Assembly: GCA_023382535.1 (NCBI GenBank)
Contig: JAHDWA010000038.1
Coordinates: forward strand, 1 to 64,000
Direction: 5' to 3'
Length of the DNA: 64,000 nt
Source of the DNA: Anaerolineae bacterium
Lineage (GTDB): Bacteria; Chloroflexota; Anaerolineae; 4572-78; J111
The notes below the pieces were generated by a model. That model was not told the origin of the DNA, did not search any database, and was given only the letters and a program-made list of their open reading frames with translations. The position numbers and the translations under genes were made by a program. The stretch's first letter is position 1; every line of letters starts with the position of its first letter. Below, piece by piece: positions 1-64,000 of the stretch.

Positions 1-157
1 ACTGTGCCCACAGAATGTTCAACTCCGTCACCCCCTCAGGCGGAGTGCCGATATCTGCCTCTTGAGCAGCGGCTTCATCCACAGAGGTGGCCGCGCCGCC
101 GAGGCTGAGGGTCAGAATGACCAACAGGCTAATTAGCCAAAACAAACGCTTACTCAT
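1..157 (-). CDS. Secreted solute-binding protein, N-terminal fragment (probable sugar ABC transporter)
   Basis: This gene is cut by the window edge. About 52 residues can be read leftwards from an ATG at 155-157, which is preceded by a strong ribosome binding site (AAGGAGGAAG, complement of 161-170). The fragment starts MSKRLFWLI and has a classic Sec signal: a basic n-region, a hydrophobic stretch of about 17 residues, then small residues (GGAATSVDEAAAQ) around the cleavage site. The mature part begins VTELNILWAQ, as is common in sugar-type ABC solute-binding proteins. The neighbours to the right encode sugar isomerases, a kinase and transketolase, which fits import of a sugar. The ligand and family cannot be fixed from so short a piece; another secreted protein is possible. 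Confidence 0.7.
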   Translation of the reverse strand, partial: MSKRLFWLISLLVILTLSLGGAATSVDEAAAQEADIGTPPEGVTELNILWAQ

Positions 158-495
158 TTACTTCCTCCTTGAATAGATTTCGACATAGAAATTGCTAAAA
201 GAGTATTTGCTGGCGAAAAAATTAGATTCAACGCGTCGTGGGCGTCACCCCCCTTCTATACTCAGATAGGTCAAACACCACATTAACATCGTTTTTAGAG
301 TTACTTTGCGCCGCTTGTTGAGGTTCAATGCGCTGGGATGGTAACATGGAAGATTGAAAAAGTCAAAAAGAGATGTATTACTTTTACATATTAGTTGTAT
401 ACAGGTTAAATACCGTATAAATACTGAAAGGTTAAAAACAGTTCTCTCTTAATGGCCGTATTTCATAACTACCCAAAAACATCACGCCTTACGTT
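158..495. other. Intergenic region, low G+C, no gene seen
   Basis: This stretch lies between two leftward genes and is much richer in A+T than its surroundings. It should hold the promoter of the binding-protein gene to its left, but I could not pick a convincing -35/-10 pair. A short ACGTTTCACGCC stretch at its right end resembles the stuttered spacer words seen elsewhere in the window. I see no open reading frame with a ribosome binding site and no RNA gene. Confidence 0.4.
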
Positions 496-1458
496 TCACG
501 CCCAAAACATTTCTCCTGGTGTTTCAGCCATCCCTGCTTCTTTCAGCATAGCCACTCCTTTGGCCAGACCTTCATCAATAGACATCAAAGCATCTTCGTG
601 TTCAATCGAAATCACGTAGTCATAGCCGACCAGCCGCAGGGCGCTGATAATGTCTTTCCAGGTCTTGGCGTCATGGCCATAGCCGATGCTGCGGAAGGTC
701 CAGGCCCGCCTGGCTATCTGGCCGTAGGGTTTGTTGTCGTTGCAGCCATTCACGGCGATGTTCAAGGTGTCCACGTAGCAATCCTTGCCATGGACATGAA
801 AAATTGCCTCACCCAGAGCGCGAATGGCGGCTACGGGGTCAACCCCGTTCCAGAACAGGTGACTCGGATCAAAGTTGCAGCCGAGTATAGGTCCAACCGC
901 CTCGCGTAACTTAAGGAGTGTTTCCACATTGTAGACCAGCATACCCGGATGCATCTCGAAGGCGACCTTGATGCCATGCTCCCCGGCAAACTTGCCGGCC
1001 TCGCGCCAGTAAGGAATGGTCACGTCATTCCATTGGTACTCCAGTATCTGTAAAAAATGCGGAGGCCAGGGACAGGTGACCCAGTTGGGCATCGTATCCT
1101 GGGGCGAACCGGCGGGCAGGCCCGAAAAAGCATTGACAACCGGAATTTGTAACAGGGCAGCCAGGCGCACCGCCTTGCGAAAATCCTCATCAGCCTTTTG
1201 CGCCTCAGCTTTATCCGGCGAAACCGGGTTGGCATGCACACTGAAGGCGCTTAGGATCAACCCTCGTGAGATAATTGCCTCCATATATTTTTTTCGGGCG
1301 CTTTCACTGGCTAACAGTTCGTCTACCGGACAATGGGGCTGGCCCGGGTAACCCCCCGCTCCAATTTCCACCGCTGACACCCCGGCAGTCACTGCCCGGT
1401 CGAGGGCAGCTTCAAACGACAGATTTCCAAAAAGGGCCGTAAATACGCCGATACGCAT
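496..1458 (-). CDS. Sugar phosphate isomerase/epimerase-like TIM-barrel protein
   Basis: The 320-residue product belongs to the xylose-isomerase-like TIM barrel (AP endonuclease 2) superfamily, whose members isomerise or epimerise sugars, inosose or sugar phosphates with a divalent metal. The expected metal-site segments are present in order: FEMH (E168, H170), FDPSH (D197, H200), HVHGKD (H221, H223) and IEHED (E286, H287). The ATG at 1456-1458 follows AAGGAGG at a good distance. It lies 102 bp downstream of the SAF-domain oxidoreductase on the same strand, so the two probably act on one substrate. The cytoplasmic location follows from the absence of a signal. The exact sugar cannot be told from sequence alone. 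Confidence 0.8.
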   Translation of the reverse strand: MRIGVFTALFGNLSFEAALDRAVTAGVSAVEIGAGGYPGQPHCPVDELLASESARKKYMEAIISRGLILSAFSVHANPVSPDKAEAQKADEDFRKAVRLAALLQIPVVNAFSGLPAGSPQDTMPNWVTCPWPPHFLQILEYQWNDVTIPYWREAGKFAGEHGIKVAFEMHPGMLVYNVETLLKLREAVGPILGCNFDPSHLFWNGVDPVAAIRALGEAIFHVHGKDCYVDTLNIAVNGCNDNKPYGQIARRAWTFRSIGYGHDAKTWKDIISALRLVGYDYVISIEHEDALMSIDEGLAKGVAMLKEAGMAETPGEMFWA

Positions 1459-1498
1459 TGGAGAACCTCCTTAGTAAGAGAAATTTTGATAAAAGCGT

Positions 1499-1558
1499 AA
1501 TACGTGGTGCGTATTCCGTTAGTTCTAGCGGCTACGCACTACGTAACACGCAACACGT
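1499..1558. repeat. Stutter hairpin, 'ACGTGGTGCGT' word class
   Basis: The spacer reads as variants of ACGTGGTGCGT on the left and ACGCACTACGT then ACGCAACACGT on the right, giving an imperfect stem-loop that fills the gap between two co-directional genes. It is closely related in wording to the perfect hairpin at 7741-7785. Confidence 0.6.
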
Positions 1559-1560
1559 CA

Positions 1561-2847
1561 CTATAACTGATCCTGCTGCCGCCGTAACTTTACCACCGTG
1601 CTGGCTTCATCCAGCTTCACATCCTCCCAGGTCACAACAGCGCCGGCAGCGACAGGTCGAACTACTTGAGCGCCGGGAGCCAGACCAACGGGCAGGGCAT
1701 TCAATTCGCGGACCACCTCCGCGCGATCCATAACGCCGTGAACCATAAAGCCGCCGAAATCATCCAGCGTCTCGCCCGGCTGCAAGTTGCGCTTGGCTAT
1801 GGTCATAATATCGGCCACGGGACGATCCAGCGGCGCCAGAGTCGGTTGGTGCAGAAGATGAGCCTTGGCAATCGAAATAGGTGCTTCCAGGAACCAGAGG
1901 TGGTAGGGCCGGAAAAAGGTGAAGTATTTGCCTTGGCCCACCTTGAGATAACTGAGGTCGGCCTGGATGCGGGCGTCGTCTATCCGCACCGTGACAAACA
2001 CCCCGCCAGCCATCGAACTACCCTGCACAAAGTCTACGGCGCCGGGAAACCGGGTCAGGCCGCCATCTTCGACCAGGGCGAATACCTTTGAGACTGTTTC
2101 CAGCGTTGCTTCTGGGCCGATCATCCCTCGCTGCATGGGCAGGCAACTGGTGGCGTTGGCCGCACAGGCCATCTCGAACATAGTTTTGGTGCCATCCACG
2201 TACGAGGCGACCTGGTAGGGGTCTTTGTCCTGCTTGGCGGCCGACTCGGCCACGGTTTCGGGCGTGGCGGCGGGATTGAGCGGGTTATTTTTGCCCTTGC
2301 CGATGACCATAATTTCATAGCCCAGGCAGGTGACAAAGTTGTAAAGCTCCATCAGGCAGCCCGGCTCATCGCCCGACGAAACTGTGTACAGCACTCCGGC
2401 TTCCTGGGCCAGCTTTTTCAAGATCCGCCCGACCGTCACATCGGCCTCAATGTTGACCAGCACCACATCCTTTCCATTCTGGATACAGGCATAAGCGGTT
2501 TCCGCGCCAATGGCCGGGGAGTAGGTCACATCGGCGACGAGGTCCACCGCATCCACCTGGGCAGCCAGCCGATAGTCGCCGGTGATGACGCGCCGGCCTG
2601 CCTGGAGCCCATCCATTGCCTGGGCTACGGTATCTGCCTCAATTATATCCTCACGGGACAGGCCCGTCGAGAGAAAGGCATTCCGGGCAGCTTTGGTATT
2701 GGCATCGGCCAGCAGGACGACCTCCATTCCCGGCACATGCTTCATCGCGGCGACAAAGCCGCTGCCCATCCAGCCCGCCCCGCTGGCTCCGACTCGAACA
2801 GGCTTGTTTTCAGCCTGGCGGCGGAGAAGTTCTTGTCTGATTTGCAT
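1561..2847 (-). CDS. NAD(P)-dependent homoserine-dehydrogenase-like oxidoreductase with C-terminal SAF domain
   Basis: The 428-residue protein opens with a Rossmann nucleotide-binding motif (GASGAGWMGSGF, residues about 19-30) followed by an oxidoreductase body. It ends with a SAF-type segment (about 370-420, including LPVGLAPGAQVVRPV and VTWEDV). SAF domains are also found in sialic acid synthase, antifreeze proteins and sugar-acid dehydratases. Homologues are usually annotated as homoserine dehydrogenase-like or SAF-domain oxidoreductases in carbohydrate loci. Here the gene sits among sugar isomerase, transketolase and kinase genes, so oxidation or reduction of a sugar or sugar acid is more likely than threonine biosynthesis. 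The start ATG is preceded by AGGACAGG. The substrate is unknown. Confidence 0.75.
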   Translation of the reverse strand: MQIRQELLRRQAENKPVRVGASGAGWMGSGFVAAMKHVPGMEVVLLADANTKAARNAFLSTGLSREDIIEADTVAQAMDGLQAGRRVITGDYRLAAQVDAVDLVADVTYSPAIGAETAYACIQNGKDVVLVNIEADVTVGRILKKLAQEAGVLYTVSSGDEPGCLMELYNFVTCLGYEIMVIGKGKNNPLNPAATPETVAESAAKQDKDPYQVASYVDGTKTMFEMACAANATSCLPMQRGMIGPEATLETVSKVFALVEDGGLTRFPGAVDFVQGSSMAGGVFVTVRIDDARIQADLSYLKVGQGKYFTFFRPYHLWFLEAPISIAKAHLLHQPTLAPLDRPVADIMTIAKRNLQPGETLDDFGGFMVHGVMDRAEVVRELNALPVGLAPGAQVVRPVAAGAVVTWEDVKLDEASTVVKLRRQQDQL

Positions 2848-2863
2848 AACCTGTCCTCTATCC

Positions 2864-3442
2864 TTAATATCGCCTTCTTATATCTTCTAAAATCTTGGCC
2901 TCATATTGTTTATACAGCTTGGTTTGATTAAACCACACAGCTAATCGTAAGACCGGTAACAGATACCAATATTTTTTCTGCACATAGAAACTCGAAAGCT
3001 TTTTCTGCCATTCATCTGCAACATCTTCCTGCTCACGATGCTCTGGAGCAAGAATTTTATGAATATGATGGCCCAGCTCATGATACAGCACTTTAGAAAA
3101 AGCTATCTCTCTCAGCGGAGGAAGCTTTCGGAAAAAGCCCACTCTATACTCAATTATTTTGTCTACAAATATTTCAATCCAAGCTGGACTTCCGCCTGTT
3201 TGATGATAATAAAACCCTCGTACTTCTGAGACACTATATTTCCGTTTACGAGCTGTGACTTTTTTACGCAGTTGTCGGCGTGGCAGTCCCGATGAATTTG
3301 TAATGACGATACGTCTTAAGCCGCTCAAATATTTTTGTGGAATATTATCAATCAATTTTCGGGTTACAGCCGTTGCATCAATGGGCGGCTCGTAGTTGTT
3401 ATATGACTCTAGGATTTCAACAGAATTTTCGGATTCATTCAC
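2864..3442 (-). CDS. Small HExxH protein, putative zinc metallopeptidase-like
   Basis: The 192-residue product contains HELGHHIH (H121-E-L-G-H125), the core zinc motif of gluzincin metallopeptidases, followed at residues 139-144 by EDVADE, which could give a third acidic ligand as in anti-toxin or ImmA/SprT-like peptidases. No signal peptide is seen; the segment WYLLPVLRLAVWF near residue 160 is hydrophobic but short. The gene is distinctly more A+T-rich than its neighbours and uses A/T-ending codons, and no clear ribosome binding site precedes it. It interrupts the sugar operon, so it may be a later arrival. Proteolytic activity is inferred from one motif only. Confidence 0.65.
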   Translation of the reverse strand: MNESENSVEILESYNNYEPPIDATAVTRKLIDNIPQKYLSGLRRIVITNSSGLPRRQLRKKVTARKRKYSVSEVRGFYYHQTGGSPAWIEIFVDKIIEYRVGFFRKLPPLREIAFSKVLYHELGHHIHKILAPEHREQEDVADEWQKKLSSFYVQKKYWYLLPVLRLAVWFNQTKLYKQYEAKILEDIRRRY

Positions 3443-3767
3443 AATGGTTACAACACTTATAAGTTCACCCCAAGCTGAAGCTCAGGGCTGATAACTAAAG
3501 TAAGCTGAGGAACTTTAAAAAAATTAACTCGATAAGATTTTGCCAACGTCCGCCTTGAACTGAAGTTCAGGCTGCTATAAAAAGTCCGTTCAAACGGACT
3601 GTTTGAGCAGTAGTTTGTTTCAGCCTGATGATTTTTAGTCGGTTTCTAACCGACTTCCCTTATCAGCCCAGAATTTCAATTCGGGGCGATGCCGCAACGA
3701 CATTACCGAGTTATTTTCTTGATCTTCATCAACTCCAGGTAACGAAAGGCTGAAGAGTTGCCTGTTT
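3443..3767. repeat. Intergenic composite palindrome block (copy A)
   Basis: The 325-bp spacer has no gene. It holds a series of short inverted repeats: a GAACTGAAGTTCAGGC unit near 3557, AGTCCGTT/AACGGACT (3583-3590 and 3593-3600), AGTCGGTT/AACCGACT (3637-3644 and 3648-3655), and a CAGCCCAGAATTTCAATTCGG unit near 3664, of which the 19 bases from AGCCC onward form the core. A block with the same order and related units lies at 35266-35400. The spacing suggests several consecutive hairpins if transcribed. Confidence 0.65.
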
Positions 3768-4733
3768 CTATTTCGCCTTCACCGCTTCTCGCGCCGCCGC
3801 CACAATATCCTCTGCCGTCAAATGATACTTCCGCAGCAAATCATCCGGCTCCGCCGACTCGACATAGGTGTCAGCCAGACCGACAAAGCGCATGGGAACG
3901 GGCTGGTGTTGGGCCGCCACGCGGGCGATGTTGCTGCCCATCCCGCCCTGCAAAAGATGCTCCTCGGCGGTAACGATGGCTCCGGTTTCGCGGGCGGCGG
4001 CGGCAATGGCTGCGGTATCCATCGGACGGATCGTGTGGAAATCCAGCACCCGCGCTTCGATCCCCTCTTCAGCCAGCGTCGCGGCGGCATCTAACGCGGC
4101 CGCCACCATGATCCCGCAGGCGACGATAGTCACATCACTGCCCTGCCGGACCACGTTCGCCTTACCGATCTCAAAGGGGCAGTTATCCATGGAATAGATG
4201 TGCGGCAGGGCCACCCGGCTGGAACGCAAAAAGACCGGGCCAACATAATTAGTAGCAGCTTTCACCGCTGCGTGCATCGAGGCCGGATCGCTGGGGACGA
4301 GGATGACAAAGGTGGGCAGGCCGCCGACCAGGGCCAAATCCTCGATGCCCATCTGGGTGGGACCATCTTTGCCCAGGGTAATGCCGCCGTGGCTGCCCAG
4401 GATTTTGGCGTTGAGGTTCGACAGCGCCACCGCCAGCCGGATCTGGTCGTAGCCGTTGCAGAGCAAAAAGCTGGAAAAGCTGGTGATCCAGGGAATAAAG
4501 CCGCAGGCCGCCAGCCCGGCCCCCACGCCGACGAGGTTGCTCTCGGCAATCCCCAGGTTGAAGAATCGTTCGGGAAAAGCCTGGCGCACCGTCTCGGCTT
4601 TGGTCGAGTTGCCCAGGTCGCCGTCGAGGACGACGACTTTGGGGTTCTCGCGGGCTGCGGCCAGGATGGCCTCGCCAAATATGTCGCGCAGGGGTTTGCT
4701 GGGAGGCAGACCCGCTTTCTCACCCAATCTCAT
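3768..4733 (-). CDS. Transketolase, C-terminal subunit
   Basis: The 321-residue protein is the second half of a two-gene transketolase, carrying the pyrimidine-binding and C-terminal domains. GIAESN near residue 70 includes the glutamate that activates thiamine diphosphate, and the 'GLADTYVES' and 'LTAEDIVAAAREAVK' segments match the C-terminal domain of split transketolases. A longer frame runs upstream to 4847, but the ATG at 4731-4733 is preceded by AAAGGAG and begins with the conserved core, so I use it. It overlaps the end of the N-terminal subunit gene by 14 bp, as expected for translational coupling. The enzyme would transfer two-carbon units between sugar phosphates in the cytoplasm. 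Confidence 0.92.
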   Translation of the reverse strand: MRLGEKAGLPPSKPLRDIFGEAILAAARENPKVVVLDGDLGNSTKAETVRQAFPERFFNLGIAESNLVGVGAGLAACGFIPWITSFSSFLLCNGYDQIRLAVALSNLNAKILGSHGGITLGKDGPTQMGIEDLALVGGLPTFVILVPSDPASMHAAVKAATNYVGPVFLRSSRVALPHIYSMDNCPFEIGKANVVRQGSDVTIVACGIMVAAALDAAATLAEEGIEARVLDFHTIRPMDTAAIAAAARETGAIVTAEEHLLQGGMGSNIARVAAQHQPVPMRFVGLADTYVESAEPDDLLRKYHLTAEDIVAAAREAVKAK

Positions 4734-5571
4734 GGTCCAGAATCTCCTTTCGCGCTTGTTCCGCCAGTTCCGGCGACAGCGCCCGGCCGTGCCAGGTAAA
4801 GTCGGTCTCGACAAAGGAGACGCCTTTGCCCTTGACCGTGTGCGCAATGATGATCGTCGGCTGGCCTTTGACCACCTGGGCCACCCTGAGTTCGTGGATC
4901 AGCGCCGCTAGGTTGTGCCCATCAGCCTCTTCCACGTGCCAGCCGAAGCTTTGCCATTTGTCTACCAGCGGTTCCAGCGCCATCTCGCGGCTGATGGGGC
5001 CGGTTTCCTGGAACTTGTTGTAATCGAGGATAGCGGTCAGGGTGTCGGCATTGAAGTGAGCGGCGGCCATGGCTGCCTCCCAAACCTGGCCGGCCTCGCA
5101 TTCGCCGTCACCCAGCAGCACGTAAACCCGGTAATCCAGCTTGTTCAGCCGGCCGCCCAAAACGTGGCCCAGGCCCACCGACAAGCCCTGGCCCAGCGAG
5201 CCGGTTGTCGCTTCAACCCCCGGCATCATTCCTTGAACAGGATGTCCCTGCACCGGACTGTCAATCTGGCGCAGCCGTCCCAATTCCTCGCGGCTAAAAT
5301 AACCGGCCTGGACCAGCACGGCGTAGAGCAGCGGCGCGGCATGGCCCTTGCTCATAATAAAGCGGTCTCGCTCCGGCCACTCCGGTTGATCGGGCCGGTA
5401 GCGCAGGATGCCGCCGAAATAGAGGGCGGTCACAATTTCGGTGGCCGACCAGGAACTGGAGGGGTGGCCCGACCCCGCTTTGGTTGTCATCTCCAGGATA
5501 TCCAATCGGATCCGGCGGGCCAGATGGCGCAAGCCGGGTAGGTCTAACTGTTGCGTTGATGTTTCTGACAT
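4720..5571 (-). CDS. Transketolase, N-terminal (thiamine-diphosphate-binding) subunit
   Basis: The 283-residue protein is the first half of a split transketolase. It has SKGHAAPLLYA with the substrate-proximal histidine and the thiamine diphosphate/Mg motif beginning GDGECEAG and ending in DYNKFQ. The frame is open from 5595, but the ATG at 5569-5571 follows AGGAG at a standard distance and gives the usual N-terminus (MSETSTQQ). It is translated just ahead of, and overlapping, the C-terminal subunit. A PfkB kinase gene lies directly upstream, so the pair probably serves pentose or other sugar catabolism rather than housekeeping alone. Confidence 0.92.
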   Translation of the reverse strand: MSETSTQQLDLPGLRHLARRIRLDILEMTTKAGSGHPSSSWSATEIVTALYFGGILRYRPDQPEWPERDRFIMSKGHAAPLLYAVLVQAGYFSREELGRLRQIDSPVQGHPVQGMMPGVEATTGSLGQGLSVGLGHVLGGRLNKLDYRVYVLLGDGECEAGQVWEAAMAAAHFNADTLTAILDYNKFQETGPISREMALEPLVDKWQSFGWHVEEADGHNLAALIHELRVAQVVKGQPTIIIAHTVKGKGVSFVETDFTWHGRALSPELAEQARKEILDHEIG

Positions 5572-5599
5572 GTAAACTCCTGAGTATAAATTCATCTTG

Positions 5600-5628
5600 C
5601 GTGTTGCGTTTAAGTTTTACGCAACACG
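5600..5628. repeat. Hairpin, CGTGTTGCGT / ACGCAACACG
   Basis: A perfect 10-bp inverted repeat (5600-5609 and 5619-5628) with a 9-base loop sits between the kinase and transketolase genes. It uses the same 'GCGTGTTGCGT' word as spacers at 28695, 36194 and 52849. Confidence 0.75.
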
Positions 5629-5634
5629 TGGCTA

Positions 5635-6624
5635 TTACGAGTTTTGCGCCAAAAATTGACTCACCTCGGCTGCCGTTGGCAAGGCCGGAATGACTCCCTG
5701 CTTTGTTGCTGTCAGCGCGCCGACGGCGTTGGCGTAGCGTAACATCCGGGAGAGGCGTTCCGAGGTAAGCTGGTCGCGCCATGACCCCCTCCCCGGCCCT
5801 CCCCCTCTTAAGGGGAGGGAGAGTATCTGCACCAACAGCCCGGCCACAAAGGCATCGCCGCAGCCGATGGCATCAACAGTGGTGACGGTGAAACCGGGTA
5901 CACTGCCGCTGCCCTGGGCCGAGCGGAAAAAGCTGCCGTGGGGACCGAGCGTGACCACGCACAGATTCGGGCCGCGTTCCAAAAGCGTCTGACTGCCGTC
6001 GTCCAGGTCGCTGCTGGCGGAGAGCATTTCCAACTCAACTTCATTCACCTTGAGCAGATGGACCTGGGGCAGCACGGCTCGTATAATTTCAAGCGCCTCG
6101 TCTGGGTTGGACCAGAGGCTGGGCCGGTAATTAACGTCTAAGGAGATGAGGGCGCCCGCTTCGTGGGCCAGGCGCACGGCGGCCAGGGTCGCGCTGCGAC
6201 CGGGTTCGACGCTCAGGCTGACCGAACCGAAGTGCAGCACAGCGGCTTGTTGCAGCAGGCCATGGTCCAGTTCATCCGGGCGGAGGCGTGTATCCGCGCC
6301 TGGGTTGCGATAAAAGACAAACTCAGCGTGGTTAGGGTCGGGGAGAGCGATGAAAGCCATCGTGGTCCGAGCTGTGGGGTCAAGGCGCATGCCCCGCGTG
6401 TCTACCTGCTCGTGGGCCAGTGTGTCCATTAAAAAGCGGCCGAAGGCATCATCGCCCACCTTGCCGATGAAGGCGCTTTTGGCCCCCAGTCGAGCCGCCG
6501 CGACGGCGACATTGGCCGGAGCGCCGCCCGGCTTGGGGTGAAAAGCCGAGACCTCGACCAGCCGCCGGCCTATTTCCGCCGGGAACATGTCAATCAGTAA
6601 CTCGCCAAGACAAACAATGTCCAT
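5635..6624 (-). CDS. PfkB-family carbohydrate kinase (fructokinase-like) with an in-frame repeat-derived insert
   Basis: The 329-residue product is a ribokinase-family sugar kinase: GGAPANVAVAAARLGA near residues 33-48 binds the sugar, DVNYRPSLW near 163-171 is typical of fructokinases, and DAIGCGDAF (251-259) carries the catalytic Asp257 of the anion-hole motif (Cys replaces the usual Ala at 255). Residues 269-281 (SLPLRGGGPGRGS) are encoded by a GC-rich palindromic element and interrupt an otherwise continuous helix-rich region. The active site comes before the insert, so the enzyme may remain functional. It likely phosphorylates fructose or a related ketose before transketolase or glycolysis. 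Confidence 0.88.
   Translation of the reverse strand: MDIVCLGELLIDMFPAEIGRRLVEVSAFHPKPGGAPANVAVAAARLGAKSAFIGKVGDDAFGRFLMDTLAHEQVDTRGMRLDPTARTTMAFIALPDPNHAEFVFYRNPGADTRLRPDELDHGLLQQAAVLHFGSVSLSVEPGRSATLAAVRLAHEAGALISLDVNYRPSLWSNPDEALEIIRAVLPQVHLLKVNEVELEMLSASSDLDDGSQTLLERGPNLCVVTLGPHGSFFRSAQGSGSVPGFTVTTVDAIGCGDAFVAGLLVQILSLPLRGGGPGRGSWRDQLTSERLSRMLRYANAVGALTATKQGVIPALPTAAEVSQFLAQNS
5782..5820. repeat. GC-rich palindromic element inside the PfkB gene
   Basis: CCCTCCCC (5797-5804) and GGGGAGGG (5812-5819) form an 8-bp stem with a 7-base loop. The element length keeps the reading frame and adds SLPLRGGGPGRGS to the kinase. Confidence 0.7.
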
Positions 6625-6645
6625 AGGGTGCGCCTGCCTTGAAAT

Positions 6646-6696
6646 AGTAATCAGTTAGCAGTAACCAGTGGTCGTCTGCCCATCTGACTGATTACT
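6646..6696. repeat. Stutter hairpin, 'AGTAATCAGT' word class
   Basis: AGTAATCAGT (6646-6655) and ACTGATTACT (6687-6696) are perfect arms; further copies of CAGTAACCAGT and CTGATTACTG flank and fill the loop, so several alternative registers could pair. It occupies the gap between the kinase and the upstream isomerase gene. Confidence 0.75.
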
Positions 6697-6722
6697 GACC
6701 CCTGATTACTGTCACAGTTTCC

Positions 6723-7703
6723 TCACTTCCCACCCAGCATACGCCGCATCAGTTGCGAGATTTTGATGGCGTCGGAGGTGCGGAAGCACGCGCGCAGCTC
6801 CTCCCGCGGGACGCGGTCGAGCAGTTCCAGGGCAAAGTGCAGGTTGCGTACGCTTTCCGCGACCGCCTTTTCCGGCGGCTCACGGTAAGGGAACAAATCC
6901 AGGCCGTACCAGCCATCATAACCCCACTCGTCGAGCCAGAACATGGCCTCGACGGTTTCCCACAGGTTGACTGTGCCGACAATCACGTCGTCGTCAAAGA
7001 GCTTCCAGTTGTCGTTCCAGTGCGTGTGGAAGAGCTTGTTATAACGGCAGGCCAGGGCGAGGGACTCGGCCAGATTTTCTTTCATGATGAAGGCGTGGCC
7101 CATGTCAATGTTGATGCCCAGGTTGGGCCGGTTGATCTCGTTAATAATGGTCATACAGTGGCCGATGGTCGGCAGGAGGATGTGGGTACGCGGCTCAAAA
7201 GCCTTGTACTCCAGCACAACTTTTTGGCTGGGGTTGTAGTCAGCCCATTCGGCCAGCCCGGCCACGAGATCGTCGAGCCGCTGGCGGTGGTCAATCTGGA
7301 AGGGATAGTCGTAGCCATCCTGGGCCGGCCAGTAGACCATAACTTCGGCTTCCATATACTGGGCCAGGTCGGTGGTGCGCTTGGCCAGGTCAATGGCTTC
7401 GCGGCGCAGTTTGGGGTCGGGGTTGCTGAACTGTCCGAATTTCCAGCGGGGATCAATCCAGAGGTGGGGGCAGAACTGGACAATTTTCAGTCCCAGGTCA
7501 TCGGCCAGCTTTTTCAAATCTTTGTAATTCGCGTCCGTAACCTCCGAGGGGTAGTGCATCTCCAGCCCGCCGACGCCCTCCACAGAGGCAGCCAGCTTGA
7601 ACCGCTCCTCGATGGTTTTATCGGGCCGGTAGCCCTGCTTGACAAAGCGGTCACTGGTTGCGCCCAAAAACCAGATGCCGGCGGATACTTTGAGTTGTTT
7701 CAT
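6723..7703 (-). CDS. Xylose-isomerase-like TIM-barrel sugar isomerase/epimerase
   Basis: The 326-residue protein is a second TIM-barrel isomerase, not closely related to that at 496. Segments EYKAFEP, NIDMGHAFI, FHTHWNDNWKLFDDD and YGLDLFPYREPP supply the Glu, Asp, His and Asp/Glu residues expected at the metal site. The upstream-extended frame (to 7796) runs into a repeat; the ATG at 7701-7703 with AAAGGAG just before it is the likely start. It lies immediately after the GntR repressor gene, so it is probably controlled by it. The sequence resembles sugar isomerases of the rhamnose/xylose type, but the substrate is not determinable here. Confidence 0.8.
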   Translation of the reverse strand: MKQLKVSAGIWFLGATSDRFVKQGYRPDKTIEERFKLAASVEGVGGLEMHYPSEVTDANYKDLKKLADDLGLKIVQFCPHLWIDPRWKFGQFSNPDPKLRREAIDLAKRTTDLAQYMEAEVMVYWPAQDGYDYPFQIDHRQRLDDLVAGLAEWADYNPSQKVVLEYKAFEPRTHILLPTIGHCMTIINEINRPNLGINIDMGHAFIMKENLAESLALACRYNKLFHTHWNDNWKLFDDDVIVGTVNLWETVEAMFWLDEWGYDGWYGLDLFPYREPPEKAVAESVRNLHFALELLDRVPREELRACFRTSDAIKISQLMRRMLGGK

Positions 7704-7740
7704 TGCCACAGATCTCCTTTGGTCAAAGTATTTGCAACAA

Positions 7741-7785
7741 TACGTGGTGCGTGTTCCGTTGTTCTTACGGAACACGCACCACGTA
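7741..7785. repeat. Perfect 19-bp hairpin, 'ACGTGGTGCGT' word class
   Basis: TACGTGGTGCGTGTTCCGT (7741-7759) and its exact reverse complement (7767-7785) flank a 7-base loop, the longest perfect stem in the window. It lies between the GntR gene and the isomerase gene and has no T-run, so it is not a standard intrinsic terminator. Confidence 0.85.
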
Positions 7786-7792
7786 CCACGTT

Positions 7793-8527
7793 TCAATCCC
7801 TTAACTCATTGTATAACACATACCGATCCCCCCGGTGATACAGCCGCAGGAACTCAATGGGGATATTTTGTTGGGAGTAAGAAATGCGTTCGATGTAGAG
7901 TAAGGGAGTGTTGGCTGGAATGGAGAGTTTGTCGGCTATTTTGCGTGGGGCGGCGATGGCCCGAATGGTCTGTTTGGCCCGCACCAGCCGGATGCCGTAA
8001 TGCTGTTCCAGGACCTCCCGCAGCGGGTTGGCAGCGTAATCGTGTTGGAGGATGGCAGGGCAGTAATGATGCACCAGGTGCGACTCTTCGATGCTCATCG
8101 GTTCATTATCGGCCAGGCGCAGCCGGTCCAGGCGGACCAGTTCTACACCGGGTTCAAGCTGCAACTTCTCGGCTACCTCCGGCGGAGCCGGTTCCAGCCC
8201 GGAGAACAACACCTCGGTGCCAGGGGTAAAACCACGCTGGCGCATGTCCTCCGTGAAGCTGATGATGCGGGTCAGGGCCTGGTCTACCGTGGGATGAGCA
8301 ACAAAGGTGCCGCGCCCCCGCTGGCGGTAGATCAGCCCCTCGTTGACCAGTTCATCCAGCGCCTGGCGCACCGTAATCCGGCTGACATCATAGCGTTCCA
8401 TCAGCTCGACTTCGGAAGGGAGCATATCATCGGGCTGCCACTCCCCCCGCACGATATTTTGGCGCAGGATTTCGTAGAGCTGGTGATAAAAGGGTAATTT
8501 GCTGTCGCGGAGAATTGTATCTATCAC
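7793..8527 (-). CDS. GntR-family transcriptional regulator (HutC type, UTRA domain)
   Basis: The 244-residue protein has an N-terminal winged helix typical of GntR regulators: LPSEVELMERYDVSRITVRQ followed by GLIYRQRGRGTFV (residues about 40-80). The C-terminal two thirds match a UTRA ligand-binding domain (for example GLEPAPPEVAEKL and PLLYIERISYSQQNIPIEF). Such proteins usually repress sugar or amino-acid operons and release DNA on binding the inducer. It heads the leftward sugar cluster and is followed at 90 bp by an isomerase gene. A perfect AT-rich palindrome 55 bp upstream is a candidate autoregulatory site. Confidence 0.9.
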   Translation of the reverse strand: MIDTILRDSKLPFYHQLYEILRQNIVRGEWQPDDMLPSEVELMERYDVSRITVRQALDELVNEGLIYRQRGRGTFVAHPTVDQALTRIISFTEDMRQRGFTPGTEVLFSGLEPAPPEVAEKLQLEPGVELVRLDRLRLADNEPMSIEESHLVHHYCPAILQHDYAANPLREVLEQHYGIRLVRAKQTIRAIAAPRKIADKLSIPANTPLLYIERISYSQQNIPIEFLRLYHRGDRYVLYNELRD

Positions 8528-8582
8528 GGCGGCCTCTTTGCCGGACGACCAGAGTTTTGAGAGAAGAAGAGGTTAAGGCAGA

Positions 8583-8596
8583 AACATTATAATGTT
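8583..8596. promoter_or_regulatory. Candidate GntR operator/promoter palindrome
   Basis: AACATTATAATGTT is a perfect 14-bp palindrome, extended by a second TTATAAT copy at 8595-8601. On the minus strand it overlaps TATAAT-like -10 sequences about 60 bp upstream of the GntR start, so a bound repressor would block the promoter. Confidence 0.5.
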
Positions 8597-8675
8597 ATAA
8601 TATTTATCAGAAAAAGTCAAGAGGCAATTTGAGCAAAAAGTTGGTTTAGAAGTTGTAAGACATAGGTTTCTACTC

Positions 8676-8709
8676 TGGGGTGAAAGCAAGGGTGCACTTT
8701 TTCACCCCA
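8676..8709. terminator. Hairpin downstream of the luciferase-like gene
   Basis: TGGGGTGAAA (8676-8685) and TTTCACCCCA (8700-8709) form a perfect 10-bp stem with a 14-base loop, 51 bp beyond the stop of the gene at 8760. There is no T-run on the minus strand, so it may stabilise the 3' end rather than terminate efficiently. Confidence 0.45.
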
Positions 8710-8759
8710 AAAATAGTGGAAGTATTTTTCCAAACCTGTAGCTCTTCATTCGCCAAAAT

Positions 8760-9662
8760 TCAGACCTTGAATAAAACTTCTTCCAGGACCATTGCTTTTG
8801 TCTCTGGGTCGGTCAGACCGAGAACTTCCATCATAAAATAGTCCACCCCAGCCTCGATAAAACGCTGCATCTCGGCCACAACCTGTTCTGGAGTGCCGAC
8901 CAAGGCCCTTTCTTTGGTCCACTTGCCGTTGCTGAGGGCCAGGGCTTCGGCTTGGCTGCGGGCGACGGCCAGCCGGCCAAACCAGGTGAGACGTAAGGTC
9001 GCCGGGTCACGACCCACTTGCTCGCACTGTTCTTGTATAATGGGCAGCCGGCTTTGCAGCTTCTCGAAGTTGGCGTCGGGCAGGTTCCACCAATCAGCGT
9101 AGCGAGCCGCCAGGCCAATCGTGGTCCGGCCACCCCCGCCGACCAGCAGCGTGGGGACGGGGTCAGGCCTTGGTTCGCAGTAGGCATCGCTGATGCGGTA
9201 ATACTGGCCTTCAAACGAGACCGGCCCCGGCTCGGTCCACAGCCGTTTGACGATAATGATAGCTTCTTCCAACTGTTCCAGCCGGATTTTGGCGCTGGGA
9301 AAGGAGTAGCCGTAGGCCAGATACTCATCTGCTTTCCAACCGGCCCCCATAGCCATAATCAGGCGGCCCCGGCTGAGGCTTTGCAGCGTCGCCCCCATTT
9401 TAGCCAGCATGGCCGGGTTGCGATAACTTTGCCCCAGCACCATCGGCCCCAGGTCGAATTGAGGCCAGCAGGCCGCGGCGTAGCTCAAGACTGTCCAGGC
9501 TTCGAAGACAGGCGTTTCGCCGCGCATAAAGTGGTCGGTCATCCACAGGCTTTTGAAATGACTGGTTAAGGAGGGCAGGACCGCCTCCAGGTCGTCCAGC
9601 CATTGATTGACACTGTCTTTCCGGGGTCCGGCCGGTAGCACCAGCCCAAAATCAACGCTCAT
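8760..9662 (-). CDS. Luciferase-like (LLM class) flavin/F420-dependent oxidoreductase
   Basis: The 300-residue product is a bacterial-luciferase-fold oxidoreductase: FGLVLPAG at the start, SLWMTDHFM near residue 40, LGQSYRNPAMLAKMGATL near 80, and GRLIMAMGAGWKADEYLAYG near 100-120 are standard segments, ending with GTPEQVVAEM near 260. Enzymes of this family use FMNH2 or reduced F420 to oxidise or reduce varied small molecules. It is the first of four such genes in the window. It is preceded by AGAGAGG and no signal peptide. Cofactor and substrate cannot be read from the sequence. Confidence 0.88.
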   Translation of the reverse strand: MSVDFGLVLPAGPRKDSVNQWLDDLEAVLPSLTSHFKSLWMTDHFMRGETPVFEAWTVLSYAAACWPQFDLGPMVLGQSYRNPAMLAKMGATLQSLSRGRLIMAMGAGWKADEYLAYGYSFPSAKIRLEQLEEAIIIVKRLWTEPGPVSFEGQYYRISDAYCEPRPDPVPTLLVGGGGRTTIGLAARYADWWNLPDANFEKLQSRLPIIQEQCEQVGRDPATLRLTWFGRLAVARSQAEALALSNGKWTKERALVGTPEQVVAEMQRFIEAGVDYFMMEVLGLTDPETKAMVLEEVLFKV

Positions 9663-9693
9663 TGGCAGCCTCTCTAAATTTCAAAATTTAAAC

Positions 9694-9779
9694 CCGCCGA
9701 ATTTACGCAGGGATATTCACCGCAGAGAAAGCCAAAGAAAAAACTCAGCGACCTGAGCATCCTCGGCGGTTAATTCCAG
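9694..9779. repeat. Stutter hairpin, 'ACCGCAGAGAA' word class
   Basis: CCGCCGA (9694-9700) and TCGGCGG (9773-9779) close a stem-loop whose arms consist of variants of CGCAGAGAAAGCC and CAGCGACCTGAG. Similar wording fills the spacer at 54035-54105. Confidence 0.55.
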
Positions 9780-9826
9780 GCGTGATTAAAAAATCTGTCC
9801 CAAAAATGAAATACACCCTGTCCCTT

Positions 9827-9856
9827 TTGACCAGGCCGCGCGGTTCGTGCTAAGAT
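9827..9856 (+). promoter_or_regulatory. Candidate sigma-70 promoter for the rightward genes
   Basis: TTGACC (9827-9832) and TAAGAT (9851-9856) are spaced by 18 bp and lie 40 bp before the ATG at 9898, at the point where transcription switches from leftward to rightward. Confidence 0.5.
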
Positions 9857-9897
9857 AATACCACGAGTCAAGCACGCAACCAAGATAGAGTAGGGGA

Positions 9898-10332
9898 ATG
9901 ACCGACGAGACCATCCGGCAAGAGATTCTGGCGGCGAATGACCGTTTTTACAGCGCCCTGGCCGCGGCTGACCTGGCGGCGATGGTTGACGTGTGGCGCC
10001 ACAGCCCAGAAACTGAATGCATCCACCCGGGGTGGGACCGGCTGCGCGGCTGGCCGGCCATCCTGAACAGTTGGGCGCGGATTTTTCAGCATCAGGGTTT
10101 GCTGCCGGTTCAGGTGAGCGAGCCGCTGGTTCATTGGCGGGGCGACATGGCCTGGGTCATCTGCTATGAGAACGTTTCCCAGCAGGCTGATGGCGTAGTC
10201 CAGATTAGCCAGATGGTGGCAACCAACGTCTTTGAACGGATTGAGGGCCAGTGGCGCATGGTCATTCACCATGCCTCGCCGGCCCCGCCGGGAGTGATCC
10301 AGCCGCGCAGTTGGCGGACGTCATTGAATTAA
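9898..10332 (+). CDS. SnoaL/NTF2-like fold protein (ketosteroid-isomerase-like)
   Basis: The 144-residue protein matches the SnoaL-like/DUF4440 type of the NTF2 fold: DRFYSALAAADLAAMVDVW at residues 15-33, CIHPGWDRLRGWPAI near 42-56, and an end strand pair FERIEGQWRMVIHHASP. The HPGW segment is characteristic of a SnoaL subgroup often described as a stand-alone stress or binding protein. It is the first gene right of the strand switch, 68 bp before KDPG aldolase. No enzymatic role can be assigned; binding of a small hydrophobic ligand is a guess from the fold. Confidence 0.8.
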   Translation: MTDETIRQEILAANDRFYSALAAADLAAMVDVWRHSPETECIHPGWDRLRGWPAILNSWARIFQHQGLLPVQVSEPLVHWRGDMAWVICYENVSQQADGVVQISQMVATNVFERIEGQWRMVIHHASPAPPGVIQPRSWRTSLN

Positions 10333-10386
10333 AGGCTAAGGCGAAGGCTGAGGCTGAGGAAGAATAGAAAAACTTAGCCTTAGCCT
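10333..10386. repeat. Stutter hairpin, 'AGGCTAAGGC' word class
   Basis: AGGCTAAGGC (10333-10342) and GCCTTAGCCT (10377-10386) are perfect arms; the loop repeats the theme as GAAGGCTGAGGCTGAGG. It starts with the last base of the stop codon region of the upstream gene. Confidence 0.75.
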
Positions 10387-10399
10387 ATGGGAATAGATT

Positions 10400-11074
10400 A
10401 TGCCACAAGAAAGTACCAGCGAACGCGTTCTAAATACCATGAGCGCCAACCCGCTCGTTGTCATTGTCCGGCTGGCGGATCTGAGCGCGGCGGTCTCACT
10501 GACGCAGGCATTGCTGGCCGGCGGGGTAACTGTTTTGGAATTCACCTTGACCAATCCGGCAGCCCTGGGTGCGATTAGCGAGGTCAAGGCAGCCCTGCCC
10601 GCCTTTGCCGAAGGACGGGCGGTAATTGGGGCAGGCACGGTCCTCGACCCGGCCGCGACCAGGGCTTCCATTGAAGCCGGAGCGCAGTTCATTGTCTCGC
10701 CTCACACCAACCTGGAGACGATTGCTACGTGCCGCCAGTTGGAAGTCCCCTGTATGCCGGGGGCGCTGACCCCTACGGAAATTGTCACGGCCTGGAATGC
10801 CGGAGCCAGCGCCGTTAAAGTTTTTCCCGCCCGCGCTTTTGGACCGGCCTACATCAAGGATCTGCTGGCCCCGCTGCCTCAGCTCAAGCTGATGCCGACA
10901 GGCGGGGTGGATTTGGACAATATTGGCCAATTTTTCAAAAATGGTGCTTTTGCCGTCGGCCTGGGCAGCAATCTGGTGGATGGGCGTCTGGTTTCCGCCG
11001 GGGATTGGGCAGCGCTGACGGCCAGGGCCAGGCGCTATGTTCAGGCGGTGCGGGCGGCAAGAGGTGTTGAGTGA
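10400..11074 (+). CDS. eda: 2-dehydro-3-deoxy-phosphogluconate (KDPG) / 4-hydroxy-2-oxoglutarate aldolase
   Basis: The 224-residue protein is a class I KDPG aldolase, which splits KDPG into pyruvate and glyceraldehyde 3-phosphate in the Entner-Doudoroff route. Diagnostic segments are LEFTLTNP with the catalytic Glu, IGAGTVLDP, FIVSPH, MPGALTPTEI, AVKVFPA with the Schiff-base Lys, and LMPTGGV. The family is usually 205-215 residues; a second ATG at 10440 (MSANPLVV) would give that length, and neither start has a strong ribosome binding site. A KDG kinase gene follows at 51 bp, so the two perform phosphorylation and cleavage of 2-keto-3-deoxygluconate. Confidence 0.93.
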   Translation: MPQESTSERVLNTMSANPLVVIVRLADLSAAVSLTQALLAGGVTVLEFTLTNPAALGAISEVKAALPAFAEGRAVIGAGTVLDPAATRASIEAGAQFIVSPHTNLETIATCRQLEVPCMPGALTPTEIVTAWNAGASAVKVFPARAFGPAYIKDLLAPLPQLKLMPTGGVDLDNIGQFFKNGAFAVGLGSNLVDGRLVSAGDWAALTARARRYVQAVRAARGVE

Positions 11075-11125
11075 TAGTTGCACAGACCCCGGCCCCATAT
11101 CCATTACAAAAGTGAGCTGATAATT

Positions 11126-12115
11126 ATGTATGATCTTGTGACTCTGGGCGAAACCATGCTCCGGTTTACGCCGCCGGACCTCAAACGGCTCGAACAAACG
11201 ACCAGCTTTAATTTGGAGATAGGCGGCAGCGAGTCGAACCTGGCGATTGGCCTGGCCCGGCTGGGTCTCAAGGTACTGTGGCTTTCCCGGCTCACCAACA
11301 ACCCTTTAGGCCGGTTCATTGAAGGCGCTATTGCCCGGCACGGTGTGGATACGTCGCGGATTATTTGGACAGAGGCAGACCGGGTAGGACTCTATTTTCT
11401 GGAAGAAGGTCCCCCACCGCGCCAGAACACGGTTATCTATGATCGGAAACAGTCGGCCATGAGCCAGTTGCGGGCTTCAGAATTGCCGGTTGACCTTTTT
11501 CTGCCCCATCGGGCGCGGCTGCTGCACCTGACCGGTATTACGCCCGCTCTCAGCCCCACGGCGGCGGTGGCGGCTCAAAGGGCCCTCCATCTGGCTAAAG
11601 AAGCGGGCTGGCAGGTCAGCTTTGATTTTAACTACCGCCGCTTGCTGTGGTCGCCCGCCGAGGCGCTGGCCGGCTGCCAGCCGTTCCTGGAAGCGGCTGA
11701 CTTAATCTTTGCCCCGTTGAATGATGTGCGCCTGCTCTATGGTTTAGACCCCGGCGTTACGCCGGAGCAAATTTTGGCCCTCCTGCGCGGCCATTACCCC
11801 AACGCTACGCTCGTTGTAACCCTGGGCAAAGAGGGCGCCCTGGGCGGCGAGCCAGGCGGAGCAATTATTAGGCAGGCGGCCATCCCAACGGAGATGGTAG
11901 ACCCCCTGGGCGGTGGCGATGCTTTTGCCGCCGGGTTTCTTTACCAGTATCTTACGGGGGAGACTTCAACCGGCAGGTTGCCTCAGGCCTTGCTCTGGGG
12001 GGTAGCGATGGCGGCGCTCAAATACACGATTCCCACCGACATTCCCTGGCTCAGCCGGACCGAGGTGGAGAATCTGGTCCAGCGGGGAATGGGCGAGGCC
12101 AAAGTGGTACGTTAA
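11126..12115 (+). CDS. kdgK: 2-keto-3-deoxygluconate (KDG) kinase-like PfkB protein
   Basis: The 329-residue ribokinase-family protein begins MYDLVTLGETMLRFTPP, typical of KDG kinases, with GGSESNLAIGLARLG (about 32-46), SFDFNYRRLLW (about 168-178) and DPLGGGDAF with the catalytic Asp near residue 265. An in-frame upstream ATG at 11078 would add 16 unusual residues, so the inner ATG is preferred. Placement directly after KDPG aldolase supports conversion of KDG to KDPG. It is only distantly like the fructokinase-type gene at 5635. Confidence 0.88.
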   Translation: MYDLVTLGETMLRFTPPDLKRLEQTTSFNLEIGGSESNLAIGLARLGLKVLWLSRLTNNPLGRFIEGAIARHGVDTSRIIWTEADRVGLYFLEEGPPPRQNTVIYDRKQSAMSQLRASELPVDLFLPHRARLLHLTGITPALSPTAAVAAQRALHLAKEAGWQVSFDFNYRRLLWSPAEALAGCQPFLEAADLIFAPLNDVRLLYGLDPGVTPEQILALLRGHYPNATLVVTLGKEGALGGEPGGAIIRQAAIPTEMVDPLGGGDAFAAGFLYQYLTGETSTGRLPQALLWGVAMAALKYTIPTDIPWLSRTEVENLVQRGMGEAKVVR

Positions 12116-12135
12116 GCCCTAAAGCGGCGAGGCAA

Positions 12136-12210
12136 AAAGTAACAGGGTAGCAAAGTAGCAGTAAGGCATAAATCCCTGTTTACTGTCTACCGTCTACTGT
12201 CTACTATTTT
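12136..12210. repeat. Stutter spacer, 'GTAGCAAAGTAGCAG' and 'TACTGTCTACCGTC' words
   Basis: The left half repeats AGTAACAGGGTAGCAAAGTAGCAG and the right half repeats CTGTCTAC; AGTAACAGGG can pair with CCCTGTTTACT imperfectly. The left word is the same as in the hairpins at 30425 and 31733. Confidence 0.6.
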
Positions 12211-12223
12211 CTGAGGAGTTGTG

Positions 12224-13480
12224 ATGCAGCCTTCAGCAACAATCCCTCCGGCGGATCAGCTCAACCGCCAGCGTGAGCTTGAGCTTACCCTGATTTACCA
12301 GACTGCCCAGCAAATTACCCAACTGCAAAGCCTGTCAGAGTTGCTGCCGCACCTGGTGACGGAGGTCAGCCGGACGTTCAATTACAATTCGATGGGAGTC
12401 TTGTTGGTGGACAAAGCGACAAATGAAATCGTGGTGCGCGAAACCATTGGCCTGGAACGAGATAAACACCTGGGCTTTCGCCTGCCGATCACCGCCGGGC
12501 TGGAAGGTGGCATTGTCGGCTGGGTGGCCTACCAGGGACAGCCATATCTAACCCCCGATGTCCGCACCTCGCCCCGTTACGTTAAAACCGTCGAGGCGAC
12601 CCGTTCAGAGCTGGCCGTGCCGCTCAAAATAAAAGATGAAGTGATTGGCGTTTTGGATGTGCAGAGCGTTTTGATCAACGGGCTGACCGAGGAGGATGAG
12701 TTTATCCTCTCTACCCTGGCCAGCCAGATCGCAATTGCCGTGGAGAATGCCCGGCTTTATGAAGAACTGGCCCAGGCCCACGCCGAGATTCAGCGCAAGG
12801 CGGACCAGTTGCAGCGTTTGCTGGCCCGCACGGTTGACCTGCAGGAGGAGGAGCGCCGGCGGATTGCCGCCGATATTCATGACAGCGTCATTCAGTTGAT
12901 TTACGGGGCGTTGTACGAGACAGAAGGCACATTACAGCGCCTGCCGCCAAATGCTGCTGCCACCCAGGTTGATTTGCAGAATATCCAGGTGTCGCTCAAA
13001 CAGGCAATCTCGGAAATCTACAAGGCCATTTACGATCTGTGGCCGGCCAGCCTGGATGAAATGGGCCTGTTTCCCTCGCTGCGCTCTTACATGGTTCAGT
13101 ATGAAGAAGACACCGGTATTAGCTGCCGCTTACGTATCCAGGGCAACCCCATTCGCTTTAACCCGCCGGCCCGGATTACCCTGTTCCGCATCTTGCAGGA
13201 AGCCTTGTATAATGTCCGTAAGCATGCCCAGGCAACCACGGTTGAAGTTATCTTTACTTTTCAGGAGGGACGGGTAAAGGTAATGGTCCAGGATGACGGC
13301 ATTGGCTTCGATCAGGAAAAAGCGATGGCCGAAAGGCAGCATCTGGGCCTGATCAGTATGCGCGAGCGGGCCGAAAATATCGGCGGGACACTTACGATTG
13401 AGTCGAAACCAGGCCGGGGCAGCATAGTGGCCTGGGAATTTTTGCAGGATAGGCTTGAGCGAGAAGAACGAAATGACTAA
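12224..13480 (+). CDS. GAF-domain sensor histidine kinase (NarL-type, HisKA_3)
   Basis: The 418-residue kinase has no transmembrane segment or signal. Residues about 25-175 form a GAF domain (LLPHLVTEVSRTFNYNSMGV through LASQIAIAVENARLYEEL), then a coiled coil, then the phosphoacceptor box EEERRRIAADIHDSVIQL with His219, and a C-terminal ATPase domain with VQDDGIGFD and GLISMRERAENIGG. A GTG three bases earlier is possible, but the ATG at 12224 is better spaced from AGGAG. The stop overlaps the start of the response regulator by 8 bp, so they form a two-component pair sensing an intracellular or diffusible signal. Confidence 0.93.
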   Translation: MQPSATIPPADQLNRQRELELTLIYQTAQQITQLQSLSELLPHLVTEVSRTFNYNSMGVLLVDKATNEIVVRETIGLERDKHLGFRLPITAGLEGGIVGWVAYQGQPYLTPDVRTSPRYVKTVEATRSELAVPLKIKDEVIGVLDVQSVLINGLTEEDEFILSTLASQIAIAVENARLYEELAQAHAEIQRKADQLQRLLARTVDLQEEERRRIAADIHDSVIQLIYGALYETEGTLQRLPPNAAATQVDLQNIQVSLKQAISEIYKAIYDLWPASLDEMGLFPSLRSYMVQYEEDTGISCRLRIQGNPIRFNPPARITLFRILQEALYNVRKHAQATTVEVIFTFQEGRVKVMVQDDGIGFDQEKAMAERQHLGLISMRERAENIGGTLTIESKPGRGSIVAWEFLQDRLEREERND

Positions 13481-14114
13481 AATCCAGGTGCTTATTGTAG
13501 ACGATCATCCCGTCGTCCGGCGGGGGCTGGTCAGTGTTCTGGCCAACATGAACGATATCAAAGTGGTGGGCGAGGCGGAAAACAGCGCTCAGGCTTTGGA
13601 AAAAACCAAAGAACTGCGGCCCGACGTCGTCATTCTGGATATTCGCATGCCCGGTTCCAGCGGCTTGCAGATTATTCAGGCGCTGAAACAGATCCATGCC
13701 GAAGTCAAAATTGTCATGCTGACCAGCTATGATACCGACGAGCACCTTTTTGGCGCGTTAAGCTCCGGCGCGCACGGGTTTTTGCTCAAAAGCATTGCTC
13801 ACGAAGAGCTGGCTGAAGCCATCCGGCGTGTCTACCGGGGCGAACGCCAGCTTAGCCCCCGACTGGTCGGGCGCGTTTTGGGCGAATTTGAGAGTTACGC
13901 TAGGGAGGTCAACCGGCACAAAGCCGGCCTGACCGAGACCCAAATTGAGATTTTGCGCCTCATCGCCGACGGCTCGACCAACCGGGAGATTGCCGCCAAA
14001 CTTCATTGGAGCGAAATCACCGTTAAACGGAAAATCTCTGACATCCTCACCCAGCTTAATGTGACCACGCGCACCCAGGCGGTCAGCGAAGCCATGAAAA
14101 AGGGGCTTATCTGA
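13473..14114 (+). CDS. NarL/FixJ-family response regulator
   Basis: The 213-residue protein has a receiver domain with VDDHPVVRRGL at the start and the phosphorylation site VILDIRMPG (Asp56), then a LuxR-type helix-turn-helix (LTETQIEILRLIADGSTNRE, residues about 150-200). The ATG at 13473 lies inside ATGACTAA shared with the kinase stop; an upstream TTG at 13455 is less likely. It should be activated by the kinase encoded just before. Target promoters are unknown; the inverted repeat at 14223-14242 upstream of the next gene is one candidate. Confidence 0.93.
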   Translation: MTKIQVLIVDDHPVVRRGLVSVLANMNDIKVVGEAENSAQALEKTKELRPDVVILDIRMPGSSGLQIIQALKQIHAEVKIVMLTSYDTDEHLFGALSSGAHGFLLKSIAHEELAEAIRRVYRGERQLSPRLVGRVLGEFESYAREVNRHKAGLTETQIEILRLIADGSTNREIAAKLHWSEITVKRKISDILTQLNVTTRTQAVSEAMKKGLI

Positions 14115-14125
14115 CCAGGATGGGG

Positions 14126-14187
14126 GGGCTGGAAGCATGGAAGGTGGAACACTTCCTTATCCAACCCTCCAATCTTCCCTCCTTCCA
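14126..14187. repeat. Stutter spacer, 'TGGAAGGTGGAA' / 'TTCCAACCCTCCAATC' words
   Basis: Runs of GGAAG words on the left face runs of TTCC/CTCC words on the right, closing with CTGGAAG and CTTCCAG. The same words occur at 49576-49650 and inside the E2 gene at 25950-26000. Confidence 0.6.
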
Positions 14188-14222
14188 GTAATTACCGATT
14201 TTGAAAATCAGCCGTCATTGGG

Positions 14223-14242
14223 TTGATACCAGACGGTATCAA
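14223..14242. promoter_or_regulatory. Candidate operator, TTGATACC-N4-GGTATCAA
   Basis: TTGATACCAGACGGTATCAA has perfect 8-bp arms around a 4-base centre. It ends 19 bp upstream of a likely -35 box, a position suited to an activator or to a regulator of the gene at 14375. Confidence 0.55.
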
Positions 14243-14261
14243 GACAAGATACTACTTTACC

Positions 14262-14291
14262 TTGAATGACCCCGCAAGGTTATGGTACAAT
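14262..14291 (+). promoter_or_regulatory. Candidate sigma-70 promoter
   Basis: TTGAAT (14262-14267) and TACAAT (14286-14291) are separated by 18 bp, 83 bp before the ATG at 14375. Confidence 0.55.
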
Positions 14292-14374
14292 CCGGCCCTG
14301 AGTAGCCTGAAAAGGTTCCGCCCGGGTATTTCCCTGCTTTTTACTTAAAACAAATCTATTTTTGGGAAGAAACT

Positions 14375-15310
14375 ATGAAATTTGGCCTATGCTTGCCCAA
14401 CTTTCCTTTTGGCGTTAAACCATCCAGAGATAATATTGTCGCCATTGCCCAGGCGGCAGAGCGGCTAAAGTATGACTCGGTCTGGGTCAGTGACCACATC
14501 CTGGTCCCCAGGGATAAACCGCGCTACGGCCATATTTACGAAGTGATAACCACCATGGCTTATCTGGCCGGCATGACCGAGCGCATCTACCTGGGTACGT
14601 CGGTTTTGGTTTTGCCGATGCGTGACGCCATTCTGGCAGCCAAGCAGATTGCTACCCTGGATGACCTGTCAGGTGGACGGATCATCATTGGCGTCGGGGT
14701 GGGCTGGATCGAGGGTGAGTACAACAACCTGGGCGCTGATTTCCACCGCCGCGGCCGCCACCTGAACGAGGCTATGCAGGTGCTAAAAACTCTCTGGCAG
14801 GACGATAACCCCCACTTTGAGGGCGAGTTCTATAATTTTAAGGATGTCCTCTTTGGGCCAAAGCCGGCTCAGGGGGGCGGCCCGCCGCTATGGGTCGGCG
14901 GCGCCAGCGAAGCGGCTATCCGCCGTATTGCCACTCTGGGTGATGGCTGGAACGCCGACGATGCGCCGCTCGACCAACTCCAGGCCGTGACTGCGCAACT
15001 GCGCCAGTTGACCGCCGCAAATGGCCGCTCCGTTGAAATTTCTCTGCGCCGTACCGTAGATTTGCGGCCCGCAGCGGCAGAGGCGGGCCTGTTGGCACAG
15101 CCGACGATGGGCGGCGGCGTTGACCAGGCCGGACGCTGGCCGGGCGGTACTGCCGGTGCGCTCACCGGCAGCCTGGCTGAGGTCAAAAGTTTCATCAATC
15201 AAGTCGCCGAAATGGGCGTCTCTCACTTCATCTTCCAGTTTGAACACAACACCCAAGAAGAACATCTGGCCCAGATCGAACTCTTTGCCAAAGAGGGAAT
15301 TAACTCGTAA
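14375..15310 (+). CDS. Luciferase-like (LLM class) F420-type oxidoreductase
   Basis: The 311-residue protein begins MKFGLCLPNFPFGVKPSRDN and carries YDSVWVSDHI, LGTSVLVLPMRDAILAAKQI and GRIIIGVGVGWIEGEYNNLG, all standard in F420-dependent luciferase-fold enzymes (TIGR03619-like). WVGGASEAAIRRIATLGDGW near residue 180 is also typical. The gene has its own probable promoter. The downstream neighbour, 61 bp away, is a binding-fold protein without export signal, so the two may share a metabolite. Substrate and cofactor are inferred at family level only. Confidence 0.88.
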   Translation: MKFGLCLPNFPFGVKPSRDNIVAIAQAAERLKYDSVWVSDHILVPRDKPRYGHIYEVITTMAYLAGMTERIYLGTSVLVLPMRDAILAAKQIATLDDLSGGRIIIGVGVGWIEGEYNNLGADFHRRGRHLNEAMQVLKTLWQDDNPHFEGEFYNFKDVLFGPKPAQGGGPPLWVGGASEAAIRRIATLGDGWNADDAPLDQLQAVTAQLRQLTAANGRSVEISLRRTVDLRPAAAEAGLLAQPTMGGGVDQAGRWPGGTAGALTGSLAEVKSFINQVAEMGVSHFIFQFEHNTQEEHLAQIELFAKEGINS

Positions 15311-15356
15311 GACAAACTTCAGTTTGTCCGGTTACGGGACAAGCTAACAGCTTGTC
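15311..15356. repeat. Twin hairpins of the GACAAGCT/GACAAACT family
   Basis: GACAAACT-TC-AGTTTGTC (15311-15328) is followed by GACAAGCT-AAC-AGCTTGTC (15338-15356). Related twin or single copies occur at 36702, 40132 and 50563. Confidence 0.85.
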
Positions 15357-15371
15357 TCACTTCGAGGTTCG

Positions 15372-16463
15372 ATGTCGAAACCTATCGTCAAAATTGGCTG
15401 TTCAGCCGTCTTGAGCGAGGAGGCTGACGAGCAAATTCATGGCCGGCACATTGCCCAGGCGGTAACTTTGGCTGCCGAACAGGCGAACAGCCGGGATGAC
15501 CTGCCTTTTGTCGTCGAGGTGATGGTCGGCGACGACAAAGCCCAACCGGAGGCCGCTGTAAGTGTTGCGCAGCGCTTCATTGCCGACCCGCAGGTGTTGG
15601 GGGTTGTCGGCACCATGAACAGCCACACCAGCCTGGCCGCCGCCCCCTTGTATTACCAGGCCAGCCTGACCCAGATTTCCCCGGCCGCATCCAATCCGGG
15701 CTTGACTCAACACGGCTATTGCACGTTTTTTCGAGTGATGGCGCACGATTTGTATCAAGGGCAGGAAGCTGCCAGATATGCAATCCGGGCTTTGGCTGCC
15801 CGCCGGATTGCTGTTGTTCACGACAGCACCTCGTTTGGTGAACCTCTAGCCCAGGCTTTTGTGCGGACCAGTGAGGAACTGGGCGTCTCGCCGGTTTTGT
15901 ATCGCGGCATTCAGCGGGGCCAGGTTGATTTCAAAGAATTGGCTGGCGCCGTGGCGGCGGTTGAGCCGGAGGTGATCTTCATGGCGGTCATCGAGGCGGA
16001 AGGGCGGTACCTGGCGGCTCAGTTGCGGGAGGCCGGGGTGCGGGCTATCTTATTCGGCACTGACGGCCTGAAGCCCTCCCTGTTTTTGGCGACCCCCGGC
16101 TATGAGGTCGAAGGGCCGTATCATACCAGCGCCTCGACGGACGTACGGGTGAAACCATCGGCTGCGGCCTTTGCCCAGGCTTACCAGGCCCGTTACGGGC
16201 AGCTTTACTCCATCTACACCGCCGAGGCCTACGATGCGGCCAATATCTTGATTGCCGCCTGTGCTCGGGCCAATCCCTTAGACCGACCCAGTGTTCTGGC
16301 CGAAGTAGCCCGGACCCGCAATTTTTCGGGCGCCAGCGGCTCGATTAGTTTTGATGAACGGGGCGACCGGCTCGATCCGGAGATTGGCATTCTCCGGGTT
16401 ACGGGTGAGGTCCCTGTTTTTCTCGGAGTGACTCGCGACTTGTTGGCCGAGACGGTTGAATAA
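15372..16463 (+). CDS. Branched-chain amino-acid-type (Type 1) periplasmic-binding-fold protein without signal peptide
   Basis: The 363-residue product has the two-lobed Type 1 fold of LivJ-like binding proteins: VKIGCSAVLSEEA, VVEVMVGDDKAQPEAAVSVA, VLGVVGTMNSHTSLAAAP, a hinge at RIAVVHDSTSFGEPLAQAF and a second lobe with ILFGTDGLKP. It starts directly with the first beta strand and has neither a Sec nor a Tat signal nor a lipobox; the 61-bp gap before it is filled by hairpins, so no longer N-terminus is possible. No permease or ATPase of the Liv type is nearby. A cytoplasmic ligand-binding or sensory role is therefore likely. A paralogue is at 52932. Confidence 0.82.
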   Translation: MSKPIVKIGCSAVLSEEADEQIHGRHIAQAVTLAAEQANSRDDLPFVVEVMVGDDKAQPEAAVSVAQRFIADPQVLGVVGTMNSHTSLAAAPLYYQASLTQISPAASNPGLTQHGYCTFFRVMAHDLYQGQEAARYAIRALAARRIAVVHDSTSFGEPLAQAFVRTSEELGVSPVLYRGIQRGQVDFKELAGAVAAVEPEVIFMAVIEAEGRYLAAQLREAGVRAILFGTDGLKPSLFLATPGYEVEGPYHTSASTDVRVKPSAAAFAQAYQARYGQLYSIYTAEAYDAANILIAACARANPLDRPSVLAEVARTRNFSGASGSISFDERGDRLDPEIGILRVTGEVPVFLGVTRDLLAETVE

Positions 16464-16537
16464 ATTTGACCCCCTTCCCTGGCCTCCACTGACGCACCGA
16501 TTTGGGAAAGTTGGGGTATCTATAAAGGAGAAAATGC

Positions 16538-16867
16538 ATGGCAACTCGCCCTCAATTTATCGTCCGCATGCGGCTTGACCCCGCCTACGAAGAAGAATTC
16601 AACCAGTGGTACAACCATGATTACCTGGCCACTTTAAGGCCGATTGCGCCGCTGTTTACCGACTGCTACCGGCAGGTTAGCGGTGAAGGTGATGACAAGG
16701 TTTACCTGACCATCTATGAAATTAGAGATGACGCCTCGATTGACGAGGCCCTGGCTGTATTTGATCGCGAGGATCGCCAGGATTACCGGCGTCAGTGGAA
16801 AGAGTGGGAGAAAAAAGCGGTCAAAGAGATTGATGCCCGCATTTTCCGCTCCCACTATTCCTGGTAA
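16538..16867 (+). CDS. Small EthD-like/dimeric alpha-beta barrel protein
   Basis: The 109-residue protein reads like a ferredoxin-fold dimeric barrel: IVRMRLDPAYEEEFNQWYNH near the start (residues about 8-27) is similar to EthD and DUF4286-like proteins, then a strand pair with YLTIYEIRD and a charged helix near the end. AAAGGAG lies 11 bp before the ATG. It sits 21 bp upstream of an aminotransferase gene, so an ancillary role in the same pathway is plausible. I do not recognise a specific enzyme. Confidence 0.7.
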   Translation: MATRPQFIVRMRLDPAYEEEFNQWYNHDYLATLRPIAPLFTDCYRQVSGEGDDKVYLTIYEIRDDASIDEALAVFDREDRQDYRRQWKEWEKKAVKEIDARIFRSHYSW

Positions 16868-16888
16868 ACGCCTTACGGAGGGCCGTTC

Positions 16889-18046
16889 ATGAAACCACTC
16901 GCGCAAACTGCCGCCCGCATGCCCGGCTCGGGCATCCGCGAGATTGTCCATCTCGCCCTGACCATGCCCGATGTTATCCGGCTGGAAGTAGGGGAGCCAA
17001 ACTTTCCTACCCCGGCCCACATTGTCGAAGCGGCTTATGAGGCAGCTAACGCCGGATTTACCAAGTATGGGCCAAGCGGCGGCTTGCAGACCCTGCGCGA
17101 GCTGCTGGCCGGGCGGGTTAGCCGGGTGAATGGCTACCCGGTCACAGCGGCCCAAATCAATATCTCGGTGGGAGGAGTGCAGGGTATCCTGGCCGCTCTA
17201 TCGGCCCTGTTAGACCCTGGCGACGAGGTGCTCATCCCCGATCCGGCCTGGCCCAACTACGAGATGGCGATTTTGCTGCGCGAAGCCGTACCGGTCCACT
17301 ATCCGCTCTACATCGAGCATGGCTTTGTGCCCCAGCCCGAACACATTGAAAGCTTGATCACCCCCCGCACCAAGTTAATGATTATCAACAGCCCCAGCAA
17401 CCCCACCGGCGCGGTCTTCCCACGGGAGACGATTGAGGGCCTGGTCGCTCTGGCCCAGCGGCACGACCTCTACCTGCTCAGCGATGAGGTTTACGATGAG
17501 CTGGTCTTCGAAGGCGAGCATGTCAGCCCGGCCCTCTACGATGCCGAGCGAACCATTGGCATTTATGCCTTTTCCAAAAATTATGCTATGACCGGCTGGC
17601 GGGTCGGGTATGTGGTGGCGAATGAAGAGTTGTCAAGGGTCATTACCAAGATTCAAGAGCCCATGATCTCCTGCGTGGCCTCGCCGGTCCAAAAGGCCGC
17701 CGAAGCGGCCCTGACCGGTCCCCAGGACTGCATCGGCGAGATGCGCGACTCGTACCGGGAGCGGCGGGATGCGGTGGTCGAGCTGCTCAAGGAAGAAGGG
17801 TACTATGTCTACACCCCGGCCGGCGCTTTCTATATTATGGTAGACGTAAGTGATGCGGGTGTGGACTCCCGCCAATTTGCCCTCAATCTTTTGGAGCAGT
17901 GCCGGGTGGCGGTTGCGCCGGGGACCGCCTTTGGCAAGTTGGGCGATCATTTTGTGCGTATTTCGCTGGCCACCGAGAAAGGGCTGCTGCTGGAAGGCCT
18001 GAGGCGGCTGTGTGAGTTTGTCAAAAGTGAGGCGAAGAGGCGATGA
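16889..18046 (+). CDS. Class I/II pyridoxal-phosphate aminotransferase
   Basis: The 385-residue protein is a fold-type I aminotransferase (AspC/AATase subgroup I-gamma): VGEPNFPTP, NSPSNPTGAVF with Asn171, SDEVYDEL with Asp199 and Tyr202, and YAFSKNYAMTGWRVGY with the PLP lysine Lys230. FVRISLA near the C-terminus carries the carboxylate-binding Arg. The last seven residues (KSEAKRR region) are encoded by a GAGGCGAAGAG stutter that continues into the spacer. The amino acid used is not known; the polar amino-acid transporter downstream suggests amino-acid catabolism. Confidence 0.9.
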   Translation: MKPLAQTAARMPGSGIREIVHLALTMPDVIRLEVGEPNFPTPAHIVEAAYEAANAGFTKYGPSGGLQTLRELLAGRVSRVNGYPVTAAQINISVGGVQGILAALSALLDPGDEVLIPDPAWPNYEMAILLREAVPVHYPLYIEHGFVPQPEHIESLITPRTKLMIINSPSNPTGAVFPRETIEGLVALAQRHDLYLLSDEVYDELVFEGEHVSPALYDAERTIGIYAFSKNYAMTGWRVGYVVANEELSRVITKIQEPMISCVASPVQKAAEAALTGPQDCIGEMRDSYRERRDAVVELLKEEGYYVYTPAGAFYIMVDVSDAGVDSRQFALNLLEQCRVAVAPGTAFGKLGDHFVRISLATEKGLLLEGLRRLCEFVKSEAKRR

Positions 18047-18100
18047 CGGGTGAGGCGAAGAAGAGGATACATTTCCTCGTGTCCTCGCTTCTTCGTTTCT
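18028..18100. repeat. Stutter hairpin, 'GAGGCGAAGAAGAGG' word class, overlapping a gene end
   Basis: GTGAGGCGAAGAGG occurs twice in tandem (from about 18028 and 18050) and faces TCCTCGCTTCTTCG on the right. CGAAGAAG and CTTCTTCG are perfect 8-bp arms. The first copy codes for the end of the aminotransferase. Confidence 0.65.
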
Positions 18101-18119
18101 TCTCAGCGGAGTAAAAGCG

Positions 18120-18872
18120 ATGCGGGTCAAAGATAAAGTCGCTATCGTTACTGGGGCCGGTTCCGGCAACGGCCGGGGCATCGCCTTGCGCCTGGCCGAA
18201 GAAGGGGCCAAGGTGGTGGTGGCCGATGTGAGCGAGCGCGGCGCTCAGGAAACGGCAGCGATGATCGAGGCGGCGGGGGGACAGGCCCTGGTCGTGCGGG
18301 CTGATGTCAGCCGGCAGGAACAAGTGGAGGCGATGGTCGCGGCGACGATGGAGAAGTTTGGGCAGATTGATATTTTGGTCAACAATGCCGGGGTGGAGTC
18401 GATGGCCCCGCTTTTAGAACTGCCCGAAGCGGAGTGGGACCGCGTTTTAGGAGTCAATTTAAAAGGTCCCTTTTTATGCACCCAGGCGGTAGGCAGGGAG
18501 ATGGTCAAGGCTGGACGGGGCGGCAAAATCGTTAATATCGGCTCGATTTGTTCGGCGGCGGCCCTGGCCGGCGAAGCTCATTACATTGCTTCAAAAGGCG
18601 GCCTGCTGATGCTGAACAAGGCAATGGCGCTTGACCTGGCTCCGTACAATATCAATGTCAACGCGGTAGGACCTGGCGTGATCGAAACGGCGATGACTGC
18701 CAATTCCCTGAGCAATCCGGCGCGAGTAGAGATGTTCTTTAACCATATTCCGCTCAAACGGATTGGCCAGCCGCGAGATGTGGCCAATGCCGTCCTCTTT
18801 TTGGCATCCGCCGAGGCTGATTACATTACCGGCACAATCCTTTATGTTGATGGGGGCTGGTTAACCCAGTAA
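18120..18872 (+). CDS. Short-chain dehydrogenase/reductase (SDR, FabG-like)
   Basis: The 250-residue protein is a classical [15 protein letters not shown] for NAD(P) binding, a DVSR segment, NNAG, and the active site with HYIASKGG (Tyr and Lys), followed by [14 protein letters not shown] and the end VDGGWLTQ. It oxidises or reduces an alcohol/ketone. The stop TAA shares a base with the start ATG of the following ABC ATPase gene, tying the SDR to amino-acid or amine transport. Substrate unknown. Confidence 0.9.
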
Positions 18873-19648
18873 TGGACGAGAAAGAGATTCTGCGAGTCGA
18901 AAACCTCAACAAGTATTTTGGCGACCATCACGTTTTGAAAAATATTAATATGCGCGTGCGCCAAGGCGAGCATGTCGTCATCTTCGGACCAAGCGGCTCC
19001 GGCAAAAGTACACTTCTGCGCTGCATGAATCTGCTGGAGGAACCGCAGTCCGGCTCGCTCTATTTCTTGGGCAAGGATTACGGGCCAAAGGCATCCAAAA
19101 AAGCCTGGCCCTGGCAGAGCACCGACGGCGACGTGGCCGATCCGCGCTACCTGCGGACCCATATCGGCATGGTCTTCCAACAGTTCAACCTTTTTCCCCA
19201 CCTGAACGTATTGGACAATGTGACTCTGGCTCTGCGCCGCAACAAAAAAGTATCCCGGCCAGAAGCCAACGAAAAGGCCATTAAACAGCTCACGGCGGTT
19301 GGGCTGGCCAATAAAGCCCAGGCTTACCCCTCGCAGTTGTCGGGGGGGCAGCAGCAGCGGGTGGCGATTGCCCGCGCCCTGGTTATGGAGCCGCGCCTGA
19401 TGCTTTTTGACGAGCCGACGTCGGCCCTGGACCCGGAACTGGTCGGCGAGGTGCTGACGGTTATGAAAGATTTGGCCTTGCAGGGCATGACGATGGTGGT
19501 CGTCACCCACGAAATGGGCTTTGCCCGTGAAGTGGGCGATCACCTGGTATTTATGGATGACGGCTTCATTGTCGAAGAGGGCGGCCCGGAAGTGTTGATC
19601 AATCCGAACAACGACCGCACCAAGCTCTTTATTAAGGCGATCTTATGA
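18872..19648 (+). CDS. Polar amino-acid ABC transporter ATP-binding protein (GlnQ/HisP type)
   Basis: The 258-residue ATPase has Walker [10 protein letters not shown], signature [15 protein letters not shown], Walker [15 protein letters not shown] and the switch His in [13 protein letters not shown]. An insertion of about 25 residues (around [16 protein letters not shown]) follows the first lobe strand; it is also seen in some longer members of the family. The ATG overlaps the upstream SDR stop, and the gene's stop overlaps the permease start by 4 bp (ATGA), so the three are co-translated. It energises import together with the permease and the Tat-exported binding protein. Confidence 0.95.
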
Positions 19649-20310
19649 AAAGACAGTTCGAATTTCGCTGGGATTTTGTCTTTGATCGCTGGGAGTTGCT
19701 GGCCAAAGGGCTGGGGATGACGCTGTATATCTCGGCTTTAGGCATGGTCCTGGCCCTGGCTCTGGGCCTACTCATTGCATTTATGCGTATGTCCAGGTTC
19801 GCTCCGTTCCGCTGGTTTGCGCAGGGTTACATCAATGTTTTCCGGGCGATTCCTCTCTTTGTATTTATTATCTGGATGTACTACGGATTGCCCATCGTTA
19901 TAGGGGTAGATTTCGACCCGATTACCGCTGGCGTGCTCTGCCTGGCCCTGCAATATGCGGGCTGGCTGGCCGAAATTTACCGCTCCGGCATTGGGGCTAT
20001 CGGCAAAGGGCAGCGCGAGGCGGCGTTTTCGCTGGGCCTGACCCGTTTGCAGACATTTTGGGACGTCATTTTTCCCCAGGCGTTTCGAATCATGCTGCCG
20101 CCGATGGGCAACAATTTTGTGGGCATGCTCAAGGACTCCTCGCTGGTAGGGATCATCGGCGTATTTGAACTGGTGCGGCAGGCTCAACTGGCCGTATCGC
20201 AAACATTTCGTCCTTTTGAGTTCTACACGGCCATTGCCATCATCTACATTCTGTTGACTCAGTTACTCTCCCAGGGCGTCAGCATTCTGGAGCGCCGCCA
20301 GCATGTGTGA
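19645..20310 (+). CDS. Polar amino-acid ABC transporter permease
   Basis: The 221-residue membrane protein has the His/Glu/Gln/Arg/opine permease pattern: [18 protein letters not shown] near residue 65, about five transmembrane helices, and the EAA loop [20 protein letters not shown] then [19 protein letters not shown] single permease gene is present, so it probably acts as a homodimer. Confidence 0.95.
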
Positions 20311-20315
20311 AGTTG

Positions 20316-20390
20316 CCAGTTATCAGTTATCGGTTTTCAGTTATTAGTTATCGGTGAGCCACTGGTTACTGATTACTGACTACTGATTTT
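20316..20390. repeat. Stutter spacer, 'AGTTATCAGTTATCGG' / 'ACTGATTACTGACTACTG' words
   Basis: Multiple AGTTATCAG words on the left face TTACTGATTACTG words on the right, giving several imperfect pairing registers. It separates the permease from the binding-protein gene. Confidence 0.65.
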
Positions 20391-20423
20391 TGTTGGTTTA
20401 ATTAAATTTAAGGAGGAATGATC

Positions 20424-21347
20424 ATGCAGGAAAAACAAAAAAATATCAGTCGCCGCCAATTTTTGAACTCCGCTGTGGTGGCTACGGCTGCCGGGGCTGC
20501 TGTCGCGCTGGCTCCGGAGGCCCAGGCTAAAATTGCCGTGCCGCCTCTGCCCGAAGTGCTGACTCCAGGAGCTGTGCCCCGCCGCCAGGATGCGTCGGTC
20601 TCGGCGTTGACGCAGATTCAGGAGCGGGGGACTTTACGGGTTGGGATGAGTTTACAGTTCCCCCCTCAAGGCTATCGTGATGACAGCGGTGAACCGGCGG
20701 GATACGACGTGGAATTGATGAAACTGCTCGCTGCTGATATTGGCACTGGGGTAGAGTTGGATATTCAAGACCAAAATTTTGATGGTCTTATTCCGGCTCT
20801 ACTAGCAGGTCAGATTGATTTGATTTGTGTGGGCTTGGTTGGGCGTCCGGGTGGACGGCTCGAAACCATGTGGTTCTCGACCCCCTATGTTCCTTACCAG
20901 CAAGTGGTGATTGTTCCGGCCGATAGTCCGGTCACAGACGTGGCTGAATTGAATAATGCTGACGCCACAATTACAGCTTTAATTGGCTCTACCGCTGCTG
21001 GTTTAGCTGCCCGCATCTTCCCGGAAGCGGAATTGGTCGAGCTTGAACAGCAGCCGGCGATGCTTGAAGTAGCCTCCGGTCGAGCCGATGGCGGCATTGT
21101 CGAAGCCTACCTGGCTATACCATTTGTTGAAGAAAACCCCACTGCTAAAGTCCTTAACCCGGAGCAGCCCTTCTCTCTGGAATTTGGTACTTTCGCTCTG
21201 CCTTACGGTGATATCGAATGGTGGATGTTTGTCAACGGCTGGCTGCGCTATCGGAAGGGGCAAGGTGTTTTGCAAGCCCTCTACGATCAAATTGTAGGCC
21301 CAACGCTGGGTGATGTCCCTGTTTATAAGGAAATACCCGCTTACTAA
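20424..21347 (+). CDS. Tat-exported amino-acid ABC transporter substrate-binding protein (family 3)
   Basis: The 307-residue protein starts with a twin-arginine signal: SRRQFLNSAVVATAAGAA and a likely AQA cleavage near residue 36. The mature part is a family 3 (Type 2) binding protein: ERGTLRVGMSLQFPPQGY, GYDVELMKLLAADIG and DLICVGLVGRPGG. AGGAGGA at 20411-20417 is too close to the ATG at 20418, so the ATG at 20424 is the better start. It completes the ABC transporter with the ATPase and permease just upstream. Export of this protein shows that the organism does export binding proteins, unlike the signal-less relatives elsewhere in the window. Confidence 0.93.
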   Translation: MQEKQKNISRRQFLNSAVVATAAGAAVALAPEAQAKIAVPPLPEVLTPGAVPRRQDASVSALTQIQERGTLRVGMSLQFPPQGYRDDSGEPAGYDVELMKLLAADIGTGVELDIQDQNFDGLIPALLAGQIDLICVGLVGRPGGRLETMWFSTPYVPYQQVVIVPADSPVTDVAELNNADATITALIGSTAAGLAARIFPEAELVELEQQPAMLEVASGRADGGIVEAYLAIPFVEENPTAKVLNPEQPFSLEFGTFALPYGDIEWWMFVNGWLRYRKGQGVLQALYDQIVGPTLGDVPVYKEIPAY

Positions 21348-21370
21348 GCGTTATTAGAATTTGGTTTGAT

Positions 21371-21404
21371 AACAGGGGTCCAGAGTTAATTCTGGACTCC
21401 TGTT
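21371..21404 (+). terminator. Intrinsic-type terminator hairpin
   Basis: AACAGGGGTCCAGA (21371-21384) and TCTGGACTCCTGTT (21391-21404) pair over 14 bp with one G-U and a 6-base loop, followed by CTATTGTTCATT. It should end or reduce transcription after the transporter genes. Confidence 0.65.
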
Positions 21405-21429
21405 CTATTGTTCATTAGGAGATAAAGAG

Positions 21430-22515
21430 TTGATTATGGGTGATTATCAAGATTTACCGGGCAAGTATGTGGACCATTTCAATGAGAAGAAAACCCTGCT
21501 GAGTTACGGGGAATTATACAATAAGGGTATGGAACGCGCCCGTGAGAGTAATGCGCTTGACCTGCTGGACGTGGGTGGTGAAACCAAATCGCAGAACCGT
21601 TTAAATAGAGAGTATATTGAGAGCCTTACTTTCGAAATGCGGCTCCTGGACTCTGTTTTTTCCAGCACAGAGACAACCCTGTTGGGCCACAAAGTTCCTT
21701 ACCCGATTCAATGTTCAGCCTACTGTGACGGCCGCTTCTTGAATCGTGTCTCTCAGCATTGGCAGGCATCGTATCTGGAGGAAATCGCGGAGGGAGTTGC
21801 TGAAGCTGGTACTTGGCTGTGGGCAGGTCATGTTGGAACTCAGATGTTACAGCGGATGATCAATACGGGTGCTCCCGTTGTACGTATTGTTAAACCTTTT
21901 GCCAGCAAAAATCGGGATGAGAGCAACGATATCATTTACTTGTTGAAGGATGCCGAAGATCGGGGCTGTGTGGCTGTAGGAATGGATATTGATATATTCT
22001 ATGGCGAGAAAACCGGCGATGAGTACCCCTATCGCTATCCTTTTGGTCCAAAAGGGATGGACGAAATGCGCCGTTTCGTGGAGGCGACCAAATTACCCTT
22101 TATCGTTAAGGGTGTACTGAGTGTTAGTGATGCACTAAAGTGTCGAGAGATTGGAGCCAAGGCCCTGATGGTTTCCCATCACGGTGGGGAAGCTGTTGAC
22201 TATGCTGTGCCCATTTTAAGGGTACTGCCTCATATTAAACAAGCTGTCCCGGATATGACCATTTTTGTGGATACTGGTTTTCGACGGGGCACTGATATTC
22301 TCAAGGCCCTGGCCCTGGGTGCTGATGCAGTGTGTGTCTTGACTATTTTGATGATTGCCTATGCGGGGTATGGCAAACGGGGTGTAACAGATATGCTCTA
22401 CAATTTAGCGGCAGAATTGAGGCGTAATATGTCTATTTGTGGTTGCCCCACAATCGCTAATATTGATCCAAGCATCATCTGGTATCCCTATCCCGATAAA
22501 CGCCGGGGCGAATAA
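21430..22515 (+). CDS. Alpha-hydroxyacid-dehydrogenase-like FMN protein with altered active site
   Basis: The 361-residue protein follows the FMN-dependent alpha-hydroxyacid dehydrogenase barrel: FIVKGVL with Lys227, the catalytic His251 in SHHGGE, and the phosphate site DTGFRRGTDILKALALGADA. In lactate and glycolate oxidases the motif is SNHGxRQ; here the substrate-binding Arg is replaced by Glu254 and Asn by His250. The substrate is therefore probably not a simple 2-hydroxyacid. AGGAG ends 8 bp before a TTG at 21430 and 14 bp before an ATG at 21436, so TTG initiation is plausible. It lies between an amino-acid transporter and an SDR. Confidence 0.82.
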   Translation: MIMGDYQDLPGKYVDHFNEKKTLLSYGELYNKGMERARESNALDLLDVGGETKSQNRLNREYIESLTFEMRLLDSVFSSTETTLLGHKVPYPIQCSAYCDGRFLNRVSQHWQASYLEEIAEGVAEAGTWLWAGHVGTQMLQRMINTGAPVVRIVKPFASKNRDESNDIIYLLKDAEDRGCVAVGMDIDIFYGEKTGDEYPYRYPFGPKGMDEMRRFVEATKLPFIVKGVLSVSDALKCREIGAKALMVSHHGGEAVDYAVPILRVLPHIKQAVPDMTIFVDTGFRRGTDILKALALGADAVCVLTILMIAYAGYGKRGVTDMLYNLAAELRRNMSICGCPTIANIDPSIIWYPYPDKRRGE

Positions 22516-22541
22516 AAATCCAGGGAATTATCGCAACTACC

Positions 22542-22580
22542 GGGCCTGAGGGAATTTAAATACTTTGGTCCCTCAGGCCC
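22542..22580 (+). terminator. Perfect 12-bp hairpin between genes
   Basis: GGGCCTGAGGGA (22542-22553) and TCCCTCAGGCCC (22569-22580) flank a 15-base A/T-rich loop. No T-run follows, so it may be a processing or Rho-assisted stop signal. Confidence 0.5.
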
Positions 22581-22602
22581 TGACCATGCATGGGTGTATT
22601 CA

Positions 22603-23355
22603 ATGAAACTTCAAAATCGTGTTGCCATTATCACCGGGGGCGCTCAAGGCATTGGCCAGGCCATTGCTCAGGGGTTGGCCCGCGAAGGGGCGGCAGTCGT
22701 TATTGCCGACCTCCAGCAGGACAAAGCTCAAGCTACCGCTGCCGGCATCAACGAGGCCGGCGGACGCGCCCTGGTCTTGAAGGTCAACGTGTTGAATCTG
22801 GCCGACCTCCAGGCCATGGTTGATCAGACCCTGGCCCACTTTGGCCAGATTGACATCCTGGTTAACAACGCCGGAATGCTGATTGTCAAGCCTTTTCTGG
22901 AAATGACCGAAGCTGATTGGGATCTCCAACTGGGCGTTAACCTCAAGTCAGCCTTTTTCGCCACCCAGAAAGTGGCCGAGGCCATGATCCGCGCCGGGCG
23001 GCCCGGCCGGATTGTCAATGTGGCTTCGACCTCCTCCTTCACCGCTTCCACCATCCCAACCGTCCCCTACGATATTTCCAAGGCCGGGGTGCATATGCTG
23101 ACCAAATCGAGTGCGGTCCAACTGGCAAAGTATGGCATCAACGTCAATGCTATTGCCCCCGGCACCATTGATACGGAGTTGGCCCGCAGCGCGCTTGAAC
23201 CGGAGAAACTGGCTAAATTCGGCCAGGTCCGCATTCCCATTGGTCGCCTGGGCCGGCCTCAAGACCTGGTCGGTGCGGTTGTCTTCCTCTGCTCCGACGA
23301 CTCCGCCTATGTTCTGGGCCACACCCTGGTGGTTGATGGCGGCTGGCTGGCCTAA
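22603..23355 (+). CDS. Short-chain dehydrogenase/reductase
   Basis: The 250-residue SDR has IITGGAQGIGQAIAQGL, NNAGMLIVKPF, the active site YDISKAGV (Tyr, Lys), NVNAIAPGTIDTEL and the end VDGGWLA. A GTG at 22594 would add three residues, but the ATG at 22603 gives the standard N-terminus. The position after the FMN dehydrogenase suggests consecutive redox steps on one carbon source, perhaps a sugar or polyol acid. Substrate not known. Confidence 0.9.
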   Translation: MKLQNRVAIITGGAQGIGQAIAQGLAREGAAVVIADLQQDKAQATAAGINEAGGRALVLKVNVLNLADLQAMVDQTLAHFGQIDILVNNAGMLIVKPFLEMTEADWDLQLGVNLKSAFFATQKVAEAMIRAGRPGRIVNVASTSSFTASTIPTVPYDISKAGVHMLTKSSAVQLAKYGINVNAIAPGTIDTELARSALEPEKLAKFGQVRIPIGRLGRPQDLVGAVVFLCSDDSAYVLGHTLVVDGGWLA

Positions 23356-23450
23356 TTAATTGTCAATAATCAATGGTCAATAGTCAATGGTTAACGGAAC
23401 GTGTTAGCTCATTAACAATTGATAATTGATAGTTGACCGTTCACAATTTT
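23354..23450. repeat. Stutter spacer, 'GTCAATAATCAATGG' / 'ATTGATAATTGATAG' words
   Basis: AT-rich CAAT words repeat five times on the left, and their complements (ATTGATAATTGATAGTTGACC) repeat on the right, forming an imperfect long stem. Confidence 0.6.
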
Positions 23451-23451
23451 A

Positions 23452-23483
23452 TTGATACCGCTAGGCTCAAACGCTGATACAAT
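23452..23483 (+). promoter_or_regulatory. Weak candidate promoter before the E1/E2 operon
   Basis: TTGATA (23452-23457) is followed after 17 bp by TGATAC and after 20 bp by TACAAT. Spacing of neither pair is ideal with its better box, so this is tentative. Confidence 0.35.
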
Positions 23484-23561
23484 TTGGCCTTGCCAGGCCC
23501 CTAAAAGTTGATTAAGATAATGACCACCTCACGAAAATGATAAATTCGGAGAATTTTGCGC

Positions 23562-24665
23562 ATGTTACAACAAATGGAAGTAGGTCATTCGCAGCCTTAC
23601 ACCTTCTCGATTGATACCCCCCCGGAGCCGTTTCAACTGCTGGATCAGGCGGGCAATCTGCTGGTAGACACGCCGCCTCTTAGCGATGAAGAGACGCTCA
23701 AAGGGCTGCGGGCTATTTTGTTGGGCCGCCGCTTTGATGAGTTGTGTATCAACTTGCAGCGGCGCGGTTTGATGGTCACTTTTGCCCCCGGTATTGGCCA
23801 GGAAGCCTGTACGGTTGGCAGCGTGATGGCCCTTGATAGCCGGCGAGATTGGTTTGTGCCGCAGTACCGCGAGGCTGCCGGGCAGTTATTACACGGCTCG
23901 CCTCTGGTCAATAATTTTCTGTGGCATATGGGCAGCCCGCTTGGCTTCTACATTCCCGAAGGGGTGCGCATGCTGCCGTTTCAAGCCGGTGTGGCCGGCC
24001 AGATTTCTCACGCGGTTGGATTGGCCTGGGGATCGAAATTGCAGGGTAAAACGGATGTGGCAGTCGTTCACTTTGGCGATGGAGCCAGTTCGCAGGGTGA
24101 TTTCTACGAGCCGATGAACCTGGCCGGGGTGGTCAAGGCGCCGGTTATTTTCTTCTGCCAGAATAACTTTTGGGCCATCTCCTTGTCCAGAAACCTCCAA
24201 ACTGCCGCCCAAACGATTGCTCAAAAGGCGGTTGCCGCCGGTATCCCTGGCGTCCAGGTGGATGGCAACGATCTTTTTGCGATCTACGAAGCGACCTGCC
24301 AGGCGGTCGAGCGGGCCAGGCGCGGCGAGGGTCCCACCCTGATCGAAGGCGTGACCTACCGCCTGGGCATCCACACCACCGCCGACGATTCCTCGCGCTA
24401 TGAGCCGGTCGAGTACAAGGAGGAGTGGCGCGATAAAGACCCGGTGCTGCGCTTGCAGCGCTACCTGGAGCGGCGGGGCAAGTGGAACGCCGATATCGCC
24501 CAGAAAATGGAGGCCGAAATTAAAGCCGAGCTGGATGCGGCCTGGGAAGAGGCCCAACGTGTCCCCATCTCGCGTATGGACGAGGGCCTGACCCACGTGT
24601 TTGCCGAGATGACCCCGCGCCTGCGCCAACAGTACGACGAGTTGAAGGGAGACGCCCATGCCTGA
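23562..24665 (+). CDS. 2-oxoacid dehydrogenase E1 component, alpha subunit
   Basis: The 367-residue protein is the alpha subunit of a pyruvate or branched-chain 2-oxoacid dehydrogenase E1. It has the thiamine diphosphate motif starting GDGASSQGDFYEP and ending FFCQNNFWA, and the family-typical QYREAAGQL and YRLGIHTTADDSSRYEP. The longer N-terminus and YRLGIHTTADD favour the branched-chain or acetoin group rather than a classical pyruvate enzyme, but sequence reading alone cannot decide. The ATG at 23562, 10 bp after GGAG, is preferred over a TTG at 23556. It overlaps the E1 beta gene by 8 bp. Confidence 0.93.
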   Translation: MLQQMEVGHSQPYTFSIDTPPEPFQLLDQAGNLLVDTPPLSDEETLKGLRAILLGRRFDELCINLQRRGLMVTFAPGIGQEACTVGSVMALDSRRDWFVPQYREAAGQLLHGSPLVNNFLWHMGSPLGFYIPEGVRMLPFQAGVAGQISHAVGLAWGSKLQGKTDVAVVHFGDGASSQGDFYEPMNLAGVVKAPVIFFCQNNFWAISLSRNLQTAAQTIAQKAVAAGIPGVQVDGNDLFAIYEATCQAVERARRGEGPTLIEGVTYRLGIHTTADDSSRYEPVEYKEEWRDKDPVLRLQRYLERRGKWNADIAQKMEAEIKAELDAAWEEAQRVPISRMDEGLTHVFAEMTPRLRQQYDELKGDAHA

Positions 24666-25641
24666 GCTGACCATTGTCGAAGCGGTGCGTGATACCCTGG
24701 CCTACGAACTGGAGCGCGACGCCCGGGTCATGGTCCTGGGCGAAGATGTCGGCAAAACCGGCGGCGTCTTCCGGGCCACGGATGGTCTGTTCGAACGGTT
24801 TGGCCGGGATCGGGTGGTAGATATGCCCCTGGCCGAAAGCGCCATTATCGGCTCGGCTATCGGCCTGGCTATTTCCGGGCTGGTCCCCGTGGCCGAGATT
24901 CAATTTATGGGCTTCACCCATAACGCTTTCAATCAGATTGCCGAGCAGCTCGCCCGCATGCGCTACCGTTCCTGGGGGAGCCTGCACCTGCCGGTCACGA
25001 TTCGCACGCCCTATGGCGGCGGGGTGCGCGCCCCGGAGATGCACTCCGACTCCTTTGTGGCCCACTTTGCCCACTGCCCCGGCCTCAAACTGGTCGCCCC
25101 GGCCACGCCCGCCGATGCCAAGGGGCTGCTTCTGTCGGCCATCCGCGATCCCGACCCGGTAATGTTCCTGGAACCCCTGCGCGGCTACCGCCTCATCCGG
25201 GGCGACGTGCCGGACGGCGATTATACCGTACCGTTGGGTAGAGCCAGGATAGTGCGGGAGGGTAGCGACTGTACCGTTATCGCCTGGAGCGCGGCCGTGG
25301 AAATTGCCAAGCAGGCCGCCGATGATGCGGCCGGCAAAGGTGTTTCGGTCGAAGTGATTGACCTGCGCACCTTAGTTCCGTTAGATATGGACACGCTGCG
25401 GGTGTCGGTGATGAAAACAGGCCGGGCAGTGGTTATTGACGAGGCTTCCTTCACCGGCAGCTTTGCGGCGGAGGTGCTGACCTCCCTGGCTGAGGACGAG
25501 GACATTTTCTTCTCCCTCAAAGGTCCGGTCACCCGTGTCTGCGGGCCGGATGCGCCCTACCCGGTGCAAATGCTGGAAGAGGATTACTTGATTAACCGCA
25601 AGCGCGTGCTCAAGGCAATCTTGAAAAGTGTAGAGAGCTGA
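24658..25641 (+). CDS. 2-oxoacid dehydrogenase E1 component, beta subunit
   Basis: The 327-residue protein matches E1 beta: LGEDVGKTGGVFRATDGL, the pyrimidine-side Glu in MPLAESAIIGSAIGLA, the loop VPVAEIQFMGF, and RTPYGGGVRAPEMHSDS. It pairs with E1 alpha as a heterotetramer that decarboxylates a 2-oxoacid and passes the acyl group to lipoyl-E2. The E2 gene starts 5 bp after the stop. Confidence 0.95.
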   Translation: MPELTIVEAVRDTLAYELERDARVMVLGEDVGKTGGVFRATDGLFERFGRDRVVDMPLAESAIIGSAIGLAISGLVPVAEIQFMGFTHNAFNQIAEQLARMRYRSWGSLHLPVTIRTPYGGGVRAPEMHSDSFVAHFAHCPGLKLVAPATPADAKGLLLSAIRDPDPVMFLEPLRGYRLIRGDVPDGDYTVPLGRARIVREGSDCTVIAWSAAVEIAKQAADDAAGKGVSVEVIDLRTLVPLDMDTLRVSVMKTGRAVVIDEASFTGSFAAEVLTSLAEDEDIFFSLKGPVTRVCGPDAPYPVQMLEEDYLINRKRVLKAILKSVES

Positions 25642-25646
25642 CCATC

Positions 25647-26906
25647 ATGGCAAGATTTGAATTCAAAATGCCCGATGTGGGCGAGGGCCTGGCTGACGTC
25701 GAAGTGATCGCCTGGTTTGTCAAGGTGGGCGATCGGGTTCAGGAAAACCAGCCTATCGCCGATGTGGAAACCGACAAGGCTATCGTCACTATGCCTGCCC
25801 CCGCCACCGGCCGGGTGATCGAACTGGCGGCCAAAGAAGGAGAGCGCGTTAAGGTCGGCGCATTTTTGCTGGCGATTGAGACCGGCGGCGAGGAGGCGAA
25901 GGACCGAGGAGGCGAACAGGCGGAGACGCGACGTGAAGCAGATGATGGCGTCCAACCTTCCAACCTTCCAACCCTCCAACCTTCCAATCCTCCCTCCTCC
26001 CCTGTTCTCGCCTCGCCGGTAGCCCGCAAACTGGCCCAGGATTTGGGTATTGCGTTGGAAGAAGTCACCGGAACGGGACCAAAAGGCCGGATCAACGTCG
26101 AGGATGTGCAGCGCCATGCCGAGATGCTGCAAGCAGCCCAAGCGTCCGCGGTGGCAGCACCGGCGCTTGCCCCGGCTAAACCAGCCGAACCGGAGGCAGG
26201 GGCGGGGGACGAGCGTATCCCCGTGCGCGGCCTGCGCCGGCGCATCGCCGAGGCCCTGACCGAAACGGCGCGGACGGTGCCCCAGGTCGTCGGTTTCCAT
26301 GAATTCGATGCCGAGGTGTTAGTCAGAGAACGGGCTTACTTGCAGCGCCACGCCGAGACCGTGGGAGTGCGTCTAACCTATCTGCCCTTCGTTATCACAG
26401 CCTGCGTTGAAGCCTTAAAACAGCACCCCTATCTCAACGCCTGTTACATGGACGGCGATGATCCCGCCATTTTGCTCAAACGAAGCTATAATATCGGTAT
26501 TGCGACCGCCACCGACGACGGGCTGGTCGTGCCGGTGCTGCACGGAGCAGACCAGTTTGACTTGTTTGAGCTGGCCCGCCGGGCCGATGAATTGGTCGCG
26601 GCGGCGCGGGAGCGACGCACGACACCCAAAGACATGCAGCACGGCACATTTACCATAACCAATGTGGGGCAAATGGGCGGCTGGTTCGGCACGTCTATCC
26701 TCCGCGCTCCCGAAGCGGCGATTCTGGGCGTTGGCAAGATTGAGGACAAGGCGGTGGTCCGCAACGGCCAAATTGTCGCCCGGCCCATTCTGCCCCTCTC
26801 GCTGACCTTCGATCACCGGGTGATTGATGGCCAGGAGGCGCTGGCCTTTATTCAAACCCTGCGCCGCTACCTGGAGGAAGACCCGCGCAGCCTGTCGCCG
26901 AGATAA
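25647..26906 (+). CDS. Dihydrolipoamide acyltransferase (E2) with repeat-derived linker
   Basis: The 419-residue protein has one lipoyl domain (residues 1-75, VETDKAIVTMPAP with the lipoyl Lys near 43), a peripheral-subunit-binding domain (about 130-165, ASPVARKLAQDLGIALEEVTG), and a catalytic domain ending with SLTFDHRVIDGQEA, which carries the active His and Asp. Between lipoyl and binding domains lies a linker of about 45 residues encoded by GAGGCGAAG words and then by TCCAACCTTCCAACC words (PSNLPTLQPSNPP), the same words found in intergenic hairpins. The acyl transfer reaction fits the E1 genes upstream. No E3 gene is present in the window. Confidence 0.94.
   Translation: MARFEFKMPDVGEGLADVEVIAWFVKVGDRVQENQPIADVETDKAIVTMPAPATGRVIELAAKEGERVKVGAFLLAIETGGEEAKDRGGEQAETRREADDGVQPSNLPTLQPSNPPSSPVLASPVARKLAQDLGIALEEVTGTGPKGRINVEDVQRHAEMLQAAQASAVAAPALAPAKPAEPEAGAGDERIPVRGLRRRIAEALTETARTVPQVVGFHEFDAEVLVRERAYLQRHAETVGVRLTYLPFVITACVEALKQHPYLNACYMDGDDPAILLKRSYNIGIATATDDGLVVPVLHGADQFDLFELARRADELVAAARERRTTPKDMQHGTFTITNVGQMGGWFGTSILRAPEAAILGVGKIEDKAVVRNGQIVARPILPLSLTFDHRVIDGQEALAFIQTLRRYLEEDPRSLSPR
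25888..26010. repeat. Intergenic-type stutter element inside the E2 coding region
   Basis: GGCGAGGAGGCGAAGGACCGAGGAGG words (left) and TTCCAACCTTCC then CCTGTTCTCGCCTCGCC words (right) could pair imperfectly. The reading frame is kept across the element and encodes the interdomain linker. Confidence 0.7.
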
Positions 26907-26912
26907 GAGTGG

Positions 26913-26992
26913 GTCCACAGATAGACACAGATGAACACAGATAAAAATAAAAATGAGGAATCATCTGAGAAAATCTGTGTGCATCTGTGGAC
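26913..26992. repeat. Stutter hairpin, 'GTCCACAGATAGACACAGAT' class
   Basis: GTCCACAGAT (26913-26922) pairs with ATCTGTGGAC (26983-26992), and ACACAGAT (26925-26932) with ATCTGTGT (26973-26980), separated by a small internal bulge. The same wording recurs at 47942-48054. Confidence 0.8.
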
Positions 26993-27013
26993 TGAAATAG
27001 CGAGCAAATAAGT

Positions 27014-28687
27014 ATGTCAGATGTAGAGATTAGCAACAAAAACGAGTGGGAAGAGAAAATTCTGGCGGCTGGGTTGAAGGCGGAGCCGGAGCGGAAAAGC
27101 GCCTTTACCACCATTTCCGGCCTGCCCCTGGAGCGACTCTACACCCACGAGGATTGGCCCGGCAACGGCGCTGGCCCGGAGGCGGACTTGGGTTATCCGG
27201 GCGCTTATCCTTTCACCCGCGGCGTCAGCCCGACCATGTACCGCAGCAACTTTTGGGTCATGGGCATGTATTCCGGCTACGGCTCGGCGGAAGAGGCCAA
27301 CGAGCGTTACCGCGCCCTGCTGGAGCGCGGCCAGACCGGCTTCTCCATCGCCCTTGACCTGCCGACCCAGTGCGGCTACGATGCCGATCAGCCCATGGCG
27401 TCGGGTGAGGTGGGCAAGGTCGGGGTGCATATTGGCTCTCTGACCGACATGGAGCGGCTGTTTGCCGGCATTCCCCTGGAAAAAGTGCGCCAGATTCGGA
27501 CCACGGCTAACTCCATCGGCCCGATCATCGCCGCCATGTACCTTGCCGCTTTTGAGAAGCAGGGGGTTAATCTGGCCGACACCCGCATGTTCATCCAGAA
27601 TGATGTGTTGAAAGAGTACATTGCTCGCGGTACGTACATTTTCCCGCCCGATACGGGGGTCAAGCTGTCGGCAGATTTGATTGAATATTGCGCCCATCAC
27701 CTGCCGGGCTGGACCTCGCTGGCGATGAGCGGCTATCATATTCGAGATAGCGGCAGCACGGCGGCCCAGGAGTTAGCCTTTACCTTCGCGAATGGCCTGG
27801 CTTATGTGGACAACGTGTTACAGCGTGGTCTCAGTATTGATACCTTTGCCTCCCAGCTCTGGACTTTTCTCTCGGCGGGCGTAGATTTTCTGGAAGAGGT
27901 GGCTAAATTCCGGGCGGCGCGGCGGATTTGGGCCAGGCTGATGCGGGAGAAATACGGAGCGCAGAACCCCGAAGCGATGAAATTGAAGATTTTTGCCTAT
28001 ACCCTCGGCGGCAACCTGGTGGCCCAGCAGCCGTTGAACAACATTGCCCGGGTAGCCATCGAAACGCTGGCCGCGGTTTTTGGCGGCGTCCAGACCATTG
28101 CGACCTCCTCCTACGACGAAGCCTACTCCATTCCCACCGAAGAGGCGGCCACGGTCGCGCTGCGGACGCAGCAAATAGTCGCGCATGAGGCCGGCGTGAC
28201 CGGCACCGTGGATGCGCTCGGCGGTTCGTATGCCATTGAGTCCCTGACGGATAAACTTGAACAAGACGTGCTACGCTATCTTGACAAAATCGAAACACTG
28301 GGTGGGGCAGTGCGCTGTATCGAAAATGGCTTCTACCACCGCGAATTGGGTGACGCCGCCTACCAGTACCAGCGCCAGATTGAAACCGAAGAACGGATAC
28401 TGGTCGGCCTGAATGCGTTCCAAAGTCAGAACGAGGAAAAAATCCCTGTTTTCAAAGGCAATCCTGAAATGGAGCAGCGCCAGATCGAACGGGTGCAGGC
28501 GCTCCGCCGGCAGCGCGGTAATGCCCAGGTCAAGCAAAGCCTGGCCGATTTGGTGGAAGCAGCCCGGGCCAACGAGAACCTGATGCCGGCCTTGATCGAA
28601 AGCGTCAAAACTTATGCTACCATCGGCGAAATTTGTGAGGCGCTGCGGGGCGTGTATGGCACGTATAGACCGAGTCAGGTAATTTGA
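27014..28687 (+). CDS. B12-dependent acyl-CoA mutase, large (substrate-binding) subunit, divergent
   Basis: The 557-residue protein is the TIM-barrel half of a methylmalonyl-CoA mutase-type enzyme without its own cobalamin domain. Landmarks: PTMYRSNFWVMGMYSGYG (73-90), GQTGFSIALDLPTQCGYD, FIQNDVLKEYIARGTY (193-208) and SGYH (His242). Tyr86 and Arg205 match the residues that bind the carboxylate in methylmalonyl-CoA mutase, but the usual Arg-Gln before Tyr86 is Gly84-Met85, and DLPTQ resembles isobutyryl/2-hydroxyisobutyryl mutases. The cobalamin subunit lies 22 kb away at 50619 with MeaB. It carries out a carbon-skeleton rearrangement of an acyl-CoA, possibly methylmalonyl-CoA or a related acid; the exact substrate is open. 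Confidence 0.88.
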   Translation: MSDVEISNKNEWEEKILAAGLKAEPERKSAFTTISGLPLERLYTHEDWPGNGAGPEADLGYPGAYPFTRGVSPTMYRSNFWVMGMYSGYGSAEEANERYRALLERGQTGFSIALDLPTQCGYDADQPMASGEVGKVGVHIGSLTDMERLFAGIPLEKVRQIRTTANSIGPIIAAMYLAAFEKQGVNLADTRMFIQNDVLKEYIARGTYIFPPDTGVKLSADLIEYCAHHLPGWTSLAMSGYHIRDSGSTAAQELAFTFANGLAYVDNVLQRGLSIDTFASQLWTFLSAGVDFLEEVAKFRAARRIWARLMREKYGAQNPEAMKLKIFAYTLGGNLVAQQPLNNIARVAIETLAAVFGGVQTIATSSYDEAYSIPTEEAATVALRTQQIVAHEAGVTGTVDALGGSYAIESLTDKLEQDVLRYLDKIETLGGAVRCIENGFYHRELGDAAYQYQRQIETEERILVGLNAFQSQNEEKIPVFKGNPEMEQRQIERVQALRRQRGNAQVKQSLADLVEAARANENLMPALIESVKTYATIGEICEALRGVYGTYRPSQVI

Positions 28688-28694
28688 ACGTATT

Positions 28695-28727
28695 GCGTGT
28701 TGCGCAAAAATGGACCCCACAACACGC
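28695..28727. repeat. Hairpin, GCGTGTTG / CAACACGC
   Basis: GCGTGTTG (28695-28702) and CAACACGC (28720-28727) pair perfectly; ACGT flanks both arms, extending the stem after a 3-base mismatch. It starts directly after the mutase stop codon. Confidence 0.7.
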
Positions 28728-28756
28728 AACACGTCTCCTTGTAGCCGGAGAAGCTA

Positions 28757-29116
28757 ATGCCTATCGAAAATGTGTACGAAACGCCGCGCGAGTTAATTGT
28801 GGCTCACGAAGGGCACGGTTCCATAGAAATTGCCCGCATGTTTCAGACGAAAGAACTGGCCGGGGCCTGGCACTTTATCGAATACCTGGTCGTTCCGCCG
28901 GGGGTGACGATTGGCCGACATCGCCATGGTGAGAACGAGGAAATCTATTTTATCATCGAAGGCGAGGCCCACATGACCCTCAATGGCCAGGAGCATGAGG
29001 TCAAGCCGGGCGATTTCATTGTCAACCCTCCCCACGGCGAACATGGCTTGCGCAATGAAAGTGATGCGGAAGTCAAGCTGCTGGTGATTGAGGTAGAACT
29101 GAAGCGTGAGGTGTAA
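28757..29116 (+). CDS. Single-domain cupin protein
   Basis: The 119-residue protein is a cupin: GRHRHGENEEIYFIIEGEAH supplies two His and one Glu of motif 1, and GDFIVNPPHGEHG motif 2 with another His. These four residues normally bind a metal. Such small cupins act as isomerases, dioxygenases or binding proteins. It is flanked by the mutase and a thiolase, so a role in acyl-CoA or oxoacid processing is possible. GGAG lies 6 bp before the ATG. Confidence 0.85.
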   Translation: MPIENVYETPRELIVAHEGHGSIEIARMFQTKELAGAWHFIEYLVVPPGVTIGRHRHGENEEIYFIIEGEAHMTLNGQEHEVKPGDFIVNPPHGEHGLRNESDAEVKLLVIEVELKREV

Positions 29117-29268
29117 GGCAGTGGTTAGGGGAAATAAATGCCTTGGATGTCATCTTGAACGGAGTGCAGCGAAGTGAAGAATCTTCTTGTGTTATCCTTG
29201 GGCCAAGTCTTAGGGGATTTTTCGCTCCCTCTGGTCGCTCAAAATGACATAAAAAGCCGGAGAAACTC

Positions 29269-30429
29269 ATGTCCCAAGCAGTGATTGTCGAGGCCGTCCG
29301 CACACCGGTTGGCAAGCGGAACGGTTTGCTCAAAGATACCCATCCCACCGAATTGGCCGCCGCCGTACTGAACGAGGTCGTTCGCCGGGTGGGGGTTGAA
29401 GCGGGCCAGGTAGAAGACATCATCATGGGCTGCGTCTCTATGGTCGGCGACCAGGCGCTTAATATTGGGCGCAACTCGGCCCTGCTGGCCGGCTTTCCCG
29501 CCGAAGTCCCGGCGGTGACCATTGACCGCCAATGCGGCTCCAGCCAGCAGGCGGTCCACTTTGCGGCCAGCCTGGTCGAGAGCGGCGCGGCGGAAATTGT
29601 GATCGCCGCCGGGGTGGAGAGCATGACCCGCGTGCCGATGGGCAGCACCCGCGCCAACGGTCCCGGCGATCCCTTTACGGCGGCGCTCAGGGAGCGCTAT
29701 CCCATGGTCCAGATGGGCCTGTCGGCGGAGATGATTGCCAAAAAGTGGCGTTTGCCCCGCGAGGCGCTGGATGAATTCAGCCTGCGCAGCCACCGTCGGG
29801 CCGCCCAGGCCATGTCCGAGGGCTTTTTCCGCCGCGAAATTCTGCCCCTGGACGTGACCGTTGACGGCACAGCCCGGCGCATGGACAGTGACGAGGGAGT
29901 CCGGCCGGATACCAGCCTGGAGAAGTTAGCCACCCTGAAGACGCCGTTTAAAGAGGATGGTGTCGTCACCGCCGGCAACGCCAGCCAGATTTCTGATGGG
30001 GCTGCGGCTTTGCTGCTGATGTCGGAAGGGAAGGCGGCAGAACTGGGGCTGAAACCACGCGCCCGGATTGTGGCGCAAGTGGTGGTGGGGGATGACCCGG
30101 TGTTGGCCCTGACCGCGCCGATTCCGGCCACCCGCAAAATCCTGGCCAAAGCCGGCTTAAAGTTGGACGAGATGGACCTGATCGAGATCAACGAAGCCTT
30201 TGCGTCGGTGGTGCTGGCCTGGGCCAACGATATTCAGCCGGACATGGAGCGGGTCAATGTCAACGGGGGGGCGATTGCCCTGGGCCACCCGCTCGGCGCG
30301 AGCGGCGCGCGGATTATGACCACTCTCCTGCACGAGTTGGAACGCCGCGAGGGCCGCTACGGCCTGCAAACCATGTGCTGCTTCGGCGGGCTGGGTATTG
30401 CGACGATTATTGAAAGAGTTACAGGGTAG
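29269..30429 (+). CDS. Thiolase (acetyl-CoA acetyltransferase family)
   Basis: The 386-residue thiolase has the acyl-accepting Cys89 in [11 protein letters not shown], the His motif in [16 protein letters not shown] (near 343), and the second Cys in [13 protein letters not shown]. It cleaves or condenses 3-ketoacyl-CoA with CoA in the cytoplasm. The last codons GTTACAGGGTAG run into a GTAGCAAAG repeat, so the repeat contributes the stop codon. It belongs to the acyl-CoA block with a CoA-transferase and a second thiolase, which suggests side chains of more than one kind are processed. Confidence 0.93.
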
Positions 30430-30486
30430 CAAAGTAGCAAGCAGCAGGTAGCAGCCTGTTTTTTGCTGCCCTGCTACTTTGCTACC
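30425..30486. repeat. Perfect 15-bp stutter hairpin, 'GGTAGCAAAGTAGCA' class
   Basis: GGTAGCAAAGTAGCA (30425-30439) and its exact complement (30472-30486) flank a loop holding further GCAGC words. A T-rich TGTTCTTTTATT follows, so it could terminate some transcripts. It includes the stop codon of the thiolase gene. Confidence 0.85.
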
Positions 30487-30512
30487 TGTTCTTTTATTGG
30501 AATGGAGAACTT

Positions 30513-31733
30513 ATGAGTCAACCTCGCAAACCCCTTGACGGGATCAAGGTTTTGAGCTTTGAAATTCAAGTGGCCGGTCCTTACTGCACCATGATGCTGG
30601 CCGACCAGGGCGCGAGCGTCATCAAGGTGGAACGGCCCGAAGGCGGCGATACGGCTCGCGGCGGCGCGCCGAGGATCAAAAACGATAAAGGTGAGACCCA
30701 GAGCGGCTATTTCCTGCGCTTCAACCGCAACAAGCGCAGCGTGACTCTCAATCTCAAAAGTGACAGGGGCCGCCAGATTTTTCGTGATCTGGCCGCCCAG
30801 TCAGATGTATTGGTCGAAAACTTCCGGCCCGGCCTGTTGAGCGAGATGGGCTTGGGTTACCAGGAACTGTCGGAGCTGAACCCGGGCTTGGTTTATGCCA
30901 GTATCTCCGGCTTTGGCAGCATGGAAGGCTATTTGGGGCTGTACAGCAAGCGTCCCGCCTACGATATTGTGGCCCAGGCCATGGGCGGCCTGATGAACAC
31001 CTGCGGCCAGGCCGGCGGCCCGCCGACATGGCTGGGTGTCGCCCTCGGCGATATTGTCTCCGGCATGCAGGCGGCTTATGGGATTATGCTGGCTTTGTAC
31101 GAGCGGATGCGAACGGGCCGCGGCCAGTATCTCGATGTTTCGATGTACGACACGATTATTGGGCTGGCCGAGCGGTCGGTCAGCGCCTACTCGCTGACCC
31201 AGCATGTGCTGGAACGAGGGCGCGAGCCGTACATGGCTCCTTGGGGACCATTTGAATGCCAGGATGGCTGGGTCGCCTTGATTGTCGCCACCGAAGGCGA
31301 CTGGGCCAAGTTCTGCCAGGCCATCGAACGGCCTGACCTGGTCGGCCATGAGGGGGCGACCTCCGGGCCGGAGCGGGCCAAAAATATGTCGGGCTGGCTG
31401 GGCGAGATCATCGAAAATTGGTTTCGCCAGCAGACCAAGGCCGGGGCGACGGAGAAACTGCTGGCGGTCGGTCTGCCAATCGGGCCGGTGCAGAACGCCC
31501 AGGAGATTTTTGAGTGCCCCCACGTCGAGTCTCGCCACTTGCTGGTGGATGTGCCCGACCCTATTCTCGGTTCGGTCAAGCTGGTCGGCCCGGTGGTCAA
31601 ACTGTCCGGCAGCCCGGAGCCAATCACCGGCCCCGCGCCGCTGCTCGGCCAGCACAACGCCGAAGTCCTGACCGAGGTATTGGGTTATTCGGAAGAACAA
31701 ATCGCGAACTTGAAAGAAGAGAAAATTATCTAA
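30513..31733 (+). CDS. Class III CoA-transferase (CaiB/BaiF family)
   Basis: The 406-residue protein has the CaiB/BaiF interlocked-dimer signature: GIKVLSFEIQVAGPYCTMMLADQGASVIKVE (quoted in two parts: GIKVLSFEIQVAGPYC, then TMMLADQGASVIKVE), NRNKRSVTLNLKSDRG, ENFRPG and the catalytic Asp180 in VALGDIVSGMQ. It would move CoA between an acid and an acyl-CoA, activating the substrate of this cluster without ATP. It lies between the two thiolase genes. Confidence 0.92.
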   Translation: MSQPRKPLDGIKVLSFEIQVAGPYCTMMLADQGASVIKVERPEGGDTARGGAPRIKNDKGETQSGYFLRFNRNKRSVTLNLKSDRGRQIFRDLAAQSDVLVENFRPGLLSEMGLGYQELSELNPGLVYASISGFGSMEGYLGLYSKRPAYDIVAQAMGGLMNTCGQAGGPPTWLGVALGDIVSGMQAAYGIMLALYERMRTGRGQYLDVSMYDTIIGLAERSVSAYSLTQHVLERGREPYMAPWGPFECQDGWVALIVATEGDWAKFCQAIERPDLVGHEGATSGPERAKNMSGWLGEIIENWFRQQTKAGATEKLLAVGLPIGPVQNAQEIFECPHVESRHLLVDVPDPILGSVKLVGPVVKLSGSPEPITGPAPLLGQHNAEVLTEVLGYSEEQIANLKEEKII

Positions 31734-31785
31734 AGTAGCAGGGTAGCAAGGTAGCAAAAAGAAGAAACCTGCTATCCTGCTACTT
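31733..31785. repeat. Stutter hairpin, 'AAGTAGCAGG' / 'CCTGCTACTT'
   Basis: Perfect 10-bp arms (31733-31742 and 31776-31785), with additional GTAGCAAGG and CTGCTATC copies between. It begins at the stop codon of the CoA-transferase. Confidence 0.8.
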
Positions 31786-31808
31786 GTTACCTGGATTAGG
31801 AGAATGCT

Positions 31809-33029
31809 ATGAACGAAGTCGTTGTTATCAGCGCCGTGCGCACCCCATTCGGGAAGTTTGGCGGCGCGTTAAAGGATTTTACGTTACCCCAACTGGGCGG
31901 CAAGGTCGTGGCCGAGGCGGTCCGCCGGGCCAAGCTCGATCCGGCGGAGGTAGAGGAGGTCGCTACCGGAGTCAACCTGCCAGGGGCCGACCGTTCCATT
32001 GCCCGCCAGGTTTTGATCGAGGCCGGTATTCCGCCCAATCGGGTGGCTTACACGGTAGACCGGGCCTGCTGTTCCTCGTTAGCCGCCATTACCCTGGCCT
32101 CGCGTTCGATCCGGCTGGGCGATGCGCGGGTCGCGGTGGCTGGCGGCAGCGAGAACATGAGCAAGGTGCCTTATTTCTTGACCGATTTCCGCTGGGGCCA
32201 CCGCCTGGGCGATGTGACCCTGAAAGATCAGTTGGTCATCGCCTGCCCCATGACCGGCAAACCTCGGGCGGTCCAGGCCGGCGAAGAGGCCGTCGAATAC
32301 GGCATCAGCCGCGAGGAGCAGGACCGCTGGGCTGTGCGCAGCCACCAGAATTGGGCCAAAGCCAGGGAAGCCGGCAAATTCCAGGACGAGTTGATGCCCA
32401 TTGAGGTGCCGCAGGAGCGGGGTGCGCCGGTCCTCTTCACGGAGGACGAGTCGCCCCGGCCCGATACGTCCCTGGAAAAACTGGCCAAACTGCCGCTGAT
32501 TTACGGCAGCCCGACCGTCACCGCGGGCAATGCACCGGGCCTCAACACCGGCGCGTCGGCGATGGTGCTGATGTCCAAGGAGGAGGCGGAACGCCGGGAG
32601 AAGCAGCCTTTAGCCCAGTTGCTGGGCTGGTCTATGGCGTCCGGCCACCCCGACCGCATCGCTTCGATTCCGGCCGAGTCGGCCCGGCTGGCTCTGGAGA
32701 AGGCCGGCCTGACCATTGACGACATGGACCTGATCGAGATCAACGAAGCCTTTGCCGCCGTCCCGCTTGTCTCCACCCTGATTATGGCCGGGGGTAATAA
32801 GGAGAAGGCCGAGCAAATCCGGGCCAAGACCAACGTCAACGGCGGCGCGATTGCCATCGGCCATCCCACCGGCGCGACGGCGGCCCGGCTGGTCATGACG
32901 GTGATGTACGAACTGCGCCGGCGGCGGGCAGCAGCGGGGGATATCCGACCCTACTACGGCCTGGCCACCCTCTGCGGCGGCATCGGCGAAGCGGAAGCAG
33001 TGATCGTAAAAGTAGACAGTAGCCAGTAA
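31809..33029 (+). CDS. Thiolase, second paralogue
   Basis: The 406-residue thiolase has Cys87 in [31 protein letters not shown] with the active His, and LCGGIGEAEAVI with the distal Cys. It is only moderately similar to the thiolase at 29269, with a longer middle region, so a different chain length or branching of substrate is likely. The final residues KVDSSQ and the stop are written by the AGTAGACAGTAGCCAGTAA stutter that continues into the spacer. It precedes an AtuA-like gene. Confidence 0.93.
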   Translation: MNEVVVISAVRTPFGKFGGALKDFTLPQLGGKVVAEAVRRAKLDPAEVEEVATGVNLPGADRSIARQVLIEAGIPPNRVAYTVDRACCSSLAAITLASRSIRLGDARVAVAGGSENMSKVPYFLTDFRWGHRLGDVTLKDQLVIACPMTGKPRAVQAGEEAVEYGISREEQDRWAVRSHQNWAKAREAGKFQDELMPIEVPQERGAPVLFTEDESPRPDTSLEKLAKLPLIYGSPTVTAGNAPGLNTGASAMVLMSKEEAERREKQPLAQLLGWSMASGHPDRIASIPAESARLALEKAGLTIDDMDLIEINEAFAAVPLVSTLIMAGGNKEKAEQIRAKTNVNGGAIAIGHPTGATAARLVMTVMYELRRRRAAAGDIRPYYGLATLCGGIGEAEAVIVKVDSSQ

Positions 33030-33115
33030 TCAGTAGACAGTAGCCAGTAGATGGTAGATAGGGGGTGCTTCTTTCCCTACTCCCTACTCCCTACTTCCTA
33101 CTCCTTACTCCCGAG
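33013..33115. repeat. Stutter spacer, 'CAGTAGCCAGTAATCAGTAGA' and 'CCCTACTCCCTACT' words
   Basis: The left half repeats AGTAGACAGTAGCCAGTA (about five words) and codes for the thiolase end; the right half repeats CCCTACTCCCTACTTCC. Pairing between halves is only partial. Confidence 0.7.
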
Positions 33116-33121
33116 GAAGCA

Positions 33122-34483
33122 ATGAAAACATTACGCATTGGCAACGGCTCAGCCTACTGGGGCGATATGCTTGATCCGGCAGTAGAGCTGGCCGACAAGG
33201 GTGAATTGGATTATCTGGGCCTGGATCATCTTTCGGAGCTGACCATGGCCCTGCTGCAGCGGCAGAAAAACAAAAATCCCAACCAGGGTTACATCGCCGA
33301 TTTGATTCCCTGGACCGAGGCGTTACTACCCCTGACCCACCGGAACGGGGTCAAGATGATTACCAACGCCGGGGGAGCCAACCCGGAAGCGGGCGGGCGC
33401 GAGGTCATGGAACTGGCTCGCCGGCTGGGCATTACCGGGATTGATATTGGCGTTGTCACCGGCGACGACGTGTCCAACCAGCTTGATACCCTGGCCCAGG
33501 AGGGGATCAAATTTGTTAATCTCGATACCGGCGAGGAGGGGCTGGAGCGCATCCGTCAGGATATTGTTGCTGCCCACGCCTACATCGGCTCCGAAGGGGT
33601 CATCGAGGCGTTGGCCGGGGGCGCGGAAATGGTCATCACCGGACGGGTGTCCGACAGCGCCCTGACTGTGGGGCCGATCATGCACGAATTTGGCTGGACC
33701 TTTGAGCAGCCCGATTGGAACCGGATTGGCGCGGCGGTGGCTGTCGGCCACATCATCGAGTGCGCCTGCTTCTGCACGGGCGGCGGCTCGTGCCAGTGGC
33801 GCGAGACGGTCGAACCATGGCACATCGGCTTCCCCATTGCCGAGTTTGGCGAGGATGGCTCGACGGTGATTAGCAAAGTGGCCGGCTCCGGCGGGGTGGT
33901 CAACCAGTGGACGGTCAAAGAGCAGATCACCTATGAGGTGGCCGACCCTGCTAATTACATCCTGCCGGATGGGGTGGTTGATTTCAGCACTCTGCGCCTG
34001 GAGGAGATCGGTCCCGATCAGGTGCGGGTGAGCGACATCAGCGGCAAAGCGCGGCCCGACACCTTAAAGGTGCTCATCGGCTACCAGGACGGCTGGATTG
34101 CCGAGGGGTTATTACTCTACTCCTGGCCGGATGCCCTGGCCAAAGCTCAACGCTCGGAGGATATTGTACGCCGGCGGCTCAAGATGCTCGGCGTCGAGCC
34201 GGAGGAACTGCGCTTCGATTACCTGGGAATCAACACCCTGCACGGCTCGACGGCGCCGTTGCCGGAGTATGACATGAATGAAGTGGGGCTGCGGCTGGCG
34301 GCCAAGTGCCGCACCCAGCAGGAAGCCGACGTGGTCCGCCGCGAGGCAACCCACCTGTGGACTCTCGGTGGGGCCGGCACAGCCTTCGGGGTGCCCTTTC
34401 GCCCGCGGCCGGTCATTGCCGCCTGGCCCACGCTGATCCCGCGGGATGCGCTCAAGATTGAGACGAGAGTGTATACGGTGTAA
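33122..34483 (+). CDS. AtuA-family protein (DUF1446), large part
   Basis: The 453-residue protein matches the N-terminal main domain of AtuA of acyclic terpene utilisation: IGNGSAYWGDMLDPAVELAD at the start, NAGGANPEAGGREVMELAR near residue 85, and ITGRVSDSALTVGPIMHEFG near 175. In classical AtuA the C-terminal ferredoxin-like domain is in the same chain; here it is a separate gene at 36764. The upstream-extended frame runs into repeat sequence, and the ATG at 33122 follows GAGGAAG. The biochemical role of AtuA is not known for certain. The surrounding hydratase, carboxylase and thiolase genes also resemble that pathway's tools. Confidence 0.88.
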   Translation: MKTLRIGNGSAYWGDMLDPAVELADKGELDYLGLDHLSELTMALLQRQKNKNPNQGYIADLIPWTEALLPLTHRNGVKMITNAGGANPEAGGREVMELARRLGITGIDIGVVTGDDVSNQLDTLAQEGIKFVNLDTGEEGLERIRQDIVAAHAYIGSEGVIEALAGGAEMVITGRVSDSALTVGPIMHEFGWTFEQPDWNRIGAAVAVGHIIECACFCTGGGSCQWRETVEPWHIGFPIAEFGEDGSTVISKVAGSGGVVNQWTVKEQITYEVADPANYILPDGVVDFSTLRLEEIGPDQVRVSDISGKARPDTLKVLIGYQDGWIAEGLLLYSWPDALAKAQRSEDIVRRRLKMLGVEPEELRFDYLGINTLHGSTAPLPEYDMNEVGLRLAAKCRTQQEADVVRREATHLWTLGGAGTAFGVPFRPRPVIAAWPTLIPRDALKIETRVYTV

Positions 34484-34503
34484 GGAAGAGGCGTTTGTGA
34501 AGC

Positions 34504-35265
34504 ATGATCCGTTTGACGCGGGAGCAGACAGCCACACTTAAGAACTGGTTTCTCCCGGAGCGACCAGGCCCGTTGATCGGTTTGCATGTCATCCAGACCG
34601 GTCATGGCACGTGTCATGTGGATCGCTGGCCTGCTCCCCGGGTGGTCCTTGTTGAGACCCCCGACAATTACACCCTCTTAGGCGCAGCGAACGCCCTGGC
34701 CCCGGCGGATCTGCAACCGCACATCCGGGGCTTTGTGGAAACCTCGGAGGCTTTTGTGCCCTTGCTCAAGGCGGCCTTTCCCGATGTCGAGACGTGGCAG
34801 CGAGTCATTTTTGAACAGCAAAAGGCCCCTGATGTGATTGGGTCCAGTGATTATTCGGTTCGCCGCTTAGAGCCGTCCGATACCCCTCACCTGGAGGATC
34901 TTGATCCTGTATCGGCCTGGATCAGCAAGACGTGGGGTGGACACCACGGTTTGGCTGCGAGTGGCTTTGGCTGGGGGGCATTTGTGGCGGGTCACTTAGC
35001 CTCAGTCGCCTGCACCTTTTTTCTCGGCGAAAGATACGAGGAGATCGGCGTTGTGACCGAGCCGAGATTTCGAGGGTTAGGGTTGAGTACAGCCTGCGCC
35101 GGGGCGCTGTGCCGCGATATTCGAGCCAGAGGACATCAACCGAGTTGGACGACATCGCCCGACAATTCGGCGAGCATGCGGGTTGCGCAGAAACTCGGGT
35201 TTGTGGTTCAGCGATATGACCAACTCTATGTGGTGGGTTTACCCATCCCGGAACCGGCCAGTTAG
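34504..35265 (+). CDS. GNAT-family N-acetyltransferase
   Basis: The 253-residue protein has a C-terminal GNAT acetyl-CoA-binding region: EIGVVTEPRFRGLGLSTACA and SPDNSASMRVAQKLGFV (residues about 180-240). The N-terminal half resembles the GNAT-acetyltransferase type with a separate lobe. It follows AtuA by 20 bp and precedes a repeat block. It is a probable late addition to the cluster; acceptor unknown. Confidence 0.85.
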   Translation: MIRLTREQTATLKNWFLPERPGPLIGLHVIQTGHGTCHVDRWPAPRVVLVETPDNYTLLGAANALAPADLQPHIRGFVETSEAFVPLLKAAFPDVETWQRVIFEQQKAPDVIGSSDYSVRRLEPSDTPHLEDLDPVSAWISKTWGGHHGLAASGFGWGAFVAGHLASVACTFFLGERYEEIGVVTEPRFRGLGLSTACAGALCRDIRARGHQPSWTTSPDNSASMRVAQKLGFVVQRYDQLYVVGLPIPEPAS

Positions 35266-35400
35266 CCCCGAACTAAAGTTCAGGGCTGACAGCTAAAGTT
35301 TGCTGAAGCATACTGAAACGTGAGCCACCAAGCGTAGAATCGGGGTCGGCTTGAGCCGACTTGAGCGATCAGCCTGAGATTTCAATCTCAAGCGCAAGGC
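35266..35400. repeat. Composite palindrome block (copy B)
   Basis: Units match copy A at 3443-3767 in order: GAACTAAAGTTCAGGGCTGA, GTCGGCTTGAGCCGAC (about 35350) and CAGCCTGAGATTTCAATCTC (about 35373). It separates the GNAT gene from the enoyl-CoA hydratase gene. Confidence 0.65.
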
Positions 35401-35407
35401 AAAATCT

Positions 35408-36184
35408 ATGACCGAATCCAAAATCCTCTATCAAATTGACGACCGCTTGGCCCGGATTTCCCTGAATGACCCGGACCAGCGCAATGCTCTGACCTATGCC
35501 ATGGTCGGCGAGTTGATTGCCGCGCTGCGCCAGGCCGAGGCGGATGAAGCGGTGCGGGTGGTGCTGCTGGGAGCGGTGGGAAAGAATTTCTCGGCGGGGG
35601 GCAATCTGCGTGAGTTTGCCGCCGAGGTTGACGAGCGGGCCTTTCGCCACTGGCAAAGCGGGGCCTTGTGGGAGGAGTTGTTCAGCCTGCCGCCCCAAAT
35701 GACCAAACCGGTGGTTGCGGCGGTGCAGGGCTATGCCCTGGCCGGTGGGTGCGGTTTGACCGCTCTATGTGACTTGGCTGTGGCGGCCGATGACGCCCAG
35801 TTCGGCATGACCGAGATCAAAATCGGATTGTTTCCGTTGATCGTCCTGCCGGCCCTGCGCCGGACGGTGGGTGACAAAAAGGCGCTGGAACTTTCGCTCA
35901 CCGGGGCCATCTTCGATGCCCAGGAGGCGCTGCGGATCGGACTGGTCAACCAGGTGGTCCCGGCGGCTGAGCTGGAGGAGTCGGCTCTGGCCCTGGCCCG
36001 TGACCTGGCCGAGAAAAGCCGGGAGGCGCTGCACCTGGGCAAGCGTCTCTTCTGGGATACCGCCGGGATGACCTACTCCCAGGCGCTGGCGTATGGCCGG
36101 AGTCTGCGGGTCAACTACATGCTCAGCGAGGATTTACGCGAGGGGATTTCGGCGTTTATGGAGAAAAGGAAGCCGAATTGGTGA
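35408..36184 (+). CDS. Enoyl-CoA hydratase/isomerase (crotonase family)
   Basis: The 258-residue crotonase-fold protein has FSAGGNLREFA for the first oxyanion hole, GYALAGGCGLTALCDLAVAA for the second, and a conserved ITEIKIGLFP-like segment (TEIKIGLFPLIVLPA). A catalytic Glu in the 135-165 region is present but I could not place it without alignment. It hydrates enoyl-CoA or isomerises a double bond, between the MaoC hydratase and the AtuA-like gene. Confidence 0.92.
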   Translation: MTESKILYQIDDRLARISLNDPDQRNALTYAMVGELIAALRQAEADEAVRVVLLGAVGKNFSAGGNLREFAAEVDERAFRHWQSGALWEELFSLPPQMTKPVVAAVQGYALAGGCGLTALCDLAVAADDAQFGMTEIKIGLFPLIVLPALRRTVGDKKALELSLTGAIFDAQEALRIGLVNQVVPAAELEESALALARDLAEKSREALHLGKRLFWDTAGMTYSQALAYGRSLRVNYMLSEDLREGISAFMEKRKPNW

Positions 36185-36193
36185 AGCGTCTTG

Positions 36194-36233
36194 CGTGTTG
36201 CGTCTTCCGTTTCTTCATGCAATACGCAACACG
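36194..36233. repeat. Hairpin, CGTGTTGCGT / ACGCAACACG
   Basis: Perfect 10-bp arms (36194-36203 and 36224-36233) with a 20-base loop; same word as 5600-5628. Confidence 0.75.
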
Positions 36234-36260
36234 TATCAAATTTTTAAACGAGGATTTTCG

Positions 36261-36701
36261 ATGCCAGACCGCTATTTTGAAGAATTTGAACCCGGCCAGC
36301 GCTGGGTGACGCGGGGTCGAACGCTGACCGAGGCCGATATTGTCAACTTTTCGGGCCTGAGTTCCGATTTTCATCCGATCCACGTGGATAAACAGTACGC
36401 CGCCCAGAGCCGCTTTGGGCAGCGAATTGCCCAGGGCTTTCTAGTTATGTCAATGGCCACCGGCATGGTTCCGGCGGACCCGGAAAAGTGCGAAGCCCTC
36501 TACGGGGTGGACAAACTGCGCTTTCTGCGGCCTGTCTTCATCGGCGACACCATTCACCTGGAAATGGAAGTGACCGGCATGCGCGAGCGGAACGACGGTT
36601 CCGGCGTGGTAGAATTCAAATTTGAAGTGATTAATCAGGACAATCAGGCTGTTTTGGTGAATAGCTATAGTCTATTGATGCGCAAGCGACCAACTCAGTA
36701 G
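36261..36701 (+). CDS. MaoC-like (R)-specific enoyl-CoA hydratase
   Basis: The 146-residue hot-dog-fold protein carries the MaoC hydratase motif SSDFHPIHVDKQYA (Asp and His of the active dyad) and GQRIAQGFLVMSMATGM. A frame that opens earlier overlaps the hydratase gene upstream, but GAGG before the ATG at 36261 and the conserved core both support this start. It hydrates a trans-2-enoyl-CoA with R stereochemistry. The presence of both crotonase and MaoC types suggests substrates of opposite stereochemistry or two consecutive hydrations. Confidence 0.9.
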   Translation: MPDRYFEEFEPGQRWVTRGRTLTEADIVNFSGLSSDFHPIHVDKQYAAQSRFGQRIAQGFLVMSMATGMVPADPEKCEALYGVDKLRFLRPVFIGDTIHLEMEVTGMRERNDGSGVVEFKFEVINQDNQAVLVNSYSLLMRKRPTQ

Positions 36702-36748
36702 GACAAGCTGTCAGCTTGTCCCTATACGGACAAACTAACAGTTTGTCC
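36702..36748. repeat. Twin hairpins GGACAAGCT and GGACAAACT
   Basis: GGACAAGCT-GTC-AGCTTGTCC (36702-36722) and GGACAAACT-AAC-AGTTTGTCC (36728-36748), both perfect 9-bp stems, sit between MaoC and the AtuA small gene. Confidence 0.88.
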
Positions 36749-36763
36749 TACGAGGATGAATCT

Positions 36764-37081
36764 ATGGAAAAAGTACAACTGCGAGAACTGGCCTACGTCC
36801 GTTCGGGCGATAAAGGCGATATTTGCAACATCGGCCTGCTGGCCCTGAATGCCGAGAATTACGAGATCATCCGGCGGGAGGTCACACCGGAACGGGTCAA
36901 GGCTTTCTTTGGCGAGATGGTCAAAGGGCCGGTCAAGATTTATGAGCTGCCCAACATCCATGCCCTGGAGGTTGTGCTGCACAACGCCCTCGACGGCGGC
37001 GCGACCCGCACTCTCCGTTTTGACCAGACCGGCAAGGCCATGGGCACGGCGCTGCTGCGGATGAAAGTCGAAGTTAAATAA
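36764..37081 (+). CDS. AtuA C-terminal-domain-like small protein
   Basis: The 105-residue protein corresponds to the C-terminal ferredoxin-like region of AtuA-type proteins: LRELAYVRSGDKGDICNIGL near the start and VVLHNALDGGATRTLRFD near residue 75. The ATG at 36764 is 7 bp after GAGG; an upstream frame start lies inside the hairpins. Together with the 453-residue gene at 33122 it would complete an AtuA in two subunits, with hydratases between them. Function is not established for any AtuA. Confidence 0.85.
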   Translation: MEKVQLRELAYVRSGDKGDICNIGLLALNAENYEIIRREVTPERVKAFFGEMVKGPVKIYELPNIHALEVVLHNALDGGATRTLRFDQTGKAMGTALLRMKVEVK

Positions 37082-37084
37082 AGG

Positions 37085-37141
37085 ATTTACGATTTGGGAT
37101 TTTGGATTTACGATTGGAAGAGGTAGTCGTAAATCGTAAAT
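37085..37141. repeat. Stutter hairpin, 'ATTTACGATTT' class
   Basis: ATTTACGATTT (37085-37095) and AAATCGTAAAT (37131-37141) are perfect 11-bp arms; a second GGATTTACGATTGG copy is in the loop. The same word class occurs at 38709 and 41434. Confidence 0.8.
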
Positions 37142-37163
37142 TTGTTTAAGGAGATGACTAACT

Positions 37164-38708
37164 ATGTCTACTGACCAACCCGCTCCCCACCCCCAGGAAC
37201 GGCTCATCGAGACCATTGAGCGGTTCAAAAAGGGCGGGGCCGAAAAGTACCACCAAAGCTTAAAAGAACAGAACAAGATGTTTGTGCGAGACCGGCTGGC
37301 CTACCTGCTCGACCCCGATTCCTTTCTCGAAGACGGCCTGCTGACCCGCAGCCTGGATAACCTGCCCGCCGACGCCGTCGTGACCGGCTTTGGCCAGATC
37401 AATGGCCGCCAGGTGGCCGTTATTGCCAACGATATGACGGTCAAAGCCGGCACCTGGGGCCGCAAAACCTACCAGAAGATGACCTACACCCAGATGAAGG
37501 CCGACGAATTGGGCATCCCCCTGATCTACCTGGTCGACTCGGCCGGGGCGCGGCTGGACGAGCAGCAGTACTGCTACGCCGGTCACGACGCTATGGGCAA
37601 TATTTTCCACAACCAGATTCAGATTTCGGGCCGGGTGCCCCAAATTTGCGTGCTGTTTGGGCCTTCGCCGGCGGGGTCGGCCTATGTGCCGGCGCTGTGC
37701 GACATCACCATTATGGTGGATAAAAATGTCAGCGCCTACCTCGGCTCGCCGCGCATGGCCGAGATGGTCATCGGCGAGAAAGTGACCCTGGAACAGATGG
37801 GCGGGGCGCGCATGCACTGCGCCATGAGCGGGCTGGGCGATTACCTGGCCAAGGATGAGATCGAGGCCCTCAACGCCGCCAAGCAGTATTTCGACTTTAT
37901 GCCGCAAAACTGGGAAGAAAAAACGGCGCTGGTCCCGGCCAAAGCGCCGGCTCCCGGCCGCGAGCTTGAGGAAATTGTACCGGTTAACCAAGGCACGCCC
38001 TTCGATATGTACGAGTTTATCTTTCGCCTGATTGATGAGGGCAGTTGGTTTGAAATCAAAAAGCTGTTCGCGCCGGAGCTGATCACCGGGCTGGCTCGCC
38101 TGGGCGGGCGGCCGGTGGGGATTGTGGCCAACCAATCTAAGGTCAAGGGTGGGGTGCTCTTTGTCGACTCGTCGGACAAGGCGGCCCGCTTCATCTGGAT
38201 GTGCAACGCCTACAATATCCCGCTGCTCTTCCTGTGCGATGTGCCCGGCTTCATGATCGGTTCCCACGTCGAAAAGCAGGGTATTATTCGCCACGGGGCC
38301 AAGATGCTCTTTGCCGTATCGGAGGCCAAAGTGCCGCGCATCTGCGTGATGGTGCGCAAGGCCTACGGCGGCGGCTACCTGGCCATGTCGGGCAACCCCA
38401 TGCAGCCCGACTGCACCATCGCCCTGCCGACGGCTCGCCCGGCGGTCATGGGGCCGGAAGCGGCGATCAATGCCATCCACTACAACAAGATTATGGAACT
38501 GCCCGAAGAAGAACGCGAGGCGTACATCGCCGACAAGCGGCGGGAGTATGAGGAAAACATTGATCCTTATTCAGTAGCGTCGGAATTCTTCATCGAAAAT
38601 GTCGTCCCCGGTTATGCTCTGCGCCAGGAATTGATCAACCGCTACCAGGTTTACTCGCAAAAAGAAGTCAAGCGGATCGAGCGGCGAAATGGGGTCATGC
38701 CAGTTTAA
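37164..38708 (+). CDS. Acyl-CoA carboxylase, carboxyltransferase subunit
   Basis: The 514-residue protein is a propionyl-/methylcrotonyl-/geranyl-CoA-type carboxyltransferase with two crotonase-like halves: DSAGARLDEQ and FGPSPAGSAYVPALCD in the first, DVPGFMIGSHVEKQGIIRHG and MVRKAYGGGYLAMSG in the second. It transfers carboxyl from carboxybiotin to an acyl-CoA. With the mutase, a propionyl-CoA role is attractive; with AtuA-like genes, a branched enoyl-CoA is equally possible. It is followed by the biotin carboxylase and carrier genes. Confidence 0.93.
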   Translation: MSTDQPAPHPQERLIETIERFKKGGAEKYHQSLKEQNKMFVRDRLAYLLDPDSFLEDGLLTRSLDNLPADAVVTGFGQINGRQVAVIANDMTVKAGTWGRKTYQKMTYTQMKADELGIPLIYLVDSAGARLDEQQYCYAGHDAMGNIFHNQIQISGRVPQICVLFGPSPAGSAYVPALCDITIMVDKNVSAYLGSPRMAEMVIGEKVTLEQMGGARMHCAMSGLGDYLAKDEIEALNAAKQYFDFMPQNWEEKTALVPAKAPAPGRELEEIVPVNQGTPFDMYEFIFRLIDEGSWFEIKKLFAPELITGLARLGGRPVGIVANQSKVKGGVLFVDSSDKAARFIWMCNAYNIPLLFLCDVPGFMIGSHVEKQGIIRHGAKMLFAVSEAKVPRICVMVRKAYGGGYLAMSGNPMQPDCTIALPTARPAVMGPEAAINAIHYNKIMELPEEEREAYIADKRREYEENIDPYSVASEFFIENVVPGYALRQELINRYQVYSQKEVKRIERRNGVMPV

Positions 38709-38771
38709 TTTGCGATTTCAGATTTACGATTTACGATTTCTTCTTTCAATCGTAAATCCAAAATCGTAAAT
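38709..38771. repeat. Stutter hairpin, 'ATTTACGATT' tandem class
   Basis: Two tandem copies of ATTTACGATT (38722-38731, 38729-38738) face two copies of AATCGTAAAT (38748-38757, 38762-38771), so several pairing registers exist. Confidence 0.82.
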
Positions 38772-38790
38772 CATAAAAGGTCAATGTTTG

Positions 38791-40131
38791 ATGTTTGATA
38801 AAGTTCTCATCGCCAACCGGGGCGAGATTGCCCTGCGCGTTATCCGGGCTTGCCGTGCTCTGGGCATAAAAACCGTCGCGGTTTACTCAGAGGCCGACGC
38901 CGGGGTCAGGCATATCACCGAGGCCGACGAAGCGGTGTTGATCGGACCGCCGCCCGCCCCGGCCAGCTATCTTAATATCGAAGCTGTTTTGGAGGCAGCC
39001 CGGCAGAGCGGGGCGCAGGCCATCCACCCAGGCTACGGCTTTTTGTCCGAGAACGCCGAATTTGCCCGCCGCTGTGTCGAGGCCGGGCTGGTCTTCATCG
39101 GCCCGCCGCCGGAGGTTATTCAGAAAATGGGGGATAAGGTCGCGGCCCGGCAGATGATGGCCGCAGCCGGCGTGCCGATTGTGCCGGGCACGCCAGGTTA
39201 TCTCGACGCCGACCCCGCCGAACTGGCCGCCCTGGCCGAGAAGATAGGTTATCCGTTGCTGATCAAAGCGGCGGCAGGAGGCGGGGGTATCGGCATGATC
39301 CAGGTGGCCGGGCCGGAAAAGCTGGCGGGTAGCTTAGAACAGGCCCAGCGCCGGGCGCAGCAAGCCTTTGGCAACCCTTTGCTCTACCTGGAACGGTACA
39401 TTCCACAGCCGAAGCATATCGAAGTGCAACTGCTGGGCGACCAGCATGGGCGAATTATCCATCTCTTTGAGCGGGAGTGCTCGGTCCAGCGGCGGCATCA
39501 AAAAGTGTTGGAGGAGTCGCCCTCCCCGGCGCTCGACCCGGAAACCCGGCAGAAAATTACCGAAGCCGCTCTGACCGCCGGGCGGACGGTTGGCTATCAA
39601 AGCGCCGGAACGGTCGAGTTTATCATGGACCCGGAGCGCAATTTTTACTTCCTGGAAATGAACACCCGGATTCAAGTGGAGCACCCGCTGACCGAGCTGG
39701 TTACCGGGGTTGATTTGGTCCAGGAACAGATCAAAATTGCGGCGGGCGAGCCTTTGTCACTCCGCCAGCGCGACCTGGCCCAGCGCGGCCATGCCATCGA
39801 GTGCCGCATCTATGCCGAAGACCCCGTCAACTTCTTTCCTTCGCCGGGCACGATTACCGCCTACCGGGAGCCGACCGGCGAGCATATCCGGCTGGACTCG
39901 TGGGTGCAGGCAGGGACGGTCGTTAGCCATTTTTATGATCCCTTGCTGGCCAAACTGGTTGTCTGGGGAACTGACCGGGCCGAGGCGATTGTCCGGGCGC
40001 AGGCAGCTTTGGCCCAGTTTCAGATCGAGGGTATCAAAACTAATCTCTCGCTGCACCAAAAGATTCTGGCCCATCCGGCGTTTTTGGCCGGAACGTATGA
40101 TGTCACTTTATTAGCCAAACCCTTACCCTAA
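38791..40131 (+). CDS. Biotin carboxylase subunit of acyl-CoA/acetyl-CoA carboxylase
   Basis: The 446-residue protein is an AccC-type biotin carboxylase: IANRGEIALRVIRA, AIHPGYGFLSENAEFAR, the ATP-grasp glycine-rich GGGGIGMI, KHIEVQLLGD, and EMNTRIQVEHPLTELVTG. It carboxylates the carrier protein encoded next. It lacks a fused carrier domain, which here is a separate 69-residue gene. Start at ATG 38791 (a TTG precedes it directly). Confidence 0.95.
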   Translation: MFDKVLIANRGEIALRVIRACRALGIKTVAVYSEADAGVRHITEADEAVLIGPPPAPASYLNIEAVLEAARQSGAQAIHPGYGFLSENAEFARRCVEAGLVFIGPPPEVIQKMGDKVAARQMMAAAGVPIVPGTPGYLDADPAELAALAEKIGYPLLIKAAAGGGGIGMIQVAGPEKLAGSLEQAQRRAQQAFGNPLLYLERYIPQPKHIEVQLLGDQHGRIIHLFERECSVQRRHQKVLEESPSPALDPETRQKITEAALTAGRTVGYQSAGTVEFIMDPERNFYFLEMNTRIQVEHPLTELVTGVDLVQEQIKIAAGEPLSLRQRDLAQRGHAIECRIYAEDPVNFFPSPGTITAYREPTGEHIRLDSWVQAGTVVSHFYDPLLAKLVVWGTDRAEAIVRAQAALAQFQIEGIKTNLSLHQKILAHPAFLAGTYDVTLLAKPLP

Positions 40132-40176
40132 GGCAAGCTGCCCGCTTGCCCCATTCCGACAAACTAACCGTTTGTC
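40132..40176. repeat. Twin hairpins of the GACAAGC/GACAAAC family
   Basis: GGCAAGC-N5-GCTTGCC (40132-40150) and GACAAAC-N5-GTTTGTC (40158-40176) separate the carboxylase and carrier genes. Confidence 0.8.
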
Positions 40177-40201
40177 CTACTCGTAGGAGGAAAGTTACAC
40201 T

Positions 40202-40411
40202 ATGGAAATCGTTGCCCCTCTTACCGGCAATGTCTGGCGTATCCTCGTCAGCGAGGGCGATGTGGTCAGCGCCGGCGATACGCTGGTAATTCTGGAGTCC
40301 ATGAAAATGGAAATCAACGTAGACACGGTTTTCGATGGCAAGATTCTCAAGATTCTAAAACAGGAAGGCGAAATGGTCCAGGGCGATGAGCCGCTCATCA
40401 TTCTGGAATAA
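40202..40411 (+). CDS. Biotin carboxyl carrier protein (minimal biotinyl domain)
   Basis: The 69-residue protein is little more than one biotinyl/lipoyl domain, with the biotinylation site ESMKMEI (Lys35). AGGAGG lies 12 bp before the ATG. It carries carboxybiotin between the carboxylase and carboxyltransferase encoded upstream. BioY at 61911 could supply its cofactor. Confidence 0.93.
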   Translation: MEIVAPLTGNVWRILVSEGDVVSAGDTLVILESMKMEINVDTVFDGKILKILKQEGEMVQGDEPLIILE

Positions 40412-40413
40412 AA

Positions 40414-41427
40414 ATGGATACCATTCGCCTGATTACTACGGTTGACACCCACACCGCCGGCGAGCCAACCCGGATTGTGACCGCCGGTCTGCCCCCGTTG
40501 CCTGGCGCAACCATGGCTGAAAAGCGGGACTATTTTGAGGCGCACTGGGACCATCTGCGCCGTTTTTTAACTCAGGAACCGCGTGGACACTCAGCCATGC
40601 ACGTCGCCGTGCCGACAGTGCCAACTCGACCGGAAGCCGACGCGGCCGGCCTGATTATGAACTCCTTTGGCTTTTTGAATATGTGTGGTCACGGCACACT
40701 CGGCATCGTGACGGCCCTGGTGGAACTGGGTCTTGTGCCGGTGACTGAACCGGTCACCCAGCTTACCTTTGAGACGCTGGGCGGCCTGATCCCCCTCCAG
40801 ATTGAAGTGGCTGGCCGGACGGTTAAGAATGTTACCTTTCGCAACCTGCCTGCCTTTTCATATTGTCATGATGTAGTACTTGACGTACCGACTCTAGGGC
40901 GTTTAACTGTAGACGTGGTTTATGGCGGCCTGTGGTATGCAGCCGTCGAAGCGGCGCAGGTAGGCCTGGCGCTCAACCCGGCCCATATTGATGAATTTTT
41001 ACGACTGGGCGGGGTCATTCGCAACGCGTTGAACGAGCAAATCGAAGTGGTCCACCCTGCAACTGGCCAGCCGGAGCCGGTGAATCTGACGCTCTTTGTT
41101 GGCCCGCCGGACAACCCTCTTGCGCATAGCAAAGGGCTGGTGACGATGGGCCAGCATATCTTCGACCGTTCACCCGGCGGCACCGGCACTTCGGCCCGGA
41201 TGGTACAGCTTTGGGCTAAAGGCCAACTGCAACTGGGACAGGAGTTTATTCACGAAAGTATTATTGGCACGATCTTTCGGGGGAGAGTGGTCGAGGAGAC
41301 GATGATTGGCCGTCAAAAGGCTGTCATCCCCGAAATTAGCGGGCGGGCCTTTATTACCGGCCTGCACCAATTTGTGCTGACCGCAGACGACCCCCTGATC
41401 GAAGGGTTTTTGGTGGGTGGGCCGTGA
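40414..41427 (+). CDS. Proline-racemase-family protein with Cys/Gly active site (probable trans-3-hydroxy-L-proline dehydratase-like)
   Basis: The 337-residue protein has the family fold: DTHTAGEPTRIV near residue 12, MCGHGT with Cys91, and DRSPGGTGTSARM near 251-263. Racemases and 4-hydroxyproline epimerases have a second Cys in DRSPCGTGTSA; here it is Gly255. Replacement of that Cys (by Thr) is known for trans-3-hydroxyproline dehydratases. A Gly should abolish racemisation, so dehydration or another one-base mechanism is likely. The reductase gene at 41567 belongs to the same route, as it could reduce the resulting pyrroline-2-carboxylate. Confidence 0.85.
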   Translation: MDTIRLITTVDTHTAGEPTRIVTAGLPPLPGATMAEKRDYFEAHWDHLRRFLTQEPRGHSAMHVAVPTVPTRPEADAAGLIMNSFGFLNMCGHGTLGIVTALVELGLVPVTEPVTQLTFETLGGLIPLQIEVAGRTVKNVTFRNLPAFSYCHDVVLDVPTLGRLTVDVVYGGLWYAAVEAAQVGLALNPAHIDEFLRLGGVIRNALNEQIEVVHPATGQPEPVNLTLFVGPPDNPLAHSKGLVTMGQHIFDRSPGGTGTSARMVQLWAKGQLQLGQEFIHESIIGTIFRGRVVEETMIGRQKAVIPEISGRAFITGLHQFVLTADDPLIEGFLVGGP

Positions 41428-41433
41428 ATCAAT

Positions 41434-41535
41434 TTACGATTTACGACATCGTGCCCTATGGGTATTTTTGATTTACGATTAGGGCCATCATTTAACCACT
41501 TTTAATCGTAAATCGTCAATCTGAAATCGTAAATC
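41434..41535. repeat. Stutter hairpin, 'GATTTACGATTA' class
   Basis: GATTTACGATTA (41470-41481) and TAATCGTAAATC (41503-41514) are perfect 12-bp arms; additional ATTTACGATTTACG and AAATCGTAAATC words lie outside them. Confidence 0.8.
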
Positions 41536-41566
41536 AATTGAGGAGTAAGGGAGCTTTAACTTTTCC

Positions 41567-42568
41567 ATGGTCCTTCTACTAACCCGCGCCGATGTGGAAA
41601 CAGCCCTGCCCATGGCTGAATGTATTGCTTCGCAGGAACATGCCTTTCGTGAGCACGGCCTGAGCAACGTGCAGACTCCGCATCGCCTGGGCATGAAGGT
41701 GCCCGGCCAGGATAGCCTTTACATTGCCATGCCCTCTTATCTGGGCCAATCACCCGCTGCTCAAACTCAATCCGGGGCGATGGCGGTCAAGGTGTTGACC
41801 TTCTATCCCGGCAATCCGGCGGCAGGACTGCCGGCTATTGTAGCGACAGTGCTGCTGCACGACCCGCAAACCGGTGCCCTGCTGGCGATTATGGAGGGGG
41901 CCTCGATTACCGGGCTGCGGACGGCTGCCGGCAGCGCGGTGGCAACCCAATACCTGGCCCGGCCCGAAGCGGCAACGGTGGGCATTCTGGGTGCGGGGGT
42001 GCAGGCGGAGTCTCACCTGGTGGCGATGTGCACCGTACGGCCGGTGCAGACAGCCCGGGTTTACAGCCGTGACCGAGACCGGCGCACCGACTTTGCCGAG
42101 CGCATGGCGGCCAGGTTGGGCATTGAAGTAACCCCGGTTTCAAGCGCCAAGGCGGCCGTCGAAGGGGCAGATATTGTGGTCACAGCCACCACAGCCCGCG
42201 AACCGATAGTAGACGGGGATTGGTTTGCCGAAGGGACGCATATCAACTGCGTTGGTTCCGGCATCCCCGACCGGCGAGAACTGGACGACAAAATTGTGCA
42301 GCGAGCCAAAATTGTGGTGGATACGCACGCCTCAGCCCTGGAGGAGGCCGGCGATTTACTCATCCCCCTGTCAAAGGGGTTGATTACCAGGGAGGCGATT
42401 CACGCCGACTTGGGTGAAGTGCTGACCGGGCAGCGGGCCGGGCGGACAGACCCGCAGGAAATCACGATTTTTAAGTCGGTGGGGGTGGCTTTGCAGGATG
42501 TAGCGGCGGCGGCCTGGGCCTACCGCCGGGCGCGTGAGTTGGGCCTCGGCCAACACATCGAATTCTAA
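41567..42568 (+). CDS. Ornithine-cyclodeaminase/mu-crystallin-family imine reductase
   Basis: The 333-residue protein has a Rossmann core with VGILGAGVQAESHL, GLRTAAGSAVATQYLARP before it, and VGSGIPDRRELD near residue 225. The family includes ornithine cyclodeaminase, alanine dehydrogenase and pyrroline-2-carboxylate reductase. Given the neighbouring hydroxyproline-dehydratase-like gene, reduction of pyrroline-2-carboxylate to proline is the best guess. A lysine cyclodeaminase or a different amino-acid role is not excluded. Confidence 0.85.
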   Translation: MVLLLTRADVETALPMAECIASQEHAFREHGLSNVQTPHRLGMKVPGQDSLYIAMPSYLGQSPAAQTQSGAMAVKVLTFYPGNPAAGLPAIVATVLLHDPQTGALLAIMEGASITGLRTAAGSAVATQYLARPEAATVGILGAGVQAESHLVAMCTVRPVQTARVYSRDRDRRTDFAERMAARLGIEVTPVSSAKAAVEGADIVVTATTAREPIVDGDWFAEGTHINCVGSGIPDRRELDDKIVQRAKIVVDTHASALEEAGDLLIPLSKGLITREAIHADLGEVLTGQRAGRTDPQEITIFKSVGVALQDVAAAAWAYRRARELGLGQHIEF

Positions 42569-42577
42569 TTCTCAAGT

Positions 42578-43462
42578 ATGGGATTGATGCCAAAAACGGA
42601 CAATGTGGTCAAGCTGCCGGATGGGCGGACCCTGGGCTACGCTGAATATGGTGATCCGCTGGGCAAACCTATCTTCTATTTCCACGGCTGGCCTTCATCG
42701 CGCCTGGAAGGAATAAATTTTCACGCGGCCGGGTTGAAACAGGGGGCGCGAATTATCTGCCCGGACCGGCCGGGGATTGGGCTGTCGGATTTCAAAAAAG
42801 GTTTCGCTATCCGTCACTGGCCGGAGGATGTGGCGGCCCTGGCCGACAGGTTAAGCCTCGACCGTTTCGCGGTCGCCGGCGTCTCTTCGGGTGCGCCCTA
42901 TGCCTTTGCCTGCGCCCGCTTCATGGGCGACCGCTTGCGGGCGGCTGGGAGTGTCAGCGGGATTGGGCCGCTTGACTTGCCCAATCCGGGCCAGTATCTG
43001 TTCAACCAGGAACTTCAACTGGTGCGGCTGGCCCAAAAAGCACCCTGGCTGGCCCGGCCGCTGTTGCGCCGAGAGGCTAACAAGCTAAAACGCGACCCGG
43101 CTAGAGCGATGGCCGAGCTGGATAAAAACTCGCCGGAAGTGGATAAGGTTGTTTTCCGTGATCATCCCGAACTGTCTGCCGCGCTTGCCAAAGGCGTCGG
43201 CGAGTGTGTCCGCCAGGGAACCCGCGGGGCGATCGCCAGCATCGCCCTCGAAGGCCGGCCCTGGGGCTTTCGACTGGAAGAGATCAGGATGAAATTCTAC
43301 GTGTGGCATGGTGAGTTGGATAACCTGGTCTTTCCAGCTACGGCGCGCTACCTGGCCGAACAACTGCCAAACGGCGTGCTGATCCTTTGTCCTGGCGAAG
43401 CTCATCTGAGTACGGTGATCAACCGGGCCGAAGAAATTGTGGGCACGTTAATAGCGGAGTAA
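42578..43462 (+). CDS. Alpha/beta hydrolase
   Basis: The 294-residue protein is an alpha/beta hydrolase: oxyanion segment YFHGWPSSRLEG, nucleophile elbow GVSSGAP (GxSxG with Ser near 110), and late His in LCPGEAHLSTV. It hydrolyses an ester, lactone or similar. It starts 9 bp after the reductase stop, within the same transcription unit. Substrate unknown. Confidence 0.88.
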   Translation: MGLMPKTDNVVKLPDGRTLGYAEYGDPLGKPIFYFHGWPSSRLEGINFHAAGLKQGARIICPDRPGIGLSDFKKGFAIRHWPEDVAALADRLSLDRFAVAGVSSGAPYAFACARFMGDRLRAAGSVSGIGPLDLPNPGQYLFNQELQLVRLAQKAPWLARPLLRREANKLKRDPARAMAELDKNSPEVDKVVFRDHPELSAALAKGVGECVRQGTRGAIASIALEGRPWGFRLEEIRMKFYVWHGELDNLVFPATARYLAEQLPNGVLILCPGEAHLSTVINRAEEIVGTLIAE

Positions 43463-43465
43463 AAG

Positions 43466-43894
43466 ATGCCAATACCTGCCATGACTCCTGCCGAAATTGA
43501 GCAGTTTTTGTTATTACCCCGGCATGCCATTGCCGGGACCAATACCACGGAAGGACCGCCGCAGCTCAGCCCGGTGTGGTATCTTTACGATGCGGGCCGC
43601 ATTTTTATCAGTCTATCTAGCAGAACAGCCAAGTATCGCCACCTGCGGCGAGATCCACAGATCAGCCTCTGTGTGGATGGCTGTCACCCGGATGCGCGGG
43701 CCGTTATGATTTATGGCACGGTGGAACTGATCGCGTGGGGAGAACCTTTGGAACGCGAGCTGTGGTGGCGGATCATTCGCCATTACCACGATACCGAAGA
43801 AGCAGCCCAGCGATACGCCGAGTCGGTCCGTGAGATGCCATCGGTTCTGGCAGTTGTCACAATTCAAAAGATCATCAGCCAGGATTATAATTGA
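43466..43894 (+). CDS. Split-barrel flavin/F420-binding protein (PPOX class)
   Basis: The 142-residue protein is a pyridoxamine-5'-phosphate-oxidase-like split barrel: NTTEGPPQLSPVWYLYDAGR, SRTAKYRHLRRDPQISLCV and an AVMIYGTVELI strand pair. Members are often F420- or FMN-dependent reductases. It begins 3 bp after the hydrolase and ends TGATG at the SDR start, so it is co-translated with both. Confidence 0.87.
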   Translation: MPIPAMTPAEIEQFLLLPRHAIAGTNTTEGPPQLSPVWYLYDAGRIFISLSSRTAKYRHLRRDPQISLCVDGCHPDARAVMIYGTVELIAWGEPLERELWWRIIRHYHDTEEAAQRYAESVREMPSVLAVVTIQKIISQDYN

Positions 43895-44664
43895 TGCGGC
43901 TGGCTGATAAGGTGGCGATTATTACCGGGGCCGGCTCCGGGATCGGGCGGGAAAGCGCCCTGTTGTTTGCCCGTGAAGGGGCCAGAGTAGCTGTAGCCGA
44001 TCTTAACGAAAAATTAGGTCAGGAGACCGCTGCCTTGATTGGCGAGTCAGCCTTTTTTATCAAAGTTGATGTGTCCAGTTGGTCAGGCACAGAGCGCATG
44101 ATCCAGACTACGGTCGAGCGGTGGGGCCGGCTCGATATTCTGTTTAATAATGCCGGGATTGACCTGCCCCAGGCGACAACTGTCGTCGAAACGACGGAGG
44201 AAGACTGGGACCGGACCCTTGCCATTAACCTGACCGGGGTCTTTTTGGGGTCGCGCCACGCTCTGCCGGTGATGATGGCGCAACATTCCGGTGTTATCAT
44301 CAACACGGCCTCACGGGCCGGTTTGGCGGCTACACCCGGCGAGGCGGCCTACTGTGCTTCCAAGGGCGGGGTCGTTTCGTTGACCCGGCAGATGGCGCTG
44401 GATTACGCATCCTATAATATTCGGGTTAACTGTATTTGCCCCGGGGCGCTGGAAAAGCCAACGCTGGATCGCGATCAGTTTTTACAACAGCTCTCGTCAG
44501 GTGCAATTGAGCAGCGCAAAAAAAAGTTCGCCAGGCTCAATCCATTGGGCCGTCTTTGCACAGCGGCGGACGTGGCCAAGGCCGCTCTGTTTCTGGCCTT
44601 GGAGGAGTCGGCCTATATCACCGGGACTGCCCTGCTGGTGGACGGTGGGGATCTGATTGTTTGA
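43894..44664 (+). CDS. Short-chain dehydrogenase/reductase
   Basis: The 256-residue SDR has IITGAGSGIGRESALLFA, NNAGIDLPQAT, the active-site YCASKGGV and a final VDGGDLIV. The ATG overlaps the preceding stop (TGATG). It is followed by a binding-fold protein gene only 15 bp away, a pairing that recurs at 54128/54917. Confidence 0.92.
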   Translation: MRLADKVAIITGAGSGIGRESALLFAREGARVAVADLNEKLGQETAALIGESAFFIKVDVSSWSGTERMIQTTVERWGRLDILFNNAGIDLPQATTVVETTEEDWDRTLAINLTGVFLGSRHALPVMMAQHSGVIINTASRAGLAATPGEAAYCASKGGVVSLTRQMALDYASYNIRVNCICPGALEKPTLDRDQFLQQLSSGAIEQRKKKFARLNPLGRLCTAADVAKAALFLALEESAYITGTALLVDGGDLIV

Positions 44665-44679
44665 AAGAGAAAATATAAA

Positions 44680-45435
44680 GTGTCTAACCAAGGTAGTATC
44701 TCACTTTTAGATGAAATTCGTACCCGTGGGGTGATTAGAATCAGTGCACATTGGGATGATACGCCAGCCCAGTACCTCGACCCGGCTACGGGCGAACCAG
44801 CCGGCCTTGTCGGACTGGGGGGACAATTGCTGGCCGAAGATTTGGGCGTTCGGGTTGAATTTGTCGAACTGCCCTGGGCTGAGCATCTAGCGGCGCTGCT
44901 GGCGGGCCGGGTGGACATCAGCATCAAGCACACCCTCACCCCTCAACGTGCCTTTGAGGTCGAATTTACGGTTCACACTCTGTTGTGCGAGGAAGGGCGG
45001 GTTGTTGTCCGACGCAGCCGAGAATGGCAAAACGAGACAGATCTCAACCAGGCGCAGCGGGTTATTGCTGGAGCGAAAGGTTCATCGCAGGAGATCCACT
45101 CGCGGCGGCGCTATCCTCTGGCTCAACTGCGGATGTGGCCGACGGCTCAAGAAGCCCTGGCGGCGGTGGCTCTGGGCGAGGCAGATGCCTGCCTGCACGA
45201 TACGTTGGCGCCGGGTTTCCTCCGGTCGCACCCGGAATGTACTGTTTTGACCGGCGCCGATGGCCAGCCCGTCGTTCCTTATCGTGACTGTATCCATCCA
45301 TGCATCAGGCCGGGCGATCCGCGTTTGCTGAATTGGCTCAACAGTTGGCTGGCCTTTCACCGAGCGGACGGGACCTTTGAGCGAATGGTGGCCGAGGCCG
45401 AAGCTGCCCACGAGGCTAAATTCGGGCACAAGTAA
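44680..45435 (+). CDS. Type 2 (family 3) binding-fold protein without signal peptide
   Basis: The 251-residue protein resembles amino-acid-binding family 3 proteins: EIRTRGVIRISAHWDD, GQLLAEDLGVRVEFVELP and GRVDISIKHTLTPQR, then a second lobe around QRVIAGAKGSSQ. It starts at a GTG 15 bp after an SDR stop; there is no room for a signal peptide, so it should act in the cytoplasm. Cytoplasmic relatives of this fold include cyclohexadienyl dehydratase-like enzymes. Its own catalytic residues cannot be read without a structure model. Partner SDR and an MFS transporter follow. Confidence 0.83.
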   Translation: MSNQGSISLLDEIRTRGVIRISAHWDDTPAQYLDPATGEPAGLVGLGGQLLAEDLGVRVEFVELPWAEHLAALLAGRVDISIKHTLTPQRAFEVEFTVHTLLCEEGRVVVRRSREWQNETDLNQAQRVIAGAKGSSQEIHSRRRYPLAQLRMWPTAQEALAAVALGEADACLHDTLAPGFLRSHPECTVLTGADGQPVVPYRDCIHPCIRPGDPRLLNWLNSWLAFHRADGTFERMVAEAEAAHEAKFGHK

Positions 45436-45437
45436 AT

Positions 45438-46664
45438 ATGAGCGAAGCCAGAACCCGGATTTGGGCAGTTCTCCGCCGGCGAGACGTAATTTCTATTTGC
45501 CTGTTTGCCTTCCTGACCGACATGATTATCGGCATTATCTCGCCGACCCTGTCGCTCTTTGCCCGGAGTTTGGGCGCATCGCTAAGCCTGGTCGGGATTT
45601 TAGCGGCGACGATGGGCCTGGCCCGCTTCGGTTCCAGCCTGATCATCGGGACTTTTTCTGACCGGCGGGGGCGTAAAAACATCCTGATGAGCGGGATGGC
45701 TTTGATGGCGCTGGCGGCGCTGCTGTACAGTGTGGTCACTGTACCCTACGGGCTGTTAGGGATTAATGTGCTGTTTGGGGTTGGTTTTACGGCCACCCTG
45801 ACCATTGCCCTGGCTTATCTGGCCGACGTCACTTCGGCCCGTGAGCGCAGCTTGGTGTTTGGCCTGATTACGACGGCGATGGGCTTAGGCTTTGCGCTTG
45901 GCTCGCTGTTGGGAGGGCGAGTGGCGGCCAGTTCTGGCTATCCCAGCGCCTACTTGATCGCTTTGGTGGGGGCTATCGCGGCTTTTGGCCTGGCCTGGCG
46001 AGGCGTGCCCGACCAACCCCAACCCACCCGCCTGGTGGGACCGGGTACGCCCTCTTGGGAACGGCAACTGGGGATCATGCTGGCGAATCCCGTCATTCTG
46101 GCGGCATGTGTCGGGACCATTCTATCCAACCTTGTTTTTAATGGATTGATTGTGACCTTTGTTCCGATTTATGCCAATGGTCTGGGTCTCGGCCAGGCTC
46201 TCATTGGGTCGCTGTTTGCCACCCGCGCGCTGGCATCAACCTTTGCGCGACTGCCTGCCGGGGCTTTAGGAACAATTTTTCCCGGCTATCTGGTGATGTT
46301 AGCAGCACTAATAGGCTCAGCCATCGTGGCCTTTGCCCTGCCTCAATCAGGCAATACCAGTGTTTTGATGCTGCTGCTGATGGTCGAAGGGGTCGCTTAC
46401 GGCCTGTATCTCACCTCAGGGCAAACCACCGTCGCCGAACACGCCGACCCTTCCAGCCGGGGGGCGGCGCTGGGGGTGTATATGGCGGCGGCCAGTGTGG
46501 GGGATAGCGTGGCGCCCTTCTTTTTGGGCATTGTCGCCGACCGGCTGGGACTTACCACTGTTTTTTATGTCGTGGGTGGTTTAGCCGTGTTAGGCGTGAT
46601 CGTGATGGCCCGCATTCTCTTGGGGCGGCAGGTGAAGATTAAAAGCGTAAGTCAGAGGAACTGA
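45438..46664 (+). CDS. Major facilitator superfamily transporter
   Basis: The 408-residue protein has about 12 transmembrane helices, the GTFSDRRGRKNIL MFS loop between helices 2 and 3 and a mirrored loop near the middle (ARLPAGALGTI). It begins 2 bp after the binding-fold gene, so it may move the compound handled by the SDR and that protein. Efflux or uptake cannot be told. Confidence 0.92.
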   Translation: MSEARTRIWAVLRRRDVISICLFAFLTDMIIGIISPTLSLFARSLGASLSLVGILAATMGLARFGSSLIIGTFSDRRGRKNILMSGMALMALAALLYSVVTVPYGLLGINVLFGVGFTATLTIALAYLADVTSARERSLVFGLITTAMGLGFALGSLLGGRVAASSGYPSAYLIALVGAIAAFGLAWRGVPDQPQPTRLVGPGTPSWERQLGIMLANPVILAACVGTILSNLVFNGLIVTFVPIYANGLGLGQALIGSLFATRALASTFARLPAGALGTIFPGYLVMLAALIGSAIVAFALPQSGNTSVLMLLLMVEGVAYGLYLTSGQTTVAEHADPSSRGAALGVYMAAASVGDSVAPFFLGIVADRLGLTTVFYVVGGLAVLGVIVMARILLGRQVKIKSVSQRN

Positions 46665-46679
46665 GGAAGTTAAATCTAA

Positions 46680-46730
46680 CGTATCGCGTCTTCCGTTCAG
46701 TTCATGCCCGACGCGGCACGCAACACGAAC
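46680..46730. repeat. Stutter spacer, 'CGTATCGCGTCTTCCG' / 'GACGCGGCACGCAACACG' words
   Basis: An imperfect version of the GCGTGTTGCGT class in the gap before the M24 peptidase gene. Confidence 0.5.
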
Positions 46731-46780
46731 GTTTAACTAAAATCCCATTTTAACCCATTTTTTTGAGGAGGCTATAAGCC

Positions 46781-47932
46781 ATGAGCAGATTTGAACGCAG
46801 GCTACAAAAAGTCCGGGAGGAGATGGACGCCAGAGGCTGGGCAGCGACGTTTCTGGCTCCGTCTGGCGATATGGAGTACTTGACCGGGGTGCGCCGGCAG
46901 CGGCCCAACGCGACCAAAAGCCACATGCACGGCGAGTGGTTCTATGGAGCCATTTTGACCTCGACCGAATGCGTGTTTGTCGCGCCCTACCTGGCCCATC
47001 ACTTTATCGTGGATCAGGCCAAGGATAAGCCCTGGATTACAGAGGTCATCAAGATTGACGACGGGGACGACGTTGCGGCCCTGGCCAAGCAGCTCCTGGC
47101 CAAGCACAATTTACCTGGCAAGACAATCGGCATTCCGCGCGAGGGTATGGCCTCGACTATTTACGAGATCCAGAAAATTGCGCCGGGGACCAAATTTGAG
47201 GGGACGTGGGACGTCGTCTCGCCCATGCGGGCAATCAAGGATACCGAAGAAATTGAATTGATGCGTAAAGCGGCCTTGGTGACCGATGCCATCTTTGCCG
47301 ATGTTTTCAAGAACCTAAAGATGGGCATGACCGAAAGCGACATCATGATCGAGGTGGAGCATCAAATGCTCAAGCATGGCACCGAAGGCTCTTCTTTTGT
47401 CACCGGCATCATGATCAAAGGCCCCGGCGTCAGCGATATGCTGGAAGGGGTAGGCCGCGCCGGTGAGGTTGAGGCCCAGCCGGGGCGGGTGATTGCCTTT
47501 GATTTTGGGGTGGTGCTGGATGGCTATGTCAACGATTTTGGCCGCACCGTCCACTGCGGCGACCCTGACGCCGAATTACGCCGCATCCACGAGCTGGTGA
47601 TGGCGGCCCAGGCCAACGGGATGGCGGCGATGAAAACGGGTCAAATTACCGCCGAGGGAGCCAATGCCGCCGCCCGCCGGGTGATTGAAGAGGCCGGCTA
47701 CGGCCCCAACTTCTTCCACCGCCTCGGCCACGGCATTGGCATTGACGTGCATGAGCCGCCCTTCCTGGCCAAGGGGGATAAAAGTGTGCTCCAGGCCAAC
47801 ATGTGCTTTACCGTCGAGCCGAGCATCTGGGTCGAAGGGCGCTGCTTTACCCGGGTGGAAGATGTCGTCGTCGTCGCTGCGGAGGGCGCTTATAGCCTGA
47901 ATCAGACCACCCGCGAAATTTTGGTTATTTGA
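46781..47932 (+). CDS. M24-family metallopeptidase (Xaa-Pro aminopeptidase/creatinase-like)
   Basis: The 383-residue protein has the pita-bread metal site: DFGVVLDGYVNDFGRTVHCG with two Asp, HRLGHGIGIDVHEPP with His, FTVEPSIW with Glu, and RVEDVVVV with the last Glu. The N-terminal domain matches the aminopeptidase P/creatinase group. It would cleave Xaa-Pro bonds or a guanidino compound in the cytoplasm. Upstream hydroxyproline-type genes make a proline peptide source attractive. Confidence 0.93.
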   Translation: MSRFERRLQKVREEMDARGWAATFLAPSGDMEYLTGVRRQRPNATKSHMHGEWFYGAILTSTECVFVAPYLAHHFIVDQAKDKPWITEVIKIDDGDDVAALAKQLLAKHNLPGKTIGIPREGMASTIYEIQKIAPGTKFEGTWDVVSPMRAIKDTEEIELMRKAALVTDAIFADVFKNLKMGMTESDIMIEVEHQMLKHGTEGSSFVTGIMIKGPGVSDMLEGVGRAGEVEAQPGRVIAFDFGVVLDGYVNDFGRTVHCGDPDAELRRIHELVMAAQANGMAAMKTGQITAEGANAAARRVIEEAGYGPNFFHRLGHGIGIDVHEPPFLAKGDKSVLQANMCFTVEPSIWVEGRCFTRVEDVVVVAAEGAYSLNQTTREILVI

Positions 47933-47941
47933 TGTGAATGG

Positions 47942-48054
47942 GGTCCATAGATAGACGCAGACACCTGTCCCACCGCAGGTGCGGGTAAACAGAGATATAA
48001 CCAGATAAAGAACTGAAATCATCTGTGACCCTCTGCGTTTATCTGTGGACTTTA
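47942..48054. repeat. Stutter hairpin, 'GTCCATAGATA' / 'TATCTGTGGAC' class
   Basis: Near-identical wording to 26913-26992, with a nested CACCTG-N7-CAGGTG hairpin in the middle. Confidence 0.7.
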
Positions 48055-48072
48055 AGCGAGGAGGCAAATCTT

Positions 48073-48966
48073 ATGGAAGTTGGGGTAATTATTCACAATG
48101 CCGGGGCCAAGGCCAGCCCGGAGAATTTACTCAAGACGGCCAGATGGGCGGAGGAGCTGGGCTACCATGCTCTCTGGCTGACTGACCATGTGGTGCTGAA
48201 GGAAGCGGAAGAAATCAAATCCTGGTATCCCTACCGGACGCATGGCCGCTGGGATTATCCCCCGGATACTCCCTGGACTGACCCGCTGCTGACTCTGGCC
48301 TGGGTCGGAGTCGCTGCGCCGGCGCTCAAGCTGGGAACATCGGTGCTGGTTGTCCCCCTGCGGAACCCGATCCTGCTGGCCAAGCAGTTAGCCAGTCTGG
48401 ACTTCCTGACCGGGGGCCGGGTCATCTTGGGAGCGGGCGCGGGCTGGATGAAGGAAGAGTTCGATCTGATCGGCGAGGATTTTGACAACCGGGGCCGGCG
48501 GGTGGTCGAGATGGTCCAGTTGATGCGCGCCCTGTGGACCGGCGAAATGGTTGATTTCAAAGGCGAATTTTACGAGCTGTCGGGCGGCCAAATGTATCCG
48601 ACGCCAGTGTATGGGACGATTCCGGTTGTTTGGGGCGGGCACAGCGAGGCGGCGATCAGGCGGGCAGCGAGGGTCGGTGACGGCTGGCACCCGACCCAGA
48701 TTACCCTGGAGCAGTTGGAGGCGGGGGTCCAAAAATTGCGGCAGTACTGCGAAGAATACGGCCGCGACCCGGACTCAACCCTGGTCATTGCCCGGCCCGG
48801 TGACAAGTACGATATTACGCCCGAAGCCCACGCCAAACACCTGGAACTGGGGATTGACCACCTGGTTGTGGATACGCCCATCAAGCAGGAAGACCCTGAT
48901 CTCTCCCTGCTGCGGGAAAGAATGGAGCGGGCGGCAGAGGTCTGCGGCCTGACCCGCCGAAACTAA
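48073..48966 (+). CDS. Luciferase-like (LLM class) oxidoreductase, paralogue 1
   Basis: The 297-residue protein starts MEVGVIIHNAGAKASPENLL after AGGAGG, and has [32 protein letters not shown] and GRVILGAGAGWMKEEFDLIG. It is more like the gene at 49678 than those at 8760 and 14375. A frame open to 48025 would add 16 residues before the ribosome binding site and is not used. It may use FMNH2 or F420. Confidence 0.9.
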   Translation: MEVGVIIHNAGAKASPENLLKTARWAEELGYHALWLTDHVVLKEAEEIKSWYPYRTHGRWDYPPDTPWTDPLLTLAWVGVAAPALKLGTSVLVVPLRNPILLAKQLASLDFLTGGRVILGAGAGWMKEEFDLIGEDFDNRGRRVVEMVQLMRALWTGEMVDFKGEFYELSGGQMYPTPVYGTIPVVWGGHSEAAIRRAARVGDGWHPTQITLEQLEAGVQKLRQYCEEYGRDPDSTLVIARPGDKYDITPEAHAKHLELGIDHLVVDTPIKQEDPDLSLLRERMERAAEVCGLTRRN

Positions 48967-49019
48967 AATGGTCCGCCGATAACCACAATAGACAAGGTTT
49001 TGAGTACTTGAAGCCCACC

Positions 49020-49094
49020 ATGGGACGCGGATTAAACGGATCGAACGGATTTAAGTCATTTTTATCCGAAAAATCAGTCGAATCCGCGTCCCAT
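49020..49094. repeat. Perfect 14-bp hairpin, 'ATGGGACGCGGATT' class
   Basis: ATGGGACGCGGATT (49020-49033) and AATCCGCGTCCCAT (49081-49094) enclose a loop of GGATTAAACGGATC words and their complements. Confidence 0.85.
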
Positions 49095-49166
49095 TCCCCC
49101 GAGTCTTAGGGTAAAGGTTATATAGTGTCATCTACGTTCAATTAGTCGGGGCAAGGAGATTAAGCA

Positions 49167-49574
49167 ATGGCCCGTGTCTCTTATACCACGCTGGGCAGCA
49201 CCCCCTTCCGGCGGCTGGTCGGCCATAACCCGGACCTGCTGGCAGCGTTCCAACAGATTGATAAAACCATCACCCAACAGTTGTCGCTGCCGGCTGAGCT
49301 GCGGGAGGAAGTTCGCCGCCATCTGGCTTACGAGAACGGCTGCCATTACTGAATGTCGTTTGGCCCTCCGGCGGAGCGCCTCACCGACGAACGCACCATT
49401 CTGGCTGTTGGCCTGGCTCATATGGCTAAAAAAGACCCGCACAGCATCCATCCTGACTCCTGGGCGGAATTGAAGCAGCATTTCTCCGAGCAGGAATTGA
49501 TGGAATTGTGTTATGTGATCGGCCATTACAACGGGATGCAGATGGTGAATGTGTTATTGGATACGGACCCGTAA
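49167..49574 (+). CDS. AhpD-like (carboxymuconolactone decarboxylase family) selenoprotein, CxxU
   Basis: The reading frame is open from an ATG at 49167, with AAGGAG before it, to TAA at 49572-49574, except for one TGA at 49350-49352. Reading that codon as selenocysteine gives 135 residues with the AhpD-like motif NGCHYU (C59, U62) and an ending LCYVIGHYNGMQ as in this family. The two halves are in frame, so no frameshift is needed. Nine bases after the TGA a hairpin GGC-C-CTCC-GGC-GGAG-C-GCC (49362-49380) has an apical GGC loop 17 nt downstream, within the known bacterial SECIS spacing. It should be a thiol/selenol peroxidase-type or redox protein. Confidence 0.85.
49362..49380 (+). promoter_or_regulatory. 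Candidate bacterial SECIS hairpin
   Basis: The stem GGC(c)CTCC pairs with GGAG(c)GCC around the loop GGC, immediately downstream of the in-frame TGA. The loop begins with G as expected for SelB binding. Confidence 0.65.
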
Positions 49575-49575
49575 C

Positions 49576-49650
49576 GGAAGATTGGAAGAATGGAGGAGTG
49601 GAAGGCTGGGGATACGACAAAGTCCAATCTTCCAACCTTCCAATCCTCCC
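49576..49650. repeat. Stutter hairpin, 'GGAAGATTGG' / 'CCAATCTTCC' class
   Basis: Perfect 10-bp arms (49576-49585 and 49624-49633), with further GGAAG/TTCCAACC words in between. Same words as the E2 linker element. Confidence 0.8.
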
Positions 49651-49677
49651 TGTTTTGTTTCAGGAGAAAAGTAACTC

Positions 49678-50559
49678 ATGGAAATCGGCGTACGCCTCCC
49701 CGGCGCGGGAGCCAAAGTTAGCCCGGAAAATATTGTTACGGCAGCACGCTGGGCTGAAGAGTTGGGTTATCACTCGGTCTGGGTCAGTGACCACGTTGTG
49801 CTGCCGGAAAAGGTTGCTTCCTTCTACCCCTATGACCCCCAGGGCCGCTGGCCCTACCCGGCGGATACCCCCTGGCTAGACCCGCTGCTGGCGCTGGCCT
49901 GGGCGGCGGCTGCCGCTCCCTCGGTTAAACTGGGGACATCGGTGATGATTGTGCCGCTGCGCCACCCCATCCTGCTGGCGAAACAGCTCTCCTCGCTCGA
50001 CTTTCTCAGTGGGGGGCGGGTCATTTTGGGCGTCGGGGCCGGCTGGATGGAGGAAGAGTTCGACCTGATCGGCGTCCCCTTCGACCGGCGCGGCCCGCGC
50101 ACCGCCGAGATGATTAACTTGATGCGCGCCTTTTGGAGCGGCGAAAGCGTTGATTTTCAGGGTGACTTCTACCACGTTACTGGCTGCCAGATGTACCCTC
50201 GCCCGGTGCAGCCGGCCATTCCGATTGTTTGGGGTGGTCACAGCGACGCCGCACTCAGGCGGGTGGCCAGAGTGGGTGACGGCTGGCATCCCACCCAAAT
50301 TTCCCTGGAGCAGTTGGCGGAAGGGGTGGGCAAGCTGCGCCGGTTTTGCCAGGAAGCCGGCCGGGACCCCGCCTCTGTGCTGGTCATCGCCCGGTCTGGC
50401 CGGGTTTATCCAATCAACGCCGAAACGCAGGCGCGGCACCAGGAGCTGGGAGTCCAGCATGTGGTAATTGATCCCCCGCTCGACGGGCCGGATTTGAGCA
50501 ATTTTCGCGCTGAAATGGAGCGCGTGGCCGATTTGTGTAGATTGGAACCACGTAGTTAA
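49678..50559 (+). CDS. Luciferase-like (LLM class) oxidoreductase, paralogue 2
   Basis: The 293-residue protein is a close relative of the product at 48073: [20 protein letters not shown] at the start, [20 protein letters not shown] and [20 protein letters not shown]. The two flank the selenoprotein gene, and the small gene may share their electron path. It may have arisen by duplication. Confidence 0.9.
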
Positions 50560-50562
50560 ATA

Positions 50563-50589
50563 GTAGGACAAGCTAACAGCTTGTCCTAC
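50563..50589. repeat. Perfect 12-bp hairpin of the GGACAAGCT family
   Basis: GTAGGACAAGCT-AAC-AGCTTGTCCTAC (50563-50589) lies in the spacer before the cobalamin subunit gene. Confidence 0.88.
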
Positions 50590-50618
50590 ATTACTTTATA
50601 ACTAGAGGAAAGACGAAA

Positions 50619-51023
50619 ATGTCTGAGCGCAAAATACGAGTCCTGGTGGCCAAGCCCGGTTTGGATGGACACGACCGGGGAGCCAAGGTGGTCGCACGGG
50701 CGCTGCGTGATGCCGGGATGGAAGTTATTTACACCGGCCTGCGCCAAACCCCGGAGATGATCGCCGAGGCGGCCCTGCAAGAAGACGTGGATGTGGTCGG
50801 CCTGTCGGTGCTGTCAGGGGCGCACCTGACGCTGGTGCCCAAAGTGGTAGATAAGCTCAAGGAAAACGGCCTGGACGATGTGCTGATTGTCGTCGGCGGG
50901 ATCATCCCCGAAGAGGATGTCGAGCCGCTGCGCCAGGCTGGCGTGAAGGGCGTGTTCGGCCCCGGCACCTCCACCGAGGACATCGTTGCCTTTATTCGCG
51001 AGCAGGTGAATGTCGCCAACTGA
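50619..51023 (+). CDS. B12-binding small subunit of acyl-CoA mutase
   Basis: The 134-residue protein is a cobalamin-binding domain: [18 protein letters not shown] with the DxHxxG cobalt-ligand motif (His near 18), LSVLSGAHL, and [17 protein letters not shown]. It would combine with the large subunit encoded at 27014, forming a two-chain mutase. The gene overlaps meaB by 14 bp. Confidence 0.95.
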
Positions 51024-52017
51024 GCAAATTCTGCGAGGGGAGCGGCGGGCCATTGCCCGGCAGATCTCCGGGATTGAGAACGACCGGCTCGAAGCGCGCC
51101 AAGTCCTGGCCGAGCTTTATCCGTCCACCGGGCGGGCCTACCTGCTTGGGCTGACCGGAGCGCCTGGCACGGGTAAGTCCACCCTGGCCAATGAGCTGGC
51201 CAAAGCCTACCGCCGGGAGAACAAAACCGTGGCGATCATTTCGGTTGACCCGACCAGCCCCTTCACCGGGGGAGCAATCCTGGGCGACCGCATCCGCATG
51301 CACGACCTGGCCGGCGATCCTGGCGTATTCGTGCGCAGCATGGCCACGCGGGGCAGCCTAGGCGGGCTGGCCCGCGCCACCGCCGACGCGGCCAAAGTGT
51401 TTGATGCGGCTGGCTTCGAGATTATCCTCATTGAAACGGTCGGCGTAGGCCAGGCCGAGGTGGAAATTGCCGGCCTGGCTCACAGCGTCGTCGTGGTTGA
51501 AGCGCCCGGCCTGGGCGATGAGGTCCAGGCGATTAAAGCCGGTATCCTCGAAATTGCCGATGTGTTTGTGGTCAACAAGGCCGACCGGGAGGGCGCCAGC
51601 CGGACGGTCGCTGCGCTGAACATGATGCTCGATTTGACCCACAATACGCTGCCCAAAACGGTGCTGCATCATGGCCTGTTAATGGAGGCGGCTGGCGGCA
51701 GTGACAAAAACTCCGGCGCAGAGTCCGGCTGGCGTCCGCCGATTTGCCAAACCATTGCCACTCAAAGCAAGGGCATAGACGAGGTCGTGCGGGCTTTGGC
51801 CGAGCACCGGACCCACCAACAGGCCAGCGGCGTTTTGGCCCGGCGCGAGCGGGAGCGCCTGATTTTTGAAATTCAGCAACTGCTCAAAGAGCGGCTGCTG
51901 GTTGACTTGTTAGCCAGGCTTCCTCAAGAGTATATCAATGAAACCCTTGAACAGGTGGTGGATCGGCAACTAGATCCCTATACGGCTGTGGAACAATTGT
52001 TGACCGGAGAACAGTGA
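51010..52017 (+). CDS. meaB: MeaB-like G-protein chaperone of B12 mutases (ArgK family)
   Basis: The 335-residue GTPase has Walker [43 protein letters not shown] and VNKADREGA. MeaB proteins protect and load the cobalamin of methylmalonyl-CoA-type mutases. The overlap with the small subunit gene indicates coupled expression and links the two mutase parts. Confidence 0.93.
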
Positions 52018-52030
52018 AAGGTAGCGATCC

Positions 52031-52807
52031 ATGCTCAAACTAAAACAAGCCTTCAAAGAGGGACAAACACTCGTCGGCACCTGGCTCAATGCGCCCAACC
52101 CGGCCCAGGTGGAAACGATTGGCTACGCCGGGTTTGATTTTGTGATCCTCGATACGGAGCACAGCGCGTTTGATATTGCCGGCTGTGAAAACCTGGTCCG
52201 GGCCGCCGACGCCGCCCAACTGCCCTGCCTGGTGCGGGTTTCGGATAATAACCCCACTTCGGTCAGCAAGGCGCTTGAGTACGGGGCGCAGGGGATTGTC
52301 GTCCCGCATGTCAGCAGCAGGGCCGAAGCCGAGGAAGCGGTCAGCCACGCTCACTATCCGCCGGTTGGGGTGCGTGGGGCAGCGCCGTCCGTCCGCGCGG
52401 CCCACTACGGCCAGGTTCCCTGGCCGGATTACCTGGCCCAAGCCAGGGAAGAGACGTTGGTCGTGCTGCAAATCGAGGGCCAGGAGGGCATCGCCAATCT
52501 GGATGCGATCATGGCGGTTCCCCAGGTGGACGTGCTGTTCATCGGCCCGTTCGACCTGTCCACCGTGTTGGGCATCTCCGGGCAGTTGGATCACCCGCTG
52601 CTGCTGGAAACCGTCGGCAGGATTGTGCAGCGCGCCCGGGCCAGCGGAATTGCTGTTGGTATCTGGATGCCTACCCCGGAGCAGGCGGGGCCGTGGATTG
52701 GTCAGGGAGTCCAGCTCATTACCGTCGCCAGCAATGACCTGATTTTCCTGCAAGGCTGCCGTACCTTTGCCGGCAAAGTGAAAGCGCAGATTCCAGGCCA
52801 CGCTTAA
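52031..52807 (+). CDS. HpcH/HpaI-family class II aldolase
   Basis: The 258-residue TIM-barrel protein has FVILDTEHSAFD (metal-binding region and acid-base His/Glu), VSDNNPTSVSKALEYGAQGI, and VLQIEGQEGIANLDAIM. Relatives cleave 2-keto-3-deoxy acids or 2,4-dihydroxy-heptenedioate into pyruvate and an aldehyde. The KDG-type chemistry fits the aldolase/kinase pair at 10400-12115. It starts 13 bp after meaB. Confidence 0.92.
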   Translation: MLKLKQAFKEGQTLVGTWLNAPNPAQVETIGYAGFDFVILDTEHSAFDIAGCENLVRAADAAQLPCLVRVSDNNPTSVSKALEYGAQGIVVPHVSSRAEAEEAVSHAHYPPVGVRGAAPSVRAAHYGQVPWPDYLAQAREETLVVLQIEGQEGIANLDAIMAVPQVDVLFIGPFDLSTVLGISGQLDHPLLLETVGRIVQRARASGIAVGIWMPTPEQAGPWIGQGVQLITVASNDLIFLQGCRTFAGKVKAQIPGHA

Positions 52808-52860
52808 GGTACGTTGTTCGTGGTATCATTTTTAGGAACGTACAAGAACGTATTGCGTGT

Positions 52861-52905
52861 TGCGTGGTGCGTAAGGCGCAAGTTAAACGGAATACGCACC
52901 ACGCA
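52861..52905. repeat. Perfect 13-bp hairpin, 'TGCGTGGTGCGTA' class
   Basis: TGCGTGGTGCGTA (52861-52873) and its exact complement (52893-52905) flank a 19-base loop; GCGTGTTGCGT precedes it. Confidence 0.85.
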
Positions 52906-52931
52906 CCGCGTGAGGGTAAGAGGAAGTAAAC

Positions 52932-54008
52932 GTGACTGACAAACCCCTCCTCAAAATCGGCTTTGCCGCGCCGTTTAGCGGCGATCAAGCGATTGTGGGT
53001 ATCCCCATGCGCCAGTGCGCCGAATTGGCCATCCGTCAGGCCAACGAGCGGGGCAACCTGCCCTTTTCCCTATCGCTCGCCGCTGAAGACGACCGGGCCG
53101 ACCCGGCCCAGGCCGAGATGGTCGCGTGCCGCTTTGTGGCCGACGGGGCGGTGATGGGGGTGGTGGGCCATAAAAACAGCGGCCCTTCGGCGGCGGCGGC
53201 GCCGATTTACCACGCCGCCGGCTTGACCCAAATTGCCCCGTCCTCGACCAACCCACAGTTGAGCCGCCGGGGCTACCACACCTTTTTCCGCTTGTGCGCT
53301 CACGATGCCGTGCAGGGCCGGGTAGCGGCTGAGTATGCGGTGCGCGTGCTGGGCGTCAGGCGGGCGGCGGTCATCCACGACCGGACGGACTACGGCCAGC
53401 CGCTGGCCGAGGTTGTCCAGGCGGCAGTGGTCCAGGAAGGGGCCGAGGTGGCGTTATTTGAAGGCATTGCCGAGGGCCAAACGGATTTCAGCGCGACCGT
53501 GGGCCGGATTCAGGAGGCGTCTCCGGATTTAGTTTACTTTGCCTTGACCGAGATTGAGAGTTCGATCCTGGCCCGGCAATTGCGGGCGGCGGGGGTACAG
53601 TCCTTATTGTTCGGCACGGACGGCAGCCGGGAGTCGCAGTTCTTGCCGTTGGCGGGTAAAGCTGCGGAAGGGGTTTACCAAACCTATGCCGGGACGGACC
53701 CCGAGAGCGCACCCGCCGCGCAGGCGTTTGTGCGGGCGTTTCAGGCCGAGTACGGCTCGGTGCCGGTCTACGGGCTGGAAGTCTACGATGCGACCAACCT
53801 CCTGATTGCGGCTTTGGTCCAGGCCGGCCAGCCCGACCGTAAAGCGATCCTGGCAGCGGTAGCCCGCACCACCGATTTTACCGGCGTGACCGGGCCTGTC
53901 CAGTTCGAGCCGAACGGCGACCGGCGCGACCCGCATGTCAGTTTGTGGCGGGTGGAGCAGGGGCAAATGCGGCTGCTGGGCCTGGCGAGCAATCTAATTC
54001 CTTCGTGA
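52932..54008 (+). CDS. Branched-chain amino-acid-type (Type 1) binding-fold protein without signal, second copy
   Basis: The 358-residue protein is a paralogue of that at 15372: LKIGFAAPFSGDQAIVGIP, GVVGHKNSGPSAAAAPIYHA, FFRLCAHDAVQGRVAAEYA and LLFGTDGSRE. It initiates at GTG after AGAGGAAG. No signal peptide or lipobox is present and the preceding spacer is a hairpin. A cytoplasmic function, perhaps a ligand sensor or enzyme, is likely. The next gene is an SDR. Confidence 0.82.
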   Translation: MTDKPLLKIGFAAPFSGDQAIVGIPMRQCAELAIRQANERGNLPFSLSLAAEDDRADPAQAEMVACRFVADGAVMGVVGHKNSGPSAAAAPIYHAAGLTQIAPSSTNPQLSRRGYHTFFRLCAHDAVQGRVAAEYAVRVLGVRRAAVIHDRTDYGQPLAEVVQAAVVQEGAEVALFEGIAEGQTDFSATVGRIQEASPDLVYFALTEIESSILARQLRAAGVQSLLFGTDGSRESQFLPLAGKAAEGVYQTYAGTDPESAPAAQAFVRAFQAEYGSVPVYGLEVYDATNLLIAALVQAGQPDRKAILAAVARTTDFTGVTGPVQFEPNGDRRDPHVSLWRVEQGQMRLLGLASNLIPS

Positions 54009-54034
54009 TTTGGATAACGCCTACAAATTTTTAA

Positions 54035-54105
54035 CCGGAGAGAGCATGGAGAACGCTGAGTAAAAATTTTGTGACCTCTGCGACCTCAGCGTACTCTGCG
54101 GTGAA
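54035..54105. repeat. Stutter spacer, 'ACCTCTGCGACCTCAGCG' words
   Basis: CGCTGAG and CTCAGCG arms close an imperfect stem of the ACCGCAGAGAA class, resembling 9694-9779. Confidence 0.55.
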
Positions 54106-54127
54106 TTATTCAGGAAGAGGGACGGAT

Positions 54128-54889
54128 ATGAAATTAAGTGGAAAAGTTGCGATCATCACCGGTGCTGGCTCCGGCATTGGCCGGGCGACGGCAGTTCTGT
54201 TTGCCAGTGAAGGGGCTAAGGTGGTGGTGGCTGACCTGGTGGCGCTCGCGGGCGAGGAGACGGTGGCGGAAATCAAGGCCAAGGGTGGGGAGGCCATTTT
54301 TGTCCGGGTGGACGTGTCGCGGGCTGTGGAGGTCGAGCAGATGATCCGCGCAGCGGTCGAGACGTTTGGCCGGCTGGATATTCTGTTCAACAACGCCGGC
54401 CTGACTTTGCCGGCGATGGTTACCGAGACGAGCGAGGAAGTCTGGCAGAAGAGCATTGACGTCAACCTCAAAGGGGTCATGCTGGGCTGCAAATACGCCA
54501 TCCCGGAGATGCAGAAGGTCGGCGGCGGTTCGATTATCAATACCGCTTCGATGCTGGGGCTGGTCGCTTCGCCGCGGCAAGCGCCCTACTGTGCCGCCAA
54601 GGGCGGGGTGGTGCTGCTGACCAAGCAGGTCGCCATTGATTTTGCCCGCGACAACATCCGGGTCAACTGCATCTGCCCCAGCGAAGTGGACACGCCCATG
54701 CACCGCAAATTCATCGCCGAGTCGCCTGATCCCGAGGCGACCAAGAAGCGGCTGCTGGAGCGTATTCCACTTAATCGCGTAGCCCAGCCGGAAGAGATTG
54801 CCAGTACTGCCCTTTTCCTGGCCGGCGATGATTCCTCCTATATCACGGGGGTGGCCTTGCCTGTGGATGGCGGGCTGACAGCCCTATAA
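54128..54889 (+). CDS. Short-chain dehydrogenase/reductase
   Basis: The 253-residue SDR has IITGAGSGIGRATAVLFA, NNAGLTLPAMV, the active-site YCAAKGGV and the end VDGGLTAL. The frame upstream (to 54071) is repeat-derived, and GAAGAGGGA precedes the ATG at 54128. It is paired with a binding-fold gene 27 bp later. Confidence 0.92.
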   Translation: MKLSGKVAIITGAGSGIGRATAVLFASEGAKVVVADLVALAGEETVAEIKAKGGEAIFVRVDVSRAVEVEQMIRAAVETFGRLDILFNNAGLTLPAMVTETSEEVWQKSIDVNLKGVMLGCKYAIPEMQKVGGGSIINTASMLGLVASPRQAPYCAAKGGVVLLTKQVAIDFARDNIRVNCICPSEVDTPMHRKFIAESPDPEATKKRLLERIPLNRVAQPEEIASTALFLAGDDSSYITGVALPVDGGLTAL

Positions 54890-54916
54890 AGTCAGAACTT
54901 AAGAAAGGCAAAGTCT

Positions 54917-55699
54917 ATGAGCGAACGTGATTTGATTGCTAAAGCCGACCAGGTGCGGGGCAGCCGCGACACTCTGCGCGAAATTTTTGCGCGGGGGACG
55001 CTGCGGGTTCTGGTGGAATTTAGCCCGCCCCCCTCGGAAGGACCGCCGCCGGAATTTTATCACGACCCTGAGACGGGCGAGCCGACGGGTGTGGCCTGCG
55101 AGTTGGGCAAGCTGATGGCCAAAGACCTGGGCGTGGAGGTCGAATGGGTGGATATTCCCTGGCCGGAACAAATTCCTGCTTTGCTCGGCGGTAAGGCCGA
55201 CCTGCTGCCCAAGCACACCAATACCTCGCTGCGGGGCTTGTTGGTAGACTTTTCCATCCACCGTTTGCAGCGGATCGAGGTGGTGGCGATTGCCCGCAAA
55301 GAGGGCCTGATCAAACGGAAAGAAGATTTGAATTCGGAAAAGGTAAAGATTGCTATCTGGCATGGCTCCTCCAACGTCGAGGTAGCCCGCCGCCTGTTCC
55401 CTAAAGCGCAAATCATTGAGGACCAGCGGCCGGCTAATTTGCTTAAATCTGGCCAGGTGGATGCGCTGATTGAGGACGGTGTGACCCGTGTTTCTCTGGA
55501 ACGGCTGGCTGGCTGCGATATTGTCCGCGACGAGCGGGGCGAGCGGGAAATTCTCAATCTGGAATACGGTTATCCGGCCGTCTTTCCCGGCGACACCCGC
55601 TTTTTGAACTGGCTCAATAATTTTATGATCTACCGCTGGAACGACGGCACGTTGAAATATTGGGCCGAAACCTGGTGGGATTCCTGGATGGCGATGTAG
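54917..55699 (+). CDS. Type 2 (family 3) binding-fold protein without signal peptide, second copy
   Basis: The 260-residue protein has RGTLRVLVEFSPPPSEG, CELGKLMAKDLGVEVEWVDI and GKADLLPKHTNTSLRG, and a hinge strand VKIAIWHGSSN. It starts 27 bp after an SDR stop with no room for a signal. It resembles the protein at 44680 in size, position and the 'VEWVDIPWPEQ' versus 'VEFVELPWAEH' strand, so both are from one paralogous group. Function unknown. Confidence 0.83.
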   Translation: MSERDLIAKADQVRGSRDTLREIFARGTLRVLVEFSPPPSEGPPPEFYHDPETGEPTGVACELGKLMAKDLGVEVEWVDIPWPEQIPALLGGKADLLPKHTNTSLRGLLVDFSIHRLQRIEVVAIARKEGLIKRKEDLNSEKVKIAIWHGSSNVEVARRLFPKAQIIEDQRPANLLKSGQVDALIEDGVTRVSLERLAGCDIVRDERGEREILNLEYGYPAVFPGDTRFLNWLNNFMIYRWNDGTLKYWAETWWDSWMAM

Positions 55700-55745
55700 T
55701 CAGCAGCCAGTAATCAGTAAACAGTAATCAGTAGCCAGTAGTCAG
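55700..55745. repeat. Stutter spacer, 'CAGTAATCAGTAAACAGTAATC' tandem words
   Basis: Six CAGTAATCAGTA-like words follow one another without a complementary right arm. It begins right after the stop codon. Confidence 0.65.
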
Positions 55746-55753
55746 ATAATCCT

Positions 55754-57028
55754 GTGAAACTATATCTCATTAATGGCTTGGTAATTGACTGTATTGGTGA
55801 TAACCTCCAGCCCCGCCCGGCGACCATAACTATCGAAGCGGGCCGGATTGCCGGGATTGACCCATCCCCATTGGCGCAGCCGCCCCGGGAGGGAACAGCT
55901 ATCAACCTGGACGGGGCTTATCTGCTGCCGGGGCTGTGGGATGTCCACTGCCACCCGAGCGGGATGGTGGACCCCGACGACTATTCTTATTTTCAGAGCG
56001 AAGCCGAGTGTACTTTGATGGCCGTCCGTAATACTACTGCCGCACTGCGGGCGGGTATCACGGCACTGCGGGCAGTGGCGGAGGTCAACTTTATTGACGT
56101 GGCCCTGCGCGAGACGTATGCCGGCCGCCATCCGGCGGGCCTCTGGCGGAAGGGATACGAGGATAAGCCCCTGCTTGGTCCGCGCCTGTTTTGCGCCGGT
56201 CCAGCGATCAGCATCACCGGCGGGCATGGCTCGCAGGGCCGGGTGGAGCCGCGCTACACCAGCCTGGTCATCGAGGCAGACGGTCCCGACGAAATCCGCA
56301 AGGCGGCCCGCACCTGTATCAAGATGGGCGTTGACTGGATCAAGCTGTTTATTACCGGAGGAATTTCGGGCAAACGGGAGAGCATGTACGAAATTCAAAT
56401 GTCCCCTGCGGAAATCGAAGCCGCTTGCGAGGTAGCTCACCACAAGGGTCTCAAAGTGACAGCGCACACCGGCTGTGCCGAGGCGGCCAAAATAGGGATT
56501 CGGGCCGGCCTGGATTGTATTGAGCATGGATATCAACTCGACGAGGAAGCCTGCGAGCTGATGGTTGAATACGGGGTTTATTACTGCCCAACTATATCGG
56601 TAACGCAGGATGAAGCTTATCTGCGCCGCTGGGAGTGGCCGGAAGACTCGATCCGGCGGGCTTTGGCGGGAGCGGAACTGCACCGGCAGTCATTTGAACG
56701 GGCGCTCAAGGCCGGAGTCAAGATAGTGAATGGAGCTGACCTCAACCCCATCGCCGATACGGCGGTGCCGGAGATAGAATGGGTGGTCAAAGCGGGCATG
56801 TCCCCGGCTCAAGCTTTGATTGCTTCCACCCGCCGTCCCGCCGAGATGTGCGGCGTGGCCGACAGCCTGGGAACGGTTGAGGTTGGCAAACTGGCCGACC
56901 TGATCGCCGTGCGGGAAGATCCTCTCGAAAATATTTCGGCGCTGCGTGAGGTTAAACTGGTCCTGAAGGAAGGGGAGGTGGTGGTTAACCAATTCCCTAC
57001 CGCATTGACGATACCGACCGGCTCATAA
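55754..57028 (+). CDS. Amidohydrolase-family metal-dependent hydrolase (imidazolonepropionase-like)
   Basis: The 424-residue protein has the HxH motif in WDVHCHPSG, metal-site His in TAHTGCAEAAKIGIRAGLD and EHGYQLDEE, and the catalytic Asp in NGADLNPIADT. The fold is that of cyclic amidohydrolases and prolidase-like enzymes. It starts at GTG. The upstream stutter lies between it and the binding-fold gene. It may hydrolyse a cyclic amide or amino-acid derivative. Confidence 0.9.
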   Translation: MKLYLINGLVIDCIGDNLQPRPATITIEAGRIAGIDPSPLAQPPREGTAINLDGAYLLPGLWDVHCHPSGMVDPDDYSYFQSEAECTLMAVRNTTAALRAGITALRAVAEVNFIDVALRETYAGRHPAGLWRKGYEDKPLLGPRLFCAGPAISITGGHGSQGRVEPRYTSLVIEADGPDEIRKAARTCIKMGVDWIKLFITGGISGKRESMYEIQMSPAEIEAACEVAHHKGLKVTAHTGCAEAAKIGIRAGLDCIEHGYQLDEEACELMVEYGVYYCPTISVTQDEAYLRRWEWPEDSIRRALAGAELHRQSFERALKAGVKIVNGADLNPIADTAVPEIEWVVKAGMSPAQALIASTRRPAEMCGVADSLGTVEVGKLADLIAVREDPLENISALREVKLVLKEGEVVVNQFPTALTIPTGS

Positions 57029-57114
57029 ATTGATACCTGTTTGCACTTGTTTGCTGGACCGGGTTGATTAGAATAGAGTGGCTTTTTGAGTACTTTTGTA
57101 GGAGGAAGCGATAA

Positions 57115-57369
57115 ATGCCAAAACAAGTGACTCTTTTTTCCACCAATACGGAGCACGTCAGCCCCCGCTGACAGGAGTGCTGCCGCGTGAGAGAGTTTCT
57201 CTCCGATCATAAGGTTGAGTTTATCGAACGAAATATCCGCCGTGACCCAGAGGCCAGGCAGTATGTTATTAATACTCTGGGGGCCGAAGCCGTGCCTTTA
57301 ACCATGATAGACGAGGAAATGGTTATTGGCTTCGATCGGGACAGGTTGGAGGCTTTGCTGAACCTATAA
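57115..57369 (+). CDS. Glutaredoxin-like selenoprotein with UxxC motif
   Basis: AGGAGGAAG at 57100-57108 is well placed before an ATG at 57115. The frame reads MPKQVTLFSTNTEHVSPR, then TGA (57169-57171), then QECCRVREFLSDHKVEF and on to TAA, 84 residues in all if TGA is selenocysteine (U19, C22, C23). VTLFST, REFLSDHKVEF and NTLGAEAVPLTMID match a glutaredoxin fold, and the TGA falls where its first redox cysteine belongs, giving UQEC. A hairpin GAGAG-AGTTT-CTCTC (57189-57203) has its loop about 22 nt downstream, in SECIS range. The next gene starts 18 bp after the stop. Confidence 0.8.
57189..57203 (+). promoter_or_regulatory. Candidate bacterial SECIS hairpin
   Basis: GAGAG (57189-57193) and CTCTC (57199-57203) form a short stem around AGTTT, with G at loop position two. 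It lies within the coding sequence just after the TGA. Confidence 0.5.
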
Positions 57370-57381
57370 GAGGAATGGAAT

Positions 57382-57603
57382 TTGCTGATGGAAGCTGAGA
57401 ACGACCTTTTGCCTCAACTGGCCCAGGAGTTAGTCGCCCTCTTTGAGGATTTAGCCAATGAGCGGCTGATCAACGCTAAAAAGCTGGAAAACGCGCTGCC
57501 AGGGAGCTACCCCTATGGCGAGGGCATGCACGATGGCCTGCGTTATGCAGCGGCAGGCCTGGAGAGCATCTTAAAACGGCATGGCCTGCTGAAGTCGTCA
57601 TAA
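57382..57603 (+). CDS. Small acidic helical protein
   Basis: The 73-residue product begins at TTG (or at ATG 57388) 13 bp after the selenoprotein gene. It reads QELVALFEDLANERLINAKKLEN-like throughout: an amphipathic, acidic, probably alpha-helical protein. I do not recognise a family. It is likely co-transcribed with the selenoprotein. Confidence 0.65.
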   Translation: MLMEAENDLLPQLAQELVALFEDLANERLINAKKLENALPGSYPYGEGMHDGLRYAAAGLESILKRHGLLKSS

Positions 57604-57611
57604 AATAATTA

Positions 57612-57640
57612 TTGACAAATTGCTTGCAGCGTGTTACAGT
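57612..57640 (+). promoter_or_regulatory. Strong sigma-70 promoter for the peptide transporter operon
   Basis: TTGACA (57612-57617) and TACAGT (57635-57640) are separated by exactly 17 bp. The leader to the ATG at 57791 is about 140 bases. Confidence 0.8.
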
Positions 57641-57730
57641 AGGCCCGCTGGTTCTTCCGGTCCCTGCTTCAATCGCCCGAATACAAGTTCATGTAACCTC
57701 TCCGGGTAGCCTTATCTCTCGTGTTGACTC

Positions 57731-57759
57731 GGTGGGAGACATCCCCCACGACTCCCACC
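57731..57759 (+). promoter_or_regulatory. Leader hairpin before the binding-protein gene
   Basis: GGTGGGAG (57731-57738) and CTCCCACC (57752-57759) form a perfect 8-bp stem with a 13-base loop in the transcribed leader, ending 31 bases before the ATG. It may be an attenuator or stabiliser. Confidence 0.5.
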
Positions 57760-57790
57760 TAAAAAATATTAATTTCAACGGAGGAGACCC

Positions 57791-59635
57791 ATGAAAAAAA
57801 TAGCTCGCGGAATTAGTGTATTCTTGTTTTTGGCGCTGCTGTTAGCCGCCATGCCGCTGGCAACCCTGGCTCAAGAGGAAGTTGTCTGTGAGGCAGATGC
57901 CATTGTCCAGTCGGAAGACTCCCTGTCCACCCTGGCCGACAAGTACTATGGCAACATTTTTGCCTACCCGGTGATTGTGGACGCAACCAACGCCAAGGCG
58001 GCTACTGATAGCAGTTACGCCACGATAGATGATCCAAACGTCATTGAAACCGGCTCGAAACTATGTATCCCGCCGGGAGAAGTGGCCCAGCAAATGCTCA
58101 ACGAGTCGGTCTTTACGGCGGTGGGGGATGAGCAGGCCGCGACCACGCTGGTCATCGGCATTACCGAAGACACCGTTTCGCTGGACCCTGGCCGGGGTTA
58201 TGAAGTGCATGCCGGCACAGTCAACCGCGCTGTCTACGAAACCCTGGTTACATTCCCCCCCGATAACGTTGACGAGGTTATCCCCGGCGCTGCCGAGAGC
58301 TGGACCATCTCTGAGGACGGCCTGACCTATACCTTTACAATGGCCCAGGGGCACAAATTCAGCACGGGCCGGACGGTTACGGCTAATGATGCGGCGTTCA
58401 GCATCAACCGCATGAAAAATATCAAGGGCAACCCGTCCTTCCTGGCCGATAATATCGCCAGCGTTGAGGCTGCCGACGAGCAAACCCTGGTTATCAAATT
58501 GTCCGCCCCCGACCCTTCGCTGCTGGCCCGGCTGGTCTTCCCCGCTTTTAGCGTGATTGACAGCGAAGAGGCCAAAGCTCATGGGGCGACCGATGCCGCC
58601 GACGCCGCGGAAACGGACACGGCTGAAGAATGGCTCAACCAAAATTCCATTGGCAGCGGACCTTACATGTACGAAAAGTGGGAGCCGCTGGTGGAGGTCA
58701 TCCTGGTCCGGAACCCCAACTACGCCGGCGAACCGGCGCCAATTGACCGGGTCATCTATCGCACGATCTCGACCGCGGCCGCCCAAAAGCTGGCCCTCGA
58801 AGCCGGCGATCTGGACATTGCCCTGGATATCAGCGCCGACCAGGTGCCGAGCCTGGAAAGCAACGCCAATCTTACGCTTTATAAAGGCCAGGGTGATCAG
58901 ATCTTCTTCCTGCTCATGAACATGGACCCGGCGATTGGCGGCCCCATGACCCAGGATACGGTTCAGGACGCGGTCCGGCTGGCGGTAGATACTGACGGTA
59001 TCCGCCAGTTAATGGGCGGCTCGGCGGCCACGCCGGTCAATATCCTGCCCGTTCACTGGCCGTTTGCCCTAGATCAATCGCAGCGAATTCAGCGGAATGT
59101 TGACGCGGCCAAGGCGAAGCTGGCGGAAGCGGGCTTTGCCGATGGCCTGACGGTGGAGTTGGAATACCCCGATTTCACCTCGGGCGATGTGGCTATAGGC
59201 ACGCTGGCGCAGAAGGTTCAGGCTGACCTGGCCGAAGCCGGCATTAATGTGGTGCTCAAGCCGGGCGACCTGCAAGTGACGTTGGAACGCTATCGCAACG
59301 GCCAGGAGAATTTTGGGCTGTGGTTATGGAGTCCCGACTTCATTGACCCGATTGACCGCATTGCTTTTACCCCTGGCGGTAAGGTCGGTCTCCGGGCTAA
59401 CTGGACGGAGGAGCGGGCCAGCCAGGAGTTGAATGAGGCGGTGGCTCGGGCCAAAGTGGTGACTGATCGGGCTGAGCGTGAGCAGGCTTTTGCCGATGTG
59501 CAGCGGATCATGCTCGATGAGAGCGCCTTTGCTTTCCTCGGTCAAAGCGGCGTGCAGGTAGCGTACCGGACTGGCCTGGAAGGATTTGTCTACAATGCTA
59601 TGTGGCGGGTCAATCCGTACACGATGAGCAAATAA
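57791..59635 (+). CDS. Peptide/nickel-type (family 5) ABC binding protein with N-terminal LysM-like domain
   Basis: The 614-residue protein starts with a Sec signal (MKKIARGISVFLFLALLLAA, cleavage near LAQ) and then a LysM-like unit of about 70 residues (VQSEDSLSTLADKYYGN to ETGSKLCIPPG). The rest is a family 5 solute-binding protein with LDPGRGYEVHAG, NDAAFSINRMK and GSGPYMYEKW. LysM binds peptidoglycan or related glycans, so the fusion could hold the binding protein near the wall. It is followed by two permeases, but ATPase genes are not in the window. AGGAG precedes the ATG. Confidence 0.93.
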   Translation: MKKIARGISVFLFLALLLAAMPLATLAQEEVVCEADAIVQSEDSLSTLADKYYGNIFAYPVIVDATNAKAATDSSYATIDDPNVIETGSKLCIPPGEVAQQMLNESVFTAVGDEQAATTLVIGITEDTVSLDPGRGYEVHAGTVNRAVYETLVTFPPDNVDEVIPGAAESWTISEDGLTYTFTMAQGHKFSTGRTVTANDAAFSINRMKNIKGNPSFLADNIASVEAADEQTLVIKLSAPDPSLLARLVFPAFSVIDSEEAKAHGATDAADAAETDTAEEWLNQNSIGSGPYMYEKWEPLVEVILVRNPNYAGEPAPIDRVIYRTISTAAAQKLALEAGDLDIALDISADQVPSLESNANLTLYKGQGDQIFFLLMNMDPAIGGPMTQDTVQDAVRLAVDTDGIRQLMGGSAATPVNILPVHWPFALDQSQRIQRNVDAAKAKLAEAGFADGLTVELEYPDFTSGDVAIGTLAQKVQADLAEAGINVVLKPGDLQVTLERYRNGQENFGLWLWSPDFIDPIDRIAFTPGGKVGLRANWTEERASQELNEAVARAKVVTDRAEREQAFADVQRIMLDESAFAFLGQSGVQVAYRTGLEGFVYNAMWRVNPYTMSK

Positions 59636-59678
59636 CCCGGGTTTTTAAGCTGCTGTAGTCAGGCAGTAACCTCTCGTA

Positions 59679-59729
59679 GTGATGCGTGAAACGTGATAAG
59701 ATGTAAATCCCTCACATTTCACGCATCAC
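59679..59729. repeat. Perfect 13-bp hairpin, 'GTGATGCGTGAAA' class
   Basis: GTGATGCGTGAAA (59679-59691) and TTTCACGCATCAC (59717-59729), followed by GTTTTACTTTTT, lie between the binding protein and permease genes. It could lower permease expression relative to binding protein. Confidence 0.82.
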
Positions 59730-59741
59730 GTTTTACTTTTT

Positions 59742-60758
59742 ATGCAACGTTTTGTTCTACGCCGTTTAGTTTTGCTGATACCCTTACTCGTCGGCATCAC
59801 TTTGGTTGCCTTTATCTTATCCCATGCCGTCCCCTCTGATCCTGTCAACGCGGCCCTGGGCCAGAGTGCTGTGGCTGACCCGGAAATTGTCGCTGCTTTC
59901 AGAGCCAAGTGGGGTTTGGACCAACCCGTCCATATTCAGTACTTTACCTATCTCCGCAATATGCTCAGGGGCGACTTGGGCGTGTCTATTGGCACACACC
60001 GGCCTGTTATGGAGGATTTGGGGCGCTACATGCCGGCGACAGTGGAGTTGTCCACCGCCTCGATCATCCTGGCGGTGCTGATCGGGGTACCCCTCGGGGT
60101 TGTCTCGGCGGTGCGGCGCAATACCTGGTTAGACCAGGTGAGCCGGGTCCTGTCGCTGATTGGCGTCTCGGCCCCGGTCTTCTGGCTGGCCTTGTTAGGG
60201 TTATTTCTGTTCTACTCCCGCTTAAATTGGCTGCCCGGCCCCGGCCGGCTGCACATCGGGACCAGACCACCCCCGCCGGTGACCGGCTTATTCACGCTAG
60301 ACGCGCTCCTGGCCGGCGATGTTGAGCTGTTTATCAATGCTTTCAGCCATCTGATTTTACCCAGCATTGTTCTCGCCAGTTACAGTATGGGCCTGATCAC
60401 GCGGGTCACGCGCTCGGCCATGTTAGATGTGCTGAGCCAGGACTATATCCGTACTGCCCGTTCCAAAGGTCTGCACGAGGGCTGGGTGGTGGGACGTCAT
60501 GCCCTGTCCAACGCCTTGATCCCTACGGTCACGGTTTTGGGGTTGTCCTACGGCAACCTGCTTACCGGCACCGTGCTGACCGAAACCATCTTCTCCTGGC
60601 CGGGCATCGGTCAGTACGCTTACCAGGCCTCGGTTTCGTTGGATTTCCCGGCGATTATGGGCGTCACCATGCTGATCGCCTTTGTTTTTATTGCCGTGAA
60701 TCTGGTGGTTGATGTCACCTACGTCTTTTTAGACCCCCGCCTGCGGGAGGCGCAGTGA
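59742..60758 (+). CDS. Dipeptide/oligopeptide-type ABC permease (DppB family)
   Basis: The 338-residue membrane protein has the DppB pattern: VPSDPVNAALG near the start, about six transmembrane helices, and the permease loop YIRTARSKGLHEGWVVGRHA. It pairs with the DppC-type permease 39 bp later. The start ATG at 59742 lies in TTTTTATG just after a hairpin. Confidence 0.95.
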   Translation: MQRFVLRRLVLLIPLLVGITLVAFILSHAVPSDPVNAALGQSAVADPEIVAAFRAKWGLDQPVHIQYFTYLRNMLRGDLGVSIGTHRPVMEDLGRYMPATVELSTASIILAVLIGVPLGVVSAVRRNTWLDQVSRVLSLIGVSAPVFWLALLGLFLFYSRLNWLPGPGRLHIGTRPPPPVTGLFTLDALLAGDVELFINAFSHLILPSIVLASYSMGLITRVTRSAMLDVLSQDYIRTARSKGLHEGWVVGRHALSNALIPTVTVLGLSYGNLLTGTVLTETIFSWPGIGQYAYQASVSLDFPAIMGVTMLIAFVFIAVNLVVDVTYVFLDPRLREAQ

Positions 60759-60797
60759 TCCAGACTAAATTAACTCGGGGGAGAAGGTAATTTTGAC

Positions 60798-61724
60798 GTG
60801 CAGTCAACGACGCAACCCTCCATGGTGAATACCTCGGCAGCCCTCGCTGCTCCGGCAACGGGACTGAATGTTCGATCCCGGCGCAGCGGGTTGAGGGCGG
60901 CTGTCTATTTTCTGCGGCGAAATCACCTGGCCCTGGTCGGCTTGCTGTTGGTTCTGTTTTGGATTGTCATTACCCTGGCCGCGCCGCTGGTAGCGCCTTA
61001 CGATCCGTATAAACAGGCGATCCCGGAGCGTTTGCAGCCGCCGAGTGCGGCGCATTGGGGTGGTACAGACCAACTGGGGCGGGATGTGCTCAGCCGGGTT
61101 ATTTATGGCGGGCGGATCAGCTTGCCGGCAGCTCTGGCCGTGGTCGTGGCGGCGGGGATTGTCGGGACGGTGGTGGGAGCTTTGGCCGGCTTTTTGGGGG
61201 GCGTATGGGATGAAGTGCTGATGCGCATCACCGACATTTTTATGGCCTTCCCCGGAATTATCCTGTCTATGGCTGTCGCCGCTGCTTTAGGCCCCAATAT
61301 CAGTAACGCCGTTGTCGCCATCGTCGTCGTGTTGTGGCCCAACTATGCCCGTATTGTGCGCGGCCTGGTGTTGACGGTCAAAGAGAACGAGTACGTCCTG
61401 GCCGGCCGAGCGGTTGGGGTAACAGAGAGGCGGCTGCTGTGGCGGACAATTTTACCCAACTGTTTGGCTCCGGGCCTGGTGATGGCGACCCTGGATTTGG
61501 GCAATGCCGTACTCTCTTTCTCCGGGCTGAGCTTTTTGGGGCTTGGGCCGGAACCCAGCACCCCCGAATGGGGCCGCATGGTCTCCGATGGCATTGCCTT
61601 CTTCGACCAGTGGTGGATCAGCGCCTGCCCCGGTCTGGCGATTTTTACTGTCGTCATGGCCTTCAATTTTGTCGGGGACGGGCTGCGCGACGCCCTCGAC
61701 CCGCGCCTGCGGCGGCAGCTCTAA
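60798..61724 (+). CDS. Dipeptide/oligopeptide-type ABC permease (DppC family)
   Basis: The 308-residue membrane protein has the DppC features: N-terminal tail, LVAPYDPYKQAIPERLQ, GTDQLGRDVLSRVIYGGRIS, and the EAA loop NEYVLAGRAVGVTERRLLWR. It begins at GTG 60798, or at ATG 60822. Together with the binding protein it imports peptides, glycans or nickel; ATPases must be encoded elsewhere. Confidence 0.95.
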   Translation: MQSTTQPSMVNTSAALAAPATGLNVRSRRSGLRAAVYFLRRNHLALVGLLLVLFWIVITLAAPLVAPYDPYKQAIPERLQPPSAAHWGGTDQLGRDVLSRVIYGGRISLPAALAVVVAAGIVGTVVGALAGFLGGVWDEVLMRITDIFMAFPGIILSMAVAAALGPNISNAVVAIVVVLWPNYARIVRGLVLTVKENEYVLAGRAVGVTERRLLWRTILPNCLAPGLVMATLDLGNAVLSFSGLSFLGLGPEPSTPEWGRMVSDGIAFFDQWWISACPGLAIFTVVMAFNFVGDGLRDALDPRLRRQL

Positions 61725-61727
61725 AGT

Positions 61728-61800
61728 GACCGCCGACAACAGACCGCTGACCGCCGAAAAATCTGGATTTCCAGCGGCCGTCGGTCTGCGGTCGGTGGTC
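61728..61800. repeat. Stutter hairpin, 'GACCGCCGACAACAGACCGC' class
   Basis: GACCGCCGAC on the left and GTCGGTGGTC on the right pair with G-U pairs, with further CAGACCG/CGGTCTG pairing inside. It begins at the permease stop. Confidence 0.72.
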
Positions 61801-61910
61801 GTAGATGATACCACTTGGTTCCCATTTTGACCCCTTCAGCTCTTGCCAAGCCCCCTCGATTTTGTTAGTATAAGCCCCCATAAAAACAACTTCAACACGA
61901 GGTGAAATCA

Positions 61911-62492
61911 ATGCAAACCCAGACAATGCCCTTGACTCTGATTGATGCGGTCCTGCCCCAGCGGCGGATCGTGCATAACGTTATTTTGGTCGTGGTTTTC
62001 AGTGCGCTGATTGCGCTGTCGGCCCAGATTGCCATTCCCCTACCCTTCACCCCAGTGCCGATAACCATGCAAACACTGACCGTTTTGCTGACCGGCCTGC
62101 TCCTCGGCAGCCGCCTGGGCATGGCCACCCTGATCACTTACCTGGTCGAAGGAGTGATGGGGCTGCCTGTTTTTACCCAGTGGGGGTCTGGCGTGGCTCA
62201 CCTGCTCGGCCCGACGGGCGGCTACCTGATCGGCTTTGTCCTTGCTGCCGGGTTGGTTGGCTTTCTGGCCGAGCGCGGCTGGGATCGCCAGGTCTGGACC
62301 ACTTTACTGGCGATGATTCTGGGCAACCTGGTTATCTATACCTTTGGCGTCACTTGGTTGAGCACGTTCCTGGGGGTGGAGAGGGCCATCGCCGGGGGCA
62401 TGCTTCCCTTCCTCGTCGGTGATGCGGTTAAAATTGCCCTGGCGATGGTCGCGCTGCCCGGCGGCTGGGCTTTGCTGCGGCGGCGTAATTAG
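61911..62492 (+). CDS. bioY: BioY biotin transporter substrate-specificity (S) component
   Basis: The 193-residue membrane protein has the BioY signature PFTPVPITMQTLTVLLTGLL with LGSRLGMATLITYLVEG, and six predicted helices. AGGTG precedes ATG 61911 at a better distance than GTG 61902. Energy-coupling ATPases are not nearby. It would take up biotin for the carboxylase at 37164-40411. Confidence 0.93.
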   Translation: MQTQTMPLTLIDAVLPQRRIVHNVILVVVFSALIALSAQIAIPLPFTPVPITMQTLTVLLTGLLLGSRLGMATLITYLVEGVMGLPVFTQWGSGVAHLLGPTGGYLIGFVLAAGLVGFLAERGWDRQVWTTLLAMILGNLVIYTFGVTWLSTFLGVERAIAGGMLPFLVGDAVKIALAMVALPGGWALLRRRN

Positions 62493-62525
62493 TAGCACAG
62501 CAGTTGAGTCCTCATTAGGATCAAA

Positions 62526-63671
62526 ATGGACTTTGAATTAACCGAAGAACAACGGTTGATCCGCAACGGGGTCCGGGAATTTGCGCAGGGTGAAATTGCG
62601 CCGCGCGCCCGCGAGATTGACGAGACGGGCGAATTTCCCTGGGATATCCTCAAAAAAATGGCTAAACTGGGGTTAATGGGCCTGCCCTTCCCGGAAAAAT
62701 ACGGCGGAGCAGGCGCCGACACCCTGAGCTGCATTCTGGCTATTGAGGAGATTGCGGCTGCCTCCGGTTCAGTTGCCATCACCTATAATGCGCATCTGTC
62801 GTTGGGTGCTGCCCCGATTTACATGTTCGGCACGGAGGCACAAAAGCAGAAGTGGCTGGCTCCTTTAGCCCGCGGTGAAGCCCTCGGTGCTTTTGCCCTG
62901 ACCGAACCCCACGCCGGCTCTGACTCTGCCGCGATGAAAACACGGGCTGAGGACTGTGGGAATGAATGGGTTTTAAACGGCCAAAAAATGTGGATCACCT
63001 CCGGGTCGGTCGCCCACTCGTTTGTGGTCGCTGCCAAAACCGATCCGGCTGCCGGCGCGCATGGGGTTTCGAACTTTATCGTCCCCGCCGACGCGCCGGG
63101 CCTGGTGGTGGGTAAGGATGAACCAAAGATGGGTATGAAAGGCTCGCCCACCAATCAGTTGTTTTTTCAGGACTGCCGCCTGCCCAAAGAGAATTTGCTG
63201 GGCCGGCTCAACGAGGGCTTCAAGCAGTTTATGCTAGTGCTGGATGCCGCCCGGATTACTATTTCAGCGATGGCCCTGGGCCTGGGTCGGGCCGCGTTGG
63301 AGCAGTCCATCAAATATGCCCAGGAGCGCGAGGCTTTTGGCCAGCCGATTGCCGGCTTCCAATCCATCCAGATGAAGCTGGCCGACATGGCCACCGAGCT
63401 GGAGGCAGCCCGGCTGCTGATGCATAAAGCGGCAGTGATGAAGGAAAGGGGTGAGCGCATTACCCAAATAGCGGCAATGGCCAAAGTTTTTGCAACGGAA
63501 GCGGCTGACCGGGCCTGCTGGCAGGCTATCCAAATTCACGGCGGCATGGGTTACAGCCGGGAGCTACCGGTTGAACGTTTCTATCGTGATAACCGGCTGA
63601 CGCTTATCGGCGATGGCACCAGCGAGATTCAGCGGCTGCTGATCGCGCGGCATCTCTTAAAGGAAGCTTGA
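62526..63671 (+). CDS. Acyl-CoA dehydrogenase
   Basis: The 381-residue flavoprotein has AFALTEPHAGSDSAAMKT, WITSGSVAHSFVV, MGMKGSPTNQLFFQDCRLP and the FAD/substrate end IQIHGGMGYSRELPVERFYR. In short- and medium-chain enzymes a Glu serves as catalytic base within the following YEGT segment; here it reads IGDGTSEIQR, with Asp instead. The chain preference is open, though the carboxylase/mutase setting suggests branched or short acyl-CoA. It starts at ATG 62526. Confidence 0.93.
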   Translation: MDFELTEEQRLIRNGVREFAQGEIAPRAREIDETGEFPWDILKKMAKLGLMGLPFPEKYGGAGADTLSCILAIEEIAAASGSVAITYNAHLSLGAAPIYMFGTEAQKQKWLAPLARGEALGAFALTEPHAGSDSAAMKTRAEDCGNEWVLNGQKMWITSGSVAHSFVVAAKTDPAAGAHGVSNFIVPADAPGLVVGKDEPKMGMKGSPTNQLFFQDCRLPKENLLGRLNEGFKQFMLVLDAARITISAMALGLGRAALEQSIKYAQEREAFGQPIAGFQSIQMKLADMATELEAARLLMHKAAVMKERGERITQIAAMAKVFATEAADRACWQAIQIHGGMGYSRELPVERFYRDNRLTLIGDGTSEIQRLLIARHLLKEA

Positions 63672-63703
63672 GAAGTTATCTTAACTTGTTTTCGAGGCAG
63701 ACA

Positions 63704-64000
63704 ATGATCATTAAATTACAAGATGTCCCCGATATCACCGAAGAGGGTTATCCCCTGGTGATGAAGAAAATTTTCTATCGAGGCCGGCACAGCGACGACA
63801 TCAGCGTGACCTGGGTCAAATTGTGGGGCCACCACAAAAAGATGATCTGCCATGCCAGCGACCGGGCTTACTACATCATTGATGGGGAAGGCGAGTTCCA
63901 GGTGGGGGAGGACCCGCCCGGCAAAGTCAGCGGCGGCGATTTTGTCTTCATCCCGCGAGGCGTTCCCTACGTCTTTGATGGCCACATAACTTACCTGGTC
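63704..64000 (+). CDS. Cupin-domain protein, N-terminal part (runs off the window)
   Basis: An ATG at 63704 after GAGG opens a frame that continues to the window end, giving 99 residues. Segments YYIIDGEGEFQVG and SGGDFVFIPRGVPYVFDG are cupin motifs. The first motif has few histidines, so metal binding is uncertain. It lies 32 bp after the acyl-CoA dehydrogenase and is probably in its operon. Confidence 0.8.
   Translation, partial: MIIKLQDVPDITEEGYPLVMKKIFYRGRHSDDISVTWVKLWGHHKKMICHASDRAYYIIDGEGEFQVGEDPPGKVSGGDFVFIPRGVPYVFDGHITYLV

Follow-up and report, generated by a model that had tools for sequence, protein, structure and literature searches.

A putative selenocysteine-containing glutaredoxin of 84 residues is encoded at positions 57115-57369 on the forward strand of the 64,000-nucleotide stretch of DNA analysed here (the window); the individual genes and sequence elements located below lie on the same strand. 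The gene is preceded by a ribosome-binding site (AGGAGGAAG, 57100-57108). Its frame opens with the ATG at 57115, runs for eighteen codons to an in-frame TGA (57169-57171), continues for sixty-five codons and closes with a TAA ending at 57369, and reading of the sequence confirmed it as it had been proposed in the initial annotation, along with the cysteines three and four residues after the TGA. The TGA corresponds to residue 19 (Sec19) of a UQECC motif and, as had also been proposed, aligns with the first active-site cysteine of glutaredoxins. It is followed by Cys22 (57178), the expected resolving cysteine, and Cys23 (57181), which together occupy 57178-57183.

The window is G+C-rich, and an ATG with an open frame on either side of a TGA is a common pattern in it: of its 1964 TGA triplets (both strands, all frames), 32 have an in-frame ATG at least fifteen codons upstream and at least sixty open codons downstream. 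It is thus homology and conservation, rather than the open frame, that make the case for the gene. Judged by its sequence, 57115-57369 stands above chance in matching PF00462 (E 1.1e-13; 51.6 bits, the gathering cut-off being 22.9; residues 5-70 span the full profile) and in being conserved across genomes. The structure model of the protein (pLDDT 91.7) has glutaredoxins as its best matches in the PDB, in keeping with a thioredoxin-like fold.

A scan of genome contigs identified two loci with the TGA at the same position, in the Anaerolineales bacterium isolates H5_CFX5 (L001) and H5_CFX7 (L002), whose products show 83% and 93% identity, respectively, to the window protein. A third relative (L012, genome G015) has 44% identity and belongs to the same subfamily; two further members (L056 in G656 and L057 in G644) were found by a search of the phylum with the small partner protein described below. 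In all six members read as DNA, the window included, the TGA is at the same place with coding conserved on both sides of it, and the active site takes one of two forms, UQECC and UTECC, with the ECC kept throughout. Since the same TGA occurs in independent genomes, an error in the base call is excluded. All six members also carry about six residues before the active site which are absent from the other TGA and Cys glutaredoxins compared. This is the long first loop from which a distinct subfamily had been suspected; a 33-row tree separates the six from all other rows by a branch supported at 97/91 and recovered in 98% of 200 bootstrap trees.

In the class to which the window belongs, glutaredoxin matches at E <= 1e-6 were obtained in 146 of 396 genomes. 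Homologues with either codon at the active-site position were found: among the 30 loci listed from this search the site is a TGA in twenty-four and a cysteine in six, and no other stop was seen. The six Cys loci are all wider relatives from outside the UxECC subfamily, and no subfamily member with cysteine at the site was found among 48 database relatives or among the six members read as DNA; the subfamily appears to be fixed for selenocysteine. The class also holds short TGA glutaredoxins with a TQPGU(L/M)FC motif (L018, L014, L027 and others in both groups) and longer YTTPTUPYC proteins which run on into another domain, TGA and Cys forms being mixed in the latter group. Scanning of viral contigs with the glutaredoxin returned five IMG/VR contigs (L003-L007) with redoxin-like stretches at 34% identity, while plasmid searches found nothing.

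Eighteen bases past the glutaredoxin stop lies a gene (57388-57603) for a protein of 71 amino acids with two predicted helices. This downstream gene, which is fused to the glutaredoxin elsewhere, was overlooked in the earlier reading. AlphaFold models its product as two long helices (pLDDT 86.5), for which a PDB fold search gave 54 matches at E <= 10 and none at E <= 0.001. No Pfam or NCBIfam model matched at E <= 0.001, and a scan of viral contigs found no relative. The conserved residues include His-Asp-Gly and a Lys; the protein is without cysteine, and so a docking role would be likelier than a redox role. Database searches returned 164 relatives at E <= 0.001, among them a record named as an Actinobacteria MAG (P0159).

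Were selenocysteine correctly assigned, the small protein could still be unrelated to the glutaredoxin. In the window, as in L001 and L002, the two genes are separate, though adjoining, and such an order could reflect hitch-hiking; they share a frame in L002 and in the window, where the TAA stands between them, and differ in frame in L001. The evidence on neighbours also covers just 28 sequences read, against the 164 database matches; these were drawn from the partner search (with identifiers among the 120 matches listed) and from the wider glutaredoxin search. Even so, an unrelated partner is unlikely. A profile of the protein matched three of 396 genomes of the class and three of 400 of the phylum, in five different genomes, and in all five a TGA-containing UxECC glutaredoxin was present, adjacent to the partner in two and fused to it in frame in three (L012, L056 and L057, where the partner domain lies behind the glutaredoxin and the Sec TGA is the sole in-frame stop). 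Among the sequences read, P0038 and P0046 are truncated models of such fusions, and P0113, P0120 and P0135 have a redoxin end in front of the partner domain.

A rival reading of the glutaredoxin gene itself takes the TGA for a true stop, with the eighteen codons before it as a leader and the protein as a truncated glutaredoxin of 60 residues starting at the GTG at 57187. Database gene models agree with it. When the protein was searched with cysteine in place of selenocysteine, all thirty close matches (the window's own frame included) were 59-64 residues long and started six codons past the TGA; in a wider search, for which four aligned members served as the query, 47 of 48 proteins start after the TGA site. 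However, termination here would, according to the structure model, deprive the fold of its first strand and its active site, and it would leave unexplained why a ribosome-binding site precedes 57115 and why TGA is the only stop seen at the site among the 30 loci listed. Furthermore, the eighteen codons upstream of the TGA are conserved as protein: twelve are identical, five synonymous and one changed against L002, and eleven, five and two against L001. Conservation does not end at the TGA, contrary to what would be expected had all homologues stopped there. The fourteen codons after it are all identical to those of L002, and eleven are identical, three synonymous and none changed against L001; for the remaining codons the corresponding numbers are 36, 9 and 6 (L002) and 30, 9 and 12 (L001). 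True termination is accordingly very improbable.

A hairpin, a candidate bacterial SECIS element, is located just downstream of the TGA at 57187-57205. In the window its stem (GAGAG/CTCTC, loop AGTTT) comprises five pairs at 57189-57203, positions 57187-57188 and 57204-57205 being unpaired, though paired in relatives. Bacterial SECIS elements are described in the part of the source consulted (PMC1088965) as commonly having a small apical loop that contains a G, and the stem-loop of the window gene has such a loop (AGUUU). The hairpin claimed in the initial annotation (57169-57205) exists and is conserved in relatives, but its own folding energy does not set it apart: that of 57169-57210 is ordinary (z -0.13), and 89 of 200 shuffled sequences fold as well. 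Support for the hairpin is comparative. In an alignment of 27 TGA sequences, 94.2% of 189 stem cells are paired (columns 19-25 with 31-37) and nine are changed on both sides, and none of 500 shuffles reached the pairing, the count of cells changed on both sides or the covariation score; among six Cys relatives 59.5% of 42 stem cells are paired. RNAalifold, unaided, arrived at this stem too, with six pairs and -5.01 kcal/mol. By other measures shuffles came closer: 22 of 500 reached the three pairs changed on both sides, and 155 of 500 reached the five further pair types, of which a slide of +2 gives six. The most variable pair is AU in twenty-one sequences and GC in six; it sets the UxECC clade apart from the other sequences, and its variation may therefore represent one event; at another stem pair, L029 and L039 have changed from UA to CG. 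The residues encoded at the hairpin, REFLS, are conserved as protein too. Rfam returned nothing on the window at its gathering thresholds.

Components of the selenocysteine machinery on which the initial reading depended, namely SelA, SelB and tRNA-Sec, are present in close relatives of the window. The wing domain of SelB was identified in both genomes concerned (G001 and G002) and in one of fourteen control genomes (E. coli), and SelA in three of three relatives and two of the fourteen controls. A tRNA-Sec scored over the Rfam cut-off in three of three relatives and also in five of the fourteen controls; as this model is unspecific, the best matches were checked with ARAGORN, which called tRNA-SeC with the anticodon tca at all three loci. 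SelB (TIGR00475) is over its cut-off in 49 of 62 genomes and, being so widespread in the group, implies that selenocysteine use alone does not single out the TGA glutaredoxin genes. As a separator of TGA from non-TGA genomes it was weak and was set aside (24 of the 26 genomes in which a TGA glutaredoxin was read, against 25 of the 36 in which none was noted; Fisher p 0.055). The two TGA-glutaredoxin genomes below the cut-off are G001, where SelB is in pieces, and G026.

Another rival reading has the TGA translated as an amino acid other than selenocysteine, through recoding to tryptophan or glycine or through plain suppression. The sole one of the 48 database proteins that spans the site (P0044, a protein record only) has glycine there (TPTGQECC), and this could be a TGA translated under a code in which TGA means glycine. 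The residue found at the site in all six non-TGA loci (among the 30 listed) is cysteine, however, the neighbouring genes follow the ordinary code, and the hairpin, the tRNA-Sec with its TCA anticodon and the SelA and SelB of relatives all argue for selenocysteine; we consider any other amino acid to be less probable still than termination. That the in-frame stop is a fresh nonsense mutation in a decaying pseudogene is scarcely credible when the same TGA is kept in six of six members diverged to about 40% identity and each of the three fused genes has that one TGA and no other stop.

We therefore favour, with a probability of roughly 0.93 for the reading as a whole, a UxxC selenoglutaredoxin in which UGA19 would be read as selenocysteine and which the small partner would serve in docking. 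This reading is based on the conservation of the TGA and its flanks, the alignment of selenocysteine with cysteine, the comparative hairpin, the selenocysteine machinery of relatives and the fusion with the partner; the presence of selenocysteine at the TGA is well supported. SelB, with Sec-tRNA, would decode UGA19 as selenocysteine, aided by the hairpin just downstream. Sec19 would then be the attacking residue of the UxxC site and Cys22 would resolve the selenenylsulfide, while the two-helix protein, adjacent or fused, may dock the redoxin to a partner enzyme or donor.

The glutaredoxin-partner pair is located within a large catabolic cluster with several solute-binding proteins (36000-63700), whose order is kept in G001 and G002. 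The cluster encodes ABC transporters, solute-binding proteins, SDR enzymes, luciferase-like proteins, a B12-binding protein, MeaB, an M24 peptidase, an amidohydrolase, carboxylase subunits and enzymes of the proline-racemase and ornithine-cyclodeaminase families. Directly downstream of the pair are genes of a peptide/nickel-type ABC transporter (57791-61724; an SBP_bac_5 binding protein and two permeases), in an order also kept in G001 and G002; the gene order around the pair is common to these two genomes and, in part, to G015. A link to ectoine breakdown, suggested by gene content, was dropped because its only support was an EhuA match below cut-off.

A second TGA-containing gene was identified at 49167-49574 and is a selenoprotein candidate of the CxxU type (motif ENGCHYU, TGA at 49350). 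Its proposal as a second redox-site TGA gene in the initial annotation has held up, as both the TGA and the frame are kept in the two relatives where the gene was found (G001 and G002). No family scored over its cut-off for this protein (best NCBIfam match, 15.3 bits), which by resemblance we take to be AhpD-like. Two selenoproteins, the second a candidate, would thus fall within one cluster of about 10 kb.

Further upstream in the window are the E1alpha, E1beta and E2 genes of a 2-oxoacid dehydrogenase (23556-26906). In G644 and G656, homologues of all three lie within about 100 bases after the fused glutaredoxin gene (identity to the window proteins of 55-56% for E1alpha, 66-68% for E1beta and 44-45% for E2), and in G644 the fused gene is itself preceded by proline-racemase, luciferase-like and ornithine-cyclodeaminase-like genes. 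No E1/E2 homologues were found in the 37 kb of G015 compared, and the stretches of G001 and G002 compared end short of the E1/E2 region. A more far-reaching proposal, which we put forward as doubtful, is that the UxECC glutaredoxin and its two-helix domain constitute an undescribed Sec-only family serving one conserved catabolic cluster (2-oxoacid dehydrogenase E1/E2, proline-racemase, ornithine-cyclodeaminase-like enzymes, luciferase-like monooxygenases and ABC transporters), for example in electron exchange with the lipoyl domain of E2, the helical domain acting as the dock. That the lipoyl-bearing E2 (25647-26906 in the window) might be the substrate is a conjecture drawn from how the genes are ordered in two genomes.

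The gene models of 47 of the 48 database relatives were cut behind the active site by gene callers, and as a result this enzyme is invisible in annotation. The fusion provides a direct handle on the small protein family with its many database matches, and likewise on a conserved catabolic cluster of Chloroflexota-type bacteria.

Comparison with known systems shows the window protein to be distant from the UXX-star (seleno)proteins (NF041212, NF041114, NF041211 and NF047338), which are glutaredoxin-like selenoproteins; it differs from them in keeping a resolving cysteine at U+3. Membership was rejected by score, with 28.3 bits against 66 for NF041212, 18 against 100 for NF041211 and 12.7 against 72 for NF041114. 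The best NCBIfam model is that of the YruB-family glutaredoxin-like proteins (TIGR02196), but at 63.1 bits the protein falls below the cut-off of 88.55 and is not assigned to that family; the match, which starts at profile position 6, does not extend to the extra loop. A UxxC glutaredoxin (PF00462) is among the verified selenoproteins of a 2026 prokaryotic inventory, as given in the portion of it consulted, and the window protein shares its Pfam family and UxxC motif class (PMC13188914). No glutaredoxin with an extra domain or a UxECC motif is among the entries of the inventory's table examined (PMC13188914), nor was a description of the UxECC subfamily or the fused domain found in the open-licence PMC literature.

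The closest solved relative by sequence is cGrx1 of Clostridium oremlandii (PDB 7c10, 7c12 and 7c13; E 4.8e-17), and 7c10 is also the best PDB fold match to the modelled window protein (46% identity, TM 0.80). The sections of its description consulted present cGrx1 as a native selenoprotein with a U(or C)PXC motif, whose substrate for reduction is thought to be a selenoprotein MsrA (PMC7642778). Sec19 aligns with the first active-site cysteine of cGrx1. As UxxC selenoglutaredoxins are known from cGrx1, the window protein is not new in kind. It differs in having UQECC where cGrx1 has UPxC, in the six residues added after the first strand and ahead of the active site, and in its helical partner or fused domain; by these extra residues, the UxECC motif, the helical partner and the lack of any Cys form found, the subfamily looks to be a new one among the selenoglutaredoxins.
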